This document shows, one piece after another, positions 1 to 57,048 of a DNA stretch of 57,048 nt (position 1 is its first letter; each line of letters opens with the position of its first letter). The notes below the pieces were generated by a model that was given only the letters and a program-made list of their open reading frames with translations, was not told where the DNA came from and did not search any database. The stretch lies in the NCBI GenBank assembly GCA_018333955.1, contig JAGXSD010000005.1:1-57048 (forward strand), read 5' to 3'. This DNA is from Erysipelotrichia bacterium. Its GTDB lineage: Bacteria > Bacillota_I > Bacilli_A > Erysipelotrichales > Erysipelotrichaceae. Both the position numbers and the translations under genes were made by a program.

Positions 1-25
1 ATTATAAAGAAAAAACGTTTCTTCT

Positions 26-691
26 TCAATCAAACAAGTTCATTTGCCTTAAAGAGATATATCCTGAAGCGGAAACGATTAAGTGATCAAGAAGTGGTAT
101 TCCCATTAGATCACCAATTTCTTTAAGATTTTGTGTCACTTGAATATCTGCAGAAGATGGCGTCAGGGTTCCTGAAGGATGATTATGAACCACCATAATC
201 TTTGAACTTGATACCGCCATTGCTTCTTTAAATATTTCTCTTGGATGAATGATTGAGCGATCAAGCGTTCCCACAAATAAAGTCTTGTATCCAATGATTT
301 GATGCTGTGTGTTCAAATAGATGACTAAGAAATGTTCTTGTTGCTTATCACCAATTTCTAGTCTTAGCCAATCAAATAACACTTGAGGATGGTCAATGAC
401 ACTCATATATGGTAGTGTGGAACGCAACACTCGCTTTACAAGTTCAAATGAAGCACTTAACTCTAAAGCTTTGATATAGCTTATACCTTTGACACTCATA
501 CATTCCTTGATTGATAATGAAGTTAATCCAGCTAGTCCCTTAGAGGTATGAAGTAGCTGTTGAGCTACTTCATTGACACTAAAATCACGGACTCCATTTC
601 GTAACATAATCGCGAGTACCTCATCATCACTGAGGGACTGCCATCCAAACATTTTTACTTTTTCACGTGGACGTAGTGAATGATTAGGCAA
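26..691 (-). CDS. radC: RadC family JAB-domain protein
   Basis: RadC/DUF2466 family, about 221 residues, near the usual family length. It starts with a helix-hairpin-helix-like region (RPREK, then LSDDEVLAIML) and ends in a JAB/MPN metalloprotease-like domain with the HNHPSG...D metal-binding signature. The family is widespread but its biochemical role is unsettled; a direct DNA-repair role is doubtful. The frame is open to a TTG at 709, but that codon lies inside an upstream microprotein gene ending at 697. The TTG at 691 has a GGGGGA Shine-Dalgarno about 10 bases ahead and gives MPNHSLRPREK, the normal RadC N-terminus, so I chose it. Translation is probably coupled to the upstream small gene. 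Confidence 0.9.
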   Translation of the reverse strand: MPNHSLRPREKVKMFGWQSLSDDEVLAIMLRNGVRDFSVNEVAQQLLHTSKGLAGLTSLSIKECMSVKGISYIKALELSASFELVKRVLRSTLPYMSVIDHPQVLFDWLRLEIGDKQQEHFLVIYLNTQHQIIGYKTLFVGTLDRSIIHPREIFKEAMAVSSSKIMVVHNHPSGTLTPSSADIQVTQNLKEIGDLMGIPLLDHLIVSASGYISLRQMNLFD

Positions 692-696
692 AACAC

Positions 697-825
697 TTAG
701 TTCCCCCAAGATGCATTTAACCCTGGAATCGTTAACCGACCCGTTGATGAAAACAAAATCTTAAAGATAGCTGCAATGCCTGCTGAAATAATGACAATAC
801 TTAAAGCAGTTGAAGTTGTAATCAT
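697..825 (-). CDS. 42-residue single-pass membrane microprotein upstream of radC
   Basis: A short gene with an ATG at 825, an ideal AGGAGG Shine-Dalgarno five bases ahead, and a TAA at 697. The product begins MITTSTALSIVIISAGIAA and ends PGLNASWGN. Residues about 7-26 are hydrophobic with one internal lysine, so a single membrane helix is likely. The stop lies 5 bases before the radC start at 691, and its last codons carry the GGGGGA that serves radC, so the two genes look translationally coupled. I do not recognise a family. It could be a leader peptide controlling radC, but the strong ribosome site and clean hydrophobic profile favour a real protein. Confidence 0.6.
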   Translation of the reverse strand: MITTSTALSIVIISAGIAAIFKILFSSTGRLTIPGLNASWGN

Positions 826-919
826 AATTACCTCCTACCCTATCATTTGACATGAGTTTGTTGAATTCCTACACTTTACTTTGTTCATTTGAATGATAAA
901 CTATATCTAAGAGGTAAAT

Positions 920-2215
920 ATGAACACAACACCTTTAGGAAAGAAAGAAATATATTCATTCGCATTCGCAGGTTTAGGGCAGAACTTAATTTATAATTTC
1001 TCTGCCACATTCATTATGATATTTTATACCGATGTTTTAGGACTAGCAGCCATAAGTGTAGGAACACTTATGCTTATTGCGAGAGTATGGGATGCCGTCA
1101 ATGATCCTATGATGGGAATCATTGTCGACAAGACTAAAACCAAATGGGGTAAGTTAAGACCTTATTTACTTGGGGTTGCGATTCCCATGGCCGTCTTCAC
1201 TATTTTGACATTCATCAATGTGAATTTAAGTACACAAGCCAAGCTTGTATATGCTTATTTAACCTACATTGGATGGGGCATGGTCTATACTGTTTCTGAT
1301 GTGCCCTATTGGGGATTATCTTCCGCAATGAGTGATAATCCTAAAGAACGTCTCACAATTATGACCTTAGCTCGCATTATGTCAAATGTTGGTTTGGCTA
1401 TTGCGATTGTGGTTCCACCTATTGCTTTAGGTTTACTTCAAAATCATCCTCAACGATATGCCATCGTAGCAACTAGCATATCTGTTTTAGGAGCTGCTCT
1501 ATTTTTACTCGCATTCTTTAATACTCGTGAACGAGTTGAACGACCTGCTTCAGTTTCAAAACTCAAAGATTTCCTTCTACTGAAAGAAAACAAACCTTTA
1601 CTTCAACTTCAATCATCACGTATGCTTGGTGCATTTAGAATGATCTTAGGGGCTGCAGGAACATACTTCGCAAAATACAATCTTAATAATGAAGGGTTAT
1701 TCTCACTTCTTGGGGCAACATTAATTCTTTCAATGATCTTTGCGATGATTTTGACACCGTTTCTAAGAAAGTTCTTCTCCAAAAAAGCACTATATCAAGG
1801 CGGATTAATCATTCAAGCCTTTGCTCATCTGGCTTTGTTTATGATTGGGTATAATCAACTTGCTTTAGTTTTATTACTGATGTTTGTGGTGGGATTTAGT
1901 ATGGGACTCAATGATGTCATCATGTATATCATGGTCAATGATTCTATTGATTTCTTACAACGCAAAACATCGAAACGCTTAGAAGGAATGGTTTTTTCTC
2001 TTCACACCTTCACAACCAAACTTCAAACGGCAATTGGACTATTTTTTATGGGTGTTGTCCTTAATGTATTCGGATTCATTGAGAATGTTGCTCAAACTGA
2101 GGCATCCATGCTTGGAATATTCTTATTACTTACTATACTTCCAGCCATTAGCTCATTGCTAAGTTTAATCCCAATGATAAAATACCAAGAAGAAAAAGAG
2201 TTGCTTCCTCAATGA
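920..2215 (+). CDS. GPH-family sugar:cation symporter (MFS)
   Basis: A 431-residue polytopic membrane protein of the glycoside-pentoside-hexuronide:cation symporter family, with about 12 membrane segments. Visible family features are the N-terminal GLGQNLIYN segment, FYTDVLG, and the loop DAVNDPMMGIIVDKTKTKWGKLRPY that separates helices 2 and 3. An AAGAGGT ribosome site lies just upstream. Substrates in this family are glycosides, pentoses or hexuronides taken up with Na+ or H+. The substrate here cannot be told, because no glycosidase or sugar-metabolism gene is adjacent. It is a monocistronic unit closed by a terminator that overlaps its stop codon. Confidence 0.85.
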   Translation: MNTTPLGKKEIYSFAFAGLGQNLIYNFSATFIMIFYTDVLGLAAISVGTLMLIARVWDAVNDPMMGIIVDKTKTKWGKLRPYLLGVAIPMAVFTILTFINVNLSTQAKLVYAYLTYIGWGMVYTVSDVPYWGLSSAMSDNPKERLTIMTLARIMSNVGLAIAIVVPPIALGLLQNHPQRYAIVATSISVLGAALFLLAFFNTRERVERPASVSKLKDFLLLKENKPLLQLQSSRMLGAFRMILGAAGTYFAKYNLNNEGLFSLLGATLILSMIFAMILTPFLRKFFSKKALYQGGLIIQAFAHLALFMIGYNQLALVLLLMFVVGFSMGLNDVIMYIMVNDSIDFLQRKTSKRLEGMVFSLHTFTTKLQTAIGLFFMGVVLNVFGFIENVAQTEASMLGIFLLLTILPAISSLLSLIPMIKYQEEKELLPQ

Positions 2216-2231
2216 AGCAACTCTTTCTTTT
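2195..2231. terminator. Bidirectional intrinsic terminator between the GPH symporter and uracil permease genes
   Basis: A 13-bp perfect stem (AAAGAGTTGCTTC / GAAGCAACTCTTT) with a 6-base loop. It is followed by CTTTTT on the plus strand and by TTTTTCTTCTT on the minus strand. The symporter stop codon lies in the hairpin loop/stem, and the convergent permease gene ends 13 bases beyond it. Confidence 0.88.
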
Positions 2232-2243
2232 TAATTATGTTAA

Positions 2244-3497
2244 TTAAGCTTTCGGTAAGACTAAATTTAGCACCACACCCACAAGAGCAGCTAGTGCTGT
2301 TCCTGATAAGGTAACTAGTGTAGATAACTCTAACACAGCTCCACCTAAACCCAACACCAACATTGCACTCGCAATAATCAAGTTACGTTGTTGTGTAAAA
2401 TCAACTTTTGCTTCAATAAGAACACGGATACCATTTGAAGCAATAACACCAAATAGGAGTACACTCATTCCACCTAAAACTGCACTTGGAATGGTAGAAA
2501 TCAATGCGGTCACTGTTCCTAAGAAACTTAACGCTATCGCAAACACCGCTGCTAAGCCAATGACCCATACTGATGCTACTTTTGTCATCCCAACAACACC
2601 TGTATTTTCACCATATGTCGTATTTGCTGGACCACCAAGAAGCGCAGATAAAGCAGTGGCGACCCCATCCCCAATAAGAGTTTTATCAAGTCCTGGATCT
2701 TGTAAGAAATCTTGTCCAACAATTTTTCCTAATACTTTATGATCCCCAATGTGTTCTGAAATGGTTACAATCGCAACTGGAACAATGGCCCACATCTCAG
2801 GACCAAAGTAGAAATTCCAATCTCTAAATGGGAGTTTGAAATCTGGAATCGTTAAGAATGAAGCATCTTTTAGTGGAGATAAGTCAACTTGTCCTAATCC
2901 AAATGCGACCAAGTAACCTGCTAGAATACCAAGAATGAATGGAATCATTTTAAAGAATCCTTTAGCCTTAGTACTAACAAACGCTGAGACGGTGAATGCA
3001 ACTGCTGCAATCACAATGGATTGCCAACTTCCTTCTCCATTAAGACCAATTTGATTAACTGCAACTCCTGCAAGACCTAAACCAATAATCGCAATCATTG
3101 GCCCAATTACAATGGGAGGTAATAGTTTATTTATCCAAGCTTTACCTAAAAACTTAATGAGTAATGCTACTAAAACGTACACTAATCCAACCATAACTAA
3201 ACCGGTTTGAGCTGCACTAATATCACCACCTAAAGCTTCTTTGGCAAAAATAATAGCACTGATGTAAGCAAATGATGAACCTAAGTAAACTGGAACTTTT
3301 GCTTTAGTCAAAGCAATGTAAGTGAGTGTTCCTAAACCGGATGCAAATAATGCCACTGAAATTGGTAAGCCTACAATAATGGGCACAAGCACCGTTGCAC
3401 CAAACATTGCAAAGACATGTTGAAGAGATAATACAACCCATGGTAATGGTTTTGGGCAATCTCTAACTCCCAATACTAACGTTTGTTTTTCGCTCAT
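2244..3497 (-). CDS. uraA: Uracil permease (NCS2 family)
   Basis: A 417-residue nucleobase:cation symporter-2 protein with about 14 hydrophobic segments. Family motifs include PLPWVVLSLQHVFAMFGATVLVP near the N-terminus and, in the second half, TISEHIGDHKVLG and GGPANTTYGENTGV, which are typical of uracil rather than xanthine permeases. The open frame extends to 3530, but the ATG at 3497 has an AAGGAGG site at normal spacing and gives MSEKQTLVLGVRD, the family N-terminus. A PyrR-type RNA element with a terminator in the leader predicts repression when uridine nucleotides are plentiful. Exogenous uracil uptake for pyrimidine salvage is the likely role. Confidence 0.93.
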   Translation of the reverse strand: MSEKQTLVLGVRDCPKPLPWVVLSLQHVFAMFGATVLVPIIVGLPISVALFASGLGTLTYIALTKAKVPVYLGSSFAYISAIIFAKEALGGDISAAQTGLVMVGLVYVLVALLIKFLGKAWINKLLPPIVIGPMIAIIGLGLAGVAVNQIGLNGEGSWQSIVIAAVAFTVSAFVSTKAKGFFKMIPFILGILAGYLVAFGLGQVDLSPLKDASFLTIPDFKLPFRDWNFYFGPEMWAIVPVAIVTISEHIGDHKVLGKIVGQDFLQDPGLDKTLIGDGVATALSALLGGPANTTYGENTGVVGMTKVASVWVIGLAAVFAIALSFLGTVTALISTIPSAVLGGMSVLLFGVIASNGIRVLIEAKVDFTQQRNLIIASAMLVLGLGGAVLELSTLVTLSGTALAALVGVVLNLVLPKA

Positions 3498-3530
3498 AGT
3501 ACCTCCTTGAAAAACAGACGTATAGGCCAA

Positions 3531-3618
3531 AATAAAAGGCGCAATGGCGCCTTTAAAATGAAGGGTGACTGTGAAGTTTCGCCTTGTTGATCTCTCTGGA
3601 TCACATTTAAAGGACCTA
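3531..3618 (-). promoter_or_regulatory. PyrR-type pyrimidine attenuator in the uraA leader
   Basis: Read on the minus strand, the leader has the PyrR-binding-loop signature TCCTTTAAAT...ATCCAGAGAG followed by ACAAGGCG, about 3580-3616. Downstream is an intrinsic terminator (AAAGGCGCCATTGCGCCTTT then TATTTT, 3535-3554), ending just before the uraA ribosome site. This is the standard arrangement in which PyrR with UMP stabilises the anti-antiterminator and stops transcription. pyrR itself is not in this window. Confidence 0.85.
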
Positions 3619-3628
3619 TACTACACAT

Positions 3629-3656
3629 ACTTTAACACAAACTTAAAGTTTGTCAA
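3629..3656 (-). promoter_or_regulatory. Sigma-A promoter of uraA
   Basis: Minus strand: TTGACA (3651-3656), 16-base spacer, TAAAGT (3629-3634). It drives the PyrR leader and lies back to back with the promoter of the divergent HAD gene. Confidence 0.6.
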
Positions 3657-3658
3657 TC

Positions 3659-3687
3659 TTTAAATCACGTAACTTTTTAGGTATACT
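3659..3687 (+). promoter_or_regulatory. Promoter of the HAD gene, placed for a leaderless transcript
   Basis: TTTAAA (3659-3664), 17-base spacer, TATACT (3682-3687), then TATCTC and the ATG at 3694. The expected transcription start falls at or next to the A of the start codon, and there is no Shine-Dalgarno. Confidence 0.55.
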
Positions 3688-3693
3688 TATCTC

Positions 3694-4485
3694 ATGAAAA
3701 AAATAACTTTTATATTTGATTTAGATGGAACTCTTATTGATCCCGCAAAATACGAAGTTCCAAACTCTGCGATGAAAGCACTTCGCGAACTTCACGCTTT
3801 AGGACATCGGTGCTGTATCGCAACAGGCCGCTCTTACGACTCTGTTATGCAAACTATGGTCAAAGATATCATCCCTTGGGATGGTTTTATATGTTCTAAT
3901 GGTCAACATGTCTTAAATCAATTTGGTCAAACTATCGACAAGTACGTCATGGACACACAAAGAATTCATCAAGCTGTTGCTCTCGCAAAATCTTTCGACA
4001 TGAACATTCAATTTCAAGGAAATCCTTCATTTATGTTAAAGGAGATTGATGATGTTGTCATTAAAGCTCACTCATTTTTTCATGAGCCTATACCTACTCT
4101 CATTAAGGAGTATGAAAATGAACCTTTAGATATGCTTATGATATATCATGAGGATGTTGAAAAACTTCTTTCTTTTAGAAACATTCCTGGATTAGAAGTA
4201 TATTGTGGTCGATCTACATATGCGGATGTGGTCGACATGGGTCAATCAAAATTCCGTGGTATTCGTGTATACTTTGAAAAAATTGGTGAACCAATTGAAT
4301 ACGTAGCTTTTGGTGATTCTGATAATGATATGGATATGATTGCGAATGCAAAAATTGGAGTGGCTATGGGTAATGCAACTCAAGAATTAAAAGAGATTTC
4401 GCACATCATTACACCATCTGTAGATCAAGATGGAATTGCTTGGGGTATATCAGAAGTGTTGCAACAAATAAAAGCGTTTGGTTGA
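3694..4485 (+). CDS. Cof-type HAD superfamily phosphatase
   Basis: A 263-residue HAD-IIB (Cof) hydrolase. Motif I is FDLDGTLID at residues 8-16 (nucleophile Asp and general acid Asp), motif II is ATGRS, and motif IV is GDSDNDMDMI near the C-terminus. The region between is the type IIB cap that sets specificity. The family dephosphorylates small phosphometabolites such as sugar phosphates, PLP or FMN; the substrate cannot be read from the sequence. The gene stands alone between the divergent uraA promoter and a terminator. No Shine-Dalgarno precedes the ATG, and the -10 box ends only six bases upstream, so translation is probably leaderless. Confidence 0.9.
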   Translation: MKKITFIFDLDGTLIDPAKYEVPNSAMKALRELHALGHRCCIATGRSYDSVMQTMVKDIIPWDGFICSNGQHVLNQFGQTIDKYVMDTQRIHQAVALAKSFDMNIQFQGNPSFMLKEIDDVVIKAHSFFHEPIPTLIKEYENEPLDMLMIYHEDVEKLLSFRNIPGLEVYCGRSTYADVVDMGQSKFRGIRVYFEKIGEPIEYVAFGDSDNDMDMIANAKIGVAMGNATQELKEISHIITPSVDQDGIAWGISEVLQQIKAFG

Positions 4486-4506
4486 ATTCCAAACGCTTAT
4501 TTTTTA
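4472..4506. terminator. Intrinsic terminator between convergent genes
   Basis: A 10-bp stem AAGCGTTTGG / CCAAACGCTT (4472-4498) with a 7-base loop, followed by ATTTTTT. It overlaps the ends of both the HAD gene and the convergent hypothetical gene. Confidence 0.85.
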
Positions 4507-4931
4507 ATCATTTGAGTTAATACTTTTAAGTCTTGATCAGATAAATCACCATGATAATCAGCAAACTCTTCATCAGAAAAGATATCAAGCACAAGTGTTT
4601 TAACATGCACCTTATTGTTTTCAACTTCGACGATTGACATCATTCCTCGTTGAGTTTTAATAACTTTGTTATGAATAAGACATGATTCATCTTCAATTTG
4701 GATGTAAACATCATCAACTTCGGCAATTTGCTTTTCTCTTAGTATGATTGTTGATCGATCATTTAGTCGTGAAACGAAATTATGATAGGTGTCAGGGAGA
4801 TTTGAATTCATTCCTGTAATCACAATCAAAGATGGATTCATTTCATTTGCATACTTCAAACACCGTTCACGAACGGTACTACAGCGATATGAATTTGAAA
4901 AGAAAGTGTGCTTGATTACAAAGATTTTCAT
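4497..4931 (-). CDS. Conserved-looking hypothetical protein, 144 residues
   Basis: No family recognised with confidence. The protein begins MKIFVIKHTFF, has a strand-turn pattern (SLIVITGMNSNLPDTYHNF, then several short beta-like strands), and ends with an acidic segment and MIKK. The MKIFVI start and the late strand ...VEVENNKVHVKTL faintly recall a small metallophosphoesterase whose metal ligands have been lost, but no HD, GNH or HxH motif is present, so I assign no function. It has its own promoter-like sequence (TTGCAA, 17 bases, TATTAA) within the ftsZ terminator region and an AGAGGT ribosome site, so it is probably transcribed independently of ftsZ. Confidence 0.7.
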   Translation of the reverse strand: MKIFVIKHTFFSNSYRCSTVRERCLKYANEMNPSLIVITGMNSNLPDTYHNFVSRLNDRSTIILREKQIAEVDDVYIQIEDESCLIHNKVIKTQRGMMSIVEVENNKVHVKTLVLDIFSDEEFADYHGDLSDQDLKVLTQMIKK

Positions 4932-4973
4932 AAATACCTCTAATACTTAATACCATAAAATCACATAGATTGC

Positions 4974-4999
4974 AAAAATAACGCACTTGAGTGCGTTAT
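4974..4999 (-). terminator. Intrinsic terminator of ftsAZ
   Basis: Minus strand: ATAACGCAC, TCAA loop, GTGCGTTAT, then TTTTTGC. The ftsZ stop codon lies within the 5' arm of the hairpin. Confidence 0.8.
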
Positions 5000-6054
5000 C
5001 GTGATTTAAAGAAGCTTGGGATGGACTGTTCCTCTTCATCCACATAGGTTGGTTCTTTGGTTGGTTGTGGTTGGGTATGAGGGACAACACTCTTGGGAAG
5101 TGGTGTGCTTTTTTGATCAAATCCTGTAGCAATAACTGTGACAATGACATCATCTTCAAGTGCATCATTGATTGCGACTCCAAATATAATGTCAATATCA
5201 TTACCTGCGGCTTGGCGAATATATTCAATAGCATCATTCGCATCATATAAGTTAATTGACATGCCACCTGTGACGTTCACAATCGCGTTTGAAGCCCCTT
5301 TAATTTGTGCCTCAAGTAAAGGAGAGGTAATTGCTTTAATGGCTGCTTCAACAGCTTTATTTTCTCCTGAAGCCATTCCTATACCAATAAGTGCATTTCC
5401 TTGGTTTTCCATGACCGCACGAACATCCGCAAAGTCAAGGTTAACTAACGCTGGCACTGCAATAAGATCGGTAATGGTTTGCACTCCTTGGCGCAAGACA
5501 TTATCTGCTTCTTTGAAGGCTTCAATAAATGGAATTCGCCCAATCACTTCTAACACTTGGTTATTGGATACGATAATTAAACTATCAACATGCTTACGTA
5601 ATTCTTCAAGTCCACCAAGAGCTTGACTCATACGTTTCTTACCTTCAAAATTGAATGGTTTTGTGACGATACCTACAGTAAGCGCTCCTAATTCTTTGGC
5701 AATTCTAGCAAAAATCGGCGCAGCACCTGTTCCGGTTCCTCCCCCTAGACCAGCGGTAAGGAATACCATATTTGCCCCTTGCATGGCTTGACGTATCTCG
5801 GCTTCACTTTCAAGGGCAGCTTTTTCGCCAATGAGTGGGTTTGCCCCTGCTCCTAAACCCCCTGTGGTGGTACGACCTAAGACTATTTTATTTTTAACAA
5901 CACTGACATCTAAGACTTGTTTGTCAGTATTACACACAAAGAATTCAACACCCTGCATGCCTTCATCAACCATGCGATTGACCGCATTACATCCAGCACC
6001 CCCGATACCAAAAACCTTTATATTCGCTACTTGATACTCAAATTGCTCACTCAT
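4996..6054 (-). CDS. ftsZ: Cell division protein FtsZ
   Basis: The tubulin-like GTPase that forms the division ring. 352 residues, on the short side because the C-terminal linker is brief. The nucleotide-binding GGAGCNAV lies at about 18-25 and the tubulin signature GGGTGTG at 104-110. The synergy-loop NLDFAD, which completes the active site of the next subunit, is intact. The C-terminal peptide IPSFFKSR, which docks on FtsA, ends the protein. The ATG at 6054 has a TAGGGG ribosome site. It lies 10 bases downstream of ftsA and is closed by a terminator. Confidence 0.98.
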
Positions 6055-6064
6055 GATTATGCCC

Positions 6065-7315
6065 CTAATCTTTCTTCGAATCGAAGAAACCCTTCACTTT
6101 TTTTGATAATGTACCGTCTTGATTGTCAGATAATTTCACGCTTTTCAACATTGTATCAAATTCAACTTCATTCACACAAGAAGCAGTATGATTTGTATAC
6201 ATGAAATGATCTTTATATGCATATAATGCTCCAAGTAATTGAGTAAGACCTGGATCTCGTGCGCCTATCGTTTCAGGCACATATACTTTAGTATTCACTG
6301 AGGTTATTTTCCTAAATCGATCACTGAGACCTTCTAGTAAACACCCTTCTCCTGTTAATAAAAACTCGCCTGAAGACTTCGCAAAGATGGGTTGACATAC
6401 CTCATTCACTTCAGCAATAAATTGATCAATGGATGCTTCCACACACTCCATAATCTTAGCTTGATTAGTTGTATAAGTTTGTTCCTTAACTTGCCATAGA
6501 AACACAGGATGTGTTCCATAATGATTTTGCTTTAAATCTACGTTTTGAACTAGCAAACGATAAGCAATATCAAATTGAAGTTGATGTTCATTGATGATGT
6601 TTTGAACCCATGCCCCGTACCCTGTATCCAACCATTGTGAAGATATTAATCGTCCATGATAGTAAAGTGAAAGTAATGTTTTAGTAACTCCTATCTCAAC
6701 GATAATAACACTTGATTTTAAAGATGCATCAATGGCCGCTGTTTCTTTTCCCAAAGCAAATGAGTCTAAAACAACATCCAAGATTCCTACCCCTGCTCTT
6801 TCAATGCATTTGGCTAATGTATGCGTTAGTTCTTTATCCGCAACAAATTGATCCATATCCAAAATGACTGAGCTTAATTCGACTTGACTTGGAAGTTTTC
6901 GATAAGTTGTATCATTTGCGATAAATGAGTTTATGTTGACGAAAATAATTTCCTTATCACTACGAACTTGAGAATTCATTGCTTTTCTCAAGGCTAGAAT
7001 AATGTCTTTGTTTGAAATAGAAGATGTAAATTGAGGAACTACTTTAACCTTTTCATGATATCGATCCATGCCAATGGAAGGAACACACATGATAACATTC
7101 GTGATAGAAGCTCCTAAATTTGTCGCAATATGATCAAATGCTTTTTTCAAAGATGACACAATCGCTTTTTCATCTAGGATGTGTTCCCCATCAAAACCAT
7201 CACATGGGACTTGTTCTACTTTGAGTACATTGAATTTAGTGTTGAAAAATTGTGCAACAAGCACTTTAACTTTATATTGAGAGAATGACACTACCGCTAG
7301 AATTTGTTTTTCCAT
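6065..7315 (-). CDS. ftsA: Divergent FtsA, cell division actin homologue
   Basis: A 416-residue protein placed directly before ftsZ, with an FtsA-like order of segments and the late [17 protein letters not shown] block. It ends in a basic amphipathic stretch ([14 protein letters not shown]) that would act as the membrane-targeting helix. The actin-fold nucleotide motifs are eroded: the phosphate-1 DIGTxK-type motif reads VVSFSQYKV, phosphate-2 DIGGGTxD reads [12 protein letters not shown], and the adenosine motif is [12 protein letters not shown]. The protein may therefore tether FtsZ to the membrane without normal ATP turnover. An alternative is a more distant actin-like cell-division protein, but position and tail favour FtsA. 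Confidence 0.85.
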
Positions 7316-7397
7316 AGACGACCTTCACTTGTGATTATCATATCACAAACTCACTATGGTGACCACACGAAACCTAATTCAAATACACATAAAAGAC

Positions 7398-7426
7398 TTG
7401 CCTTTAAAGTTTTCTTATGCTATTAT
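7398..7426 (+). promoter_or_regulatory. rpmB promoter
   Basis: TTGCCT (7398-7403), 17-base spacer ending in TGC, TATTAT (7421-7426): a sigma-A promoter with an extended -10. It is divergent from ftsA. Confidence 0.7.
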
Positions 7427-7456
7427 TTACAAGCAATTATGAAAGGGGGTTACGGT

Positions 7457-7648
7457 ATGCCAAGAGTATGTGCCGTATCCGGTAAAAAAGCACTTTCGGG
7501 TAACAAGCGTTCTCACTCACTTCGCGCAACACGTCGCAAATGGAATGTGAACCTACAAAAAGTGACACTCATTGTCGATGGAAAACCTCAAAAGGTCCGT
7601 ATTTCCACCCGCGCCTTGAAAACACTTAAAGCTCAACAAGCTGCTTAA
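7457..7648 (+). CDS. rpmB: 50S ribosomal protein L28
   Basis: A 63-residue bL28. It starts [20 protein letters not shown] and carries [10 protein letters not shown] and [10 protein letters not shown], all typical of the family. The longer frame starting at 7304 is an open extension without homology. The ATG at 7457 follows an AAAGGGGG ribosome site and gives the family N-terminus. Of the usual zinc-ribbon cysteines only the N-terminal Cys is present, as in zinc-free L28 forms. The gene is monocistronic and followed by its own terminator. Confidence 0.97.
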
Positions 7649-7653
7649 ATCAA

Positions 7654-7676
7654 AACGGTTAATCCCGTTTTTTTTG
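7654..7676 (+). terminator. rpmB terminator
   Basis: A short stem AAACGG / CCGTTT around TTAATC, directly followed by a long T run, 6 bases after the rpmB stop. Confidence 0.75.
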
Positions 7677-7682
7677 TGCATT

Positions 7683-7707
7683 AAAAAAGGAATCTGATTC
7701 CTTTTTT
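7683..7707. terminator. Bidirectional terminator after the lipoprotein gene
   Basis: An 11-bp perfect stem AAAAAAGGAAT / ATTCCTTTTTT with a 3-base loop. The U-run arms work in both directions, and it ends the long minus-strand priA-to-lipoprotein region. Confidence 0.8.
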
Positions 7708-7712
7708 GCTTC

Positions 7713-8084
7713 TTAATTATATTGGTTATTGGATTTCTTCAACTCAAATACAGTACCAACCTCAATTAAGCTCGGTACCGAACCTTCACTTTCAAATACT
7801 AGTGTTTTGTTAACAATCTTAAACACATAGAATTCTTCAGAATTAACTCTTAGTGTAAGTTGATTGTCTTCAATCGTATATGTTCCAGTGGGGCGATATG
7901 ATGTAGCTATGTGACGATTGAAAGTAAATCGATTGTTTGCTTGAAGATCAACCCAAGCAAAATCTTCAATATCTGCATCTTTCATCACGTATCGGCCTAA
8001 AGCTAACTCATCACTTCTTGCACAACCACTCAATAACAACACACTGAAAAATAAAGACATGAGTATAAAGGAATGAAATTTCAT
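7713..8084 (-). CDS. Small lipoprotein, hypothetical
   Basis: A 123-residue secreted lipoprotein: lysine-containing n-region, hydrophobic core, and lipobox LLSGC with the lipidated Cys at about 21. The mature part is rich in alternating strands (RFTFNRH, GTYTIEDNQLTL, EFYVFKIV), like the small beta-sheet or lipocalin-like domains found in Gram-positive lipoproteins. It lies downstream of thiN on the same strand with a TTAGGAG ribosome site. I see no functional motif. It could be a cell-surface sensor or housekeeping lipoprotein. Confidence 0.78.
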   Translation of the reverse strand: MKFHSFILMSLFFSVLLLSGCARSDELALGRYVMKDADIEDFAWVDLQANNRFTFNRHIATSYRPTGTYTIEDNQLTLRVNSEEFYVFKIVNKTLVFESEGSVPSLIEVGTVFELKKSNNQYN

Positions 8085-8132
8085 ATTATTCTCCTAAGAA
8101 CATTGGTTCTTTAATCATAAAATTTAACGTCT

Positions 8133-8717
8133 TTACTCACTGAGTATCATGATACATGGTTGACTTACTTCAATGATAGCACAATCATCAACTATTTCAT
8201 TTGACAAACATAATGTATCAAAAGCATGGAGTGTTTTATTTTGTAGAGGATATTTAACACCTTGAAGTGTGACTAATGTCTCACTCATGGGAAATAATGA
8301 CATATATTGCTTGTCTTTTTTGATGTTCATCTTCTTATCTACTACACATATCACATTATGATCATTGACAAGTTTTGCGTGTGGGTAGCGTAACAAGCAA
8401 AGCATGTTGGACCATTCATGATCTATGCGACCACCTAACCCTCCAATTATCACGACTTCATCATCAGAACTTGTTAACGATAGCGCAAATTCAGTATCAG
8501 AAACATCCTTATCTTGTGGTAAGGTGATGACTTCAAAAGAGTGCTTTTTAATAATCTCAAATTGCTCACTTGTGACCGAATCAAAATCTCCCACTGCAAC
8601 TTGCATCATGATGTTCGCTTGCGCACACACATAAGCTCCATAATCACATCCGATATAGCGATCATAGCCGATAAGTTCATGCGGTTGTGCTAATGATGCA
8701 ACAATGGCAATTTTCAT
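8133..8717 (-). CDS. thiN: Thiamine pyrophosphokinase
   Basis: Transfers pyrophosphate from ATP to thiamine to make thiamine pyrophosphate in the cytoplasm. 194 residues. Diagnostic motifs are VGDFDS, the DKDVSDTEFAL block (acidic metal and thiamine ligands), and GGLGGRIDHEWSN. It overlaps rpe by four bases and is the last core gene of the rsgA-rpe-thiN arrangement conserved in Firmicutes. Confidence 0.95.
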   Translation of the reverse strand: MKIAIVASLAQPHELIGYDRYIGCDYGAYVCAQANIMMQVAVGDFDSVTSEQFEIIKKHSFEVITLPQDKDVSDTEFALSLTSSDDEVVIIGGLGGRIDHEWSNMLCLLRYPHAKLVNDHNVICVVDKKMNIKKDKQYMSLFPMSETLVTLQGVKYPLQNKTLHAFDTLCLSNEIVDDCAIIEVSQPCIMILSE

Positions 8718-9352
8718 CGATACACTCCTAACTGCGAAGGAAAATCTTTAAATAATGCACTTCCAATAACACAATTTTCAACTCCTGCAGCATCCGCAAG
8801 TTTTGCGGTTTCTTGATTAATTCCCCCATCAATTTGAATCATATAGTCAAAATCATGTTTGATTTTTAACTCTTTAAGTTGTTTTACTTTATCTAATGAA
8901 TCCATCATGAAGGATTGTCCACCAAATCCTGGTTCAACACTCATCACAAGCACTAAATCACAAAATGGTAAACACGATTCAATCATTTCTACTGAAGTCT
9001 TTGGTTTAATGCTTAAACCAGCTTTAATTCCATAACTGCGGATTTTTTTGAGAAGTTCAATGGCTTCTTGAGGATGTGAACAAGCTTCGATGTGAATCGT
9101 GATGACATCCGCAATAGTTTTATAAAACTCTATGAATATCTTTGGCTGGGAGACCATTAAGTGCACATCATAAAAGAACGGAAATTTCTGCTTGAGTTGC
9201 TTCAGTATATCTGCGCCAAATGAATGATTAGGAACAAAATATCCATCCATCACATCATAATGCAACCAGGTTAATTGGTGTTTTAACAGTTCTTCACATT
9301 GTTTCTCAAGGCACAAAAAGTTTGCGGCCAATAATGATGGTGCAATAATCAT
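8714..9352 (-). CDS. rpe: Ribulose-phosphate 3-epimerase
   Basis: Interconverts ribulose 5-phosphate and xylulose 5-phosphate in the pentose phosphate pathway. 212 residues, a TIM barrel. It begins IIAPSLLAANF and contains WLHYDVMDGYFVPNHSFG, VHLMVSQP, SVEPGFGGQSF (phosphate binding) and IDGGIN, so the metal-binding His and catalytic Asp residues are all in place. It overlaps both neighbours by four bases, which indicates translational coupling in the rsgA-rpe-thiN unit. Confidence 0.97.
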   Translation of the reverse strand: MIIAPSLLAANFLCLEKQCEELLKHQLTWLHYDVMDGYFVPNHSFGADILKQLKQKFPFFYDVHLMVSQPKIFIEFYKTIADVITIHIEACSHPQEAIELLKKIRSYGIKAGLSIKPKTSVEMIESCLPFCDLVLVMSVEPGFGGQSFMMDSLDKVKQLKELKIKHDFDYMIQIDGGINQETAKLADAAGVENCVIGSALFKDFPSQLGVYR

Positions 9353-10218
9353 TGGGTTTTACCTTCCTTAATCATTTGAATAATTTCTTGATAGTTTGTG
9401 AGTCGAAAATCCGCAATCTCACCTTGTTTGACAGCTTCTTTGATGGCACAGTCAGGTTCATTGAGATGTAAACAGTTACGAAAACGACATTTTCCTACAA
9501 ATGGAGAGAATTCCTTAAATAAGTAGGCACATATGTGCTCATCACAATGGGTAAACGATAATGATGAAAACCCTGGTGTGTCCGCTAAATATCCTTCACC
9601 AACTTGATGGAGTTCAACATGTCTTGTGGTATGTTTACCTCGATTGAGTGCTTTAGAAGTCTCTTGTGTATTGAGTTGAAATGATGAATCCAAGCGATTA
9701 ATTAATGCACTTTTCCCGGCTCCACTTTGTCCAGTCAATACACTAATCTTATCTTTTAGTTGGTCTAAAATGGGTTGGATTGGAAATCCAATGCCTGTCT
9801 TTAAGACAGTGTATCCGGCTTTTTCATACGCTCTTACTTTTTCAAAAACTGGATCATCGTTTGAAACTAAGTCACATTTGGTAATGATGATAATCGGTTC
9901 AATATTCTCATAGGCAATAAGCATGAGTTGACGATCAAGCAATGTTTCAGAAAAATCTGGTCTAAATAAGGAAGTGACCACAATGGCTTGATCAATATTG
10001 GCCATTGATGGTCTTATGAGTTGATTAGATCGAGGTAGAACCTTTTGAATAACATATTCATCACCAATCTTTTGAAGTTCACACCAATCCCCAACCATTG
10101 GTGAAAGACCTTTTCGTAGCTTACCGCTTGCTTTCACGATGGTGAGTTGATGATCAATCATAAAAGAATACTGGTTTGATATATGTCTTAAGCATCGAGC
10201 TTTCATGTGTTCACTCAT
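9349..10218 (-). CDS. rsgA: Ribosome small-subunit GTPase RsgA
   Basis: A circularly permuted GTPase that checks late 30S maturation. 289 residues, in order: an N-terminal OB fold, then G4 (ITKCD), G1 (GQSGAGKSAL), G3 (DTPGF), and a C-terminal zinc knuckle CRFRNCLHLNEPDC. Catalysis uses a histidine/hydrophobic arrangement typical of the permuted family. The ATG overlaps the prkC stop codon (ATGA). Placement after the kinase is conserved in Firmicutes; phosphorylation by PrkC is known elsewhere and possible here. Confidence 0.97.
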   Translation of the reverse strand: MSEHMKARCLRHISNQYSFMIDHQLTIVKASGKLRKGLSPMVGDWCELQKIGDEYVIQKVLPRSNQLIRPSMANIDQAIVVTSLFRPDFSETLLDRQLMLIAYENIEPIIIITKCDLVSNDDPVFEKVRAYEKAGYTVLKTGIGFPIQPILDQLKDKISVLTGQSGAGKSALINRLDSSFQLNTQETSKALNRGKHTTRHVELHQVGEGYLADTPGFSSLSFTHCDEHICAYLFKEFSPFVGKCRFRNCLHLNEPDCAIKEAVKQGEIADFRLTNYQEIIQMIKEGKTQ

Positions 10219-11858
10219 GGATAATATGTTAACTCCACACTTCTTCCTTCAATTTGAGTATAGACTGCACCAGGTGCCACTGATGTCGAAATTACGACAT
10301 TAAATTGAATGTTTTCTAATTCTTCATCACTTAAACCTTCGGTGGAAAGTTTCTTGAGTGACACTTGAACGCCTAGTCCTTCTAACTGGTTCACAGCCGT
10401 TTCAATTGGTAACCCGACTAGGCTAGGCATGATTATCTCAACATAGGTTGAGACGACAAGTTTAATCTCAAACTGACGACGAGGATCAAGTTTTTCTCCT
10501 GGTGAAAGAATCTCTTGACGAATAATCGTTCCTGCAGGGACATCAGCACTTTGTTCTTTTTCAACTCTCACCAAGATTCGCGTGCTCGATAGCATTTCTT
10601 GCACACTATCAATGGTTTGACCGACATAATCGCCCACCACAAAATAAATCCCATCGGATATCCATACCGTAATCTGAGTTCCTTTCTCAACTTTGGTATT
10701 TAAACCAGGTGAGAAGGAAATGATTTTTCCAAATTCAACATCATCAGTTAATTGATAACGAACATTTGTACTGAGAAATAGACCTAATTCTTCAAGGGTT
10801 TCACGGGCTTGAGAGAAAGTTAGTCCAACAATATTTGGGACTTCAACCATTTGATCGACTGGGTCTCGATTAAACCACGACGCGGCTTCAACACCTAAAA
10901 ACAAGATCAGTCCTGAAAGCATAATCCCTACAATGAGGGTAATCCACCAAGAGGTTGTGGTTGTTTCTTTGACATTGACCTTTTGATACACTTGAGTTGC
11001 CTCTAAATTGACTTCTTTTTCAAACACAAGTTTCTTTTCATGTTTACGATCTAATGCTTCTTCAAGTGATACTAACATGTCATTCGCAGATTCAAAACGA
11101 TAAGCTTTGTTTTTTGCGGTGGCTTTAAAAATGATATTTTCAATCGATTGTGGAATTGAGGGATTGAAGGAGCGTACAGAAGGAAAGTCTTCTTGCATGT
11201 GCTTTAAGGCCACTTGAACTGAAACCTCTGCAGCATAAGGCACTTGACCACTCAATAGTTCATAAAATACGATTCCTAATGCATAAACATCACTTTGAAT
11301 GGAAGCCATTTCACCACGAGCACATTCAGGAGCCATATAGTGAACGGAACCCATGACCGAATCAACTTGCGTAAGTTGAGTCGCATCCATGGCCATCGCA
11401 ATGCCAAAATCTGCAATTTTAATCGAGCCATCATCTTTAACTAGAATGTTTTGTGGCTTGATATCACGATGAATAATATTATGCGTGTGGGCATGTCCGA
11501 CAGCCGAAATGATTTGTCGCATAATGAAAATCGCTTCTTTGATATCTAAAGCTCCACGCTGTTGAATAAGTTCTTTTAGGGTTTTCCCACGAACAACTTC
11601 CATGACAATATAATGACGTCCGTCTTCTTCTCCCACATCATAAATCTCTACGATATGGGGATGATTAAGTTTACTAGCCGCATTAGCTTCTCTTTGGAAA
11701 CGAAGTAAATTCACGGGATCAATGGAGAGTTCTTGTCGTAAGATTTTAATAGCCACTTCTCGATTTAGTAAGGTGTCTGTTGCAAGATAAACATCAGACA
11801 TTCCACCTTCACCTAGTTTACGTGATACTAAATAACGACTTCGAATGATATTACTCAT
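10215..11858 (-). CDS. prkC: PASTA-domain Ser/Thr protein kinase
   Basis: A membrane eukaryotic-type kinase that senses muropeptides or lipid II. The kinase domain spans residues 8-270 with GEGGMSDVY (glycine loop), HRDIKPQNI (catalytic loop), ADFGIAM and MAPECA. A juxtamembrane linker and one helix (about 310-332) follow. Outside are three PASTA repeats that start near PNIVGL, GDYVGQ and PSLVGL. At about 547 residues it is a shorter three-PASTA form. The frame is open to a GTG at 11867, but the ATG at 11858 has GAGGT seven bases ahead, so I prefer it. It overlaps prpC, its cognate phosphatase. Confidence 0.95.
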   Translation of the reverse strand: MSNIIRSRYLVSRKLGEGGMSDVYLATDTLLNREVAIKILRQELSIDPVNLLRFQREANAASKLNHPHIVEIYDVGEEDGRHYIVMEVVRGKTLKELIQQRGALDIKEAIFIMRQIISAVGHAHTHNIIHRDIKPQNILVKDDGSIKIADFGIAMAMDATQLTQVDSVMGSVHYMAPECARGEMASIQSDVYALGIVFYELLSGQVPYAAEVSVQVALKHMQEDFPSVRSFNPSIPQSIENIIFKATAKNKAYRFESANDMLVSLEEALDRKHEKKLVFEKEVNLEATQVYQKVNVKETTTTSWWITLIVGIMLSGLILFLGVEAASWFNRDPVDQMVEVPNIVGLTFSQARETLEELGLFLSTNVRYQLTDDVEFGKIISFSPGLNTKVEKGTQITVWISDGIYFVVGDYVGQTIDSVQEMLSSTRILVRVEKEQSADVPAGTIIRQEILSPGEKLDPRRQFEIKLVVSTYVEIIMPSLVGLPIETAVNQLEGLGVQVSLKKLSTEGLSDEELENIQFNVVISTSVAPGAVYTQIEGRSVELTYYP

Positions 11859-12567
11859 AAATCTCACCTCGACAGTCTATGATAATCACGGTAATGTTAT
11901 CGCTACCCCCCGCTTGGTTTGCATGATCAATCAATATTTTAGCTTTCTCCTCTAATGAGGATGATGAGCCTAAAACATCCATCATGATTGATTCACACAC
12001 AAGATTACTTAAACCATCACTGCATAAGAGAATATAATCATAACGAGTATTAATCGTTGTAACATCAACCTGACATCCTGAAGGCATTCCTATCACAGAT
12101 GTAAGCATATGTTTAAAGCGGTGATCAATAGAAGATTCTAGTTGATGAGCTTGTTTCATCATCTCATTAAGCATGGTATGATCATCACTTAGTTGATCAA
12201 ATTGGGATTGTGAATATCCATAGGCACGACTATCACCAACGTTGATAAGCCAAGATTGATTTAAATGATGAATAAAAGCGATTAAGGTTGCACCCATGCC
12301 TTGGTATTTTGGATTTAATATAGTTTCTCCAACGACTTTTGCATTGGTTTCATGGACAGCATTTGTGATGTGTTCAATATCCCATTGGTGAATCTTTTTA
12401 CAACTTTGAATGAATGTTTCAACGCTTAATTTTGAGGCAAAATCTCCATAGGGTGCCCCTCCCATACCATCTGAGATGACAGCTATGAATGGCTGTTCCA
12501 CTATGGCAAAAGCATCTTCATTTCGTTGTCTTAATCTCCCAAGATCTGTTACGCCATAAGCCTTCAT
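11851..12567 (-). CDS. prpC: PP2C-type Ser/Thr phosphatase
   Basis: About 238 residues. PPM family with the metal-binding motifs RNEDAF, VISDGMGG, LLCSDGLSN and GGSDNITVI. It reverses PrkC phosphorylation. The ATG at 12567 forms an ATGA overlap with the rlmN stop and has AAGGGG eight bases ahead; the in-frame GTG at 12576 would put that site too close. The order rlmN-prpC-prkC-rsgA is the classical Firmicutes arrangement. Confidence 0.95.
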   Translation of the reverse strand: MKAYGVTDLGRLRQRNEDAFAIVEQPFIAVISDGMGGAPYGDFASKLSVETFIQSCKKIHQWDIEHITNAVHETNAKVVGETILNPKYQGMGATLIAFIHHLNQSWLINVGDSRAYGYSQSQFDQLSDDHTMLNEMMKQAHQLESSIDHRFKHMLTSVIGMPSGCQVDVTTINTRYDYILLCSDGLSNLVCESIMMDVLGSSSSLEEKAKILIDHANQAGGSDNITVIIIDCRGEIYE

Positions 12568-13610
12568 ATTTGACACCCCTTTAACTTCTTACTACGAAGT
12601 TGCCCACATGCTGCATCAATATCAGCACCATGTTCCATTCTCAGTGTAGCGGTAATTCCTGATTTTCTCAAGGTTTCAAAGAAAAGTTGTGCTTGTTTAG
12701 AAGACACTTGCTCAAAAGGTTGCTCTTCAACTTTATTGTATGGGATAAGATTCACATAAACATGTTGTCCCCTAATGAGAGCGGCTAGTTCTTTAGCATG
12801 CGCAACACTGTCATTGACATCTTTAAGCAAGATATACTCATAAGTCACTTTACGATTAGATACTTTGAAATAATCATTCATCGCACTCATAAGTTCTTTT
12901 AAAGGATATGCACGATTAATTGGCATGATTGATGATCGTAATTCATCATTTGGAGCATGAAGTGAAATCGCAAGATTAACTTGGAATGGTTCATTAGCAA
13001 ACTTACGTATACCTTGAGGAATTCCACACGTCGAAACCGTCATATGTCGTGAACCAATCGCAAGTCCTAAATCATGATTTAGAATTCGAATTGTGTTCAT
13101 GACATGATCGTAATTATCAAAAGGTTCCCCTATTCCCATCACAACCATATGTGAGACTCGTTTTTCATCGTGATCCAAGTCTTTTTGAACATGCATAAGT
13201 TGGCGCACCATTTCATCAGCTCGGACATCTCTTGATTTCTTAATAAGTCCTGATGCACAAAAAGCACACCCCATATTGCATCCAATTTGAGATGAAATAC
13301 ATACACTATATCCATAAGGTTGCACCATTAAAACAGTTTCAACCATTGATTGATCATCAAGTTGTAAAAGATATTTACGAGTTCCATCTGAAGATACTTG
13401 CTTATCAATTTCAACAAGTCCTTCCATGTGAAAATGCTCGTCATAGGCTTGTCGAAGTGCAAGCGATAAATCGCTCATCATGTCAAATGATGAGACTCGT
13501 TTTTTATATAACCAACGAAAGGTATTCTTTGCATGGTATGCTTTAAAACCATGTGTTAAACACCATGTTTCGAGTTCTAAATAAGTTAAGCCATAGATTG
13601 AAGGTTTCAT
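12564..13610 (-). CDS. rlmN: 23S rRNA/tRNA adenine-C2 methyltransferase RlmN
   Basis: Radical SAM enzyme that methylates C2 of A2503 in 23S rRNA and A37 in tRNAs. 348 residues. It carries the cluster motif QIGCNMGCAFCASG (Cx3Cx2C), the GEPFDN motif and the C-terminal cysteine in ADIDAACGQLR needed for the methyl-cysteine intermediate. No Shine-Dalgarno precedes the ATG at 13610. The rsmB stop sits ten bases upstream, so reinitiation after rsmB or an internal leaderless start (TAAAAT six bases upstream) is possible. Confidence 0.96.
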   Translation of the reverse strand: MKPSIYGLTYLELETWCLTHGFKAYHAKNTFRWLYKKRVSSFDMMSDLSLALRQAYDEHFHMEGLVEIDKQVSSDGTRKYLLQLDDQSMVETVLMVQPYGYSVCISSQIGCNMGCAFCASGLIKKSRDVRADEMVRQLMHVQKDLDHDEKRVSHMVVMGIGEPFDNYDHVMNTIRILNHDLGLAIGSRHMTVSTCGIPQGIRKFANEPFQVNLAISLHAPNDELRSSIMPINRAYPLKELMSAMNDYFKVSNRKVTYEYILLKDVNDSVAHAKELAALIRGQHVYVNLIPYNKVEEQPFEQVSSKQAQLFFETLRKSGITATLRMEHGADIDAACGQLRSKKLKGCQI

Positions 13611-13619
13611 GTGATTATT

Positions 13620-14840
13620 TTACTGTATTTTCCTTAAAGTTGCCATAAAAAATCCATCGCCTCCTGTTTTAAAACTATCAAAAGGCATCATGTGTTCACA
13701 TATAAAACCTGGATGAGTTTTTAAGAACGCATTGATTTGGTTTTCATTTTCTTTTTTATTCAAAGTGCATGTGCTATATACCATCCACCCACCTACCTTA
13801 AGTACCTTTGCACAGCTATCTAAGATTTCTGCTTGGATGTTCACAAGTTTGTCGATATCTTCTGGGGTAATAAACATTTTTATTTCTGGTTTTCGACGAA
13901 GTACTCCAAGACCTGAACAAGGAGCATCCACTAGAATACCATCGAAACTTGATAGTTCAAACTGAGTATGGGCCATTCTAGCATCAAGTTCATAGGTCTG
14001 AATGCTTTTGAGTCTTGCTTTGGATACACTTTGCTTAACTAGTTCCAATCGATGTGAGGAAATATCAGCACATATAATTTCCGCATCATCTTTGATTTTC
14101 ATCGCCATCATCATTGATTTTCCACCCGGAGCACCACACGCATCAAGGACTCGTTCGTGAGGTTGTATAGGGGTGTTAAATCCAACAACTTGAGCATGAA
14201 TGTCCGCAATAAAAACCTGTTTAGCTTTAAAATCATCATGATTAATCAAAGATTTATCAGATAGAAATGTATAATCATTAAGCTTTGTACCATACCTTGA
14301 AAGATCATTTTTATTCTGATAGTGAAGAAATCCAAAAATGGGAGAAGGTGTGTTCGAAAATTTTGCATAGTCATAAGCAAAATGATGACCATAATGGGCT
14401 TGCCACATCTTAATAATCCATGGTTCAAATGAAGTTTCTAGACTTATCCCTTCAGTGTCAAACTCATCTTTTGCCTGAATACGTTGAGCACTAAAGATTT
14501 TTTCAATCATTGCATTCACAAATCCTTTACCGTAAGAAGCATACTTCTCACATAACTTCATCGCTTCTGATTTGATAGCATACTGTGGAATATCTCTCAT
14601 AAAATGGTTTTGATATGCACTTAATAATAAAATAACGTCCACCTCAATACTGACTTTTTTTGTGATAAAAGGCCCATAGAAATGACGACATTGACGATAG
14701 TTTTGCATCACCCCATACACTAACGCATTGACAAAAGCCATATCAGGATGGGATAACCCTTTAAGTTGTAGATTGATATATGACCGGTGCTTGATTGCGT
14801 TTAATAATATGGTATAAGCTAACTCACGTGAAGATATCAT
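13620..14840 (-). CDS. rsmB: 16S rRNA m5C967 methyltransferase RsmB
   Basis: 406 residues: an N-terminal NusB-like RNA-binding domain (first 130 residues) and a C-terminal Rossmann methyltransferase. The SAM motif is DACGAPGGKSMMMA, the catalytic cysteines lie in VDAPCSGLGVLRRKPE and YSTCTL, and the tail GGDGFFMATLRK is typical. The ATG overlaps the priA stop (ATGA) behind a TAGGAGG site. In most Firmicutes def and fmt lie between priA and rsmB; both are missing at this position. Confidence 0.94.
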   Translation of the reverse strand: MISSRELAYTILLNAIKHRSYINLQLKGLSHPDMAFVNALVYGVMQNYRQCRHFYGPFITKKVSIEVDVILLLSAYQNHFMRDIPQYAIKSEAMKLCEKYASYGKGFVNAMIEKIFSAQRIQAKDEFDTEGISLETSFEPWIIKMWQAHYGHHFAYDYAKFSNTPSPIFGFLHYQNKNDLSRYGTKLNDYTFLSDKSLINHDDFKAKQVFIADIHAQVVGFNTPIQPHERVLDACGAPGGKSMMMAMKIKDDAEIICADISSHRLELVKQSVSKARLKSIQTYELDARMAHTQFELSSFDGILVDAPCSGLGVLRRKPEIKMFITPEDIDKLVNIQAEILDSCAKVLKVGGWMVYSTCTLNKKENENQINAFLKTHPGFICEHMMPFDSFKTGGDGFFMATLRKIQ

Positions 14841-16939
14841 AGGCCTCCTAAAGCATATGGATTAGCAATCACTTTCATCTCACATTGAGGATGAGTCATG
14901 ATATTTAATTCCCTAAGGTGTTGCATGGTTTTTAACCAATCTTTTGTCTTGATAATAATTTGATAACGTGTTAATCCTCGTTGTTTTAATAAACTTGAAG
15001 GACCAATAACATGCATGGATTCTTTAAGTTGTGAACTAAGATTTAATGCGACTTCAAACGCAGTTTGAGCGTGTTTATGAGCACATTCGATAGAGATAAG
15101 GTAAACATAAGGGGGTAATTGATTTTGATACCTAAAGGCCATCTCTTCTTTAAAGAATCGTTCATAATTATGCTCTTGTAGACATTGAATTACCCGATGT
15201 TGTGGATCCATCACCTGAATAAACACTTCACCTTGTTTTTGAGCTCTCCCACTTCTTCCTGCGGCTTGCATTAACATCGCAAAGGTTGATTCTGAACTTC
15301 GTAAATTAAGAAATGATAAAGCTTGATCTGCATCCAGTATGCCTACACACGTCACATTTTCAATATCAAGTCCTTTTGAAATCAAAGAAGTTCCAACTAA
15401 GATATCAATGCTTCCTTGAGTAAAATCTTGCAGAATGGAGGTTGATTCGATTGATGTTGCCACATCAGAATCTAGTCTTTGAATATGGGCTTGAGGAAAT
15501 AAAATCTTAAGTCGTGAGACTACACTTTGAGTACCATAACCACTGCCTGTGAACTGTTGATGACCACAATGAACACATTGGTAATCATGATACACTTTTG
15601 CACAATAATGGCAATGAATCTTTTTTGTATCACTATGATAATTAAGGTGTAAACCACATTCATGACAACGTGCATTATTTAAACAATGAGTGCATGTGAT
15701 GGTTGGGAATGCACCTCTTCGATTCATAAGAATTAACACTTGTTCTTTCTTTTGAAGTCGTTGTTCAATGGCTTGAAATAAAGGCTTAGAAATCATATAT
15801 GATTGGTGAAGTTTAATATCATCTCTCATATTCACAATATGTAGATTTGGAAAACTCGCTTCATGACGCGTGTGGAGTGAATGTAAGCGATACAATCCTT
15901 TTAATGCTTTCGCATAAGTCTCTAGTGATAAAGTAGCACTCGCTAGAAATAATGGAATATTACATTTTTTCGCAATGAACTTGGCAATATCATGAGTATG
16001 ATACACCATCGGTGTGGTTTGATAAAAACTGGCATCATGTTCTTCATCTATGATGATAAGTCCAAACTCAACATCAATAAAGATGCCTGATCGAGTTGCG
16101 ATTACGATGCAAGAGGTGTGATGTCGAATTTGAGTTAAAGCACTCACCTTCTCTTTTGGTGTTAGAGTAGAATGATACACAATCACAGGAACCTCAAAAT
16201 AGGATTGAAATCTTTCCACCATTTGTGGTGTAAGTGAGATTTCTGGAACGCATAATAATACCCTTTTATTTAGATTAATGACTTTTTGCGCACAAGCCAT
16301 AAAAACATGAGTTTTACCACTTCCGGTAGGTCCTTTAATCACATGTACATCAAACTGTGTAATATCGATGGCATCCACAATGACGCTTTGTTCCTCATTA
16401 AGTTGAGGATGAGGTTTTGATTGAACTTGCTTCAATTGAGGTAACTCAAATTGCTCAACAAGATACCCTTGTTTGAGCCAAGTGCGACATTGCGATGAAG
16501 TAACTTGAGATTCATCAATGCGCTCGTTACTTTGATAATGCATCAATGGATGATTTGATTTTCGCTGATTTAAAGGTTGATCGCTACGAGTATAAAACCT
16601 TTTAAGAGTTGGGATGAGTTCCTTATCATTTAATCGTTTATCAAAGGGAAGACATTGTTGGAGAATGTCATATTTTGAATCTAAGGTATAGGTTTGAAGC
16701 ATCTCAAATAATGAAAGAAATAAAGGAGATAGTATTGGCGTGTCATCAATGATTCTGAGAATTGGAGTAAGTTTGTATGGTGTTGGTTCATCTTCTTTTG
16801 AACCCACTACAAAACCAATAAGTTTGGTTTGATTCAACATGACTTCAACCCGACATCCTGCAGGGATAGTATGTTCACAATAATAACTTAGTTGATCTAG
16901 GTTTTTGATTCTATTTCGAATGACCACGTCGATAATCAT
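14837..16939 (-). CDS. priA: Primosomal protein N' (PriA helicase)
   Basis: Replication-restart DExH helicase, 700 residues. It contains an N-terminal DNA-binding domain, Walker A GPTGSGKTHVF, Walker B IIDEEHD, a ladder of eight cysteines in the zinc-binding insert (CTHC...CHEC...CHYC...CVHC), and the helicase C motif QAAGRSGRA. It is the first gene of the long minus-strand operon. Its start has no Shine-Dalgarno; a strong extended -10 (TGATATAAT) lies six bases before the ATG, so the mRNA is probably leaderless. Confidence 0.96.
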   Translation of the reverse strand: MIIDVVIRNRIKNLDQLSYYCEHTIPAGCRVEVMLNQTKLIGFVVGSKEDEPTPYKLTPILRIIDDTPILSPLFLSLFEMLQTYTLDSKYDILQQCLPFDKRLNDKELIPTLKRFYTRSDQPLNQRKSNHPLMHYQSNERIDESQVTSSQCRTWLKQGYLVEQFELPQLKQVQSKPHPQLNEEQSVIVDAIDITQFDVHVIKGPTGSGKTHVFMACAQKVINLNKRVLLCVPEISLTPQMVERFQSYFEVPVIVYHSTLTPKEKVSALTQIRHHTSCIVIATRSGIFIDVEFGLIIIDEEHDASFYQTTPMVYHTHDIAKFIAKKCNIPLFLASATLSLETYAKALKGLYRLHSLHTRHEASFPNLHIVNMRDDIKLHQSYMISKPLFQAIEQRLQKKEQVLILMNRRGAFPTITCTHCLNNARCHECGLHLNYHSDTKKIHCHYCAKVYHDYQCVHCGHQQFTGSGYGTQSVVSRLKILFPQAHIQRLDSDVATSIESTSILQDFTQGSIDILVGTSLISKGLDIENVTCVGILDADQALSFLNLRSSESTFAMLMQAAGRSGRAQKQGEVFIQVMDPQHRVIQCLQEHNYERFFKEEMAFRYQNQLPPYVYLISIECAHKHAQTAFEVALNLSSQLKESMHVIGPSSLLKQRGLTRYQIIIKTKDWLKTMQHLRELNIMTHPQCEMKVIANPYALGGL

Positions 16940-16945
16940 AGGAGT

Positions 16946-16954
16946 ATTATATCA
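16946..16954 (-). promoter_or_regulatory. Extended -10 promoter of priA, leaderless arrangement
   Basis: Minus strand: TGATATAAT (16946-16954), then ACTCCT and the priA ATG at 16939. It lies just after the gmk terminator, so priA needs its own start of transcription. No clear -35 is present and none is required for an extended -10. Confidence 0.65.
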
Positions 16955-16975
16955 GATGAAGGTGAACAGAGGATG

Positions 16976-16997
16976 AAAAAAAGCGACTAGGTCGCTT
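16976..16997 (-). terminator. gmk terminator
   Basis: Minus strand: AAGCGAC, CTA, GTCGCTT followed by a T run. The gmk TAG stop forms part of the 5' arm/loop. Confidence 0.82.
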
Positions 16998-17556
16998 CTG
17001 AATATCGTTTTATAATGACAGAGATAATATCGGCAGCTAACTGAGGATCATCATTGCATACAACATACCGATAATTGCCAGTGAGTTCCATTTCTGCACT
17101 TGCTTTTTCTAGACGCGCATTAATGACTTCTTCACTTTCTGATTTTCTACTTTCAATACGGCGTCTAAGTTCATCCATACTTGGTGGAACCACAAAGATC
17201 ATGAGAGCATCAGGAACCTTATCAAGGACTTGTAGTGCCCCTTGAACTTCAATTTCAAGTAAGACATTGTATCCAAGATTTCGTAGACGTTCAACTTCTT
17301 TTAAAGGTGTACCGTAATAATTACCTACAAACTCTGCATACTCAAGTAATTCATCTTGTTCTATAGCACTTTGAAAATCTTGATGTGAGACAAAGTAATA
17401 ATGAACTCCATCAACTTCATTACTTCGACGAGCACGAGTGGTCATCGAAATTGAGAAAGCGATATTGAGCTCTGGTTTATGGATAAATAATTCTCGAATC
17501 GTCCCTTTACCCACCCCGCTTGGGCCACTTAATACTATAAGAAGTCCTTTTTTCAT
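16987..17556 (-). CDS. gmk: Guanylate kinase
   Basis: Phosphorylates GMP/dGMP to GDP/dGDP. 189 residues. P-loop GPSGVGKGT at 11-19, the GMP-binding block SISMTTRARRSNEVDGVHYYFV, and the VLLEIEVQGALQV segment are all intact. It stands as a single gene; the rpoZ and coaBC genes that usually follow gmk are absent before priA. An AAAGGATG ribosome site precedes the ATG. Confidence 0.97.
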   Translation of the reverse strand: MKKGLLIVLSGPSGVGKGTIRELFIHKPELNIAFSISMTTRARRSNEVDGVHYYFVSHQDFQSAIEQDELLEYAEFVGNYYGTPLKEVERLRNLGYNVLLEIEVQGALQVLDKVPDALMIFVVPPSMDELRRRIESRKSESEEVINARLEKASAEMELTGNYRYVVCNDDPQLAADIISVIIKRYSEAT

Positions 17557-17607
17557 ACGCTTACATCCTTTGTATTAGTTTAACGAGTTAAAACCTCCTT
17601 GTCAATG

Positions 17608-17616
17608 TGATATAAT
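17608..17616 (+). promoter_or_regulatory. Extended -10 promoter of rqcH
   Basis: TGATATAAT at 17608-17616, 20 bases before the ATG, with a normal TTGGAGAA ribosome site in between. Confidence 0.6.
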
Positions 17617-17636
17617 GGTGAAAATTGGAGAATTTT

Positions 17637-19262
17637 ATGGCACTTGACGGTTTTATCTTAAACTCACTCCTTAAAAACATTGCTTCGCAATGTCCTTTTA
17701 AAGTTAACAAAATCCAACAAGTTGGCGAACAACATTTTTTATTTCATGCGTATGCTTCGCAACGATTTAATATTTTGATGGCCTTAGATGCTCAAACTTC
17801 ACGAATCACATTAACACATCAAAATTTCACACAAACTCATCAGTCTAGCTTTCTAACAACACTTAAAAAATACTGTGAAGGAGCAACATGCACTCACATC
17901 ATGCAAGTTGGTCTTGATCGACATTTTAAAATGGTCTTTGATACAACTAATGATGTGTTTGAAAAAATTCAAGTAATACTCTATGTCGAACTTATGGGCC
18001 AGTATACCAATGCAATTTTAGTGAATGAGTCCCATCAAATCATTGATGCGCATACAAAGATTTATCCTGATAAGAACTCATCACGTTATATTATGTTGCA
18101 TTCAAATTTCCAGCCGATTCAATCTCAAGAAAAACTCAAAATGGATGATCCTATCATTCAAGATAAGAAAGATCATTGGATGGAGATTGAAGGATGTTCG
18201 CCTTTACTTGCGAAAGAACTCGAATATCGATTTCATTTAAATCAATCCGTTCCTGATGTGTTGCATCAATGCCTTAATTCGCAAACACTTTATGTATGCG
18301 AAAATGATTCAAGATTATTTCATGTGATTCCTCTTTTGCATACTCAATCGCCATTGATTCAAGGTGAAATTCATACCATGATGGGACAAATGTATGCTCA
18401 AAAAGAACATCAAAAAAACATTAAAGTATTAACTCAAGATATTTCAAAGGTTATTTCAAGAGAACTGAAAAAACAACGCTCAAAAGCTTTAAAATTAGAA
18501 GATGATTTAAAAGCAACATCTCGACGTGAAGAATATAAAATTTGGGCTGATTATTGTATGAGTTATGCCACGATGGTGAAAAAGGGTGATTCAGTATTGA
18601 TTGTCCCTTCTTTTGATGATGAAAACATAAGTGTAACAATTCCTTTACAACCTCACTTAACAGGCATTCAAAATGCGAATGCCTATTACAAGAAAGCCTC
18701 TAAGATGAATCAGTCTATTGCCCATATCCATGAACAACAAGCATTAACACAAACCATGATTACTTATTTAGAAAGTTGTGAAAATGCTTTGGAATTTGCT
18801 AGTGTCGAAGAAGCATTACAAATCAAAGATGAGTTGGTAGCACAACGTTTGATGCGCTCAAAAACACTATCATCACCCAAAAAGAAACAAAGCATTAAAA
18901 TCTTAAAATATGAAGGACAAGATTTCATTGTCTATGTTGGGAAAAATAACATTCAAAATGATTATCTAACCTTTAGTTTCGCAAATAAGAACGACTACTG
19001 GTTTCATGTCAAGGATGCTCCAAGCTCACATGTAATATTAAGAACACAAAAAGAATTAAATGAAGTCATGATAAGAACAGCCGCAAATCTATGTGCTAAC
19101 TATTCAAAACATGCGAAATCTTCTTCTGTCGAAGTCATGTATACGCAAATATCAAATATAAAGAAAATACCAAAAGCCCCTTTAGGACTTGTAAGTGTCA
19201 AACAGTATACAACGATTTTCATTGATCCGGATCAAAGCCTTATTTCAAATTTAAAATACTAA
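17637..19262 (+). CDS. rqcH: RqcH, ribosome quality-control NFACT protein
   Basis: NFACT-family (Rqc2/FpbA) protein, about 541 residues: NFACT-N start MALDGFILNSLLKNI, central coiled coil (about 265-310 and 360-390), and a C-terminal NFACT-R (DUF814) domain with YWFHVKDAPSSHVIL. It recruits tRNA-Ala to obstructed 50S subunits and adds C-terminal alanine tails; older annotation calls it fibronectin-binding. The frame reaches a TTG at 17625, but that TTG is part of the TTGGAGAA ribosome site, so the ATG at 17637 is the start. Confidence 0.93.
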   Translation: MALDGFILNSLLKNIASQCPFKVNKIQQVGEQHFLFHAYASQRFNILMALDAQTSRITLTHQNFTQTHQSSFLTTLKKYCEGATCTHIMQVGLDRHFKMVFDTTNDVFEKIQVILYVELMGQYTNAILVNESHQIIDAHTKIYPDKNSSRYIMLHSNFQPIQSQEKLKMDDPIIQDKKDHWMEIEGCSPLLAKELEYRFHLNQSVPDVLHQCLNSQTLYVCENDSRLFHVIPLLHTQSPLIQGEIHTMMGQMYAQKEHQKNIKVLTQDISKVISRELKKQRSKALKLEDDLKATSRREEYKIWADYCMSYATMVKKGDSVLIVPSFDDENISVTIPLQPHLTGIQNANAYYKKASKMNQSIAHIHEQQALTQTMITYLESCENALEFASVEEALQIKDELVAQRLMRSKTLSSPKKKQSIKILKYEGQDFIVYVGKNNIQNDYLTFSFANKNDYWFHVKDAPSSHVILRTQKELNEVMIRTAANLCANYSKHAKSSSVEVMYTQISNIKKIPKAPLGLVSVKQYTTIFIDPDQSLISNLKY

Positions 19263-19298
19263 AAAAGTTGAGTCCCCCCAAGGCTCAACTTTTTCTTG
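19262..19298 (+). terminator. rqcH terminator
   Basis: An 11-bp stem AAAAAGTTGAG / CTCAACTTTTT (19262-19294) around an 11-base C-rich loop, beginning at the rqcH stop codon. Confidence 0.85.
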
Positions 19299-19416
19299 CG
19301 TGATCATCCATGAACACACCCACGTCCACTTATACTATACCTTACATCGTCAAATAAAGGATTATACTTGATTGAAAACAAAGATTTTTTTAGCCTAAAA
19401 CACATTAATTTTATGG

Positions 19417-20415
19417 TTACTGTTCAATACTGGTCGTTTTTTTACTCAATTCTAATCCTTCAAGATGAAGTTCAATGTGATGAATGTGCTGATCTAGGGT
19501 TGCTAAGGCATGGGTCATTTCATGATGTTTCTTGTTGAGTGTCTTCATCAGTGTGTTTGAAGCCTCAAGATGAGAAAGAAGTTCACTCATGTGCTCAATC
19601 ACAATCTGTGAATGAGCCACTAAATCATGGTGTTTAAAACTCATCAAAAGTACATTGATAAAGGCATGAAGTGTCATGGGGGACACAATATAAACATTCG
19701 TTTCTTGAAAGATGGTATGAAGCAGATGATGGTCTTGATATAAATCTAAGACCAAGGATTCAAATGGTACATACATGAGCGCAAAATCACTGGTATGAGG
19801 GGGACGAATGTATTTACTTTTAATGCTTTTAGCCTGGGTTTTGATAGCCTTGATAAAAGCACTCCAATGTTCTTGAGTTGGTTGTTTCGCATACACTTCA
19901 TAATCATTCAGTGGAACTTTCGCATCAATTGGGATTAGGATTTCACTATGCGATGATGGCAAAGAAATCAAAGCATCCACTTTATTTTGATCAAAAATAG
20001 GATGATTCGCTTGCATGGTGTACATATGAGAAGGAAGAAGCGACATCAACATAGCTTCTAAAGCGACTTCACCTAATAATCCTTTTGATTTCTCTTTAGT
20101 AAGAACCTGCTTGAGGGAAGCAACATTATGGTGAAGATGCTGCAAGTCTCCAAGCATGGAACTTACGCCATGTAAAGATTGGTGTAGTGGCGCAAGTTGA
20201 CTCGCCATATTTTGATGTAAATCTTCTTGCCAATGATTAGTTTGCATCAGTTGAGTTGTTTTAATGGCTTGTGTTTCTTTTAAAAATGTTTCCTGAACCT
20301 GCCATAGTTGCTGTTGAAGTGAGGATAAACTGTTTTGTTGACGAAAAATCATTAAACCGATAAAAACCACAATCACTAACATCATCGCTACAATGACGAG
20401 TAAGATTTCATTCAT
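19417..20415 (-). CDS. rmuC: RmuC-family protein
   Basis: About 332 residues: an N-terminal membrane helix (residues 4-24), a coiled coil (about 30-105), then the RmuC domain with KSKGLLGEVALEAML, IPIDAKVPLNDYE, FALMYVPFESL and VSPMTLHAFINVLLM. RmuC proteins limit DNA inversions and resemble restriction-endonuclease-fold nucleases; the exact activity is unsettled. The frame extends to 20472, but the ATG at 20415 has AAGGAGT at normal spacing and overlaps the upstream HAD gene by eight bases, giving the expected signal-anchor start. Confidence 0.92.
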   Translation of the reverse strand: MNEILLVIVAMMLVIVVFIGLMIFRQQNSLSSLQQQLWQVQETFLKETQAIKTTQLMQTNHWQEDLHQNMASQLAPLHQSLHGVSSMLGDLQHLHHNVASLKQVLTKEKSKGLLGEVALEAMLMSLLPSHMYTMQANHPIFDQNKVDALISLPSSHSEILIPIDAKVPLNDYEVYAKQPTQEHWSAFIKAIKTQAKSIKSKYIRPPHTSDFALMYVPFESLVLDLYQDHHLLHTIFQETNVYIVSPMTLHAFINVLLMSFKHHDLVAHSQIVIEHMSELLSHLEASNTLMKTLNKKHHEMTHALATLDQHIHHIELHLEGLELSKKTTSIEQ

Positions 20416-21199
20416 ATTGTGACAACTCCTTAAGGATTGTATGTAAGACTCCTTGATTTTGATTTGAATCAATCACTTCTCCATAGGAATGCATCCACTG
20501 TGGTGCATTGGCCATCACTTTAGGATATGCCACTCGCTCAAGCATGGAAACATCATTTCCACCATCTCCAAAGGCCATGCAATCGTCAAAGGAATGATGA
20601 ATTACGTTAAGAAGTTTTTCTAATCCATTGCCTTTATTAACTCCATAAGGATTGATATCAATCGATCCTAAACCAGAACTATGCACTTCAACGTGGGGAA
20701 AGTTTTGCTGTAAACCACTCATAATGTGATGAGTCAAATGATTTTCACAGACTAAAGCAATTTTTAAAATAGGATCATCTTTGACTTCATATTGAGCTAC
20801 ATATTGTATGTTTCGAGCATACAACTCTATATGATCTTTCATGGCTTGAGGATAAGCATCCAAGACATACGAATGATGTACCCCTGAACATAAATAGATT
20901 GACTCGACATGAAGTAAGTAATTGAGTAATGATGCTAGTGTTTCTTTTTCAAAGTGAGTTGAGCCAATAATGGTGTCCTGATGCAAAATAACAGCTCCAT
21001 TTTCCCCTACAATGGAGATGTCTTTTTCATATCCATTAAAGAATGAGCGAATTTGACGCCACTGATTACCACTTGCGACGACGAAGTGTTTGTTTTGTTG
21101 TTTAATCTTTTCCATCATTTTGATAAATAATGCTCTATCATACGAATGATCTTTTCGTAAAAAAGTTCCATCCATATCTGCTACAAATACTTGTATCAT
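20408..21199 (-). CDS. Cof-type HAD superfamily phosphatase
   Basis: 263 residues, HAD-IIB. Motif I is VADMDGTFLRKDHSYD, motif II is VASGN, and motif IV is FGDGGNDVSMLE. It is a second, distinct Cof-like phosphatase in the window (the other is at 3694). GAGGAT precedes the ATG and a TATAAT lies about 25 bases upstream. It is translationally coupled to rmuC. Substrate unknown. Confidence 0.9.
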   Translation of the reverse strand: MIQVFVADMDGTFLRKDHSYDRALFIKMMEKIKQQNKHFVVASGNQWRQIRSFFNGYEKDISIVGENGAVILHQDTIIGSTHFEKETLASLLNYLLHVESIYLCSGVHHSYVLDAYPQAMKDHIELYARNIQYVAQYEVKDDPILKIALVCENHLTHHIMSGLQQNFPHVEVHSSGLGSIDINPYGVNKGNGLEKLLNVIHHSFDDCMAFGDGGNDVSMLERVAYPKVMANAPQWMHSYGEVIDSNQNQGVLHTILKELSQYE

Positions 21200-21303
21200 A
21201 CTTCATCCTCACAGTCTTGTTTTATTATATTAAATATTGCTATGAATGTCTAAATGTACATAAAATATGATACACTACTAAAAAATATGAAAGAAGGAAT
21301 ATC

Positions 21304-23097
21304 ATGATTACTAACATGAATAAAACTCGTCAAGAGGTCGATTCACAGTATACTTGGGATTTGAGCTCACTATTTAATGATGAAACATCATTTCTTAACG
21401 CAGTAGAATCTTTGAAAGAAAATATTCAATCATTATCATCATTTGTGAATACCCTCAATTCAAAACAAAGCATCATTGATTGCCTCAATTTATATGCATC
21501 AATGACGCAAAAAGCAACGTCTTTGTTCACATATGCACAGCTTAAGGTTAGCGAAGATTCAAGTAATCAAGAATCTCTACTTCGTCAAGGCAGTTTAGCA
21601 TCTTTAGCTTCATCATTTGGTTCAGCAAGTGCATTCATTGATGTGGAATTGTCTCAATGTCATGAATCGGTTTTAAAAGAAGTTACGAGTGACGCACAAC
21701 ACTTAAAAGGATATATTGAAGAAGTGCTTCGACAAAAACCTCATCAACTAAGTCTTGATGTTGAAAAGGCCTTATCAATGTTGTCAACACCACTGAATGC
21801 CTTTTATGGGATCTATAACCGCTCAAAACTTGCGGATTTACAATTCAAACCCTTTGAAGTGAATGGTCAATCATTTCCCCTAACATTTAATTCGTTTGAA
21901 AATCAATATGAATTCAATACTGATCATGAGGTCCGCAGAGCTGCATTTAATTCTTTCTCGACTCAATTGAAGTCATATCAACACACCATGGCTGCAGTTT
22001 ATTCAGCTCATGTATCAAAAGAAAAAGCACTTGCTACGTTAAGAGGCTATGAAAGCGTATTTGATTACTTACTTTTTAACCAACAAGTTTCGACGCACGT
22101 GTATCATAATCATATTGATACGATCTATGAGAAGCTTAAAGCTCCAATGCGTCACTATGCACGTTTAATTAAAAAAGAATACGGTTTAGAGTCTTTAACT
22201 TATGCTGATTTAAAATTACCTCTAGACCCTACCTTTGAACCCACGATCTCAGTATCTCAATCACTTGATATCTTAAAAGAAGGTTTATCTTTATTAGGTG
22301 ATGATTATATCACCATGGTTGAGCGTTCATTTAAAGAGCGTTGGATTGATTTTGAGAATAATATTGGAAAATCAACCGGTGCATTTTGTTCTTCTCCGTA
22401 TGGAGTTCACCCATTTGTTTTAATCAATTGGACTGAGCGAATGAGAGAAGCCTTTGTCTTAGCTCATGAACTAGGTCATGCTGGCCACTTTTATCTTGCA
22501 GGTCAACATCAATCGATCTTTGACACAAGAGCCTCATTGTACTTTATCGAAGCACCATCTACCATTAATGAACTATTTGTAGCAGAAACATTAAAGAAAC
22601 AAGATTCATCCCCACGTTTTCAACGTTGGTTGAAAGCAACATTAATTGCACGTACTTACTATCACAACTTTGTGACTCATATGCTTGAAGCCGTGTATCA
22701 ACGAGAAGTATATCGATTGGTGGATCAACACAAACCATTAAATGCTCAAATTTTAAATAATTTAATGCTTAAAACAATTAAAGATTTCTGGGGAGAAGAT
22801 GTTACGATTCAAGATGAAGCCGCTTTAACTTGGATGAGACAACCTCATTACTACATGGGATTATATCCATACACATATTCTGCGGGCTTATCGATTGCAA
22901 CGCATGCCGCTGCACTCATCAAAGAAGAACCAACAAAAGTTGAAGCATGGAAATCCATGCTTAAAGCAGGAGGAACACTTCCTCCACAAGAACTTGTGAA
23001 GCTTATTGGTATTGATTTATCCACTCAAGAAACACTGAATGCCACCATTGAATTCATCACTCAAACAGTTTTAGATATTGATAAATTATCATCATAA
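21304..23097 (+). CDS. pepF: Oligoendopeptidase F (M3 metallopeptidase)
   Basis: Cytoplasmic zinc metallopeptidase that cleaves 7-17-residue peptides. 597 residues, matching the family. The zinc motif is LAHELGHAGHFY (HExxH) with the third ligand Glu in APSTINELFVAE. The N-terminal part is the oligopeptidase F helical domain. The ATG at 21304 has AAGGA seven bases ahead; an alternative ATG lies at 21316. Monocistronic. Confidence 0.96.
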   Translation: MITNMNKTRQEVDSQYTWDLSSLFNDETSFLNAVESLKENIQSLSSFVNTLNSKQSIIDCLNLYASMTQKATSLFTYAQLKVSEDSSNQESLLRQGSLASLASSFGSASAFIDVELSQCHESVLKEVTSDAQHLKGYIEEVLRQKPHQLSLDVEKALSMLSTPLNAFYGIYNRSKLADLQFKPFEVNGQSFPLTFNSFENQYEFNTDHEVRRAAFNSFSTQLKSYQHTMAAVYSAHVSKEKALATLRGYESVFDYLLFNQQVSTHVYHNHIDTIYEKLKAPMRHYARLIKKEYGLESLTYADLKLPLDPTFEPTISVSQSLDILKEGLSLLGDDYITMVERSFKERWIDFENNIGKSTGAFCSSPYGVHPFVLINWTERMREAFVLAHELGHAGHFYLAGQHQSIFDTRASLYFIEAPSTINELFVAETLKKQDSSPRFQRWLKATLIARTYYHNFVTHMLEAVYQREVYRLVDQHKPLNAQILNNLMLKTIKDFWGEDVTIQDEAALTWMRQPHYYMGLYPYTYSAGLSIATHAAALIKEEPTKVEAWKSMLKAGGTLPPQELVKLIGIDLSTQETLNATIEFITQTVLDIDKLSS

Positions 23098-23150
23098 TGG
23101 ATATCAAGATGACTTCTTTGATTTCTTAAGCATTCTCATATCTGTGTCTA

Positions 23151-23159
23151 TGATAGAAT
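23151..23159 (+). promoter_or_regulatory. Extended -10 before the sortase gene
   Basis: TGATAGAAT at 23151-23159, then TTGTCC and ATG at 23166. No Shine-Dalgarno. Same geometry as priA, ftsW and the metallophosphoesterase gene. Confidence 0.5.
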
Positions 23160-23165
23160 TTGTCC

Positions 23166-24275
23166 ATGTTAAGACTCAATCAAGAATGGATTAATCCCCA
23201 AACAGCCGCTCCAAAGATTGTTAAGGAAGCTCTTTTAAATGCATATTACAAACATCAAACATGTTATATGCTTTTTGATGATGAAAGTAATCTTACGATT
23301 GAAGATCTTCATCATATCTATGGTTCGATTACACATTGGGCTAAAAGACATGGAATGAATGTCACGCTAGTGGTCGAAACAGGTTTCTTGTATCGACTCT
23401 TTCAGACCTTTGATGAATCGGTGCTATCTTTTCTAGAAGTCACAAAACTTAAGAAAGTATGGACGCTTACGGAAGAAGATCTCATTGAGATTAATCGTCA
23501 AAGTCCATCATCACTAACACCTCTTCTACTAAATAAAAGAAAAATATTGTCTATTTCTATTCAAATCATTTCTATTGTTCTTATTGGTACAGGGTTAATT
23601 ATTGCGACATTGAACTATCTTGAAAGATTAGCTCATGAAGAACTTGTGCAAAAACTTCAGACACTTCATTTAGAAGCAACTCAACCTGATCTCATTGAAA
23701 CACCCCAACAAGACTCTTTATCACTATTTCAAAGCATGAAATCACTCAATCGTGATTACATCGGATGGATTAGGATTGGTTCAAGTGAAATGTCATTTCC
23801 CATGGTAAAAGGAAAAGATAATCAATTTTACCTCAATATGGGTTTTGACCTACGTCCTTCATCGTATGGAAACATCTTTATGGATTATCGCAATGTTGAC
23901 TTAAATGAACCTCACATCATTATCTATGGACATTCTGTAAAACATACTGCAATGTTTGGAAAATTAATTAAGTATGAAGATAAAAACTTCTTAAATCAAA
24001 ACCAACTCATAACCATCGCTGATGAAAACTTTGAATATACATACAAAGTATTCTCATTTCAACGCATTGATGCGAATAAAACTCGCTTATCATTACCATT
24101 ATCATCGAATTCTTTAGAAAGTGTCATGGAAGGTTATGCTTCAAAGAGTGTTCATCAGCCTACTCAATTTGAAGTGACACAACTACTTACCTTAGTGTCA
24201 TGTGAATATAGTTATGATAATGGCCGAGTATTTGTCCATGCATATTTAGTGAGTAAGGAACAAATTACGAATTAA
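23166..24275 (+). CDS. Class B-like sortase with cytoplasmic STAS-like N-terminal domain
   Basis: About 369 residues in three parts. Residues 1-125 are a soluble domain with a STAS-like pattern: an alpha-beta alternation, HWAKRHGMNVTLVVETG, then VLSFLEVTKLKKVWTL. Residues about 127-151 form one membrane helix. Residues about 185-360 are a sortase domain with catalytic His256 (IIIYGHS), Cys346 (LTLVSCEYS) and Arg354 (NGRVFVHA). The spacing between His and Cys and the YGHS/SCEYS motifs fit class B. Sortases join surface proteins to peptidoglycan or polymerise pilins; no substrate with a sorting signal is seen nearby. A TTG at 23160 is an alternative start. Confidence 0.85.
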   Translation: MLRLNQEWINPQTAAPKIVKEALLNAYYKHQTCYMLFDDESNLTIEDLHHIYGSITHWAKRHGMNVTLVVETGFLYRLFQTFDESVLSFLEVTKLKKVWTLTEEDLIEINRQSPSSLTPLLLNKRKILSISIQIISIVLIGTGLIIATLNYLERLAHEELVQKLQTLHLEATQPDLIETPQQDSLSLFQSMKSLNRDYIGWIRIGSSEMSFPMVKGKDNQFYLNMGFDLRPSSYGNIFMDYRNVDLNEPHIIIYGHSVKHTAMFGKLIKYEDKNFLNQNQLITIADENFEYTYKVFSFQRIDANKTRLSLPLSSNSLESVMEGYASKSVHQPTQFEVTQLLTLVSCEYSYDNGRVFVHAYLVSKEQITN

Positions 24276-24279
24276 GAGT

Positions 24280-24309
24280 AAGAGGAATCGATGCGATTCC
24301 TCTTATTTT
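24280..24309. terminator. Bidirectional terminator between sortase and WYL genes
   Basis: A 10-bp stem AAGAGGAATC / GATTCCTCTT with a 5-base loop, followed by ATTTTT on the plus strand. The stop of the convergent regulator lies in it. Confidence 0.85.
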
Positions 24310-25301
24310 TCATATAGATATAATGTCTTCTTAACATGTTCTTTGAATTCATTCACGACTTGAGATGGACTTATAATTGTTACTTTAGAACCAAATTGGA
24401 ATATGAAAGCATAAAATGGTGGTGAGATTTCAACATTAGTCGTGATTTCAAATCGTTGATCATTGAGTCGTTTATATTTTCCACTTGTTCCAAAGCGATC
24501 TGAGAAAGTTGAGAGTAAATCCATATCAGCTTGGATTGTAATGATGGAGTTATATCCTCGATACATTGCAAAGATATTTTGGGCATACTTGGAAAGATTA
24601 AACTGAGGATCTTTGGATGCTGTCGTGGCAGGAATTCGAGATTCAGGCATAATGACTACATTATCCATGCGATCGATTCTAAAGTTTGAAATGGTATCTC
24701 TCTGTTCATGATGTCCTACACAATAATAATTATCTTCGCCCCAAACAAGCATATACGGGGAGACTAAATAGAAGGCCCCATCATGTTTAAAGCGACGATC
24801 ACGCTCATCATGTCGATTAAGAACCGTATCATAATATCTAAATCTGATTTTCTTGTTTTTTGTGATGGCATTTTGGAGTCGATCCACAGTGGTATATACT
24901 GATTTATTTAATGTTTTACTTCGCTCATCGACATACAAGCGTGATTTGAGTTGTCCTGCTTGATACGTCGAAGTTAATGACGCTATATGATCAATGAGTT
25001 CATTACTCATATCTTTGGATATAAATCGTGAGGATTGAATCGCATCCACAAGTAGTTTCGCTTGCGCAAAAGTAAATGGTTCAGACTCAATATAATATCC
25101 AAAATTATTAGACCTTGCCGTGTGAATATGATGTCCAACTTCACGAAGTCGAGCAATATCCGCATAGAATGTTTTACGATTCATATCAAGTTCTTTTTCG
25201 AGTAATCGTTGACGAATATCTTCAAATGTTAAAGGATGTTCTTCATCACTATGGATGCGTAAAATCTTCAAAATTTCAAAAGCACGATGGGTATTGCTCA
25301 T
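24303..25301 (-). CDS. WYL-domain transcriptional regulator
   Basis: About 332 residues. The N-terminal winged helix-turn-helix (FEILKILRIHSDEE..., MNRKTFYADIARLREVGH) is followed by a WYL domain (IRFRYYD, YLVSPYMLVWGEDNYYCVGHH, ISNFRIDRM) and a C-terminal WCX-like extension. WYL domains bind nucleic acid or nucleotides and modulate the HTH; members often control DNA-damage or defence genes. The frame opens at 25325, but the ATG at 25301 has a GTAGGAGA site. A promoter (TTGTCT, 18, TAGAAT at 25324-25353) precedes it. Target genes unknown. Confidence 0.9.
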   Translation of the reverse strand: MSNTHRAFEILKILRIHSDEEHPLTFEDIRQRLLEKELDMNRKTFYADIARLREVGHHIHTARSNNFGYYIESEPFTFAQAKLLVDAIQSSRFISKDMSNELIDHIASLTSTYQAGQLKSRLYVDERSKTLNKSVYTTVDRLQNAITKNKKIRFRYYDTVLNRHDERDRRFKHDGAFYLVSPYMLVWGEDNYYCVGHHEQRDTISNFRIDRMDNVVIMPESRIPATTASKDPQFNLSKYAQNIFAMYRGYNSIITIQADMDLLSTFSDRFGTSGKYKRLNDQRFEITTNVEISPPFYAFIFQFGSKVTIISPSQVVNEFKEHVKKTLYLYEK

Positions 25302-25611
25302 ATGGAAATCTCCTACTCTTTCCATTCTACACTAGTCAAGAAGAAGAAGACAAGATGTAGTTAACATTTGGTTAATCCTTTCACAATGATGATCGCCTAT
25401 TAGCAACTCGATCACTACAATTAAGTGTCTTGATTATCTTGAAGAGGATGACCGTGTGATTAATGCATCATGATTTATCTACATTTTATGCAGTCAAGAA
25501 GAGCTTTTTTGACTTGTTTTTGATTTAGGTATATTACTCAGTATTATCCACAAGCAACAACTATTATTGAAGATACCGCTTAAAATATAGACAATCCTAA
25601 TTAAAAGGATA
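25302..25611. other. Intergenic region between the WYL gene and clpB
   Basis: Contains the WYL-gene promoter (25324-25353, minus strand) at one side and the clpB terminator at the other. The middle part (about 25360-25600) is AT-rich, with stops in all frames and no credible gene. An 11-base direct repeat AGTCAAGAAGA occurs at 25334 and 25492; it is probably chance. I see no other structure. Confidence 0.5.
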
Positions 25612-25631
25612 TCATTGGTTGATATCCTCTT
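25603..25631 (-). terminator. clpB terminator
   Basis: Minus strand: GGATATC, 7-base loop, GATATCC followed by TTTTAATT. It overlaps the clpB stop codon. The U run is short, so efficiency is uncertain. Confidence 0.6.
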
Positions 25632-27732
25632 TTATATTATTTGAAACGGGTTCAATTAATAATTCATCATTCTTCACAATCGCTTTAAATTGCTCTTTAT
25701 ACCCTTGTAAAATCAAAAGTGAACATGGATTCTCTATGTATTGTACAACGCCTCGTTCAATGGCGCGTGCACCATATTCTTGCGAAAATGTTTTTTGCGC
25801 AATCCATGTATAGACATCATCATTAATGTCTAGACTAATCCCTTTTTCTTTTAGTTTATCTTGTGTAAATGAACATGATTTCTGTACAATTGCTTTCGCA
25901 TGCTCCATCGTTAAAGGATTAAAGATTACAATTTCATCAAGACGATTTAAAAGTTCTGGTTTAAGTGTTGATTTTAATTGATTCATCGCTAAGGTTGGAT
26001 TAAACATTTCATTATCTAATAGATAAGCAGATCCAATATTACTGGTAAGCATGATGATTGTATTTTTAAATGAAACTTTAAATCCCTTTGAATCATGACA
26101 ATGTCCTTCATCAAGAATTTGTAAAAGAATATTTAATACTTGAGGATGAGCCTTTTCTACTTCATCAAATAAGACCACACTATAAGGATGTTGTTTGACT
26201 AATGATGTGAGTTGACCTCCTTCTTCATAACCAATATATCCAGGAGGAGATCCAATCAGTTTACTTACTGAATGAGATTCCATATACTCACTCATATCAA
26301 GTCTTATCATATGCTTTTCATGATCAAATAAATGCTTTGTAAGGGACTTTGCAAGTGCTGTTTTTCCTACTCCAGTTGCTCCAAGAAAAAGAAATGATCC
26401 TAAAGGTTTGTCAACTCGTGATAGTTGGGCTTTGGCTCGATAAATAACATTAGTCACTTTTTCAATCGCCTCATTTTGACCTATAATGTCACTTAAAAGT
26501 AGATTCTTCAGATTAAGAACTTTGTTTTCTCCTTGTTGGATGATTGTGTCCACACTTATACCAGTCCATGATGCAACAATTTGCGCAATTAGATTTTTGT
26601 CTACTTTATCTTGATATACTTCAAGTTTGATTGAGTCATGAAGATATTCTATGTCTTTTTGAAGTTGAGGAATAGTTTCATAATCTAGGCGTGCTGCTTT
26701 TTCATAAAACCCTTTTTCTTTTGCCTGTTCACTTTCAATTTTGGCTTGCTCAAGTGAAGATTTTAATGATTGCAACTGTGTAATCTGCCCTTTTTCAGTC
26801 TTAACCTTATCTTCTAGTTGAATGAGATTTGTCTTTTGTCTAAAAATGAGTTCTTTAAGTGCTTTTATTCGTTCTTCATTTGATTTTTGTTGTTCTGAGA
26901 TTAAGGCTTGAAGTTCTATTTCAAGTTGCATTAAGTCACGACGTGTGTTATCTAAAACTTTTGGAGACGAATCTAGCGCAACCCTAATTGTTGCACATGC
27001 TTCATCAACACAATCAATAGCTTTATCGGGTAAGAATCGATCTGCAATATAGCGATCAGAAAACTTCGCAGCACTCACTAGCGCTTCATCAAGAATCGTT
27101 ACCCCATGAAATGTTTCAAATCTAGATTTCAAACCTCTTAAAATTGAGATAGTATCTTCAACACTACTTTCAGAAACTAGAACATTTTGAAAACGACGTT
27201 GCAATGCTGCATCTTTTTCAATATAGAGTTTATACTCACTTAAAGTAGTTGCTCCAATACAATGAAGTTCACCACGTGCAAGCATGGGTTTGAGTAAGTT
27301 GGCGGCATCCATAGCACCATCACTTTTACCAGCACCCACTAAGGTATGAATTTCATCAATAAACAATATGATATTTCCTTGTGCTTGAGATATTTCATCA
27401 AGCACAGCTTTTAATCGCTCTTCAAACTCACCACGATATTTCGCACCTGCAATCAGTAATCCCATGTCTAGTTCAATTAATCGTTTATTTTTTAACCCAA
27501 TGGGTACATCATTCTTAATGATGCGTGTTGCTAAACCCTCTACAATGGCTGTTTTTCCTACTCCAGGTTCTCCAATGAGAATAGGATTGTTTTTTGTTTT
27601 ACGAGAAAGAATCTGGATAGCCCGTGATATTTCTTCATGACGACCAATCACAGGTTCTAATTTGTTTTGACTGGCTAAAGCAGTAATGTCTTTTCCATAT
27701 AATGATAATGCGGATGGTTGTTGTTGATTCAT
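25612..27732 (-). CDS. clpB: ClpB disaggregase lacking the N-terminal domain
   Basis: Hsp100 disaggregase that works with DnaK/DnaJ/GrpE. 706 residues versus about 860 in typical ClpB. Present are AAA-1 (Walker A GEPGVGKTAIVEG, IDEIHTLVGAG), the ClpB-type coiled-coil middle domain (about 265-390), AAA-2 (Walker A LGATGVGKTALAK, EYMESHSVSKLIGSPPGYIGYE) and the C-terminal domain. The roughly 140-residue N domain is missing; the gene starts directly before KDITALA. No ClpP-binding loop is evident. It has AGGAGGTG before the ATG and a CIRCE operator 14 bases upstream, so it is an HrcA target. Confidence 0.94.
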   Translation of the reverse strand: MNQQQPSALSLYGKDITALASQNKLEPVIGRHEEISRAIQILSRKTKNNPILIGEPGVGKTAIVEGLATRIIKNDVPIGLKNKRLIELDMGLLIAGAKYRGEFEERLKAVLDEISQAQGNIILFIDEIHTLVGAGKSDGAMDAANLLKPMLARGELHCIGATTLSEYKLYIEKDAALQRRFQNVLVSESSVEDTISILRGLKSRFETFHGVTILDEALVSAAKFSDRYIADRFLPDKAIDCVDEACATIRVALDSSPKVLDNTRRDLMQLEIELQALISEQQKSNEERIKALKELIFRQKTNLIQLEDKVKTEKGQITQLQSLKSSLEQAKIESEQAKEKGFYEKAARLDYETIPQLQKDIEYLHDSIKLEVYQDKVDKNLIAQIVASWTGISVDTIIQQGENKVLNLKNLLLSDIIGQNEAIEKVTNVIYRAKAQLSRVDKPLGSFLFLGATGVGKTALAKSLTKHLFDHEKHMIRLDMSEYMESHSVSKLIGSPPGYIGYEEGGQLTSLVKQHPYSVVLFDEVEKAHPQVLNILLQILDEGHCHDSKGFKVSFKNTIIMLTSNIGSAYLLDNEMFNPTLAMNQLKSTLKPELLNRLDEIVIFNPLTMEHAKAIVQKSCSFTQDKLKEKGISLDINDDVYTWIAQKTFSQEYGARAIERGVVQYIENPCSLLILQGYKEQFKAIVKNDELLIEPVSNNIKEDINQ

Positions 27733-27745
27733 AATTCACCTCCTT

Positions 27746-27772
27746 TTAGCACTCTTAAACGTAGAGTGCCAA
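27746..27772 (-). promoter_or_regulatory. CIRCE operator of clpB
   Basis: TTAGCACTC, nine bases, GAGTGCCAA: matches the HrcA consensus inverted repeat at 17 of 18 arm positions. It lies between the dnaJ terminator and the clpB ribosome site. Confidence 0.93.
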
Positions 27773-27788
27773 GTCAACTTTTTAAGAA

Positions 27789-27810
27789 AAGTAACACGGC
27801 AGTGTTACTT
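27789..27810 (-). terminator. Hairpin after dnaJ
   Basis: A 9-bp stem AAGTAACAC / GTGTTACTT with a 4-base loop, on top of the dnaJ stop codon. It is followed only by TTCTTAAAAAG, so it may be a weak terminator or an mRNA-processing hairpin allowing partial read-through to clpB. Confidence 0.6.
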
Positions 27811-28911
27811 AAAACTGTCTTTAAATTTATCAAATACACTTTTTTGAGAAGATAGTTTTCTTAACTTCTCATAAAATTCTTTTTCTTCACGTGAGAGTTT
27901 TGTTGGAATATCAATCTTAACTTCCACAAATTGATCTCCTTGTGCATCACTACGTAAATCTTTTAATCCTTTTCCTTTAAGTCTAAATTGAGTTCCACTT
28001 TGAGTGCCAGATGGAATTGTAAGTTCTACATCACCATAAACTGTAGGTACATCAACCGTGGTTCCTAATGTTGCATCAATATTTGAGATAGGCACTTGAA
28101 TATAAATATTCTTGCCATCTCTTACAAAGTGTTTATGCTTTGCAACAACAATCTCGATGTATAAATCACCATTAGGTCCACCTTGATTTCCACGCTCACC
28201 TTTACCATTGACACGAAGTTGTTGCCCAGTATTAATACCAGCCGGAATGTTCACATCCACACTCATGCGTTTGCGCACATATCCTTTACCAGAACACACT
28301 GAACATTTTTTCTTAATGGATTTTCCACTACCCTGACATGTAGGACATGTATTGGTGGATTGGAATACTCCAAATGGGGTGCGTTGTTGAGTGATGGTTT
28401 GACCTCGTCCATTACAGGTGGAACACACACCAATATCTGCTTTTGAATGTGCTCCACTTCCAAGACACGTATCACATACTTCATCCACATCCAATGTGAT
28501 GGTTTCTTTCTTGCCAAAGACAGCATCCATGAAGTCAATTTTTATCTGCATGAAGCGATCTTGTCCTTTAGCAGGGCCACGACTACGAGATCCTTGACCT
28601 CCAAATCCTCCACCGAAGAATGATCCAAACAAGTCATTTAAGTCATCAAATCCACCACTATATCCGCCGCCAAATCCAGCTTGTTGATCAAAGGCAGCAT
28701 GACCAAATTGATCATATTTTGATTTCTTAGCAGGATCTGATAGCACATCATATGCTTCTTGAACTTCTTTAAACTTTGCCTCCGAACCTGCTTCCTTATT
28801 CATATCAGGGTGATATTTCTTCGCTAAAGAGCGGTAGGCTTTCTTGATGTCAGCATCACTAGCGGAGCGACTCACCCCAAGTATGTCATAAAAGTCTTTT
28901 TTATTGGTCAT
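27805..28911 (-). CDS. dnaJ: Chaperone protein DnaJ
   Basis: Hsp40 co-chaperone, 368 residues. J domain with the HPD motif (YHPDMN) near residue 35, a Gly/Phe-rich segment (about 75-110), four zinc repeats ([32 protein letters not shown]), and C-terminal substrate-binding domains. It lies 20 bases after dnaK with a TAAGGAGG site and belongs to the hrcA-grpE-dnaK-dnaJ operon. Confidence 0.98.
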
Positions 28912-28931
28912 AAGTCCTCCTTAGGGGTTAA

Positions 28932-31273
<2,342 letters not shown>

Positions 31274-31287
<14 letters not shown>

Positions 31288-32302
31288 GGTCGTCGTCCTT
31301 TCGATAAATATCTTCTATAGCTTTCGTGAGTGTTTTTATCATCCCCACAATGTGGTCATATTTCATCCGACTTGGACCTATGACCATAAGTTTGGAGGAC
31401 GAGTCATTCTCAATTGGCAAAGTCGAACTTACGACTGCCATATCTTCTAACCAAACAAATTCAGAACCTTCATCTTTATTTAATGAAAGTGAACCTTGAG
31501 ATGAACCAATAGAGCGCCATAATGATGAGTTTTCAAGTAATTTCATCACTTGTTTGAGCTTATTGACATCCGCAAATTCAGGATGATTCATTAAATTGTT
31601 TTGCCCGCTTAAATAGATATTCTCACTCGCAAAACGAATAAAGGCATTAAAGAAGGCTTCAAATAGCATCTCATAGTGCTCAATCTTATCCGCCAAAATG
31701 GGTTTCATCAACATCAGTTTCTCAATAAGATCACTTAGTGATGATCCAACTAGACGATCATTGAGTAATTTAGTGCATGTTTGCAAATCATGTGTACTTA
31801 CACTTTCCTTAAAATTAAACATGCGACTTTCACTATGACCTTCGCTCGTTTCAAAGACCGCCATAGCGCTCTTATCACTCAGTGGAATAAGTTGAATCTG
31901 AAGTAAAGTTTGTTGTGCTGAAAGAGGTCCTAAGACAACGGTTGTTAACTGTGTCATTTCTGAAAGAATATCACAACTCATTTTTAAAACTTCTTGCGTA
32001 TTGTATTTTCGCTCAGTGAATACTTGTTTTAATGCGACTTGCATACTTTCATATTTCTTATCTTCTAAAAGATGCTCAACATAAAAGCGATATCCCATTT
32101 TTGAAGGTACTCGACCAGAAGACGTATGAGTTTTTTCTAGATACCCTAACTCTTCTAACTCACTCATTTCTGAGCGAATCGTAGCTGAGGAATAATCTAG
32201 ATGATACTTTTCAAGTAAAGTCTTCGATCCAACTGGTTCAGCAGTGGCGACAAATTCATCCACAATCGCTTTAAAGATTTCAATTTTTCTTGGAGTTAAC
32301 AC
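31274..32302 (-). CDS. hrcA: Heat-inducible transcription repressor HrcA
   Basis: 342 residues. N-terminal winged helix (LTPRKIEIFKAIVDEFVATAEPVGS...) and a C-terminal GAF-like/HrcA domain ending before EDIYRKDDDHEET. It binds CIRCE operators with help from GroEL. The start is a GTG at 32302 behind AAAGGTGG. First gene of the dnaK operon, autoregulated by the operators directly upstream. Confidence 0.96.
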
Positions 32303-32320
32303 GAAGTCACCACCTTTCGT

Positions 32321-32347
32321 TTAGCACACACTCTTTTACACTGCTAA
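32321..32347 (-). promoter_or_regulatory. Degenerate CIRCE half-site pair near the hrcA start
   Basis: TTAGCACAC, nine bases, CACTGCTAA: inverted repeat with 6 of 9 arm positions complementary. The outer TTAGCA/TGCTAA cores are exact. Probably a second, weaker HrcA site that sits on the transcription start of the hrcA promoter. Confidence 0.6.
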
Positions 32348-32376
32348 ATTATACAAAAACAGTTTAGCACTGTCAA
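32348..32376 (-). promoter_or_regulatory. hrcA-dnaK operon promoter
   Basis: Minus strand: TTGACA (32371-32376), 17-base spacer, TATAAT (32348-32353), a perfect sigma-A consensus. The -35 lies within one CIRCE and the -10 abuts the other. Confidence 0.93.
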
Positions 32377-32390
32377 TATTAAAGTGCTAA
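32364..32390 (-). promoter_or_regulatory. CIRCE operator of the hrcA operon
   Basis: TTAGCACTG, nine bases, AAGTGCTAA, 8 of 9 arm positions symmetrical. It covers the -35 of the hrcA promoter, where bound HrcA would block RNA polymerase. Confidence 0.9.
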
Positions 32391-32439
32391 AAGTTCGTAA
32401 TTCTTAAAGTTTGATGTATAATGTAAAAGAGGTAATATT

Positions 32440-33219
32440 ATGATACACACATGGAATATAGATAAAGATATTATTGCTGGAACGACACTGCGTCACCAAG
32501 GTCATTCCAAAGCACCATTTGATTCCTTAAACATGGCCTTTTATGTTCCAGATGAACCCAAGGATGTCATAAAAAATCGCGAAGCAGTGGCGAAGGCTTG
32601 TAAAATTCCCCTGACACAATGGGTATTCCCTAAGATGACTCATAGTGATCATTTCATCAAAGTTACTAAGACTGATGTTGGTAAAGGTGTGTTTGAAGAA
32701 TCCACTTCCATTATGGATATGGACGCTTTGTATACTCAAGAAGAAGATATCATGTTAGCTGTTTTTCATGCGGATTGTACTCCAGTATTGTTATATGATC
32801 CCATCACTCAAACCATTGGAGCAATTCATGCTGGTTGGGCGGGAACTTTAAAAGAAATCACTAAGAAAATGCTGAAACACTGGATCGAAGTTGAACATAT
32901 TAATCCAAAAGATATAAAAGTCTATATTGGACCAAGTATTTCACAGAAGAACTTTGAAATTGGGTATGATTTAGTTCATACTATCATTACCCATCACAAG
33001 CATTATCTACCGTTTGTCAAAATAGATGATATGCGCTCTAGCATGGATGTTAGTGGAATCAATATCCAACAATGTCTTGATATGGGCATTCTTAAAGAAA
33101 ACATTACACATCTAAATGAATGCACGTATGAGCTTGAAGATAAATATTTCTCTTATCGAAAAGAACCTGTTTCAGGTCGTCATGCTAGTTTTATAGGAAT
33201 CAAAAGAAATCATCGCTAA
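32440..33219 (+). CDS. pgeF: PgeF/YfiH family multicopper-like purine nucleoside phosphorylase
   Basis: 259 residues, DUF152/laccase-like family. Metal-ligand motifs are HADCTPVLLYD and GAIHAGWAGT, with the early KMTHSDH. Members were called polyphenol oxidases, act on purine nucleosides in vitro, and in Gram-negatives edit peptidoglycan precursors (UDP-MurNAc with L-Ser). TATAAT at 32417-32422 and an AGAGGT site precede the ATG. Divergent from hrcA, with the CIRCE cluster about 50-110 bases upstream, so weak co-control by HrcA is possible. Confidence 0.9.
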   Translation: MIHTWNIDKDIIAGTTLRHQGHSKAPFDSLNMAFYVPDEPKDVIKNREAVAKACKIPLTQWVFPKMTHSDHFIKVTKTDVGKGVFEESTSIMDMDALYTQEEDIMLAVFHADCTPVLLYDPITQTIGAIHAGWAGTLKEITKKMLKHWIEVEHINPKDIKVYIGPSISQKNFEIGYDLVHTIITHHKHYLPFVKIDDMRSSMDVSGINIQQCLDMGILKENITHLNECTYELEDKYFSYRKEPVSGRHASFIGIKRNHR

Positions 33220-33234
33220 CGCGATGATTTTTAA
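33207..33234 (+). terminator. pgeF terminator
   Basis: A 10-bp stem AAATCATCGC / GCGATGATTT with a 4-base loop, then TT. It overlaps the pgeF stop and lies just past the end of the convergent operon. Confidence 0.78.
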
Positions 33235-33899
33235 AGTCCGAATTCATCTTTATAGGTAATAATACTTACTGATTCAACCCCATCGACTTTGGCTAAAGTA
33301 TGCGTTAAGTCATCTTTTGAACCAATCGCGACTTCATAGGTCACGTCCACTTTAGTCCCCATAATCTGCTTACTACGAAGTTTAGTCTTCTTTAATTTAT
33401 GAATAGCTCGATGAATGGCATCATAAGCCCTCAAATCACATTTAATTAATAAGAGATAATGTTGCGTTTGTTTAAACCCTAATAGTGTTGAGAGTACAAA
33501 TAGTCCTCCAAGTGCAACTGAACTTAGTATAGCCACAAAGTAAACTCCAACGCCACTCATGATGCCAGAACTGACAGCCCAGAATACAAAGGCTGTATCA
33601 ATCGGTTCTTTCACGGCCGTTCTAAAACGAATAATCGATAACGCCCCTACTAACCCTAATGATAATGCAAGATTGGATGATATGGTTCGAATGATAAGTG
33701 CAGTAACCATGGCAACTAAAATAATCATCATCGTGAATTGCTTCGAGAAATGAACACCCGCAAAGGTTTTCTTATAAATATAGACAATATACAATCCAAT
33801 GATGAATGCTGTCACAAGAGAAAGCATAATACTTCCCAAACTTAATGAAGTTGAGAATTCTTCAATGATACTTCTGCGAATAATATCTAGTGCGCTCAT
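33231..33899 (-). CDS. DUF4956 membrane protein
   Basis: 222 residues. About four hydrophobic segments in the first 140 residues, then a soluble alpha-beta domain. The family signature GLVGALSIIRFRTAVKEP is present at the membrane/cytosol boundary. DUF4956 proteins are usually encoded next to VTC-domain polyphosphate polymerases and CotH proteins, exactly as here (third gene of the operon). The molecular role is unknown; the soluble tail resembles a small regulatory or MgtC-C-terminal-like fold. AAAGGAA ribosome site. Confidence 0.88.
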   Translation of the reverse strand: MSALDIIRRSIIEEFSTSLSLGSIMLSLVTAFIIGLYIVYIYKKTFAGVHFSKQFTMMIILVAMVTALIIRTISSNLALSLGLVGALSIIRFRTAVKEPIDTAFVFWAVSSGIMSGVGVYFVAILSSVALGGLFVLSTLLGFKQTQHYLLLIKCDLRAYDAIHRAIHKLKKTKLRSKQIMGTKVDVTYEVAIGSKDDLTHTLAKVDGVESVSIITYKDEFGL

Positions 33900-33910
33900 A
33901 GAGTGTTCCT

Positions 33911-34585
33911 TTACTGAATAATTTTTGAATGTGTGAATTTAGAAATAGCTTGTCGAGTTGTTGGAATTGTTGAAATCAACTCCTTGATAAAATCAGGCAT
34001 AATCGTATTAAACTTGACTTCTAATACAACGGTATCAAGTTCACTGATGAAAGCTTTCGAAGCCTTAAGATTTCTTAAGTCAGTATGATAATGATACGTG
34101 GCAACATGATCATCAAATGTAACACGGACATCGAGAGGTTCATAAACAAAAGCTAAGCGATCATATTCTACTATGACCGATGGCTTCAAATAATGAAGTC
34201 GATGGTCAATGATAAACTGGGTAATAAGCTCAGGATCACTCTCATGCATACTCATATCTTCACTTAAGAGTCGACTTAACTGCTCTTCATTAAGCTCAAC
34301 TGCTTGTTTGTAAGTCATGTTTTCATGTTTATGCTTACATTCAAGTAGTATTCTATCATAGTTGTGATTATACAAGCGAATACGATATTTTTCCCGCATA
34401 CGGGTACCATTCATCTTCTCATAAAAAGCATCATGGTCTATCGTATCAAAATATAGTGATGTAATAATATAGGAGTAATCTTGATGAATGGAATGACGAT
34501 CTCTACTCATGACAATATTGAGTGCGTTTTTAAGCTTATCTGCATCTTGGCGTGAAATCACGTATTTTAGTTCATGTCGGTACAT
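33911..34585 (-). CDS. VTC-domain (polyphosphate polymerase-like) protein
   Basis: About 224 residues, nearly a bare VTC catalytic domain. It starts MYRHELKYVISR and shows the tunnel-lining basic residues expected of the family: SLYFDT, EKYRIRLYNHNYDRILLECKHK, VEYDRLAF and the C-terminal VLEVKF. Yeast VTC4 makes polyphosphate from ATP with this domain. No SPX or membrane domain is attached, so the adjacent DUF4956 protein may supply membrane coupling. In-frame TTG and GTG lie upstream (34597, 34594); I chose the ATG just after the upstream stop. Confidence 0.87.
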   Translation of the reverse strand: MYRHELKYVISRQDADKLKNALNIVMSRDRHSIHQDYSYIITSLYFDTIDHDAFYEKMNGTRMREKYRIRLYNHNYDRILLECKHKHENMTYKQAVELNEEQLSRLLSEDMSMHESDPELITQFIIDHRLHYLKPSVIVEYDRLAFVYEPLDVRVTFDDHVATYHYHTDLRNLKASKAFISELDTVVLEVKFNTIMPDFIKELISTIPTTRQAISKFTHSKIIQ

Positions 34586-34586
34586 G

Positions 34587-37472
34587 TTAATCACCAAAGA
34601 TTTCTTTCATTTGATTGTCGCTTAAATTGAAGAATCGTTTAGTAGTAGCCTTTAAAGTTGCTGGACGTTGAATAAAGTAATTACGTAATCGATCAACACT
34701 ACTTTCCCAATCACTCATACTTAATCCCCATCGAGCACGATCTCGCACGAGTTCATTTTCATACAGTGCTTTCAAACGATCAATTTCTGCTAAGACTCGA
34801 TTTGTTTCATACACTTCTTTATATTGATAACTTAACCTTTCAAGGAACAACTCTCTAAACTCTGGAGCTTTGATGACATTTCTAAACAGTAAGGTACTAA
34901 CTCTAAGAGCACTCATTGGTTCTTCTCGGGTTGTGAATGCATAAAAGTCAATAAAATAGTTGTACATCGCCCAGTCAAAATCATAATAAACCATTCGCCA
35001 TCGATTACCGTTAATTTGCTCATGTTGAAAGAAGCGAGTGTTCACAATATCATTGTTAGTTACAAATTGTTGCGCAACCCAAAAATCCGCATAAGAATTC
35101 ATATCCAAGCGTTGTGCTACATAAGCATAATGTTTTGGATCAGATAAATCATTGTTCGCAACATAATTAAGTAAACCAAAATAGGTTCTAGCATTGCCAT
35201 GATCAGTTGTATTATCAATACGAATCATACTAGAGTTTGTATCAACATTAAAATGTCGCGAAATAAATTCTTCGTCAACCTTTTCGCGAATATTGAAAAC
35301 CCCATAATAAGACCCATTAATATATAACACAGCTGGCTTATAGGCTTGTACACTGACATCAATGAGTCCATCCACTAAAGAGGTTGCCAAAACATCTCTA
35401 AAGAAAGCATTAGGGTAATCTTGAGATCCAGAGCGAAGCACAATATTATCGAAAATATTAAAATCACGATTCTCAAATAATGGATAGTATAGCTTTGATT
35501 GGCCATACATGGTCTTAAACTTTATTGAAAAACTCTTCTTACTTAATCCTCTTGCAGAACCCCCAAATAAGCGAATGCCTACAGGAGCACTAAATGAACC
35601 ATCTTCTTCATAAAACTCTAGATGTCCAGCTTGTTCAATGCCGACCACCCATGGATTATTGACTAGGGTTTGAAATGAAGAAGAAGGCAAACTCATCGAT
35701 AACACGGGAAACTCATGTTTTTCATTAATAATGTAAGAACCCGTAATCATCGATGAATTCAATAAGCCATCTTGAAATGAGATGGCTTTAATGACGGTCG
35801 TTTTTTCAAGTACAATACCTTCTTGATAACGACGAGAACTTAAGGTTGGAACACTACCATCCAATGTGTAATACGTTGGTGCATTGGTATTTAAAGTTAC
35901 AATCACTTTCTCCACATCATTATAGATTCCAGGATTAACTTCGAAAGTCGGGGCACTCATGACTCCTTCAATGAAGTTAGAATTTTCATCGTATGGGGTT
36001 GGTGTTGTTGAAATATAGAAACCCGCTTTTGAGTCTCGTGCTAAAGACATATTGACGGGTACATCAGCCATAAAGACACTATCAATACTATCTCCATTCA
36101 CATGAAATAAAGTTAAAGTTTGTACATCTGAAAGTTTAAATGGTACATGAATATAGTTTGCGGTGGTAAGACCTTCCTCTCCACTCGCGAAAATAACAAT
36201 CTTCTCATTTGGTTCAAGTGATTTATTCGGTAGAATGAATCGTTGTGGATTGTTGGTAGAAGTAGATAATGCATAAGATGATAAATTAATCGTTTGATTG
36301 GTGTTGTTTTTAAGCTCAATCCAATCATAAGTTTGAGCCCCTTGTTGAGGAATAAACTTAGTGTTATTATTCATGACTTCATTAATCATCAGATTCTTTG
36401 GATTAGGATGGAAACGTTCATTAAAAGAGCGAATTCCTACCGCTGTATAAGCATATGGCCCACTCATGTAGGCTGTTGTTTGCCATTGACCGTTTTTACG
36501 TACTTGTCCAAATCCATTGACGAGTTGATCGTACTCGACATAATCTTGTAAATATCCTTCTTTGTTTGAAAGCACGATACTTCCACTCATATTATCCAGT
36601 GTAAACCCAACCGATAAATCATCAAATGGTAATGCTGAACCGCGCATCCAAACAAGTTTAGATTCATTGGGTGCAAGTGAAACATGAGGAAGAGCTTCAC
36701 GATAGCGTCGATCAAGTGAATTAGATAATGTCACTCCTTCAAGAGATTGGGTCGTGTCTGAAATATTGGTGATGACCACAAAACCAAGTAAACGATGTTG
36801 GATAAATTTTGTGGTTCCACGATTATTAGGTAAATATTGCGAAATCATGAAGGTAGGATTGGGATCAATAAGTGATGTAAGATACGCTTCTTTACCTTCT
36901 TGAGTATTTTCAAATCCTGGAGTGATATCTGGTGTGGCTAGCCATGAACCACTTGTTTGGCGAATGAGTGAATGATTACGCTCAATCATAACAATTTCAA
37001 CCGCATCAACAACTCCTCCATTAGGAGATTTTAAAATTAACGTTTCATTTTTACTGGCAGAAAGCCTAAAGTTCGCAAATAAACCATCACGACGTTCTCC
37101 ACTCAAATAAACGACGAGGTATCCTTTTGAAGGAATGACCACATCAGGAAAAAGCCATTTAATCGTGTCAACACGGTCTGTAAGCGCAAAATTTTTAAGT
37201 GATAAATCAATGTTTGATCCATTATAAAACTCCACCCAGTCACTAAACTGACCCAGTGGATCTTTATGAGCTTGGTCATTACTTGCCATCACTTCAGAAA
37301 TGACAAGTTTTTCAATCGCTAAGCGTGTTTCATCGCTAACATCGACGACATCAACTGAACCTAAGCCTGATAAATCAAACAATCCTTGGATTAATAATAC
37401 GCTTATGATGAGCGAAGTAATGATCACAAAGAATGTGAAATGTTGTCTAAATGCGGACTTGTTAAAAATCAT
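34587..37472 (-). CDS. Surface-anchored CotH kinase with lamin-tail domains
   Basis: 961 residues. A short cytoplasmic tail and membrane anchor (about 12-32), then outside: lamin-tail domain 1 (about 52-150, LVISEVMASND...DWVEFYN), a second LTD-like domain (about 205-320), lamin-tail domain 3 (about 360-470, LMINEVMNNN...DWIELKN), a chitobiase-type beta-sandwich (about 507-583, YYTLDGSVPT), and a CotH kinase domain (about 585-935) with the active-site YYDFDWA at 829-835. CotH kinases phosphorylate secreted proteins in Bacillus spores. First gene of an operon with VTC and DUF4956 genes, with GCGAGG ribosome site and an extended -10 (TGGTAAAAT) upstream. Confidence 0.9.
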   Translation of the reverse strand: MIFNKSAFRQHFTFFVIITSLIISVLLIQGLFDLSGLGSVDVVDVSDETRLAIEKLVISEVMASNDQAHKDPLGQFSDWVEFYNGSNIDLSLKNFALTDRVDTIKWLFPDVVIPSKGYLVVYLSGERRDGLFANFRLSASKNETLILKSPNGGVVDAVEIVMIERNHSLIRQTSGSWLATPDITPGFENTQEGKEAYLTSLIDPNPTFMISQYLPNNRGTTKFIQHRLLGFVVITNISDTTQSLEGVTLSNSLDRRYREALPHVSLAPNESKLVWMRGSALPFDDLSVGFTLDNMSGSIVLSNKEGYLQDYVEYDQLVNGFGQVRKNGQWQTTAYMSGPYAYTAVGIRSFNERFHPNPKNLMINEVMNNNTKFIPQQGAQTYDWIELKNNTNQTINLSSYALSTSTNNPQRFILPNKSLEPNEKIVIFASGEEGLTTANYIHVPFKLSDVQTLTLFHVNGDSIDSVFMADVPVNMSLARDSKAGFYISTTPTPYDENSNFIEGVMSAPTFEVNPGIYNDVEKVIVTLNTNAPTYYTLDGSVPTLSSRRYQEGIVLEKTTVIKAISFQDGLLNSSMITGSYIINEKHEFPVLSMSLPSSSFQTLVNNPWVVGIEQAGHLEFYEEDGSFSAPVGIRLFGGSARGLSKKSFSIKFKTMYGQSKLYYPLFENRDFNIFDNIVLRSGSQDYPNAFFRDVLATSLVDGLIDVSVQAYKPAVLYINGSYYGVFNIREKVDEEFISRHFNVDTNSSMIRIDNTTDHGNARTYFGLLNYVANNDLSDPKHYAYVAQRLDMNSYADFWVAQQFVTNNDIVNTRFFQHEQINGNRWRMVYYDFDWAMYNYFIDFYAFTTREEPMSALRVSTLLFRNVIKAPEFRELFLERLSYQYKEVYETNRVLAEIDRLKALYENELVRDRARWGLSMSDWESSVDRLRNYFIQRPATLKATTKRFFNLSDNQMKEIFGD

Positions 37473-37503
37473 GATTAACCTCGCACCTATTTTACCATAG
37501 TGT

Positions 37504-37535
37504 TAAAAATAAAACACTATCAGTTAAGATAGTGT
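37504..37535 (-). terminator. Terminator of the ftsW-to-SRPBCC operon
   Basis: Minus strand: ACACTATC, 6-base loop, GATAGTGT, then TTTATTTTT. It separates the upstream unit from the CotH promoter. Confidence 0.82.
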
Positions 37536-37553
37536 AGAAATCTTTATCATTTT

Positions 37554-37985
37554 TTAATGAATTGGATGCTGTGTTTCAATATATTGTTTTAATGACATCA
37601 TGGATTGATATGTGGATGCTTTAAACTGCTCTACACTTATACTTGGTGGAATTTCAAAGTCAAACGTAACATCCATAGTCCATAAAATTCCATCTAAAAC
37701 CTCTTCAAAATAGTTTTCACATCGATTTGTAACACCATCCATGTGATAAAGAATGACACAATGATGCGGTAAATCCACCGATTCTATGTACTCATCCATA
37801 ACAATGCGTTGTTTATTTTGAATATACACCAACTTACCAAGAGATCCAGCTTGACCCTGTTCACCATCAACACGTTCAAAATGATCAAATTGAGGTTGCC
37901 AAAGTGGCATTTTCTCATAATCAAACAACAACTCTCCGATTAAATGAATGTTGGTATCAATTAATACCGCGACTTGATAATTCAT
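37554..37985 (-). CDS. SRPBCC/START-like domain protein
   Basis: 143 residues with the SRPBCC ligand-cavity pattern: an initial strand ([11 protein letters not shown]), two small helices ([23 protein letters not shown]), a run of beta strands, and a long C-terminal helix ([23 protein letters not shown]). The family binds hydrophobic ligands. It overlaps msrB by four bases as the last gene of the operon. Ligand unknown. Confidence 0.8.
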
Positions 37986-38422
37986 GATTCAAACAACTGA
38001 AGATACTCTTCATATCCTTCCTTTTTAAGGTCTTCTTTCGCAATAAAGCGTAGTGCAGCACCATTAATACAGTAGCGAAGGCCACCACGATCTTTGGGAC
38101 CATCATCAAATACATGGCCTAGATGGGAATCCGCAATAAGACTGCGAACTTCAGTACGAAACATAAAATGAGATGTATCCTTTTTACGAACTATAGTGGA
38201 GATAGGTTGTGTAAATGAAGGCCAACCACACCCACTATCAAATTGATCTCTTGATGAAAACAATGGTTCTCCAGAAACTATATCCACGTAAATACCTTCT
38301 CGAGTATTATGTTCAAACTCACTTGTGAAAGGACGTTCAGTTCCATTTTCTTGAGTGACATGATACGCCAGAGGAGACAATGTTTTCTTGAGTGTTTCTT
38401 TATCTGGTTTATTAAACTTCAT
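37982..38422 (-). CDS. msrB: Peptide-methionine (R)-S-oxide reductase
   Basis: 146 residues. Reduces R-methionine sulfoxide in proteins. The catalytic Cys is in [12 protein letters not shown], a further Cys is in [10 protein letters not shown], and GHVFDDGP is present. The two CxxC zinc pairs of many MsrB proteins are absent, as in other Gram-positive forms. It overlaps coaD and the SRPBCC gene by four bases on each side. msrA is not adjacent. Confidence 0.95.
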
Positions 38423-38904
38423 TTGACCTCCTTAAATTTATCTTCAACACATTTTAATACTTCCTCAGGAACAAATGGTCTTAAATCACCTTTGTTTTGG
38501 GCAATTTCCTTCACTGCAGATGAAGACATAAATGAGAATTCAGGCTTTGTAAGTAAAAAGATTGTTTCAATTTTTGGATTAAGAATCATATTGGCGGTGG
38601 CTTGTTGAAGTTCAACTTCATAGTCCATCACCGCGCGAATCCCCCTAATGAGGACAGAAGCATGAATTTGCTGAGCAAAATTCACAGTAAGTCCATAACC
38701 CACTGTCGCACTGACATTCATGAAAGGTTTACATACCTCATTGATCATCTTTAATCGTTCTTTTTCAGTGAATAATGGGTGTTTATTTGGGTTTTGCATA
38801 ATGACCACCACAACCTCATCAAAAAGATTACTCGCTCGCGCAATCACATCTCGATGACCGGTTGTAATAGGATCAAAGGTCCCTGGATACATAGCTCGTT
38901 TCAT
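38419..38904 (-). CDS. coaD: Phosphopantetheine adenylyltransferase
   Basis: 161 residues. Fourth step of CoA synthesis: 4'-phosphopantetheine + ATP to dephospho-CoA. Nucleotidyltransferase motifs are [12 protein letters not shown] at 6-17, [15 protein letters not shown], and the ISS-like segment [11 protein letters not shown]. It overlaps rsmD by four bases; the rsmD-coaD pair is conserved in bacteria. Confidence 0.97.
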
Positions 38905-39446
38905 ACTTTAATGCATGCAATCACATATTGTGATTGCCCTACCTTTCTTTGTTTAATGATTTCAAATCTTAAAGATAAACTCGACAAGTCTTCTTGACTT
39001 CTTCGCTCGAATACAAAGAGTGTATCTTTATCATACCATGCTTGTTTAAGTAATGGTTCGATAAACCATTCAAGGGACATATCATAAGGAGGATCCATAA
39101 ATATGACGTCAAATACCCCTAAGGATTGATTATGTATGACATGGATTGCATCATCATGAATAAGAATACTTTGAGTCTGCATTTTACATGTTTCTACATT
39201 ACTTCGTAATACTTTAAAAGCCTCTTTATCTTGTTCAATAAATACGACTTCTTTTGCGCCTCGTGATAATGCCTCAAGTCCAATCGCTCCACTTCCAGCA
39301 AACATATCACACCAACGTTGGCCATCACAACGCATAAACATGGCATTAAACAACGATTCCTTTAATCGATCAGAACTAGGACGAGTGGTGTTCGAGGATA
39401 GTGTCTGTAGTTTTAAGGAGCGAAGGCTTCCTGATATGATTCTCAT
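38901..39446 (-). CDS. rsmD: 16S rRNA m2G966 methyltransferase RsmD
   Basis: 181 residues. Starts RIISGSLRSLKL as in the family, SAM motif DMFAGSGAIGLEALSRGA, and catalytic FMDPPYD. The N-terminus matches the family exactly, so its ATG at 39446 is credible although it lies 71 bases inside the 3' end of ftsW. Confidence 0.95.
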   Translation of the reverse strand: MRIISGSLRSLKLQTLSSNTTRPSSDRLKESLFNAMFMRCDGQRWCDMFAGSGAIGLEALSRGAKEVVFIEQDKEAFKVLRSNVETCKMQTQSILIHDDAIHVIHNQSLGVFDVIFMDPPYDMSLEWFIEPLLKQAWYDKDTLFVFERRSQEDLSSLSLRFEIIKQRKVGQSQYVIACIKV

Positions 39447-40623
39447 GATGATCCTTTCTTCTTTCTAACTTATCGTGATGAATGACAAACTGTGAAAATC
39501 CAAACATCATCATAATCGCAAGCTGTGAACTACCTCCAGCGGAGACCATTAATAAAGGGACCCCAGTCAGTGGAATCGTAGCACTTACACCGCCCACATT
39601 TAAAATAAAATGTAGTACTAAAAACATAAGATTTCCAAATAGTATAATTTTGTATTTTTCTTGTTTGACACTTAATGCATGCACAAGTAAAAGTGATATC
39701 AATCCAAAATAACTTAAAAATACAATCCCAAACCCTACAATTCCTGTCTCCTCAACTATCACCGCTAAGATATAATCTGAGGTCGCAACAGGAAGATATC
39801 CAAGTTTTTGTACAGATTGACCTAATCCAATCCCCCAAATCTCACCTTTTGAGAATGCAATTAAAGAATTAAATAATTGATATGAAGAATCATATCGTCG
39901 CTCCACTGGATTAAGCATATCGATGAAGCGATTAAGTTGATAGGTTGGTATAGGAAGTCTTGATAAAAAAGCAATGCCTTCAGGAGTTAGTAAGAATAAA
40001 ACAATTCCAAGACCAAACAATGTTAAAACAAACATCCAAAACTTAACCCATTTCATCCAAGGTCCCGATAACATCATCATACTCATCCATCCTAGCGCAA
40101 ACAAGATGACTGCTGAACCTAAATCGCGTTGAAGTATAATAACAATTCCCACATATGTGAGTGTAAATATGATTGGCCAACCTAATACTCTGTACCACTT
40201 TACATCCCTACGTCCAACATCCCCACCATAAAGTGCAAATAAACAAATGACTAATACTTTGGCGAATTCAGAGGGTTGAATAGTGAGTCCTCCCGGTAAA
40301 CGAATCCAAGCCTGTGCTCCTCCTACGGCTGGGAAAAACAAAGGGAGTATTAAAACTCCAATCATGACCATTGAAAAAATAAAAATAAACTTCTTTAATA
40401 AGTTAAAATTCATCCATTGTGCAATTTTAATCATCAGTATTGTACCTAGACCTAAAAAAAGCATTTGTCGTATCACAATACCTATTAATGATTCTAAAGT
40501 TGTCGTGCTATTCATCGATGCACTTAATACCATGAGAGATCCATATAAACTAAAAAGAATAACCCATCCGTGCATAAGTTTATTTGAATATTTTGGTAAT
40601 TTTAGCGATATAATTGATTTCAT
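39376..40623 (-). CDS. ftsW: SEDS-family peptidoglycan glycosyltransferase FtsW/RodA
   Basis: 415 residues with about ten membrane helices. The SEDS signature blocks are WIRLPGGLTIQPSEFAK, ILQRDLGSAVILFALGW and YILAVIVEETGIVG, with a conserved late segment IPLTGVPLLMVSAGGSS. It polymerises lipid II with a partner class B PBP, which is not in this window. Position beside rsmD-coaD and the length favour FtsW over RodA, but this is not certain. The hydrophilic C-terminal tail (HHDKLERRKDHHENH) is encoded in the overlap with rsmD. The -10 box TGATACAAT ends six bases before the ATG. Confidence 0.88.
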   Translation of the reverse strand: MKSIISLKLPKYSNKLMHGWVILFSLYGSLMVLSASMNSTTTLESLIGIVIRQMLFLGLGTILMIKIAQWMNFNLLKKFIFIFSMVMIGVLILPLFFPAVGGAQAWIRLPGGLTIQPSEFAKVLVICLFALYGGDVGRRDVKWYRVLGWPIIFTLTYVGIVIILQRDLGSAVILFALGWMSMMMLSGPWMKWVKFWMFVLTLFGLGIVLFLLTPEGIAFLSRLPIPTYQLNRFIDMLNPVERRYDSSYQLFNSLIAFSKGEIWGIGLGQSVQKLGYLPVATSDYILAVIVEETGIVGFGIVFLSYFGLISLLLVHALSVKQEKYKIILFGNLMFLVLHFILNVGGVSATIPLTGVPLLMVSAGGSSQLAIMMMFGFSQFVIHHDKLERRKDHHENHIRKPSLLKTTDTILEHHSS

Positions 40624-40629
40624 GTCCTT

Positions 40630-40638
40630 ATTGTATCA
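40630..40638 (-). promoter_or_regulatory. Extended -10 of ftsW, leaderless arrangement
   Basis: Minus strand: TGATACAAT (40630-40638), AAGGAC, ATG at 40623. The AAGGA lies only one base before the ATG, too close to act as a normal ribosome site. Confidence 0.55.
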
Positions 40639-40689
40639 AAGCAGATGAAACTTTGCACAGTCAATCACTATACATTAAGTGTGTTTCTT

Positions 40690-40698
40690 GCTACAATG
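40690..40698 (+). promoter_or_regulatory. Extended -10 of def
   Basis: TGCTACAAT at 40690-40698, about 30 bases before the def ATG, followed by a TTGAGG ribosome site. Confidence 0.5.
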
Positions 40699-40727
40699 TA
40701 TCCAACGATAATTTTTTTGAGGCACAC

Positions 40728-41297
40728 ATGAAAATAAATACAGAGACTATCATTGTGGATCCACATCCTTTATTGCGTGTAAAGAGTGAGGATGTACCCC
40801 TACCACTATCACCTGAAGATTTAGAACTTGCTCATTCTCTGATGCAGTATGTTAGAGATTCTCGTGACCCCGTTAAAGCCGAACAAGAAAAACTAAAACC
40901 AGCTGTAGGCATTGCTGCTCCACAGATTGGAATTAATAAAAAAATCTTTGCAGTTAGCGTTGATATGCTTGATGAAGATGACAACGTTGAAACGATTGAA
41001 TACCTTCTTGTTAATCCTAAGCTGATTGCACATTCAAAGCGTGAATGTGCTCTTAAAAGTGGAGAAGGATGTCTTTCGATAGAAACTGAGTATGAAGGAT
41101 TAGTCTACCGATATGAACGCGTGACATTTAAAGCTTTTGATGTTTTACAAAATCAAGAAATTATTATCAAAGAAAGTGATTATGTTGGAATCGTATTACA
41201 ACACGAATATGACCATCTACTAGGAGTACTATTTTATGACCGAATTAACAAGACCAACCCTTGGAAAGAAAAAGACAATGCAACCATCATTGACTAA
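40728..41297 (+). CDS. def: Peptide deformylase
   Basis: 189 residues. Removes the formyl group from nascent proteins. Motifs: GIAAPQIG (about 63-70), EGCLSIE (metal Cys), and HEYDHL (metal His pair and catalytic Glu). The ATG at 40728 follows TTGAGG; the longer frame from 40614 is not supported. The last 62 bases are shared with the start of rnjA, and the two genes form one operon. Confidence 0.96.
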   Translation: MKINTETIIVDPHPLLRVKSEDVPLPLSPEDLELAHSLMQYVRDSRDPVKAEQEKLKPAVGIAAPQIGINKKIFAVSVDMLDEDDNVETIEYLLVNPKLIAHSKRECALKSGEGCLSIETEYEGLVYRYERVTFKAFDVLQNQEIIIKESDYVGIVLQHEYDHLLGVLFYDRINKTNPWKEKDNATIID

Positions 41298-43011
41298 ATC
41301 AACTGAACCATCCCCTTCATTCTCCCAACCTTTACCAACCGATACTTTAGTTTATGCCTTAGGTGGGCTTAATGAAGTCGGAAAAAACATGTATGTTGTT
41401 GAACATGATGACGAAATTATCATTATTGATTCAGGGGTGATGTTTCCTGATGAATCACTATGGGGTGTAGATTATGTCATCCCTGATTTTTCGCATCTCA
41501 TCAAGAATCAACATAAAATTAAAGCTCTTATCATTACTCATGGACATGAAGATCATATCGGTAGTATTCCCTTTTTAATGCAAGTGGTTAAGATTCCTCG
41601 TATGTATGCACCTCGATTCGCAAAAGCACTCATTAATAAAAAACTTGAAGAACGCCGCTTAAACAAAAACATTGAAATTGAAGTAATTACGAATCGCTCT
41701 CGTGTTTCGACAAAACATTTTATCATTGGGTTTTTTAATACTGTTCACTCCATCCCTGATACATTAGGAGCTATTATCAATACTCCAAATGGTCGTATTG
41801 CACATACTGGAGACTTTAAATTTGATTTAACTCCAGTTGGTGATAATTCTGACTATCAAGTTATGGCTTTTTTAGGTCAAACCGGGATTGATATTCTTAT
41901 GAGTGACTCCACAAACTCTGGGGTTCCAGGATTTTCTATTTCTGAAAAGAAAGTCGCCCAATCGATCTTAGAGATTACTCGCAAAACACCTGGTCGGCTT
42001 CTGGTGGCTACCTTTGCCTCGAATGTATACCGCGTTCGCCAAATCATAGAAGCTGCTATTGCATGTGATCGAAAGATTATTGTGTTTGGACGTTCTATGG
42101 AAAATGTCGTCGATATTGCATTAAAACTTGGACACATTCAAGCAAAATCAGAACATTTTATTACACCCGATCAACTTAACCATACACCTGCACATAAACT
42201 TTGTGTTATTTCTACAGGTTCACAAGGTGAAGCCTTAGCTGCGCTATCTCGTATTGCATCAGGAACTCATCGATACATCAAAGTTATTCCAGGTGATACT
42301 GTGGTGTTCTCATCATCACCAATTCCTGGCAATAGCGATTCAGTCAATAAGGTTGTCAATTTGCTTACGCGAGCAGGAGCTAATGTATTGACTAACTCTC
42401 CATTAAACTCAATTCACACGACTGGACATGCTTCAGCAGATGAGCAAAAATTGATGTTGCAACTATTTAGACCTAAATATTTCATGCCTGTTCATGGTGA
42501 ATATAAGATGCTGAAACAACACGCTAAAACAGCGATGGAAGTGGGTGTTCCACAAGAAAATATCTTCATTTGTGCTAATGGTGATCCTGTGATTTTAAGA
42601 GATCATGAAGCATTCTATTCAACTGTACGCCTTCAAGCCGATGATGTCTATGTGGATGGAAGTGATGCATCAGGTCTTTCAACAGCCGTCATCAAAGATC
42701 GTAAGATTCTATCTAATAATGGTTTAGTATCCGTCATTGTCTGTATTGATTCTAAAGCCAACAAGATTTTAGTAAGACCTTCTATAGTTACACGAGGTTT
42801 TGTCTTCATTAAAGATAATCAACCTCTTATCAAAGAAGCGGAAGCTTTAGTATATGAAGCCATCAAGAAGAAAATGGCAACTAAAACAACATTTGGGGAA
42901 ATTAAGAATACCATTAGACTAACTTTAGAACCATTTTTATATCAGAAGACTCATCGTAATCCTATTGTAATTCCTGTTATTCTAAACCAAAAATCAGCCA
43001 TGAAAGGCTAA
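41236..43011 (+). CDS. rnjA: Ribonuclease J
   Basis: 591 residues, metallo-beta-lactamase/beta-CASP nuclease with 5'-3' exo- and endonuclease activity. Metal motif THGHEDHIG, DSTNSGVPG, the beta-CASP block RSMENVVDIA, and HGEYKML near the C-terminal side. Residues about 1-35 are a Ser/Pro/Thr-rich extension beyond the usual start (LPTDTLVYALGGLNEVGKNMY). The ATG at 41236 has TAGGAG at ten-base spacing; an ATG at 41278 near the end of def is the alternative. RNase J1 and J2 are not distinguishable here. Confidence 0.94.
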   Translation: MTELTRPTLGKKKTMQPSLTKSTEPSPSFSQPLPTDTLVYALGGLNEVGKNMYVVEHDDEIIIIDSGVMFPDESLWGVDYVIPDFSHLIKNQHKIKALIITHGHEDHIGSIPFLMQVVKIPRMYAPRFAKALINKKLEERRLNKNIEIEVITNRSRVSTKHFIIGFFNTVHSIPDTLGAIINTPNGRIAHTGDFKFDLTPVGDNSDYQVMAFLGQTGIDILMSDSTNSGVPGFSISEKKVAQSILEITRKTPGRLLVATFASNVYRVRQIIEAAIACDRKIIVFGRSMENVVDIALKLGHIQAKSEHFITPDQLNHTPAHKLCVISTGSQGEALAALSRIASGTHRYIKVIPGDTVVFSSSPIPGNSDSVNKVVNLLTRAGANVLTNSPLNSIHTTGHASADEQKLMLQLFRPKYFMPVHGEYKMLKQHAKTAMEVGVPQENIFICANGDPVILRDHEAFYSTVRLQADDVYVDGSDASGLSTAVIKDRKILSNNGLVSVIVCIDSKANKILVRPSIVTRGFVFIKDNQPLIKEAEALVYEAIKKKMATKTTFGEIKNTIRLTLEPFLYQKTHRNPIVIPVILNQKSAMKG

Positions 43012-43013
43012 AG

Positions 43014-43046
43014 AAAAGATTGGAATGATTCCAATCTTTTTTATCG
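43014..43046 (+). terminator. rnjA terminator
   Basis: A 12-bp stem AAAAGATTGGAA / TTCCAATCTTTT with a 3-base loop (43014-43040), followed by further T's. Shared with the convergent LiaF-like gene. Confidence 0.88.
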
Positions 43047-43673
43047 ATGAATTTCAATAGCTCCAAACATCACGGTATACTTAATCTTTAACACTTTGTC
43101 TCCTTGATTGTTGGTTTTATTTTCAAAACCACCTAATATTGGAGTTCCATCCGCAATGACTCTAACATCATCACCGACTCTAATCTCAGTTGAACCAAAC
43201 ATTGTGACAATATCAAGTTCAACAACATGATCTGGAAACTTTGCATTGCGATAATCAAGTTCATTGGAGCCAAACATAGTGGTAATAGTGGTTGACTTAG
43301 CTTCACTGAAAGCTTGTTCACGACCACCAAATGCTACATCGACACCTACATTATTTGAGACACGGATTATGGGTGAGCGTGAGAATAAGATTCTCACGCC
43401 AATTAAGATTAAGATTGAAGGCCAAAAGAACTGCCATAATGAATCAAATTGAATAACATCTAATTCTCGCAATATCCAAAGGACTGCTCCTAAAAAGATC
43501 AATGATGGAATGAGTTGAATCCGTTTTGATGTTATCATAGCGCTAAGCATCACTAATGCTAAAACAACGGGAAGAAATAATGGTTCTAATCTAGAATGGA
43601 GTTGTGGGTCCACCATGCTCAAAATGATAAGTGCACCTAATGTAATGAAAATGATTCCTAATAATTTTCTCAT
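43041..43673 (-). CDS. LiaF-like membrane protein
   Basis: 210 residues: about four hydrophobic segments in the first 100 residues (LiaF transmembrane domain) and a C-terminal beta-helical LiaF-like domain with the repeated VAFGGRE, TMFGSNELDYRNA and TMFGSTEIRV units. LiaF proteins damp the LiaRS cell-envelope stress system. No LiaR/LiaS genes are adjacent, so it may act with a distant system or be only a family relative. AGTAGGAGG ribosome site. Confidence 0.85.
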   Translation of the reverse strand: MRKLLGIIFITLGALIILSMVDPQLHSRLEPLFLPVVLALVMLSAMITSKRIQLIPSLIFLGAVLWILRELDVIQFDSLWQFFWPSILILIGVRILFSRSPIIRVSNNVGVDVAFGGREQAFSEAKSTTITTMFGSNELDYRNAKFPDHVVELDIVTMFGSTEIRVGDDVRVIADGTPILGGFENKTNNQGDKVLKIKYTVMFGAIEIHR

Positions 43674-43713
43674 AAGAACCTCCTACTTTGATATCTTATC
43701 AAAGGTAGTGTCA

Positions 43714-43722
43714 TGATACAAT
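43714..43722 (+). promoter_or_regulatory. Extended -10 of the metallophosphoesterase gene, leaderless arrangement
   Basis: TGATACAAT at 43714-43722, then AGAGGC and the ATG at 43729. AGAGG lies one base from the ATG, too near for normal use. Confidence 0.55.
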
Positions 43723-43728
43723 AGAGGC

Positions 43729-44577
43729 ATGAAACTACATAAATTAAAAATTAAAAAAAGATGGATAGTCTTTATAGCCATAGTTGTTGCTCTCTTTACA
43801 GAGATGTTTTATTTTTCACTGCGTCGTTTTGATGTTCACATTGAAGAAGTAACTTGGCTTAAAGTTCATGATGATCTTAAAGATTTAAGAATTGTATTCA
43901 TTTCTGATTTACATTATGGATTTGCGATGAATGAAGCGATGCTTGATGATATCGTAAGTTGGGTAAATCAATTGGATGCTGATATTATTCTATTTGGAGG
44001 AGATCTATTTGATCATCCAGCAACACTACTCCCAACTCAAACTATGCAAAGTACACTATCATCTAAGCTCGGTGAAATGCAGGCTAATATTACTAAGATT
44101 GCAGTATTAGGCAATCATGATCATGAATCAGCACTTACTTCTGCCATGACCATTCAGGTTTTACAAAATGGTGGTTTTGATGTCCTCATGAATCAAATGC
44201 AACGTATTGAAATGGGTCAATCCGCGATTCAAATTGTAGGCATTGATTCAAGTATTCTTGGAAGCCCAAACATTGAACGATCTCTCGCATTAGTGAATGT
44301 GGATGAATTAGTATTGGTATTAACCCATACTCCTGACTTAATTACACGACTACCAAGCTTTAAAGTTGATTGGCAGCTTTCTGGTCATAGTCATGGTGGT
44401 CAAATCGCATTACCTTGGCTTGGACCTATCATTACACCTCCCGATGCTCGTCTGTATACACATGGAACATATGAGGTGAATGGCATCCGACTGGATGTTA
44501 CCAATGGCTTAGGTACTACCGGAGTTAAAGCTCGATTATTTGCAAATCCATCAATTCATCTATTTATTCTAAAATAA
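43729..44577 (+). CDS. Membrane-anchored calcineurin-like metallophosphoesterase
   Basis: 282 residues. A basic N-terminus and one membrane helix (about 12-30) are followed by a metallophosphoesterase domain with all five metal motifs: FISDLHYG, FGGDLFD, LGNHDHE, VLTHTPD and SGHSHGGQ. It resembles the YkuE/YaeI-type enzymes, which act on UDP-diacylglucosamine-like or other phosphodiester lipids. Substrate not proven. No terminator is evident before the next operon. Confidence 0.88.
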   Translation: MKLHKLKIKKRWIVFIAIVVALFTEMFYFSLRRFDVHIEEVTWLKVHDDLKDLRIVFISDLHYGFAMNEAMLDDIVSWVNQLDADIILFGGDLFDHPATLLPTQTMQSTLSSKLGEMQANITKIAVLGNHDHESALTSAMTIQVLQNGGFDVLMNQMQRIEMGQSAIQIVGIDSSILGSPNIERSLALVNVDELVLVLTHTPDLITRLPSFKVDWQLSGHSHGGQIALPWLGPIITPPDARLYTHGTYEVNGIRLDVTNGLGTTGVKARLFANPSIHLFILK

Positions 44578-44702
44578 ACCATGAATTAACCCAAAAAGAT
44601 GACATAGTGAGAAAACTTTGTATCTTAACTCAAATAATGGGTAAATAATGTTAATTTTGTCACAAAAATGATGTTTTTTAATGCTTTATGTTGTTTTATC
44701 GG

Positions 44703-44731
44703 TTGTATGAGTGAAAATATTGGTTTATAAT
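44703..44731 (+). promoter_or_regulatory. Promoter of the ICMT-like/GH3/HD-GYP operon
   Basis: TTGTAT (44703-44708), 17-base spacer, TATAAT (44726-44731), followed by an AAAGGGAAAG ribosome site before the ATG at 44761. Confidence 0.75.
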
Positions 44732-44760
44732 TTATTGTACGTGATACAAAGGGAAAGAAT

Positions 44761-45324
44761 ATGACGTACTTAATAACCGGATGCCTTGCCTTTGCTTTTT
44801 TGGTAGTCTTTGACTTCAACAAAATCAAGTTAAGAATTAGTTTTCTTAACACTTTATTTGCGCTTGGATCAGGTCTTCTTTTGTATTCGTCCATCATGCT
44901 ACTTATCGACACCCCGAGGGATTTTAATGTTCCTTTATTGGGGGTCGTTTTTTTCTCCCTGTTAAGCTTGGTCAGCGGTTTGTTTATGTTCTATGCTCTT
45001 TTTGGAGCATTACCCTTTAAGCAAACATATGTTGAAGTTACTCAAAATAAAGTTATTGATTCTGGACTATATGCTTTATGTCGTCATCCAGGGGTGTGGG
45101 GATTTTTCTTTATGTACTTCTTTGCTTTTTTAGCATCAGGACGATGGATCGTCCTTACAGCGTGTATTGTGTGGACAGGATTTGATATTCTTCATGTTTG
45201 GCTTCAAGATGTATTTTTCTTTCCGAAAATGCTTGAAGGATATGAGCAATATCAACAATCAACCCCTTTCTTAATCTTTAATCCACAAAGTTTACAACGT
45301 TGTGCAAATACATTGGGAAAGTAG
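44761..45324 (+). CDS. Isoprenylcysteine/phospholipid methyltransferase-like membrane protein
   Basis: 187 residues, about five hydrophobic segments. The segment SGLYALCRHPGVWGFF (about 101-116) matches the SAM-binding signature of ICMT/PEMT/NnrU-type membrane methyltransferases (G-x-Y...RHP), and the late EGYEQYQQSTPFLI is like the conserved Glu-Tyr region before the C-terminus. Such enzymes methylate hydrophobic acids, phospholipid heads or prenyl-cysteine at the membrane. It starts an operon with a GH3 synthetase and an HD-GYP sensor. Substrate unknown; NnrU-like function without methylation is possible. Confidence 0.75.
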   Translation: MTYLITGCLAFAFLVVFDFNKIKLRISFLNTLFALGSGLLLYSSIMLLIDTPRDFNVPLLGVVFFSLLSLVSGLFMFYALFGALPFKQTYVEVTQNKVIDSGLYALCRHPGVWGFFFMYFFAFLASGRWIVLTACIVWTGFDILHVWLQDVFFFPKMLEGYEQYQQSTPFLIFNPQSLQRCANTLGK

Positions 45325-45333
45325 GATTTTAAT

Positions 45334-46959
45334 ATGACGATGGATCAAATGCTCAAAGAGAAAAAATACCAAGAGATATGGGAAAAATATTGTAGTTTCC
45401 TAGATTTTTCGATTGATGATTTTATGGAAATTCAAAATCGCTTACTCTTAGAGCAAATTTCGATTTACGCAAAATCAGAACTAGGTCAAAAGATTATGAA
45501 TGGACATGTTCCTACTTCTGTTGATGAATTTAGAAAACTTGTACCTTTAACGTCCTATGAAGATTATGCAGATATGTTACTTCCAAAGAATAAAGATGTT
45601 TTACCTGGTGAACCTATCGTTTGGATTCAAACAACTTGGGAAGGTGGTAAAGCTCCAATTAAAGTGGCTCCTTACACGAGAGCGATGATTGATATGAATC
45701 GTGAGTTTGCTTTAGCTTGTTGCATTCTTTCAACAAGCACTAAAAAAGGTGAATTCAAACTTCGCCCTAATATGAACTTTTTAAATGGGATGGCTCCACT
45801 ACCTTACTTAACAGGGCTTCTTCCCTATTCAATCCAAGGAGATTACACCGTCACTTTCTTACCTGATATTGAAGAAGGTAATAAAATGGGCTTTGGTGAA
45901 CGTAACAAAGCTGGTTTTAAACTTGGCATGCAAAAAGGAATTGATTTATTTTATGGCCTAAGCAGTATTATTGTTCGTATGGGAGAAAGTTTTGTTGAAG
46001 GTTCTTCAACAAAAAGTAAATTTGATATTTTCTCTTATGACATGAAAATGCTGTCTCGACTTGCGAAAGCAAAAATTAGAAGTAAGTTTAGTAAACAACC
46101 TATGTATCCTAAAGATGTTTTTGATCTTAAAGGTTTTGTATGTGCTGGAACAGATTCACTTCACTTTAAAAAGAAAATAGAGAAGTATTGGGGAGTTAAA
46201 CCACTCGAGATTTTTGGTGGCACTGAGGCTTGTGCGATAGGATCAGAATCTTGGACAAAGAATGGAATTATTCTATGGCCAAACATCTGTTTCTATGAGT
46301 TCATTCCAATGCATGAATTCTATAAGAACCTAGAAAATCCAAAGTATCAACCAAAAACCTACTTAATCAATGAACTTAAGGCCGATGAACATTACGAGAT
46401 TGTCATTACTACCCTCAAAGGAGGGGCATTTGCACGTTATCGTATTGGAGATGTCTTTAAGTGTTTATCACTAACACGTGAAGAAGATGGAATCATGCTT
46501 CCTCACTTCAGTTTTGTTGATCGAATTGCTCCGGTTATCGACCTTGCAGGATTCACTCGAATTACTCAAGGCACGATTAATGAAGTTATCTCACTCTCAA
46601 AGCTTGATATTCATGACTGGTTTGCCATTAAAAAATTCGATGTCGAGCAAAGACCTTATGTTTCAATGTACATTGAAATAAAACATCCAAAACAAGGTTA
46701 TGGTTTAGACAATGTTGAACTCATTAAAGATACCTTAGAAATTTACTTCAGATATCTTGATGAAGATTACAAAAATCTTCGTAAAATGCTTGGTATTGAT
46801 CCACTACAGGTTCATATTATTCCACTTGGTACTATTAAAGCCTATGAAGCTTCGGTGAATCACAAAGTATTCCGTGTTAATCCAAACTATTTCGATGTTA
46901 CCGAGATGCTAAAAATCGCATCTATGAAGCAAGGGGGTGAGACTTTTGCTACTTCATAA
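45334..46959 (+). CDS. GH3-family acyl-acid amido synthetase
   Basis: 541 residues, ANL-superfamily adenylating enzyme of the GH3 type. Visible blocks: VPLTSYEDYADML near 70, TTWEGGKAPIKVAPYT (variant of the phosphate-binding SSGT loop), IFGGTEACAIGSE (adenine/acyl site), and ARYRIGDVF (hinge-side motif). In plants GH3 proteins join jasmonate, auxin or benzoates to amino acids; bacterial members are mostly uncharacterised. The SSGTTGxPK-type loop is altered (TTWEGGKAPIK), so the ATP-binding loop is unusual. It sits nine bases after the methyltransferase gene and overlaps the next gene. Confidence 0.83.
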   Translation: MTMDQMLKEKKYQEIWEKYCSFLDFSIDDFMEIQNRLLLEQISIYAKSELGQKIMNGHVPTSVDEFRKLVPLTSYEDYADMLLPKNKDVLPGEPIVWIQTTWEGGKAPIKVAPYTRAMIDMNREFALACCILSTSTKKGEFKLRPNMNFLNGMAPLPYLTGLLPYSIQGDYTVTFLPDIEEGNKMGFGERNKAGFKLGMQKGIDLFYGLSSIIVRMGESFVEGSSTKSKFDIFSYDMKMLSRLAKAKIRSKFSKQPMYPKDVFDLKGFVCAGTDSLHFKKKIEKYWGVKPLEIFGGTEACAIGSESWTKNGIILWPNICFYEFIPMHEFYKNLENPKYQPKTYLINELKADEHYEIVITTLKGGAFARYRIGDVFKCLSLTREEDGIMLPHFSFVDRIAPVIDLAGFTRITQGTINEVISLSKLDIHDWFAIKKFDVEQRPYVSMYIEIKHPKQGYGLDNVELIKDTLEIYFRYLDEDYKNLRKMLGIDPLQVHIIPLGTIKAYEASVNHKVFRVNPNYFDVTEMLKIASMKQGGETFATS

Positions 46960-49510
46960 CATCATCTACTGGGGCGTGCCGTCTCTGGTCTTTGTGGCCA
47001 ATACAGTACTTTTCCTCATTCTAGCGCTCTCAAAGAAAGATAACCATGTTATCTCCTTTATGTTGTTTATGGGAGCGATGGCCAGTTGGCCCGCAGCATC
47101 ACTCTTTATGAAACTGCAACTTCCACCTGGTGTTTTGATTTGGAACCGTGTGATGGTTGCGGCCATGTTGATGATTCCTTACTTTGCTTACATTTTTGTA
47201 AGTATATTTACAGGCATTCGCAAACGTATGTCTGTAGTTGTCATCTCAGTTATTATACTTGGTCTTCAAGTTGCGAATGGATTGGGGCTTATTATCAGTA
47301 ATGCGTCCATGGTCTTAGTCGAAGTCAATGGTTTCTCACGCCTTGAACTTGATTATTCTGTTGGACCACTCGCAATACCTATGTTCTTAATCGTGTTTAT
47401 TATGCTTGCCATGACCATTAGAATGATGGGAAAGGCAATTAAAACAGGAAATAAATCCTCTGCGAGACTAAAACCAGTTTTATTTGGATTTATCGTATTG
47501 TTTATTGGGATGGTGTTTAACTTAGTACCAGTCATTGGTAAATACCCAGTAGACCTATCCTTTGGACTTATTACTTCACTTATCATGTTCTATGCTGTGT
47601 ATAAGACTCGCGTGATTGAACTTAAATTTGTAGTCACACGTGCTGTTGTGTTTACTGCATTGTTAACATTACTCGTCACAGTCACCGTTTATATTGTTAA
47701 GCAGATCACCGTTTTCTTTGGAAGTACTTTTGAAGGATTAGGAATCCAATCTCAAACCCTGATTTCTACATTGATTTCAATTGTGATGTTTCTTCCTTTG
47801 TTTAATATTGTTCAACAACTTGTTGAAAACTACTTCTATAAAGTTGAACAACATCATAACAACCTCATCAAGCAGTTTACCCTTAAAGTATCAAATAACT
47901 TAGACTTAAGTGTCATTAGTGAAGAACTTCTAAAAGTTATTAAAGAGATTACTGATCATGATCGAGCCTATCTCTTTCTTGAAAACTCTGATAGTCAGCA
48001 CTTTGAGTTTCATGGAGCAATTAAAAAACTTGATAAATTAACATTTACGATGTTGAAGACTCATCCATTTGTGCATTGGTTTAAACGTTATGATGATATC
48101 ATTTATGAACAAATCGTTGATGTCCATGCATTCTTTAAAACGATGTGGGATAGTGAACGCAATGATTTACTTCTTATGCGTTTTCAAGCAGCCATTCCAT
48201 TAAAGTACAATGGTTCTCTCATTGGTATGTTACTTGTAGGTTCAAAAGATTCCACATCTCGCTTATCTGAATCGGTATTAAACCAAGTTGCAACTCTGTG
48301 TGCTACGGCCGCTATCACAATTTCAAATGCGAAGTTATATGAAAAGACTAAACGAGAAGCTGTCATTGATAGCATGACAAATGTCTATAATCGTCGCTAC
48401 TTCATGGATTCACTTAATGAGTCCACAAAAAATCTTAGAACTCAAAGTGTTGCGGTAATCATGCTTAATATTGATATGTTCTCTCTGTACAATGACCTAT
48501 ATGGGCATGTCGCTGGGGATAAAGCATTAGTGAAACTTGCCAATACCATTAAAACTATTTGTGGCTCTCAAGGCCAAATTTGCCGATATGGCGAAGATAC
48601 ATTCGGAATCATTCTGCCGTATTCTGATTCAAAAATGGCCTATGAAATGGCTGAAAAGATTCGCTTACGCATGTCGACGTTAAGCATGGCAAGTGATCCA
48701 AATACACAACGCTATGTCACTATCTCATCGGGAATATGTGTTGCTCCTACTCTTGCGAATGATGGCCAAGATTTATTACATAAAGCAAACATTGCTTTAC
48801 GTAGCGCAAAAATGAACGGTAAGAACCAATCCGTCATTTATGATGAAATCATGGAAAAACAAAGTAATGGTAGTGAAGAAATGAATATGGCAACAATCTA
48901 TGCTCTTACTGCAGCCATTGATGCTAAAGACCATTTTACATTTGGTCACTCACAGCGTGTAGCTCGTTATGCTTGTGCGATTGCAGAAGAAGTTAATGCT
49001 AGTAAAGAAGAAATAGAACTCATCCGTCAAGCATCACTACTCCATGATATTGGAAAGATTGGTGTCCCTGAAAGCATTTTAACAAAACAAACAGCATTAA
49101 GTGATGAAGAATATGAAACGATGAAACGTCACGTTGATATGTCCATTACCATTATTAAATACTTACCAGCATTCTCTCATGTTATTCCTGCGGTGATGGG
49201 TCATCATGAGCGTTGGGATGGCTTTGGATATCCTCGCAAGATTGCAGGAGAAAACATACCATTCCCTGCTCGTTGTATTGCGCTTGCAGATGCATTTGAT
49301 GCAATCACTTCAGATCGTCATTACAAAGCATTCTTAAGTATAGAACATGCTTGTGAAGAAATTGAACGTAATGCTGGTACACAGTTTGATCCTATACTTG
49401 CCCATGCATTTGTAAGAGTGATCAAGAGTGGTCGACTCATTATCGAACCATCTCGTAACAATGCCTTTGGGAGTAAACAAGAAGTAGTGAATGCAATCAA
49501 AGCTTCTTAA
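46946..49510 (+). CDS. 7TM-GAF-GGDEF-HD-GYP sensor protein
   Basis: About 854 residues. About eight membrane helices (residues 8-295, like the HisKA_7TM sensor region) are followed by a GAF domain (about 320-465), a GGDEF-like domain (about 475-635) and an HD-GYP domain (about 650-840). The GGDEF signature is degenerate (RYGEDTF), so it probably does not make c-di-GMP. HD-GYP is intact (LLHDIGKIG, GHHERWDGFGYP), suggesting active cyclic-dinucleotide phosphodiesterase. The frame opens with a GTG at 46937; the TTG at 46946 has AAGGGGG at eight bases. Both overlap the GH3 3' end, so the genes are coupled. Confidence 0.88.
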   Translation: MLLHNIIYWGVPSLVFVANTVLFLILALSKKDNHVISFMLFMGAMASWPAASLFMKLQLPPGVLIWNRVMVAAMLMIPYFAYIFVSIFTGIRKRMSVVVISVIILGLQVANGLGLIISNASMVLVEVNGFSRLELDYSVGPLAIPMFLIVFIMLAMTIRMMGKAIKTGNKSSARLKPVLFGFIVLFIGMVFNLVPVIGKYPVDLSFGLITSLIMFYAVYKTRVIELKFVVTRAVVFTALLTLLVTVTVYIVKQITVFFGSTFEGLGIQSQTLISTLISIVMFLPLFNIVQQLVENYFYKVEQHHNNLIKQFTLKVSNNLDLSVISEELLKVIKEITDHDRAYLFLENSDSQHFEFHGAIKKLDKLTFTMLKTHPFVHWFKRYDDIIYEQIVDVHAFFKTMWDSERNDLLLMRFQAAIPLKYNGSLIGMLLVGSKDSTSRLSESVLNQVATLCATAAITISNAKLYEKTKREAVIDSMTNVYNRRYFMDSLNESTKNLRTQSVAVIMLNIDMFSLYNDLYGHVAGDKALVKLANTIKTICGSQGQICRYGEDTFGIILPYSDSKMAYEMAEKIRLRMSTLSMASDPNTQRYVTISSGICVAPTLANDGQDLLHKANIALRSAKMNGKNQSVIYDEIMEKQSNGSEEMNMATIYALTAAIDAKDHFTFGHSQRVARYACAIAEEVNASKEEIELIRQASLLHDIGKIGVPESILTKQTALSDEEYETMKRHVDMSITIIKYLPAFSHVIPAVMGHHERWDGFGYPRKIAGENIPFPARCIALADAFDAITSDRHYKAFLSIEHACEEIERNAGTQFDPILAHAFVRVIKSGRLIIEPSRNNAFGSKQEVVNAIKAS

Positions 49511-49528
49511 ATTAAATCATTAATAATC

Positions 49529-49576
49529 AACCTTCATGAAAACATTGTAGTATGTTGCACATGAAGGTTTTTTTAT
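49529..49576 (+). terminator. Terminator of the GH3 operon
   Basis: Long hairpin: outer stem AACCTTCATG / CATGAAGGTT, inner stem AACAT / ATGTT, then seven T's. Confidence 0.85.
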
Positions 49577-49579
49577 GCA

Positions 49580-49604
49580 AAAGAAAAGTTAGGTTGACCT
49601 AACT
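49580..49604 (-). terminator. leuS terminator
   Basis: Minus strand: AGTTAGG, short loop, CCTAACT followed by TTTCTTTT, 23 bases after the leuS stop. Confidence 0.75.
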
Positions 49605-49626
49605 CTTCATTTAACTTTATAGATGA

Positions 49627-52020
49627 CTAACGAACAACAAGATTAACGATTTTATTCTTAACAACAATCTCTTTCACAATACTCTTATCTTGAAGTGCTT
49701 CCAACACTGATGGAACTGATTTTGCTAGATTTAGAACCACAGCATCATCCTCATCTGTTTTCACAACAAACTTACCTTTTAGTTTGCCATTGATTTGAAC
49801 GACCATTTCAACCTCAGACAATACAAGTTGTTGTTCATCATAAGTTGGCCAAGATTCATACGTAATACCTTGTTTACCACTAACATGTTCCCAGAGTTCC
49901 TCTCCAAGATGAGGAGCAAAAGCTGAGAACATTTTAATAAACCCTAAAGCATACTCTTTATATACACTTGTGGCTTTATAGCACTCATTGATAAAAATCA
50001 TCATTTGCGATATTGCTGTATTTAAGTTTAGTGTTTCAATATCAGATGACACTTTCTTCACGGTTTGATGATAAACTCGATCTAATTCATGAGTATTAGT
50101 TTCACTGAGTCGTGATTCTTCTTTAAATAAACGATAGACCCGATCTAACCAACGACGTGAACCTTCCATATTTGCATCTGACCAAGGAAGTGCTGCTTCA
50201 AGAGGTCCCATAAACATTTCATAAACTCGTAGTGTATCCGCCCCGTGTGATCTAACGTAATCATCAGGATTTAAAACATTTCCACGCGATTTGGACATCT
50301 TCTCACCATTTTCTCCTAAGATCATCCCTTGATGGAATAAGCGGATAAAAGGCTCTTTGGTAGAAACCACCCCTAAATCATATAATACTTTATGCCAGAA
50401 ACGAGCATAGAGCAAATGCAGTACAGCATGCTCAGCACCACCCACATATAAGTCAACAGGTAACCAATGATCTAAGAGTTTCTTATTCCCAATCTCTTGA
50501 TTATTATGTGGATCAATATAGCGTAAATAATACCAACATGAACCAGCCCATTGTGGCATCGTATTTGTTTCGCGTTTTCCTTTAACCCCATCCATTTCAA
50601 CAAACAACCAATCCTGAGCATGTGACAATGGAGATTCCCCACTATCACTTGGTTTATATTGAGATACATCAGGAAGTTGAAGTGGTAAATCTTCCACAGG
50701 CACAGTTTTTGTGGTGCCATCTTCTAAGAAAATTACGGGGATTGGTTCACCCCAATAACGTTGACGTGAAAACAACCAATCACGGAGTTTATATGATGTT
50801 TTTGCTTCACCACACCCCTCTTTTTGAAGGAATGCAATCATTGCATCAATCCCATCTTGTTTATTCAAACCATTAAGAAAATCTGAATTGATGTGAAGCC
50901 CATCACCCGTAAAGGCATTTTGAGTGATATCTCCACCTTCTAAAACTTCTACAATATCAAGATTGTATTTTTTTGCGAACTCATAATCTCGCTCATCATG
51001 GGCAGGTACCGCCATAATAGCACCTGTACCATATGAAATAAGCACATAATCCGCAATCCATATAGGGACTTTCTGACCATTCACAGGGTTAATTGCATAT
51101 GCTCCTGTGAAAACTCCACTCTTATCTTTATTTAACTCTGTTCTATTAAGATCTGACTTCATCGATGCTTCTTGAACATAAGCTTCGACAGCTTCTTTTT
51201 GAGCCTCTGTGGTGATTTCCTTTACAAATGGATGTTCTGGTGCCAATACACAATACGTTGCGCCAAACAAGGTGTCTGGACGTGTTGTGAAGACTGTAAA
51301 TATTTTCTGATGACCATCCACTTTAAAATCAACATTCGCGCCTACAGACTTACCAATCCAGTTAATTTGCATTTCTTTGGTAGAGGTTGGCCAATCCACA
51401 AGTTCTAAATCCTCAAGCAAACGCTCAGCATAACGAGTAATGCGTAGTACCCATTGTCTCATTAAGACTCTATATACAGGGAAATCCCCACGCTCACTTC
51501 GACCATTAATGACTTCTTCATTCGCAAGGACTGTTCCTAGTTCTGGACACCAATTCACTGGAAGTTCAGCCACATAGGCTAAATCAAGTTCGACAAGCTT
51601 TGTAAAGATCCATTGTGTCCATTTGTAGTAATCAGGATCCGTGGTAGAAATTTCACGATCCCAATCATAGGATAATCCAAGTGATTTAATTTGACGCTTA
51701 AAGTTTTCAATGTTTTGCTTAGTGAAGGCCGCAGGATGATTTCCTGTCGCGATCGCAAATTGCTCTGCAGGTAGTCCAAAAGCATCCCATCCCATGGGAT
51801 GAAGCACATTAAATCCTTCCATACGTTTTTTGCGTGCTACGATATCAGTCGCAGTATACCCTTCAGGATGACCGACATGAAGTCCTGATCCTGATGGATA
51901 TGGAAACATATCTAATACATAATACTTTGGTTTTGAAAAGTCATGGGTGTTTGTTTTAAAAGATTGATTTTCATCCCAAAACTTTTGCCACTTCTTTTCA
52001 ACATGTTGATGATTGTACAT
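49627..52020 (-). CDS. leuS: Leucyl-tRNA synthetase
   Basis: 797 residues, class Ia. HIGH motif in [20 protein letters not shown] in [10 protein letters not shown], an editing (CP1) domain with [12 protein letters not shown], a zinc-like insertion region, and the C-terminal domain ending in [10 protein letters not shown]. The frame is open to 52077 through the T-box, but the ATG at 52020 has AAGGAG and gives [15 protein letters not shown], the family N-terminus. Transcription is controlled by the T-box leader. Confidence 0.98.
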
Positions 52021-52035
52021 ATTTTTCTCCTTGAA

Positions 52036-52240
52036 AATAAAAAAAGCACCTCTAAGGACGCTGATGCGTGGTACCACCTTAGTTCATGACCAACGGTCAT
52101 GCACTTCATTGTTTGATAAGGGAAACAAACCCGAAACCTGAATGTTTGACGAGTTCACTTAGTCATAATCTCAATTTCACCAACCTTGAGATCTCTAAAT
52201 TTTATGACTTAAATTACTACTTCAAAGCGTTTCTTACTTC
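52036..52240 (-). promoter_or_regulatory. T-box riboswitch (leucine) of leuS
   Basis: Minus strand leader. Stem I has a base helix TTTGA/TCAAA, an AGTA loop-E-like motif, and a specifier loop with GAACTC; CTC (52151-52153) is the Leu specifier codon. The apical part is AGAGA...GGTTGGTG. The T-box sequence AAGGTGGTACCACGC lies at about 52066-52080 and pairs with uncharged tRNA-Leu. A competing terminator (CTAAGG...CCTTAG...) ends in a T run at 52036-52045. The leader is compact, about 205 bases. Confidence 0.92.
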
Positions 52241-52269
52241 ATTCTACAAAACCTCATCAACAGTGTCAA
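52241..52269 (-). promoter_or_regulatory. leuS promoter
   Basis: Minus strand: TTGACA (52264-52269), 17-base spacer, TAGAAT (52241-52246). It feeds the T-box leader. Confidence 0.88.
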
Positions 52270-52307
52270 TCAAAAGCGTATCAACATCATCAAAGCACAT
52301 AAAAATA

Positions 52308-52316
52308 TGATAAAAT
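52308..52316 (+). promoter_or_regulatory. Extended -10 of mnmL
   Basis: TGATAAAAT at 52308-52316. The mnmL ATG lies at 52326 with no Shine-Dalgarno; an out-of-frame ATG-TTA-TGA mini-ORF begins at 52321. Confidence 0.5.
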
Positions 52317-52325
52317 AGCGATGTT

Positions 52326-53276
52326 ATGAAAAGTGACCATTTATCTCCATTTCCTTATTCAAATACGAATAAGCGTTATTATACCCTGACTTACTACTAT
52401 GAACACACCTATGGCGGTAAGGTTGCGAAACTTGCGCTTGATGCAGGCTTTTCGTGTCCTCATATTTTTAATCATCATCAAGGTGGTTGTACTTTTTGTT
52501 CAGTACGTGGTTCGGGTGATTTCACATTCTCAAGTATTAATCTAGATACCCAAATGAAAGCTCAAAAAGCATTGATGCAACGAAAATGGCCAGATGCAAA
52601 AACCATTGCCTACTTTCAAGCCTATTCAAATACGTATGCACCATTAGAAACCATAAAACGAATCTACGATCCTTTCTTTGATGATACCTATGATCATGTT
52701 GAAGTGGCTTTAGGGACACGAAGTGATTGCCTTGATGATGAAATCATTGCTTATTTCCATGAAAAGTCAAAACTAAAACCTATTACGATTGAGCTTGGTG
52801 TTCAAAGTATTCATCCAAGCACATCTCGTCTTATCAATCGTCAGCATTCTCTTGAAAATGTTGAGGAGGTTTTAGAGAAACTTAAAAAAACAAATATAAA
52901 AGTTGTTCTTCATATGATTAATGGCCTTCCAAAAGAAACCCCAGAGATGATGATTGAATCCATAAAGTGGGTTGCGAAACAACCCATTCATGGTGTGAAA
53001 ATTCATATGTTGCATATCCTTGAAGGAACCGTAATGGGAATTGCGTATAAACACAAACCATGGCCTTTATTAACCCTAGATGAGTACGTTAAGATTGTGG
53101 TGGATCAACTAGAATTATTACCTCCTACCATGGTCATACATCGCTTAACAGGTGATGCTTTAGTCTCGGATCTCATTGAACCCCAATGGACGGTTAAAAA
53201 AGTGAATGTGCTCAATCATATTGATATGGAACTAGCACGCCGTCAGAGTATGCAAGGATCACGCTATGAGACATAA
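52326..53276 (+). CDS. mnmL: Radical SAM protein, YhcC/YtqA (MnmL) family
   Basis: 316 residues, TIGR01212-type radical SAM enzyme. It starts with FPYSNTNKRYYTLTYYYEHTYGGKVAKLALDAGFSC. The cluster motif is the unusual Cx10Cx2C (CPHIFNHHQGGCTFC), followed by IELGVQSIHPSTSRLINR. In Bacillus the pair YtqA-YtqB makes mnm5 on U34 of certain tRNAs; YtqA (MnmL) supplies the aminomethyl step. It overlaps the methyltransferase gene by 11 bases, the same pairing as in Bacillus. Confidence 0.88.
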   Translation: MKSDHLSPFPYSNTNKRYYTLTYYYEHTYGGKVAKLALDAGFSCPHIFNHHQGGCTFCSVRGSGDFTFSSINLDTQMKAQKALMQRKWPDAKTIAYFQAYSNTYAPLETIKRIYDPFFDDTYDHVEVALGTRSDCLDDEIIAYFHEKSKLKPITIELGVQSIHPSTSRLINRQHSLENVEEVLEKLKKTNIKVVLHMINGLPKETPEMMIESIKWVAKQPIHGVKIHMLHILEGTVMGIAYKHKPWPLLTLDEYVKIVVDQLELLPPTMVIHRLTGDALVSDLIEPQWTVKKVNVLNHIDMELARRQSMQGSRYET

Positions 53277-53805
53277 AAACATTAATCACGTGGTTCATGA
53301 ATGGCTTGCCGAGATCATAAAACCCAATGATATCATTGTGGACGCAACATGTGGACAAGGATATGACACAAAGTTTTGTCTAGAGCACCATGCCCATGTG
53401 CTTTCTTTTGATATTCAAAAACAAGCATTATTATGGGCACAACAACTTATTGGTGAACATCCTCATGTACGCTTCATTCATGATTCTCACGAATTCATCG
53501 ATCATTATATTCCTTATTTTGATGGGATTATCTTTAATTTAGGCTATCTACCTAACTCAAATAAAAGCATTATTACTCATCCAAAATCAACACTAAAAGC
53601 ATTTGAAATTGCCTATAAACTTTTACCTCAGCATGGATGGCTATGTGTCACTTTTTATCAAGGCCATGAAGGTGGTTTATCTGAGACGCTCCAGGGCATT
53701 GAATGGATAAAACAACATTTTGTTATTATAAAAGAGTACACTTATGAAGGTGTCAATCGTGCTCCAATCGCAATGCTTTGTAAAAAGAACGACACAGTTG
53801 ATTAA
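53266..53805 (+). CDS. mnmM: tRNA U34 methyltransferase MnmM (YtqB family)
   Basis: 179 residues, class I SAM methyltransferase. SAM motif VDATCGQGYDTKF (about 26-38), FDIQKQAL, and the catalytic region FNLGYLPNSNKSIIT, which is the NLGYLPG-like signature of the YtqB family. It methylates nm5(s2)U to mnm5(s2)U in tRNA wobble positions. Translationally coupled to mnmL by an 11-base overlap. It converges with the next gene three bases beyond its stop, with no hairpin between. Confidence 0.88.
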   Translation: MRHKNINHVVHEWLAEIIKPNDIIVDATCGQGYDTKFCLEHHAHVLSFDIQKQALLWAQQLIGEHPHVRFIHDSHEFIDHYIPYFDGIIFNLGYLPNSNKSIITHPKSTLKAFEIAYKLLPQHGWLCVTFYQGHEGGLSETLQGIEWIKQHFVIIKEYTYEGVNRAPIAMLCKKNDTVD

Positions 53806-53808
53806 GGA

Positions 53809-54276
53809 TCAGATTTGTATATCAAATAAATAAATCAATGCACCTAATACCATCACAAAACTCCAACTAAAGAAGTACCAGATGTGGAGTTTTTTACTGA
53901 TCATCCAAATTAAGATGGGAATCATCAATGCAAGACTCACTATAATGATCATGGTGGAATTATCATGAAAAAGAATACCAATCATGACTAAGGTAGCCAT
54001 GAGTAATAATGTGAGGAACGTTGCTTTCATAATGATTTTAAATTCTACCTTATCAAAATTCTTATACACACCAAATATCAATAACCCCAATGCAGCGCTA
54101 TATCCTAAGAAAATAAGTAAAGTATTCATTATATTAAAATCTGAATCAATACCTTGCATACGTAATCCATTAATCAAAAGAGCAAATCCAACAAAAGCAA
54201 TATTAAATAACAGAAAGCCCCCAAACATAATGGATAGGATGGGCAATAACCATCCAAGAGTTTTTCTTGTGTTCAT
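53809..54276 (-). CDS. Hypothetical membrane protein with attenuator leader
   Basis: 155 residues, about five membrane helices with few charged residues: segments near residues 8-30, 40-60, 70-90, 95-120 and 130-150. I do not recognise a family. The frame is open to 54318, but the ATG at 54276 has AAAGGGTG and gives MNTRKTLGWLLP. A strong intrinsic terminator (54298-54343) lies in the leader just before the ribosome site, so expression should need antitermination. Confidence 0.75.
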   Translation of the reverse strand: MNTRKTLGWLLPILSIMFGGFLLFNIAFVGFALLINGLRMQGIDSDFNIMNTLLIFLGYSAALGLLIFGVYKNFDKVEFKIIMKATFLTLLLMATLVMIGILFHDNSTMIIIVSLALMIPILIWMISKKLHIWYFFSWSFVMVLGALIYLFDIQI

Positions 54277-54297
54277 TATTTTCACCCTTTCTTTATT

Positions 54298-54343
54298 AAA
54301 AAACAACGTGAAAGCCAAGATGTTTCATTGGTGTTCACGTTGT
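54298..54343 (-). terminator. Leader terminator (attenuator) ahead of the membrane protein gene
   Basis: Minus strand: ACAACGTGAA pairs with TTCACGTTGT, with an inner CCAA/TTGG stem and a 9-base loop, followed by a T run. It lies about 20 bases before the gene and downstream of a promoter (TTCACT, 16, TATAAT at 54391-54418). Confidence 0.75.
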
Positions 54344-54352
54344 AGTATCCAT
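54335..54352 (-). CDS. Five-residue leader peptide MDTTT
   Basis: ATG at 54352 with AAGG eight bases ahead, then Asp-Thr-Thr-Thr (ACT ACA ACG) and TGA. The three Thr codons and the stop lie in the 5' arm of the terminator, so a ribosome there would prevent the hairpin. This is how ribosome-mediated attenuators are built. The ORF is so short that chance cannot be excluded. Confidence 0.4.
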   Translation of the reverse strand: MDTTT

Positions 54353-54390
54353 GGGTTTTACCTTGAAAGAGATTCTCTTTCTATAACTTA

Positions 54391-54418
54391 ATTATAATCC
54401 ATTTCATTTAAAAGTGAA
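54391..54418 (-). promoter_or_regulatory. Promoter of the attenuated membrane protein gene
   Basis: Minus strand: TTCACT (54413-54418), 16-base spacer, TATAAT (54391-54396). The transcript would begin near 54384, with a small hairpin GAAAGA/TCTTTC at 54365-54381 just before the leader-peptide ribosome site. Confidence 0.6.
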
Positions 54419-54434
54419 GTGAGATTGATTGATT

Positions 54435-55022
54435 TTAGATTCTTCTTGTTAAGAATAAATGAAGCCACGTAAAAGACATGATAAACATCACCCTTTGAAT
54501 GATACCAGCATATTGTGGGTAAAAAGCCATCAGGATTGAGAATAAGGTTGCGAGTAATCCTATGAGTGCATTTATAAATGCATTGCGAGGATTCACTTCA
54601 ATAAAGGATGCCGAGAAGGATAACAACACAAAAGAAAATCCAACAAGCGATGCGAATATTGAGTGGAGCCTATCATGCATTACATCATAGTTTTGTACAA
54701 CAATAATTGGGGAGTGTCTAAATACACCACTAAAAATCAAACCAAGTCCGAAAACTATCAACAAAACTTGGTGTACCCAATATGTTTTAAGAAATTGTCT
54801 TGATTCAATGATACATGCGGTACCCATGATTATAAATGTTATATTCATAATCGAAGCATTCGGCGCAAACTGAGATCCTAAATGACTTGTTGTATTGGAG
54901 ATGATTGAGTAGTTTTCTACACTAAAAAAAGGTAGACCAAACATCACGACCATTAATATAATCATGTTTATTAAGACTAACCTCGGTTTAAGGATGATAT
55001 TTGCTTTCACACTTAAATTCAC
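54435..55022 (-). CDS. DUF998 family membrane protein
   Basis: 195 residues with about six membrane helices. The segment YSIISNTTSHLGSQFAPNASIMN matches the DUF998 family signature (S-N-T-S-LG). Function unknown. The start is a GTG at 55022 overlapping the OsmC stop as GTGA, so it is translationally coupled to the OsmC gene. Confidence 0.8.
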   Translation of the reverse strand: MNLSVKANIILKPRLVLINMIILMVVMFGLPFFSVENYSIISNTTSHLGSQFAPNASIMNITFIIMGTACIIESRQFLKTYWVHQVLLIVFGLGLIFSGVFRHSPIIVVQNYDVMHDRLHSIFASLVGFSFVLLSFSASFIEVNPRNAFINALIGLLATLFSILMAFYPQYAGIIQRVMFIMSFTWLHLFLTRRI

Positions 55023-55411
55023 TCAGTAATAAAATGAATACTCTTTTCAATTTTTATATTCTCATTAAGTGACAACATAACAGGGCAATACTTATGAACG
55101 AGTGTTAACGCATGAAGCACTTTATCATACTCTGTCCCGACGAGTTTCACATGAAAAACCATGCTTACGGATGTAAGTTCTTTAGCTTTGCTTTCTTGAT
55201 TAAGTTCAAAACTCATTTCAAGTTCTTTGAGTTCATGGCTTATTTGCATTTTATCTAAAATACTATCCAAAACGTATCCACCACATGCTCCAATGGATGC
55301 GACTAACATTTGGACTGGCGAATACCCTACTCCTCTTTTTAAAAACCAATGAGCATTTTCATGGCTCATCTCATAGCCTTGTTCACCCATCACAAGCGAT
55401 AAGTTATACAT
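55019..55411 (-). CDS. OsmC/Ohr family protein
   Basis: 130 residues. The OsmC fold carries a Cys in SIGACGGYVLDSIL (about 50-63) and a second in HKYCPVMLSL (about 107-116). The two cysteines are the peroxidatic and resolving residues of organic hydroperoxide reductases. It is closer to general OsmC/YhfA-type than Ohr because the Ohr-specific glutamate/arginine motif is not evident. AAGGAG precedes the ATG. Confidence 0.88.
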   Translation of the reverse strand: MYNLSLVMGEQGYEMSHENAHWFLKRGVGYSPVQMLVASIGACGGYVLDSILDKMQISHELKELEMSFELNQESKAKELTSVSMVFHVKLVGTEYDKVLHALTLVHKYCPVMLSLNENIKIEKSIHFITE

Positions 55412-55552
55412 AGATAATCTCCTTGTTTAATTAACACGCTCATTATAGCAGAACTATTTCTTATTGTGAAACATATAACAACTTTGTTCTCAACAATATC
55501 ATCATGTGTTAGGATAATCATAAGTAATCTTTACGATTAATACGGAGGAATC

Positions 55553-56065
55553 ATGAGACTGCTATTTGAAATTGATACAAATGACTATGATATTCATGGT
55601 CAACACCATGTCAGACACTCCGTACGAAGTATAATTATTAAGGAACAACAAGTTGCTTTGATCTACAGCAGAAAATTCGATTACTATAAATTTCCAGGTG
55701 GAGGTATTGAGGAGGGTGAAAGTAAGAAAGAAGCACTCATAAGAGAAACCTTCGAAGAAACAGGACTATCGATTATTCCAACGTCAATTCAAGAATATGG
55801 ATATGTCCATCGTATTCAAAAAGGGGAAAAAGAAGATGTTTTCATTCAAGACAACTTCTACTACCTTTGTGATGTAAAAGCGACTATTGGTTTACAAAAC
55901 CTAGATGATTATGAAGCTGAAGAACACTTTACTTTAACATACGTACATCCAACAATTGCGATAAGTACAAATCGGAATAATCCTCATGGCCCAAAGGATC
56001 AAAACATGATTGAGCGTGAAGCGAGAGTTTTGGAAATGTTGATTGTTGAAGACATACTAAGATAA
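55553..56065 (+). CDS. Nudix hydrolase
   Basis: 170 residues. The Nudix box GGGIEEGESKKEALIRETFEETGL (about 50-73) is complete: Gx5Ex7REUxEExGU. It hydrolyses a nucleoside diphosphate linked to another moiety; the substrate is unknown. A 35-residue N-terminal part and a C-terminal helix frame the fold. ACGGAGGA ribosome site. Confidence 0.92.
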   Translation: MRLLFEIDTNDYDIHGQHHVRHSVRSIIIKEQQVALIYSRKFDYYKFPGGGIEEGESKKEALIRETFEETGLSIIPTSIQEYGYVHRIQKGEKEDVFIQDNFYYLCDVKATIGLQNLDDYEAEEHFTLTYVHPTIAISTNRNNPHGPKDQNMIEREARVLEMLIVEDILR

Positions 56066-56139
56066 TTTGGTTTAAATCACTAGTTCAACAGTGAAGATCA
56101 TATTAATCTACCTAATCTAAAAAGCGAGGATCTCATACC

Positions 56140-56691
56140 ATGAAATTAATAGTCTTACTTGGTGATGCAGCAGTTGGAAAGATGACTGTAGGTCAAGAAC
56201 TTATGAAGATTACAGATCTTCGATTATTTCATAATCATATGAGCATAGAACCTGTGATAGAGGTCTTTGGTTATTTTAAAGCCTCTACCATTCAAAGACT
56301 ACGAGAAGTCATCTTTGAAGATTTTGCAGCTTCTGGTTCCTATGGAATGATATTTACGATGATGATGGCCTTTGATATGCAATCAGATTGGGACTATCTT
56401 ACTCATGTCACAGGGATATTTAAAAAGCATAATGCGGATGTATATTATGTAGAGCTTTTTGCGCCACAAGATGTTCGCTTACAAAGAAATGCGACTGAAA
56501 ATCGATTAACTCATAAGCCCTCAAAGCGCAGTATTGAAGAATCTAATCAGCGTTTGATTAGAGATGATAACCAACATCGATGTGTAAGTTATGATGGCGA
56601 AATCACTTTTGAACACTATGTGAAAATAGATAATACAGATATATCTGCTGAAATCGTTGCTAAGATGATTAAAGAGCGGTTTTCTTTGTAG
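56140..56691 (+). CDS. P-loop NTPase, shikimate kinase-like
   Basis: 183 residues, AAA_18/shikimate-kinase-like fold. Walker A LLGDAAVGKMTVGQEL at 6-21; the RQRNA-type lid region VRLQRNATENRLTHKPS is basic, as expected for ATP-binding lids of small-molecule kinases. The substrate is not recognisable. GCGAGGA ribosome site. No partner genes. Confidence 0.78.
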   Translation: MKLIVLLGDAAVGKMTVGQELMKITDLRLFHNHMSIEPVIEVFGYFKASTIQRLREVIFEDFAASGSYGMIFTMMMAFDMQSDWDYLTHVTGIFKKHNADVYYVELFAPQDVRLQRNATENRLTHKPSKRSIEESNQRLIRDDNQHRCVSYDGEITFEHYVKIDNTDISAEIVAKMIKERFSL

Positions 56692-56762
56692 TTTTTTTCA
56701 TTCCTTAGAACTCATTCCATACAGTAGCTTTACTTATTAAATTTCTTTTGTTATCACTAGAT

Positions 56763-57048
56763 AGAGTCCGTATAATTGTGTAAAAGTAAAAAGGCCATAG
56801 AAGTCTGCTATTATGTTAGTAACGACACCACATAAGGACAAATTCTATGACCCAAATCAATCTTAATTTAAATATGGAACAGATTCAAGACATCATTTCA
56901 AATAGTGGTGCAAATTCTCTTGCGAAACAAATGTTAACGACGATTTTCAACCAACTGATGGAAAAAGAACGCGATGATTATATCCAAGTCGATACCTATT
57001 CTCGAGAAGAACATCGCAACTCATCAAGAAATGGGTATTATGAACGAA
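56763..57048 (+). mobile_element. Left end of an IS256-family insertion sequence, truncated by the window edge
   Basis: The left terminal inverted repeat is inferred to start near 56763 (AGAGTCCGTATAATTGTG...). The exact base and target duplication cannot be fixed because the right end lies outside the window. The transposase gene begins 84 bases in. Confidence 0.7.
56847..57048 (+). CDS. IS256-family transposase, N-terminal part
   Basis: Only the first 67 residues are inside the window: MTQINLNLNMEQIQDIISN..., then QLMEKERDDYIQVDTYSREEHR and NSSRNGYYER. The RNGYYxR motif is the hallmark of the IS256 (mutator-like) N-terminal region; the DDE residues come later. ATG at 56847 with AAGGA ahead. 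The frame is open to the window end. Confidence 0.88.
   Translation, partial: MTQINLNLNMEQIQDIISNSGANSLAKQMLTTIFNQLMEKERDDYIQVDTYSREEHRNSSRNGYYER

Follow-up and report, generated by a model that had tools for sequence, protein, structure and literature searches.

The window analysed here is a stretch of 57,048 nucleotides from an Erysipelotrichia bacterium (GenBank assembly GCA_018333955.1, contig JAGXSD010000005.1). According to its list of open reading frames, it contains three genes on the same strand, 44761-49510 (+), which are flanked by a metallophosphoesterase gene on one side and a convergent leuS on the other (Table 1). The original prediction had described these genes as a unit with one promoter, gaps of 9 bases or an overlap, and one terminator. 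The spacing was borne out, as genes 1 and 2 are separated by 9 nt and the reading frames of genes 2 and 3 overlap. The true start of gene 3 is probably TTG 46946 and not GTG 46937, since the strong ribosome-binding site AAGGGGGTGA at 46931-46940 is properly placed upstream of the TTG and close orthologs of the protein have 853-854 aa; with this start, an overlap of 14 nt is likelier than one of 23 nt. The single terminator was also found, as a 10-bp stem and T run after gene 3 with a folding energy of -16.8 kcal/mol (z -3.4). The claim of one promoter is plausible, with one good candidate recognized by eye, but this candidate is absent from the list of the consensus scan because its -35 element matches in 3/6 positions. 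Control by a riboswitch or another known RNA was rejected, as no Rfam family matched the region 43600-50000 with the threshold relaxed to E 1, and nine related loci gave no match at the gathering score either. The metallophosphoesterase and LiaF-like neighbours were rejected as parts of the unit, as they are kept only within the genus.

Table 1 Coordinates of the genes and predicted features of the three-gene unit in the window.
Feature	Position	Strand	Basis and remarks
Candidate promoter TTGTAT-N17-TATAAT	44703..44731	+	By eye; weak
Gene 1	44761..45324	+	ORF, 187 aa; predicted integral-membrane ICMT/PEMT-fold methyltransferase
Gene 2	45334..46959	+	ORF, 541 aa; predicted divergent GH3-family acyl amido synthetase
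Gene 3	46946..49510	+	Predicted 7TM-GAF-GGDEF-HD-GYP receptor; TTG start preferred; longest ORF from GTG 46937
GPCR-like 7TM sensor	46940..47605	+	Residues 2-223 from GTG 46937; AF2 model
Two extra TM helices toward cytoplasmic domains	47639..47899	+	AF2 model
GAF domain	47903..48316	+	Pfam, E 8e-4, just under cutoff
GGDEF domain, degenerate motif RYGEDTF	48359..48829	+	Pfam and ortholog alignment
HD-GYP phosphodiesterase domain	48911..49393	+	Pfam; HDIGK and HHERWDGFGYP intact
Intrinsic terminator	49529..49576	+	10-bp stem (49529-49569), then T run

In order to assess the conservation of this unit, loci were retrieved by GH3 alone, and genes 1 and 3 were counted only where the flank was sufficient. 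GH3 relatives occurred in 333 stretches of the genome collection, of which 80 were kept. The GH3 search yielded 116 distinct loci, which belong to Erysipelotrichia, other Bacilli and Clostridia. Where the flank sufficed, gene 1 immediately preceded GH3 (110/110) and the sensor gene 3 immediately followed it (113/113). Thus, the neighbourhood of the GH3 gene, whose conservation had been proposed as a check, is kept far beyond this genome, and 116 loci exclude a chance arrangement. The typical junctions overlap (medians of -4 and -1 nt), the outer neighbours differ between genera, and the protein distances computed pairwise for gene 1, gene 2 and the sensor are correlated (Spearman 0.70-0.86). 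GH3 orthologs were found in 38/316 genomes of Erysipelotrichales (15/80 genera among good genomes) and in other families of Bacilli; in Clostridia, the strong orthologs numbered about ten of 299, and one Clostridia family gave 14/299. The Erysipelotrichales sequences are spread over several positions in the GH3 tree, in part among Clostridia, which suggests that the unit was transferred between lineages. Carriage by mobile elements, plasmids or phages was rejected, as the GH3 protein had 0 matches in viral contigs, plasmids and phages. A general pairing of GH3 with HD-GYP was rejected as well, since gene 1 is absent and the neighbours are different at distant GH3 genes of Clostridia, which share 24-31% identity and carry an SSGTTG-type motif.

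The product of gene 1 had been called an ICMT-like methyltransferase. Taken alone, the protein stays below the Pfam cutoffs (PEMT, E 0.0016; ICMT, E 0.03), but of 40 orthologs 26 matched PEMT (best 1.4e-8) and 11 matched ICMT (E<=0.01). The closest solved structure to its AF2 model (pLDDT 94.6) was Ma-ICMT (4a2n; Z 9.7, 144 residues, rmsd 3.6), followed by a eukaryotic ICMT (5vg9; Z 9.6) and then by sterol reductases; the Foldseek E-values for this model are weak when taken alone (0.27). Residues R108, H109, G111, Y161, Y164 and P169 are invariant in the 40 orthologs, and both the RHP motif and the C-terminal YxxY...P segment are present. The assignment of gene 1 as an ICMT-fold methyltransferase is thus well supported by model and alignment, and methylation is its predicted activity. 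We rejected the idea of a ubiquitous generic ICMT, as the protein scores at least 146 bits in genomes carrying the unit versus at most 52 bits elsewhere, with two fragments as the exceptions.

The family assignment of gene 2 as a GH3 amido synthetase was upheld by its N-terminal and central domains, which pass the Pfam cutoff of 23.6 bits with 31.6 bits (GH3) and 55.6 bits (GH3_M), respectively; GH3_C reached 19.5 bits, below the cutoff of that family. The nearest solved structures are those of JAR1 and other plant GH3 enzymes. Motifs II (FGGTE) and III (RYRIGD), which in the class read YxSSE-like and YRxGD, are both kept, with motif III altered in a few orthologs. Motif I, in contrast, reads TTWEGG instead of the classical SSGTSxG. 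This replacement is itself conserved, as the main clade of orthologs has TTW[EKR][GA]G throughout, whereas the deepest members of the cassette (L196, L197, L198 and L200) retain TSG-K/R and distant GH3 proteins outside the cassette have SSGTTG, TSGS or TSGT forms. Such a replacement could mean that gene 2 has lost adenylating activity and now functions in binding or in a different reaction. We regard this as very improbable, because neither motif II nor motif III has been lost and TSG-K/R persists in the deepest cassette members. For the same reasons, the change in motif I looks like a stepwise re-tuning of a putative adenylating enzyme under selection rather than decay.

Plant GH3 enzymes inactivate hormones, and other Clostridial GH3 genes, outside the unit, have genes for an MFS-like transporter and a MarR-like regulator as neighbours, a setting reminiscent of detoxification. 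By analogy, the unit could serve detoxification or uptake, with gene 3 sensing an exogenous hydrophobic acid that GH3 and gene 1 would conjugate, methylate and thereby inactivate. We give this reading little credence, as neither a transporter nor a MarR-type regulator is conserved in the unit and the HD-GYP output has no obvious control over the enzymes.

The domain order that had been read from gene 3, 7TM-GAF-degenerate GGDEF-HD-GYP, was confirmed with GAF just under its cutoff and two helices in addition to the seven. The AF2 model of the membrane part (pLDDT 90.8) has nine predicted helices, seven of them arranged as in a GPCR; TM4 and TM5 are joined by a beta hairpin (residues 120-142) in a position like that of ECL2 in GPCRs. 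The N-terminus is predicted to lie outside, judged from the basic loops and the positive-inside pattern. In a search with Foldseek and VIA-align, 50/50 of the matches listed were GPCRs or a designed GPCR-like protein; these matches had Z scores of 14.5-16.6 over about 195-221 aligned residues with rmsd 3.5-4.7. Since helical bundles score so generously, we claim for the sensor a GPCR-like predicted fold, not homology to GPCRs, and coupling to G proteins is not expected. The membrane part of 39/49 orthologs matched Pfam HisKA_7TM (PF16927; best 6.5e-15), while that of gene 3 in the window gave no match at 0.01; based on the orthologs, the membrane domain would belong with this family. Of the 11 most conserved, nearly invariant residues of the seven-helix part, 8 (W51, M58, P64, W69, Y140, G191, P204 and D206) are predicted to be in the outer half, a putative binding site for a ligand that comes from outside or from the outer leaflet.

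On the cytoplasmic side, almost all of the 98 orthologs retain the HD and HHExxDGxGYP residues; one protein deviates in the HDIGK segment. In most of these proteins the GGDEF site is degenerate, with RYSGKEF as the commonest form, and about a quarter have an intact GG[DE]EF, the motif of active diguanylate cyclases, which the window protein lacks. Because HD-GYP is near-invariant and GGDEF mostly degenerate, the conserved output of gene 3 is predicted to be that of a phosphodiesterase. Genomes carrying the unit encode 3-39 GGDEF proteins, so c-di-GMP should be available for degradation; among four relatives lacking the unit, three have no GGDEF protein and one has 21.

With regard to the substrate, a hydrophobic acyl amide or ester had been anticipated as the product of the first two genes. 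Among the 125 loci with enough upstream DNA, 11 (9%) have a DegV-family gene (PF02645, E down to 1e-72) immediately before gene 1, and this trait requires six changes on the GH3 tree, of which supported branches force at least five. DegV was therefore probably recruited repeatedly; a few gains followed by several losses are a possible alternative. The fatty-acid carriers known as FakB in Gram-positive bacteria are DegV proteins (PMC12288450, PMC9136124), and OlsH, a characterised bacterial GH3 enzyme, joins fatty acids to ornithine to give N-acyl-ornithine (PMC12493201). Taking DegV recruitment and OlsH chemistry together, a fatty acyl substrate is our best guess for the GH3 of the unit. The putative hydrophobic product thus gained indirect support from the DegV genes added in several lineages and from OlsH.

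The same enzymes could, however, make a methylated amino lipid as a bulk component of the membrane, comparable to the ornithine lipids made by OlsH/OlsG/OlsI, in which case gene 3 would sense the state of the membrane and set c-di-GMP accordingly, and there would be no diffusible signal. This is the main rival of a signalling function. It fits with the N-methyltransferase in the OlsH operon (PMC12493201), with the larger number of gene 1 orthologs matching PEMT than ICMT, and with an extra class I methyltransferase beside gene 1 in the loci of Syntrophomonadaceae and Pelotomaculum, which by itself suggests a second methylation in these lineages. On the other hand, gene 2 reached 21.6 bits against the NCBIfam model NF052613 for OlsH, the lyso-ornithine lipid synthetase, far under the cutoff of 620, and the unit has no conserved acyltransferase partner. 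Moreover, a lipid pathway would be expected to occur sometimes without this receptor, which was never the case among the loci examined. On balance, we consider an amino lipid unlikely, albeit the strongest of the competing readings.

Conversely, receptors do occur without the enzymes. The sensor was present in 40/311 genomes of Erysipelotrichales, 3 of which had no GH3 match. Two of these have a lone receptor beside a gene reading like an undecaprenyl-diphosphatase (G048 and G072), and in the third gene 1 is broken and GH3 reduced to a short remnant, with the adjoining receptor intact (G076). No locus among those examined had the enzymes without the receptor. Receptors that outlive the synthases fit the pattern of a signal-receptor pair, although three cases are few. 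The absolute linkage of the enzymes to the receptor could also be explained if genes 1 and 2 made a cofactor or maturation group bound by the receptor, comparable to retinal in rhodopsin, while gene 3 sensed something else. We hold this to be improbable, as intact receptors without enzymes in three genomes are better suited to an external ligand.

We return to a signalling circuit in which a fatty acyl amide is formed by GH3 and methylated by gene 1, and gene 3 senses the product and lowers c-di-GMP, a proposal for which we see the chances as evenly balanced. Gene 2 would use ATP to turn a hydrophobic acid, such as a fatty acid, into an acyl adenylate and transfer the acyl group to an amine or amino acid, forming an amide. 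Gene 1, buried in the membrane, would then methylate this product, most simply at the carboxyl group as ICMT does with isoprenylcysteine, which would render it neutral and membrane-permeant. The GPCR-like seven-helix domain would bind the product at the outer face, or report its absence, and the signal would be relayed by the two extra helices via GAF and GGDEF to HD-GYP, resulting in degradation of c-di-GMP. The analysis establishes the unit itself, its conservation and joint inheritance, the assignments of folds and domains and the HD-GYP motifs; the fatty acid as substrate, the order and site of methylation, the identity of the ligand and the direction of the response are what we infer here. 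Sensing of the product by the third gene, as originally predicted, fits with both the GPCR-like membrane domain and the orphan receptors. We count in favour of the circuit the strict linkage, the overlapping junctions amid changing outer neighbours, the correlated distances, DegV, OlsH, the predicted fold of the sensor, its conserved residues in the outer half, the orphan receptors and the numbers of GGDEF proteins. Against it, we count the altered motif I of GH3 (TTWEGG, not SSGTSxG), which makes the use of ATP putative, the presence of DegV in only 9% of the loci and the small number of three orphan receptors. In addition, a predicted GPCR-like fold says nothing about the ligand, and operon partners can equally be a lipid pathway and its regulator instead of a signal and its receptor. 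The more far-reaching proposal of a widespread lipid autoinducer system in anaerobic Firmicutes, in which an acyl amide methyl ester made by the GH3 and ICMT-like enzymes is sensed by a receptor with a genuine GPCR-type fold and direct coupling to a c-di-GMP phosphodiesterase, is put forward tentatively, as we find it somewhat harder to believe than to doubt.

Firmicutes are known for their peptide pheromones, and to our knowledge no lipid autoinducer circuit has been described in them. A description of a unit of GH3, ICMT-like and HD-GYP genes was not found in open-licence PMC text, and the unit looks like an undescribed lipid signalling circuit. If this is true, hundreds of gut and sediment anaerobes, among them the culturable Clostridium symbiosum, Oliverpabstia and Murimonas, would share a chemically simple signal that controls c-di-GMP. 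With a predicted GPCR-like sensor beside the enzymes that probably make its ligand, a ligand would come within reach for the HisKA_7TM sensor family, and whether GPCRs have relatives in bacteria could be tested directly. As acyl amides are ligands of human GPCRs, the product of the unit could also matter to the host.

Several known systems resemble the unit in part. The HisKA_7TM sensor kinases (PF16927) share the family of the membrane sensor, as judged from the orthologs, but have a histidine kinase as output instead of GAF-GGDEF-HD-GYP, which here is co-encoded with GH3 and ICMT-like enzymes. In the Phc quorum sensing system of Ralstonia, the methyltransferase PhcB, encoded beside the sensor, finishes 3-OH-PAME as a methyl ester. 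The likeness would lie in a methyltransferase that finishes a hydrophobic acid signal and adjoins its sensor; in contrast to the unit, Phc is not known to include a GH3, its sensor is a histidine kinase and its proteins are unrelated. OlsH/OlsG/OlsI, the ornithine-lipid pathway of Singulisphaera, combine a GH3 enzyme joining fatty acid and amino acid with a co-encoded methyltransferase, but OlsH keeps an SSGT-type motif I (TSGTTQGATK, in place of TTWEGG), its partner is an alpha/beta hydrolase and the system is without a c-di-GMP receptor (PMC12493201). Fatty acyl amides are made in similar bacteria, the gut Clostridia, by the NRPS-like OaaA/OaaACP/OaaC clusters, which consist of adenylation, carrier and condensation proteins and include no GH3, ICMT or receptor (PMC13142362). 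What RpfF/RpfR (BDSF) and RpfF/RpfC/RpfG (DSF) would share with the unit is a signal of the fatty-acid type, made by the locus itself, for which a c-di-GMP phosphodiesterase serves as sensor. The output of RpfG is an HD-GYP domain. In RpfR, the phosphodiesterase sensing the fatty-acid signal is of the EAL type (PMC8846402). The Rpf synthase has a crotonase fold, whereas the unit has GH3 and an ICMT-like methyltransferase and no crotonase-fold protein, RpfR senses with a soluble PAS domain, unlike the membrane sensor here, and the Rpf systems are found in Proteobacteria. RpfF/RpfR would thus be a functional analogue of the unit, in which every part comes from a different family.

The unit is neighboured in the window by divergently oriented genes for a LiaF-like membrane protein and a metallophosphoesterase, whose adjacency to it is kept within the genus only. 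The convergent leuS gene probably has its terminator in a near-perfect palindrome, distinct from the unit's own terminator.

Coordinates of the flanking features and compared loci
Feature	Location	Position	Strand
LiaF-like gene	window	43041-43673	-
Metallophosphoesterase gene	window	43729-44577	+
Unit terminator	window	49529-49576	
Near-perfect palindrome	window	49583-49608	
Lone receptor	L227	6290-8749	
Lone receptor	L228	8235-10697	
Degraded unit	L229 (G076:C82)	2407-5622	
Further GH3 locus	L207	8123-13038	

In two genomes (L227, L228), a receptor of the gene 3 type was found without gene 1 and GH3, in both cases adjoined by a gene that reads as undecaprenyl-diphosphatase (UppP)-like. In the degraded unit of genome G076, gene 1 is a remnant with six stops and GH3 is reduced to one short piece, adjoining a receptor gene that is still intact (849 aa).

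The unit was also present in records labelled Fermentimonas (Bacteroidota) and Fusobacteria (L110 and L158). Their GH3 proteins were placed within Firmicutes clades of the GH3 tree, and these loci are probably mis-binned metagenome contigs or else the result of recent transfer.

A further GH3 gene (L207, L208) is flanked by an acetyltransferase-like gene on one side and by genes reading like B12-binding radical-SAM proteins on the other. Clostridial GH3 genes with the SSGTTG motif (L202, L203, L204), distinct from gene 2 of the unit, share an operon with genes for an MFS-like transporter and a MarR-like regulator, a setting that resembles detoxification.
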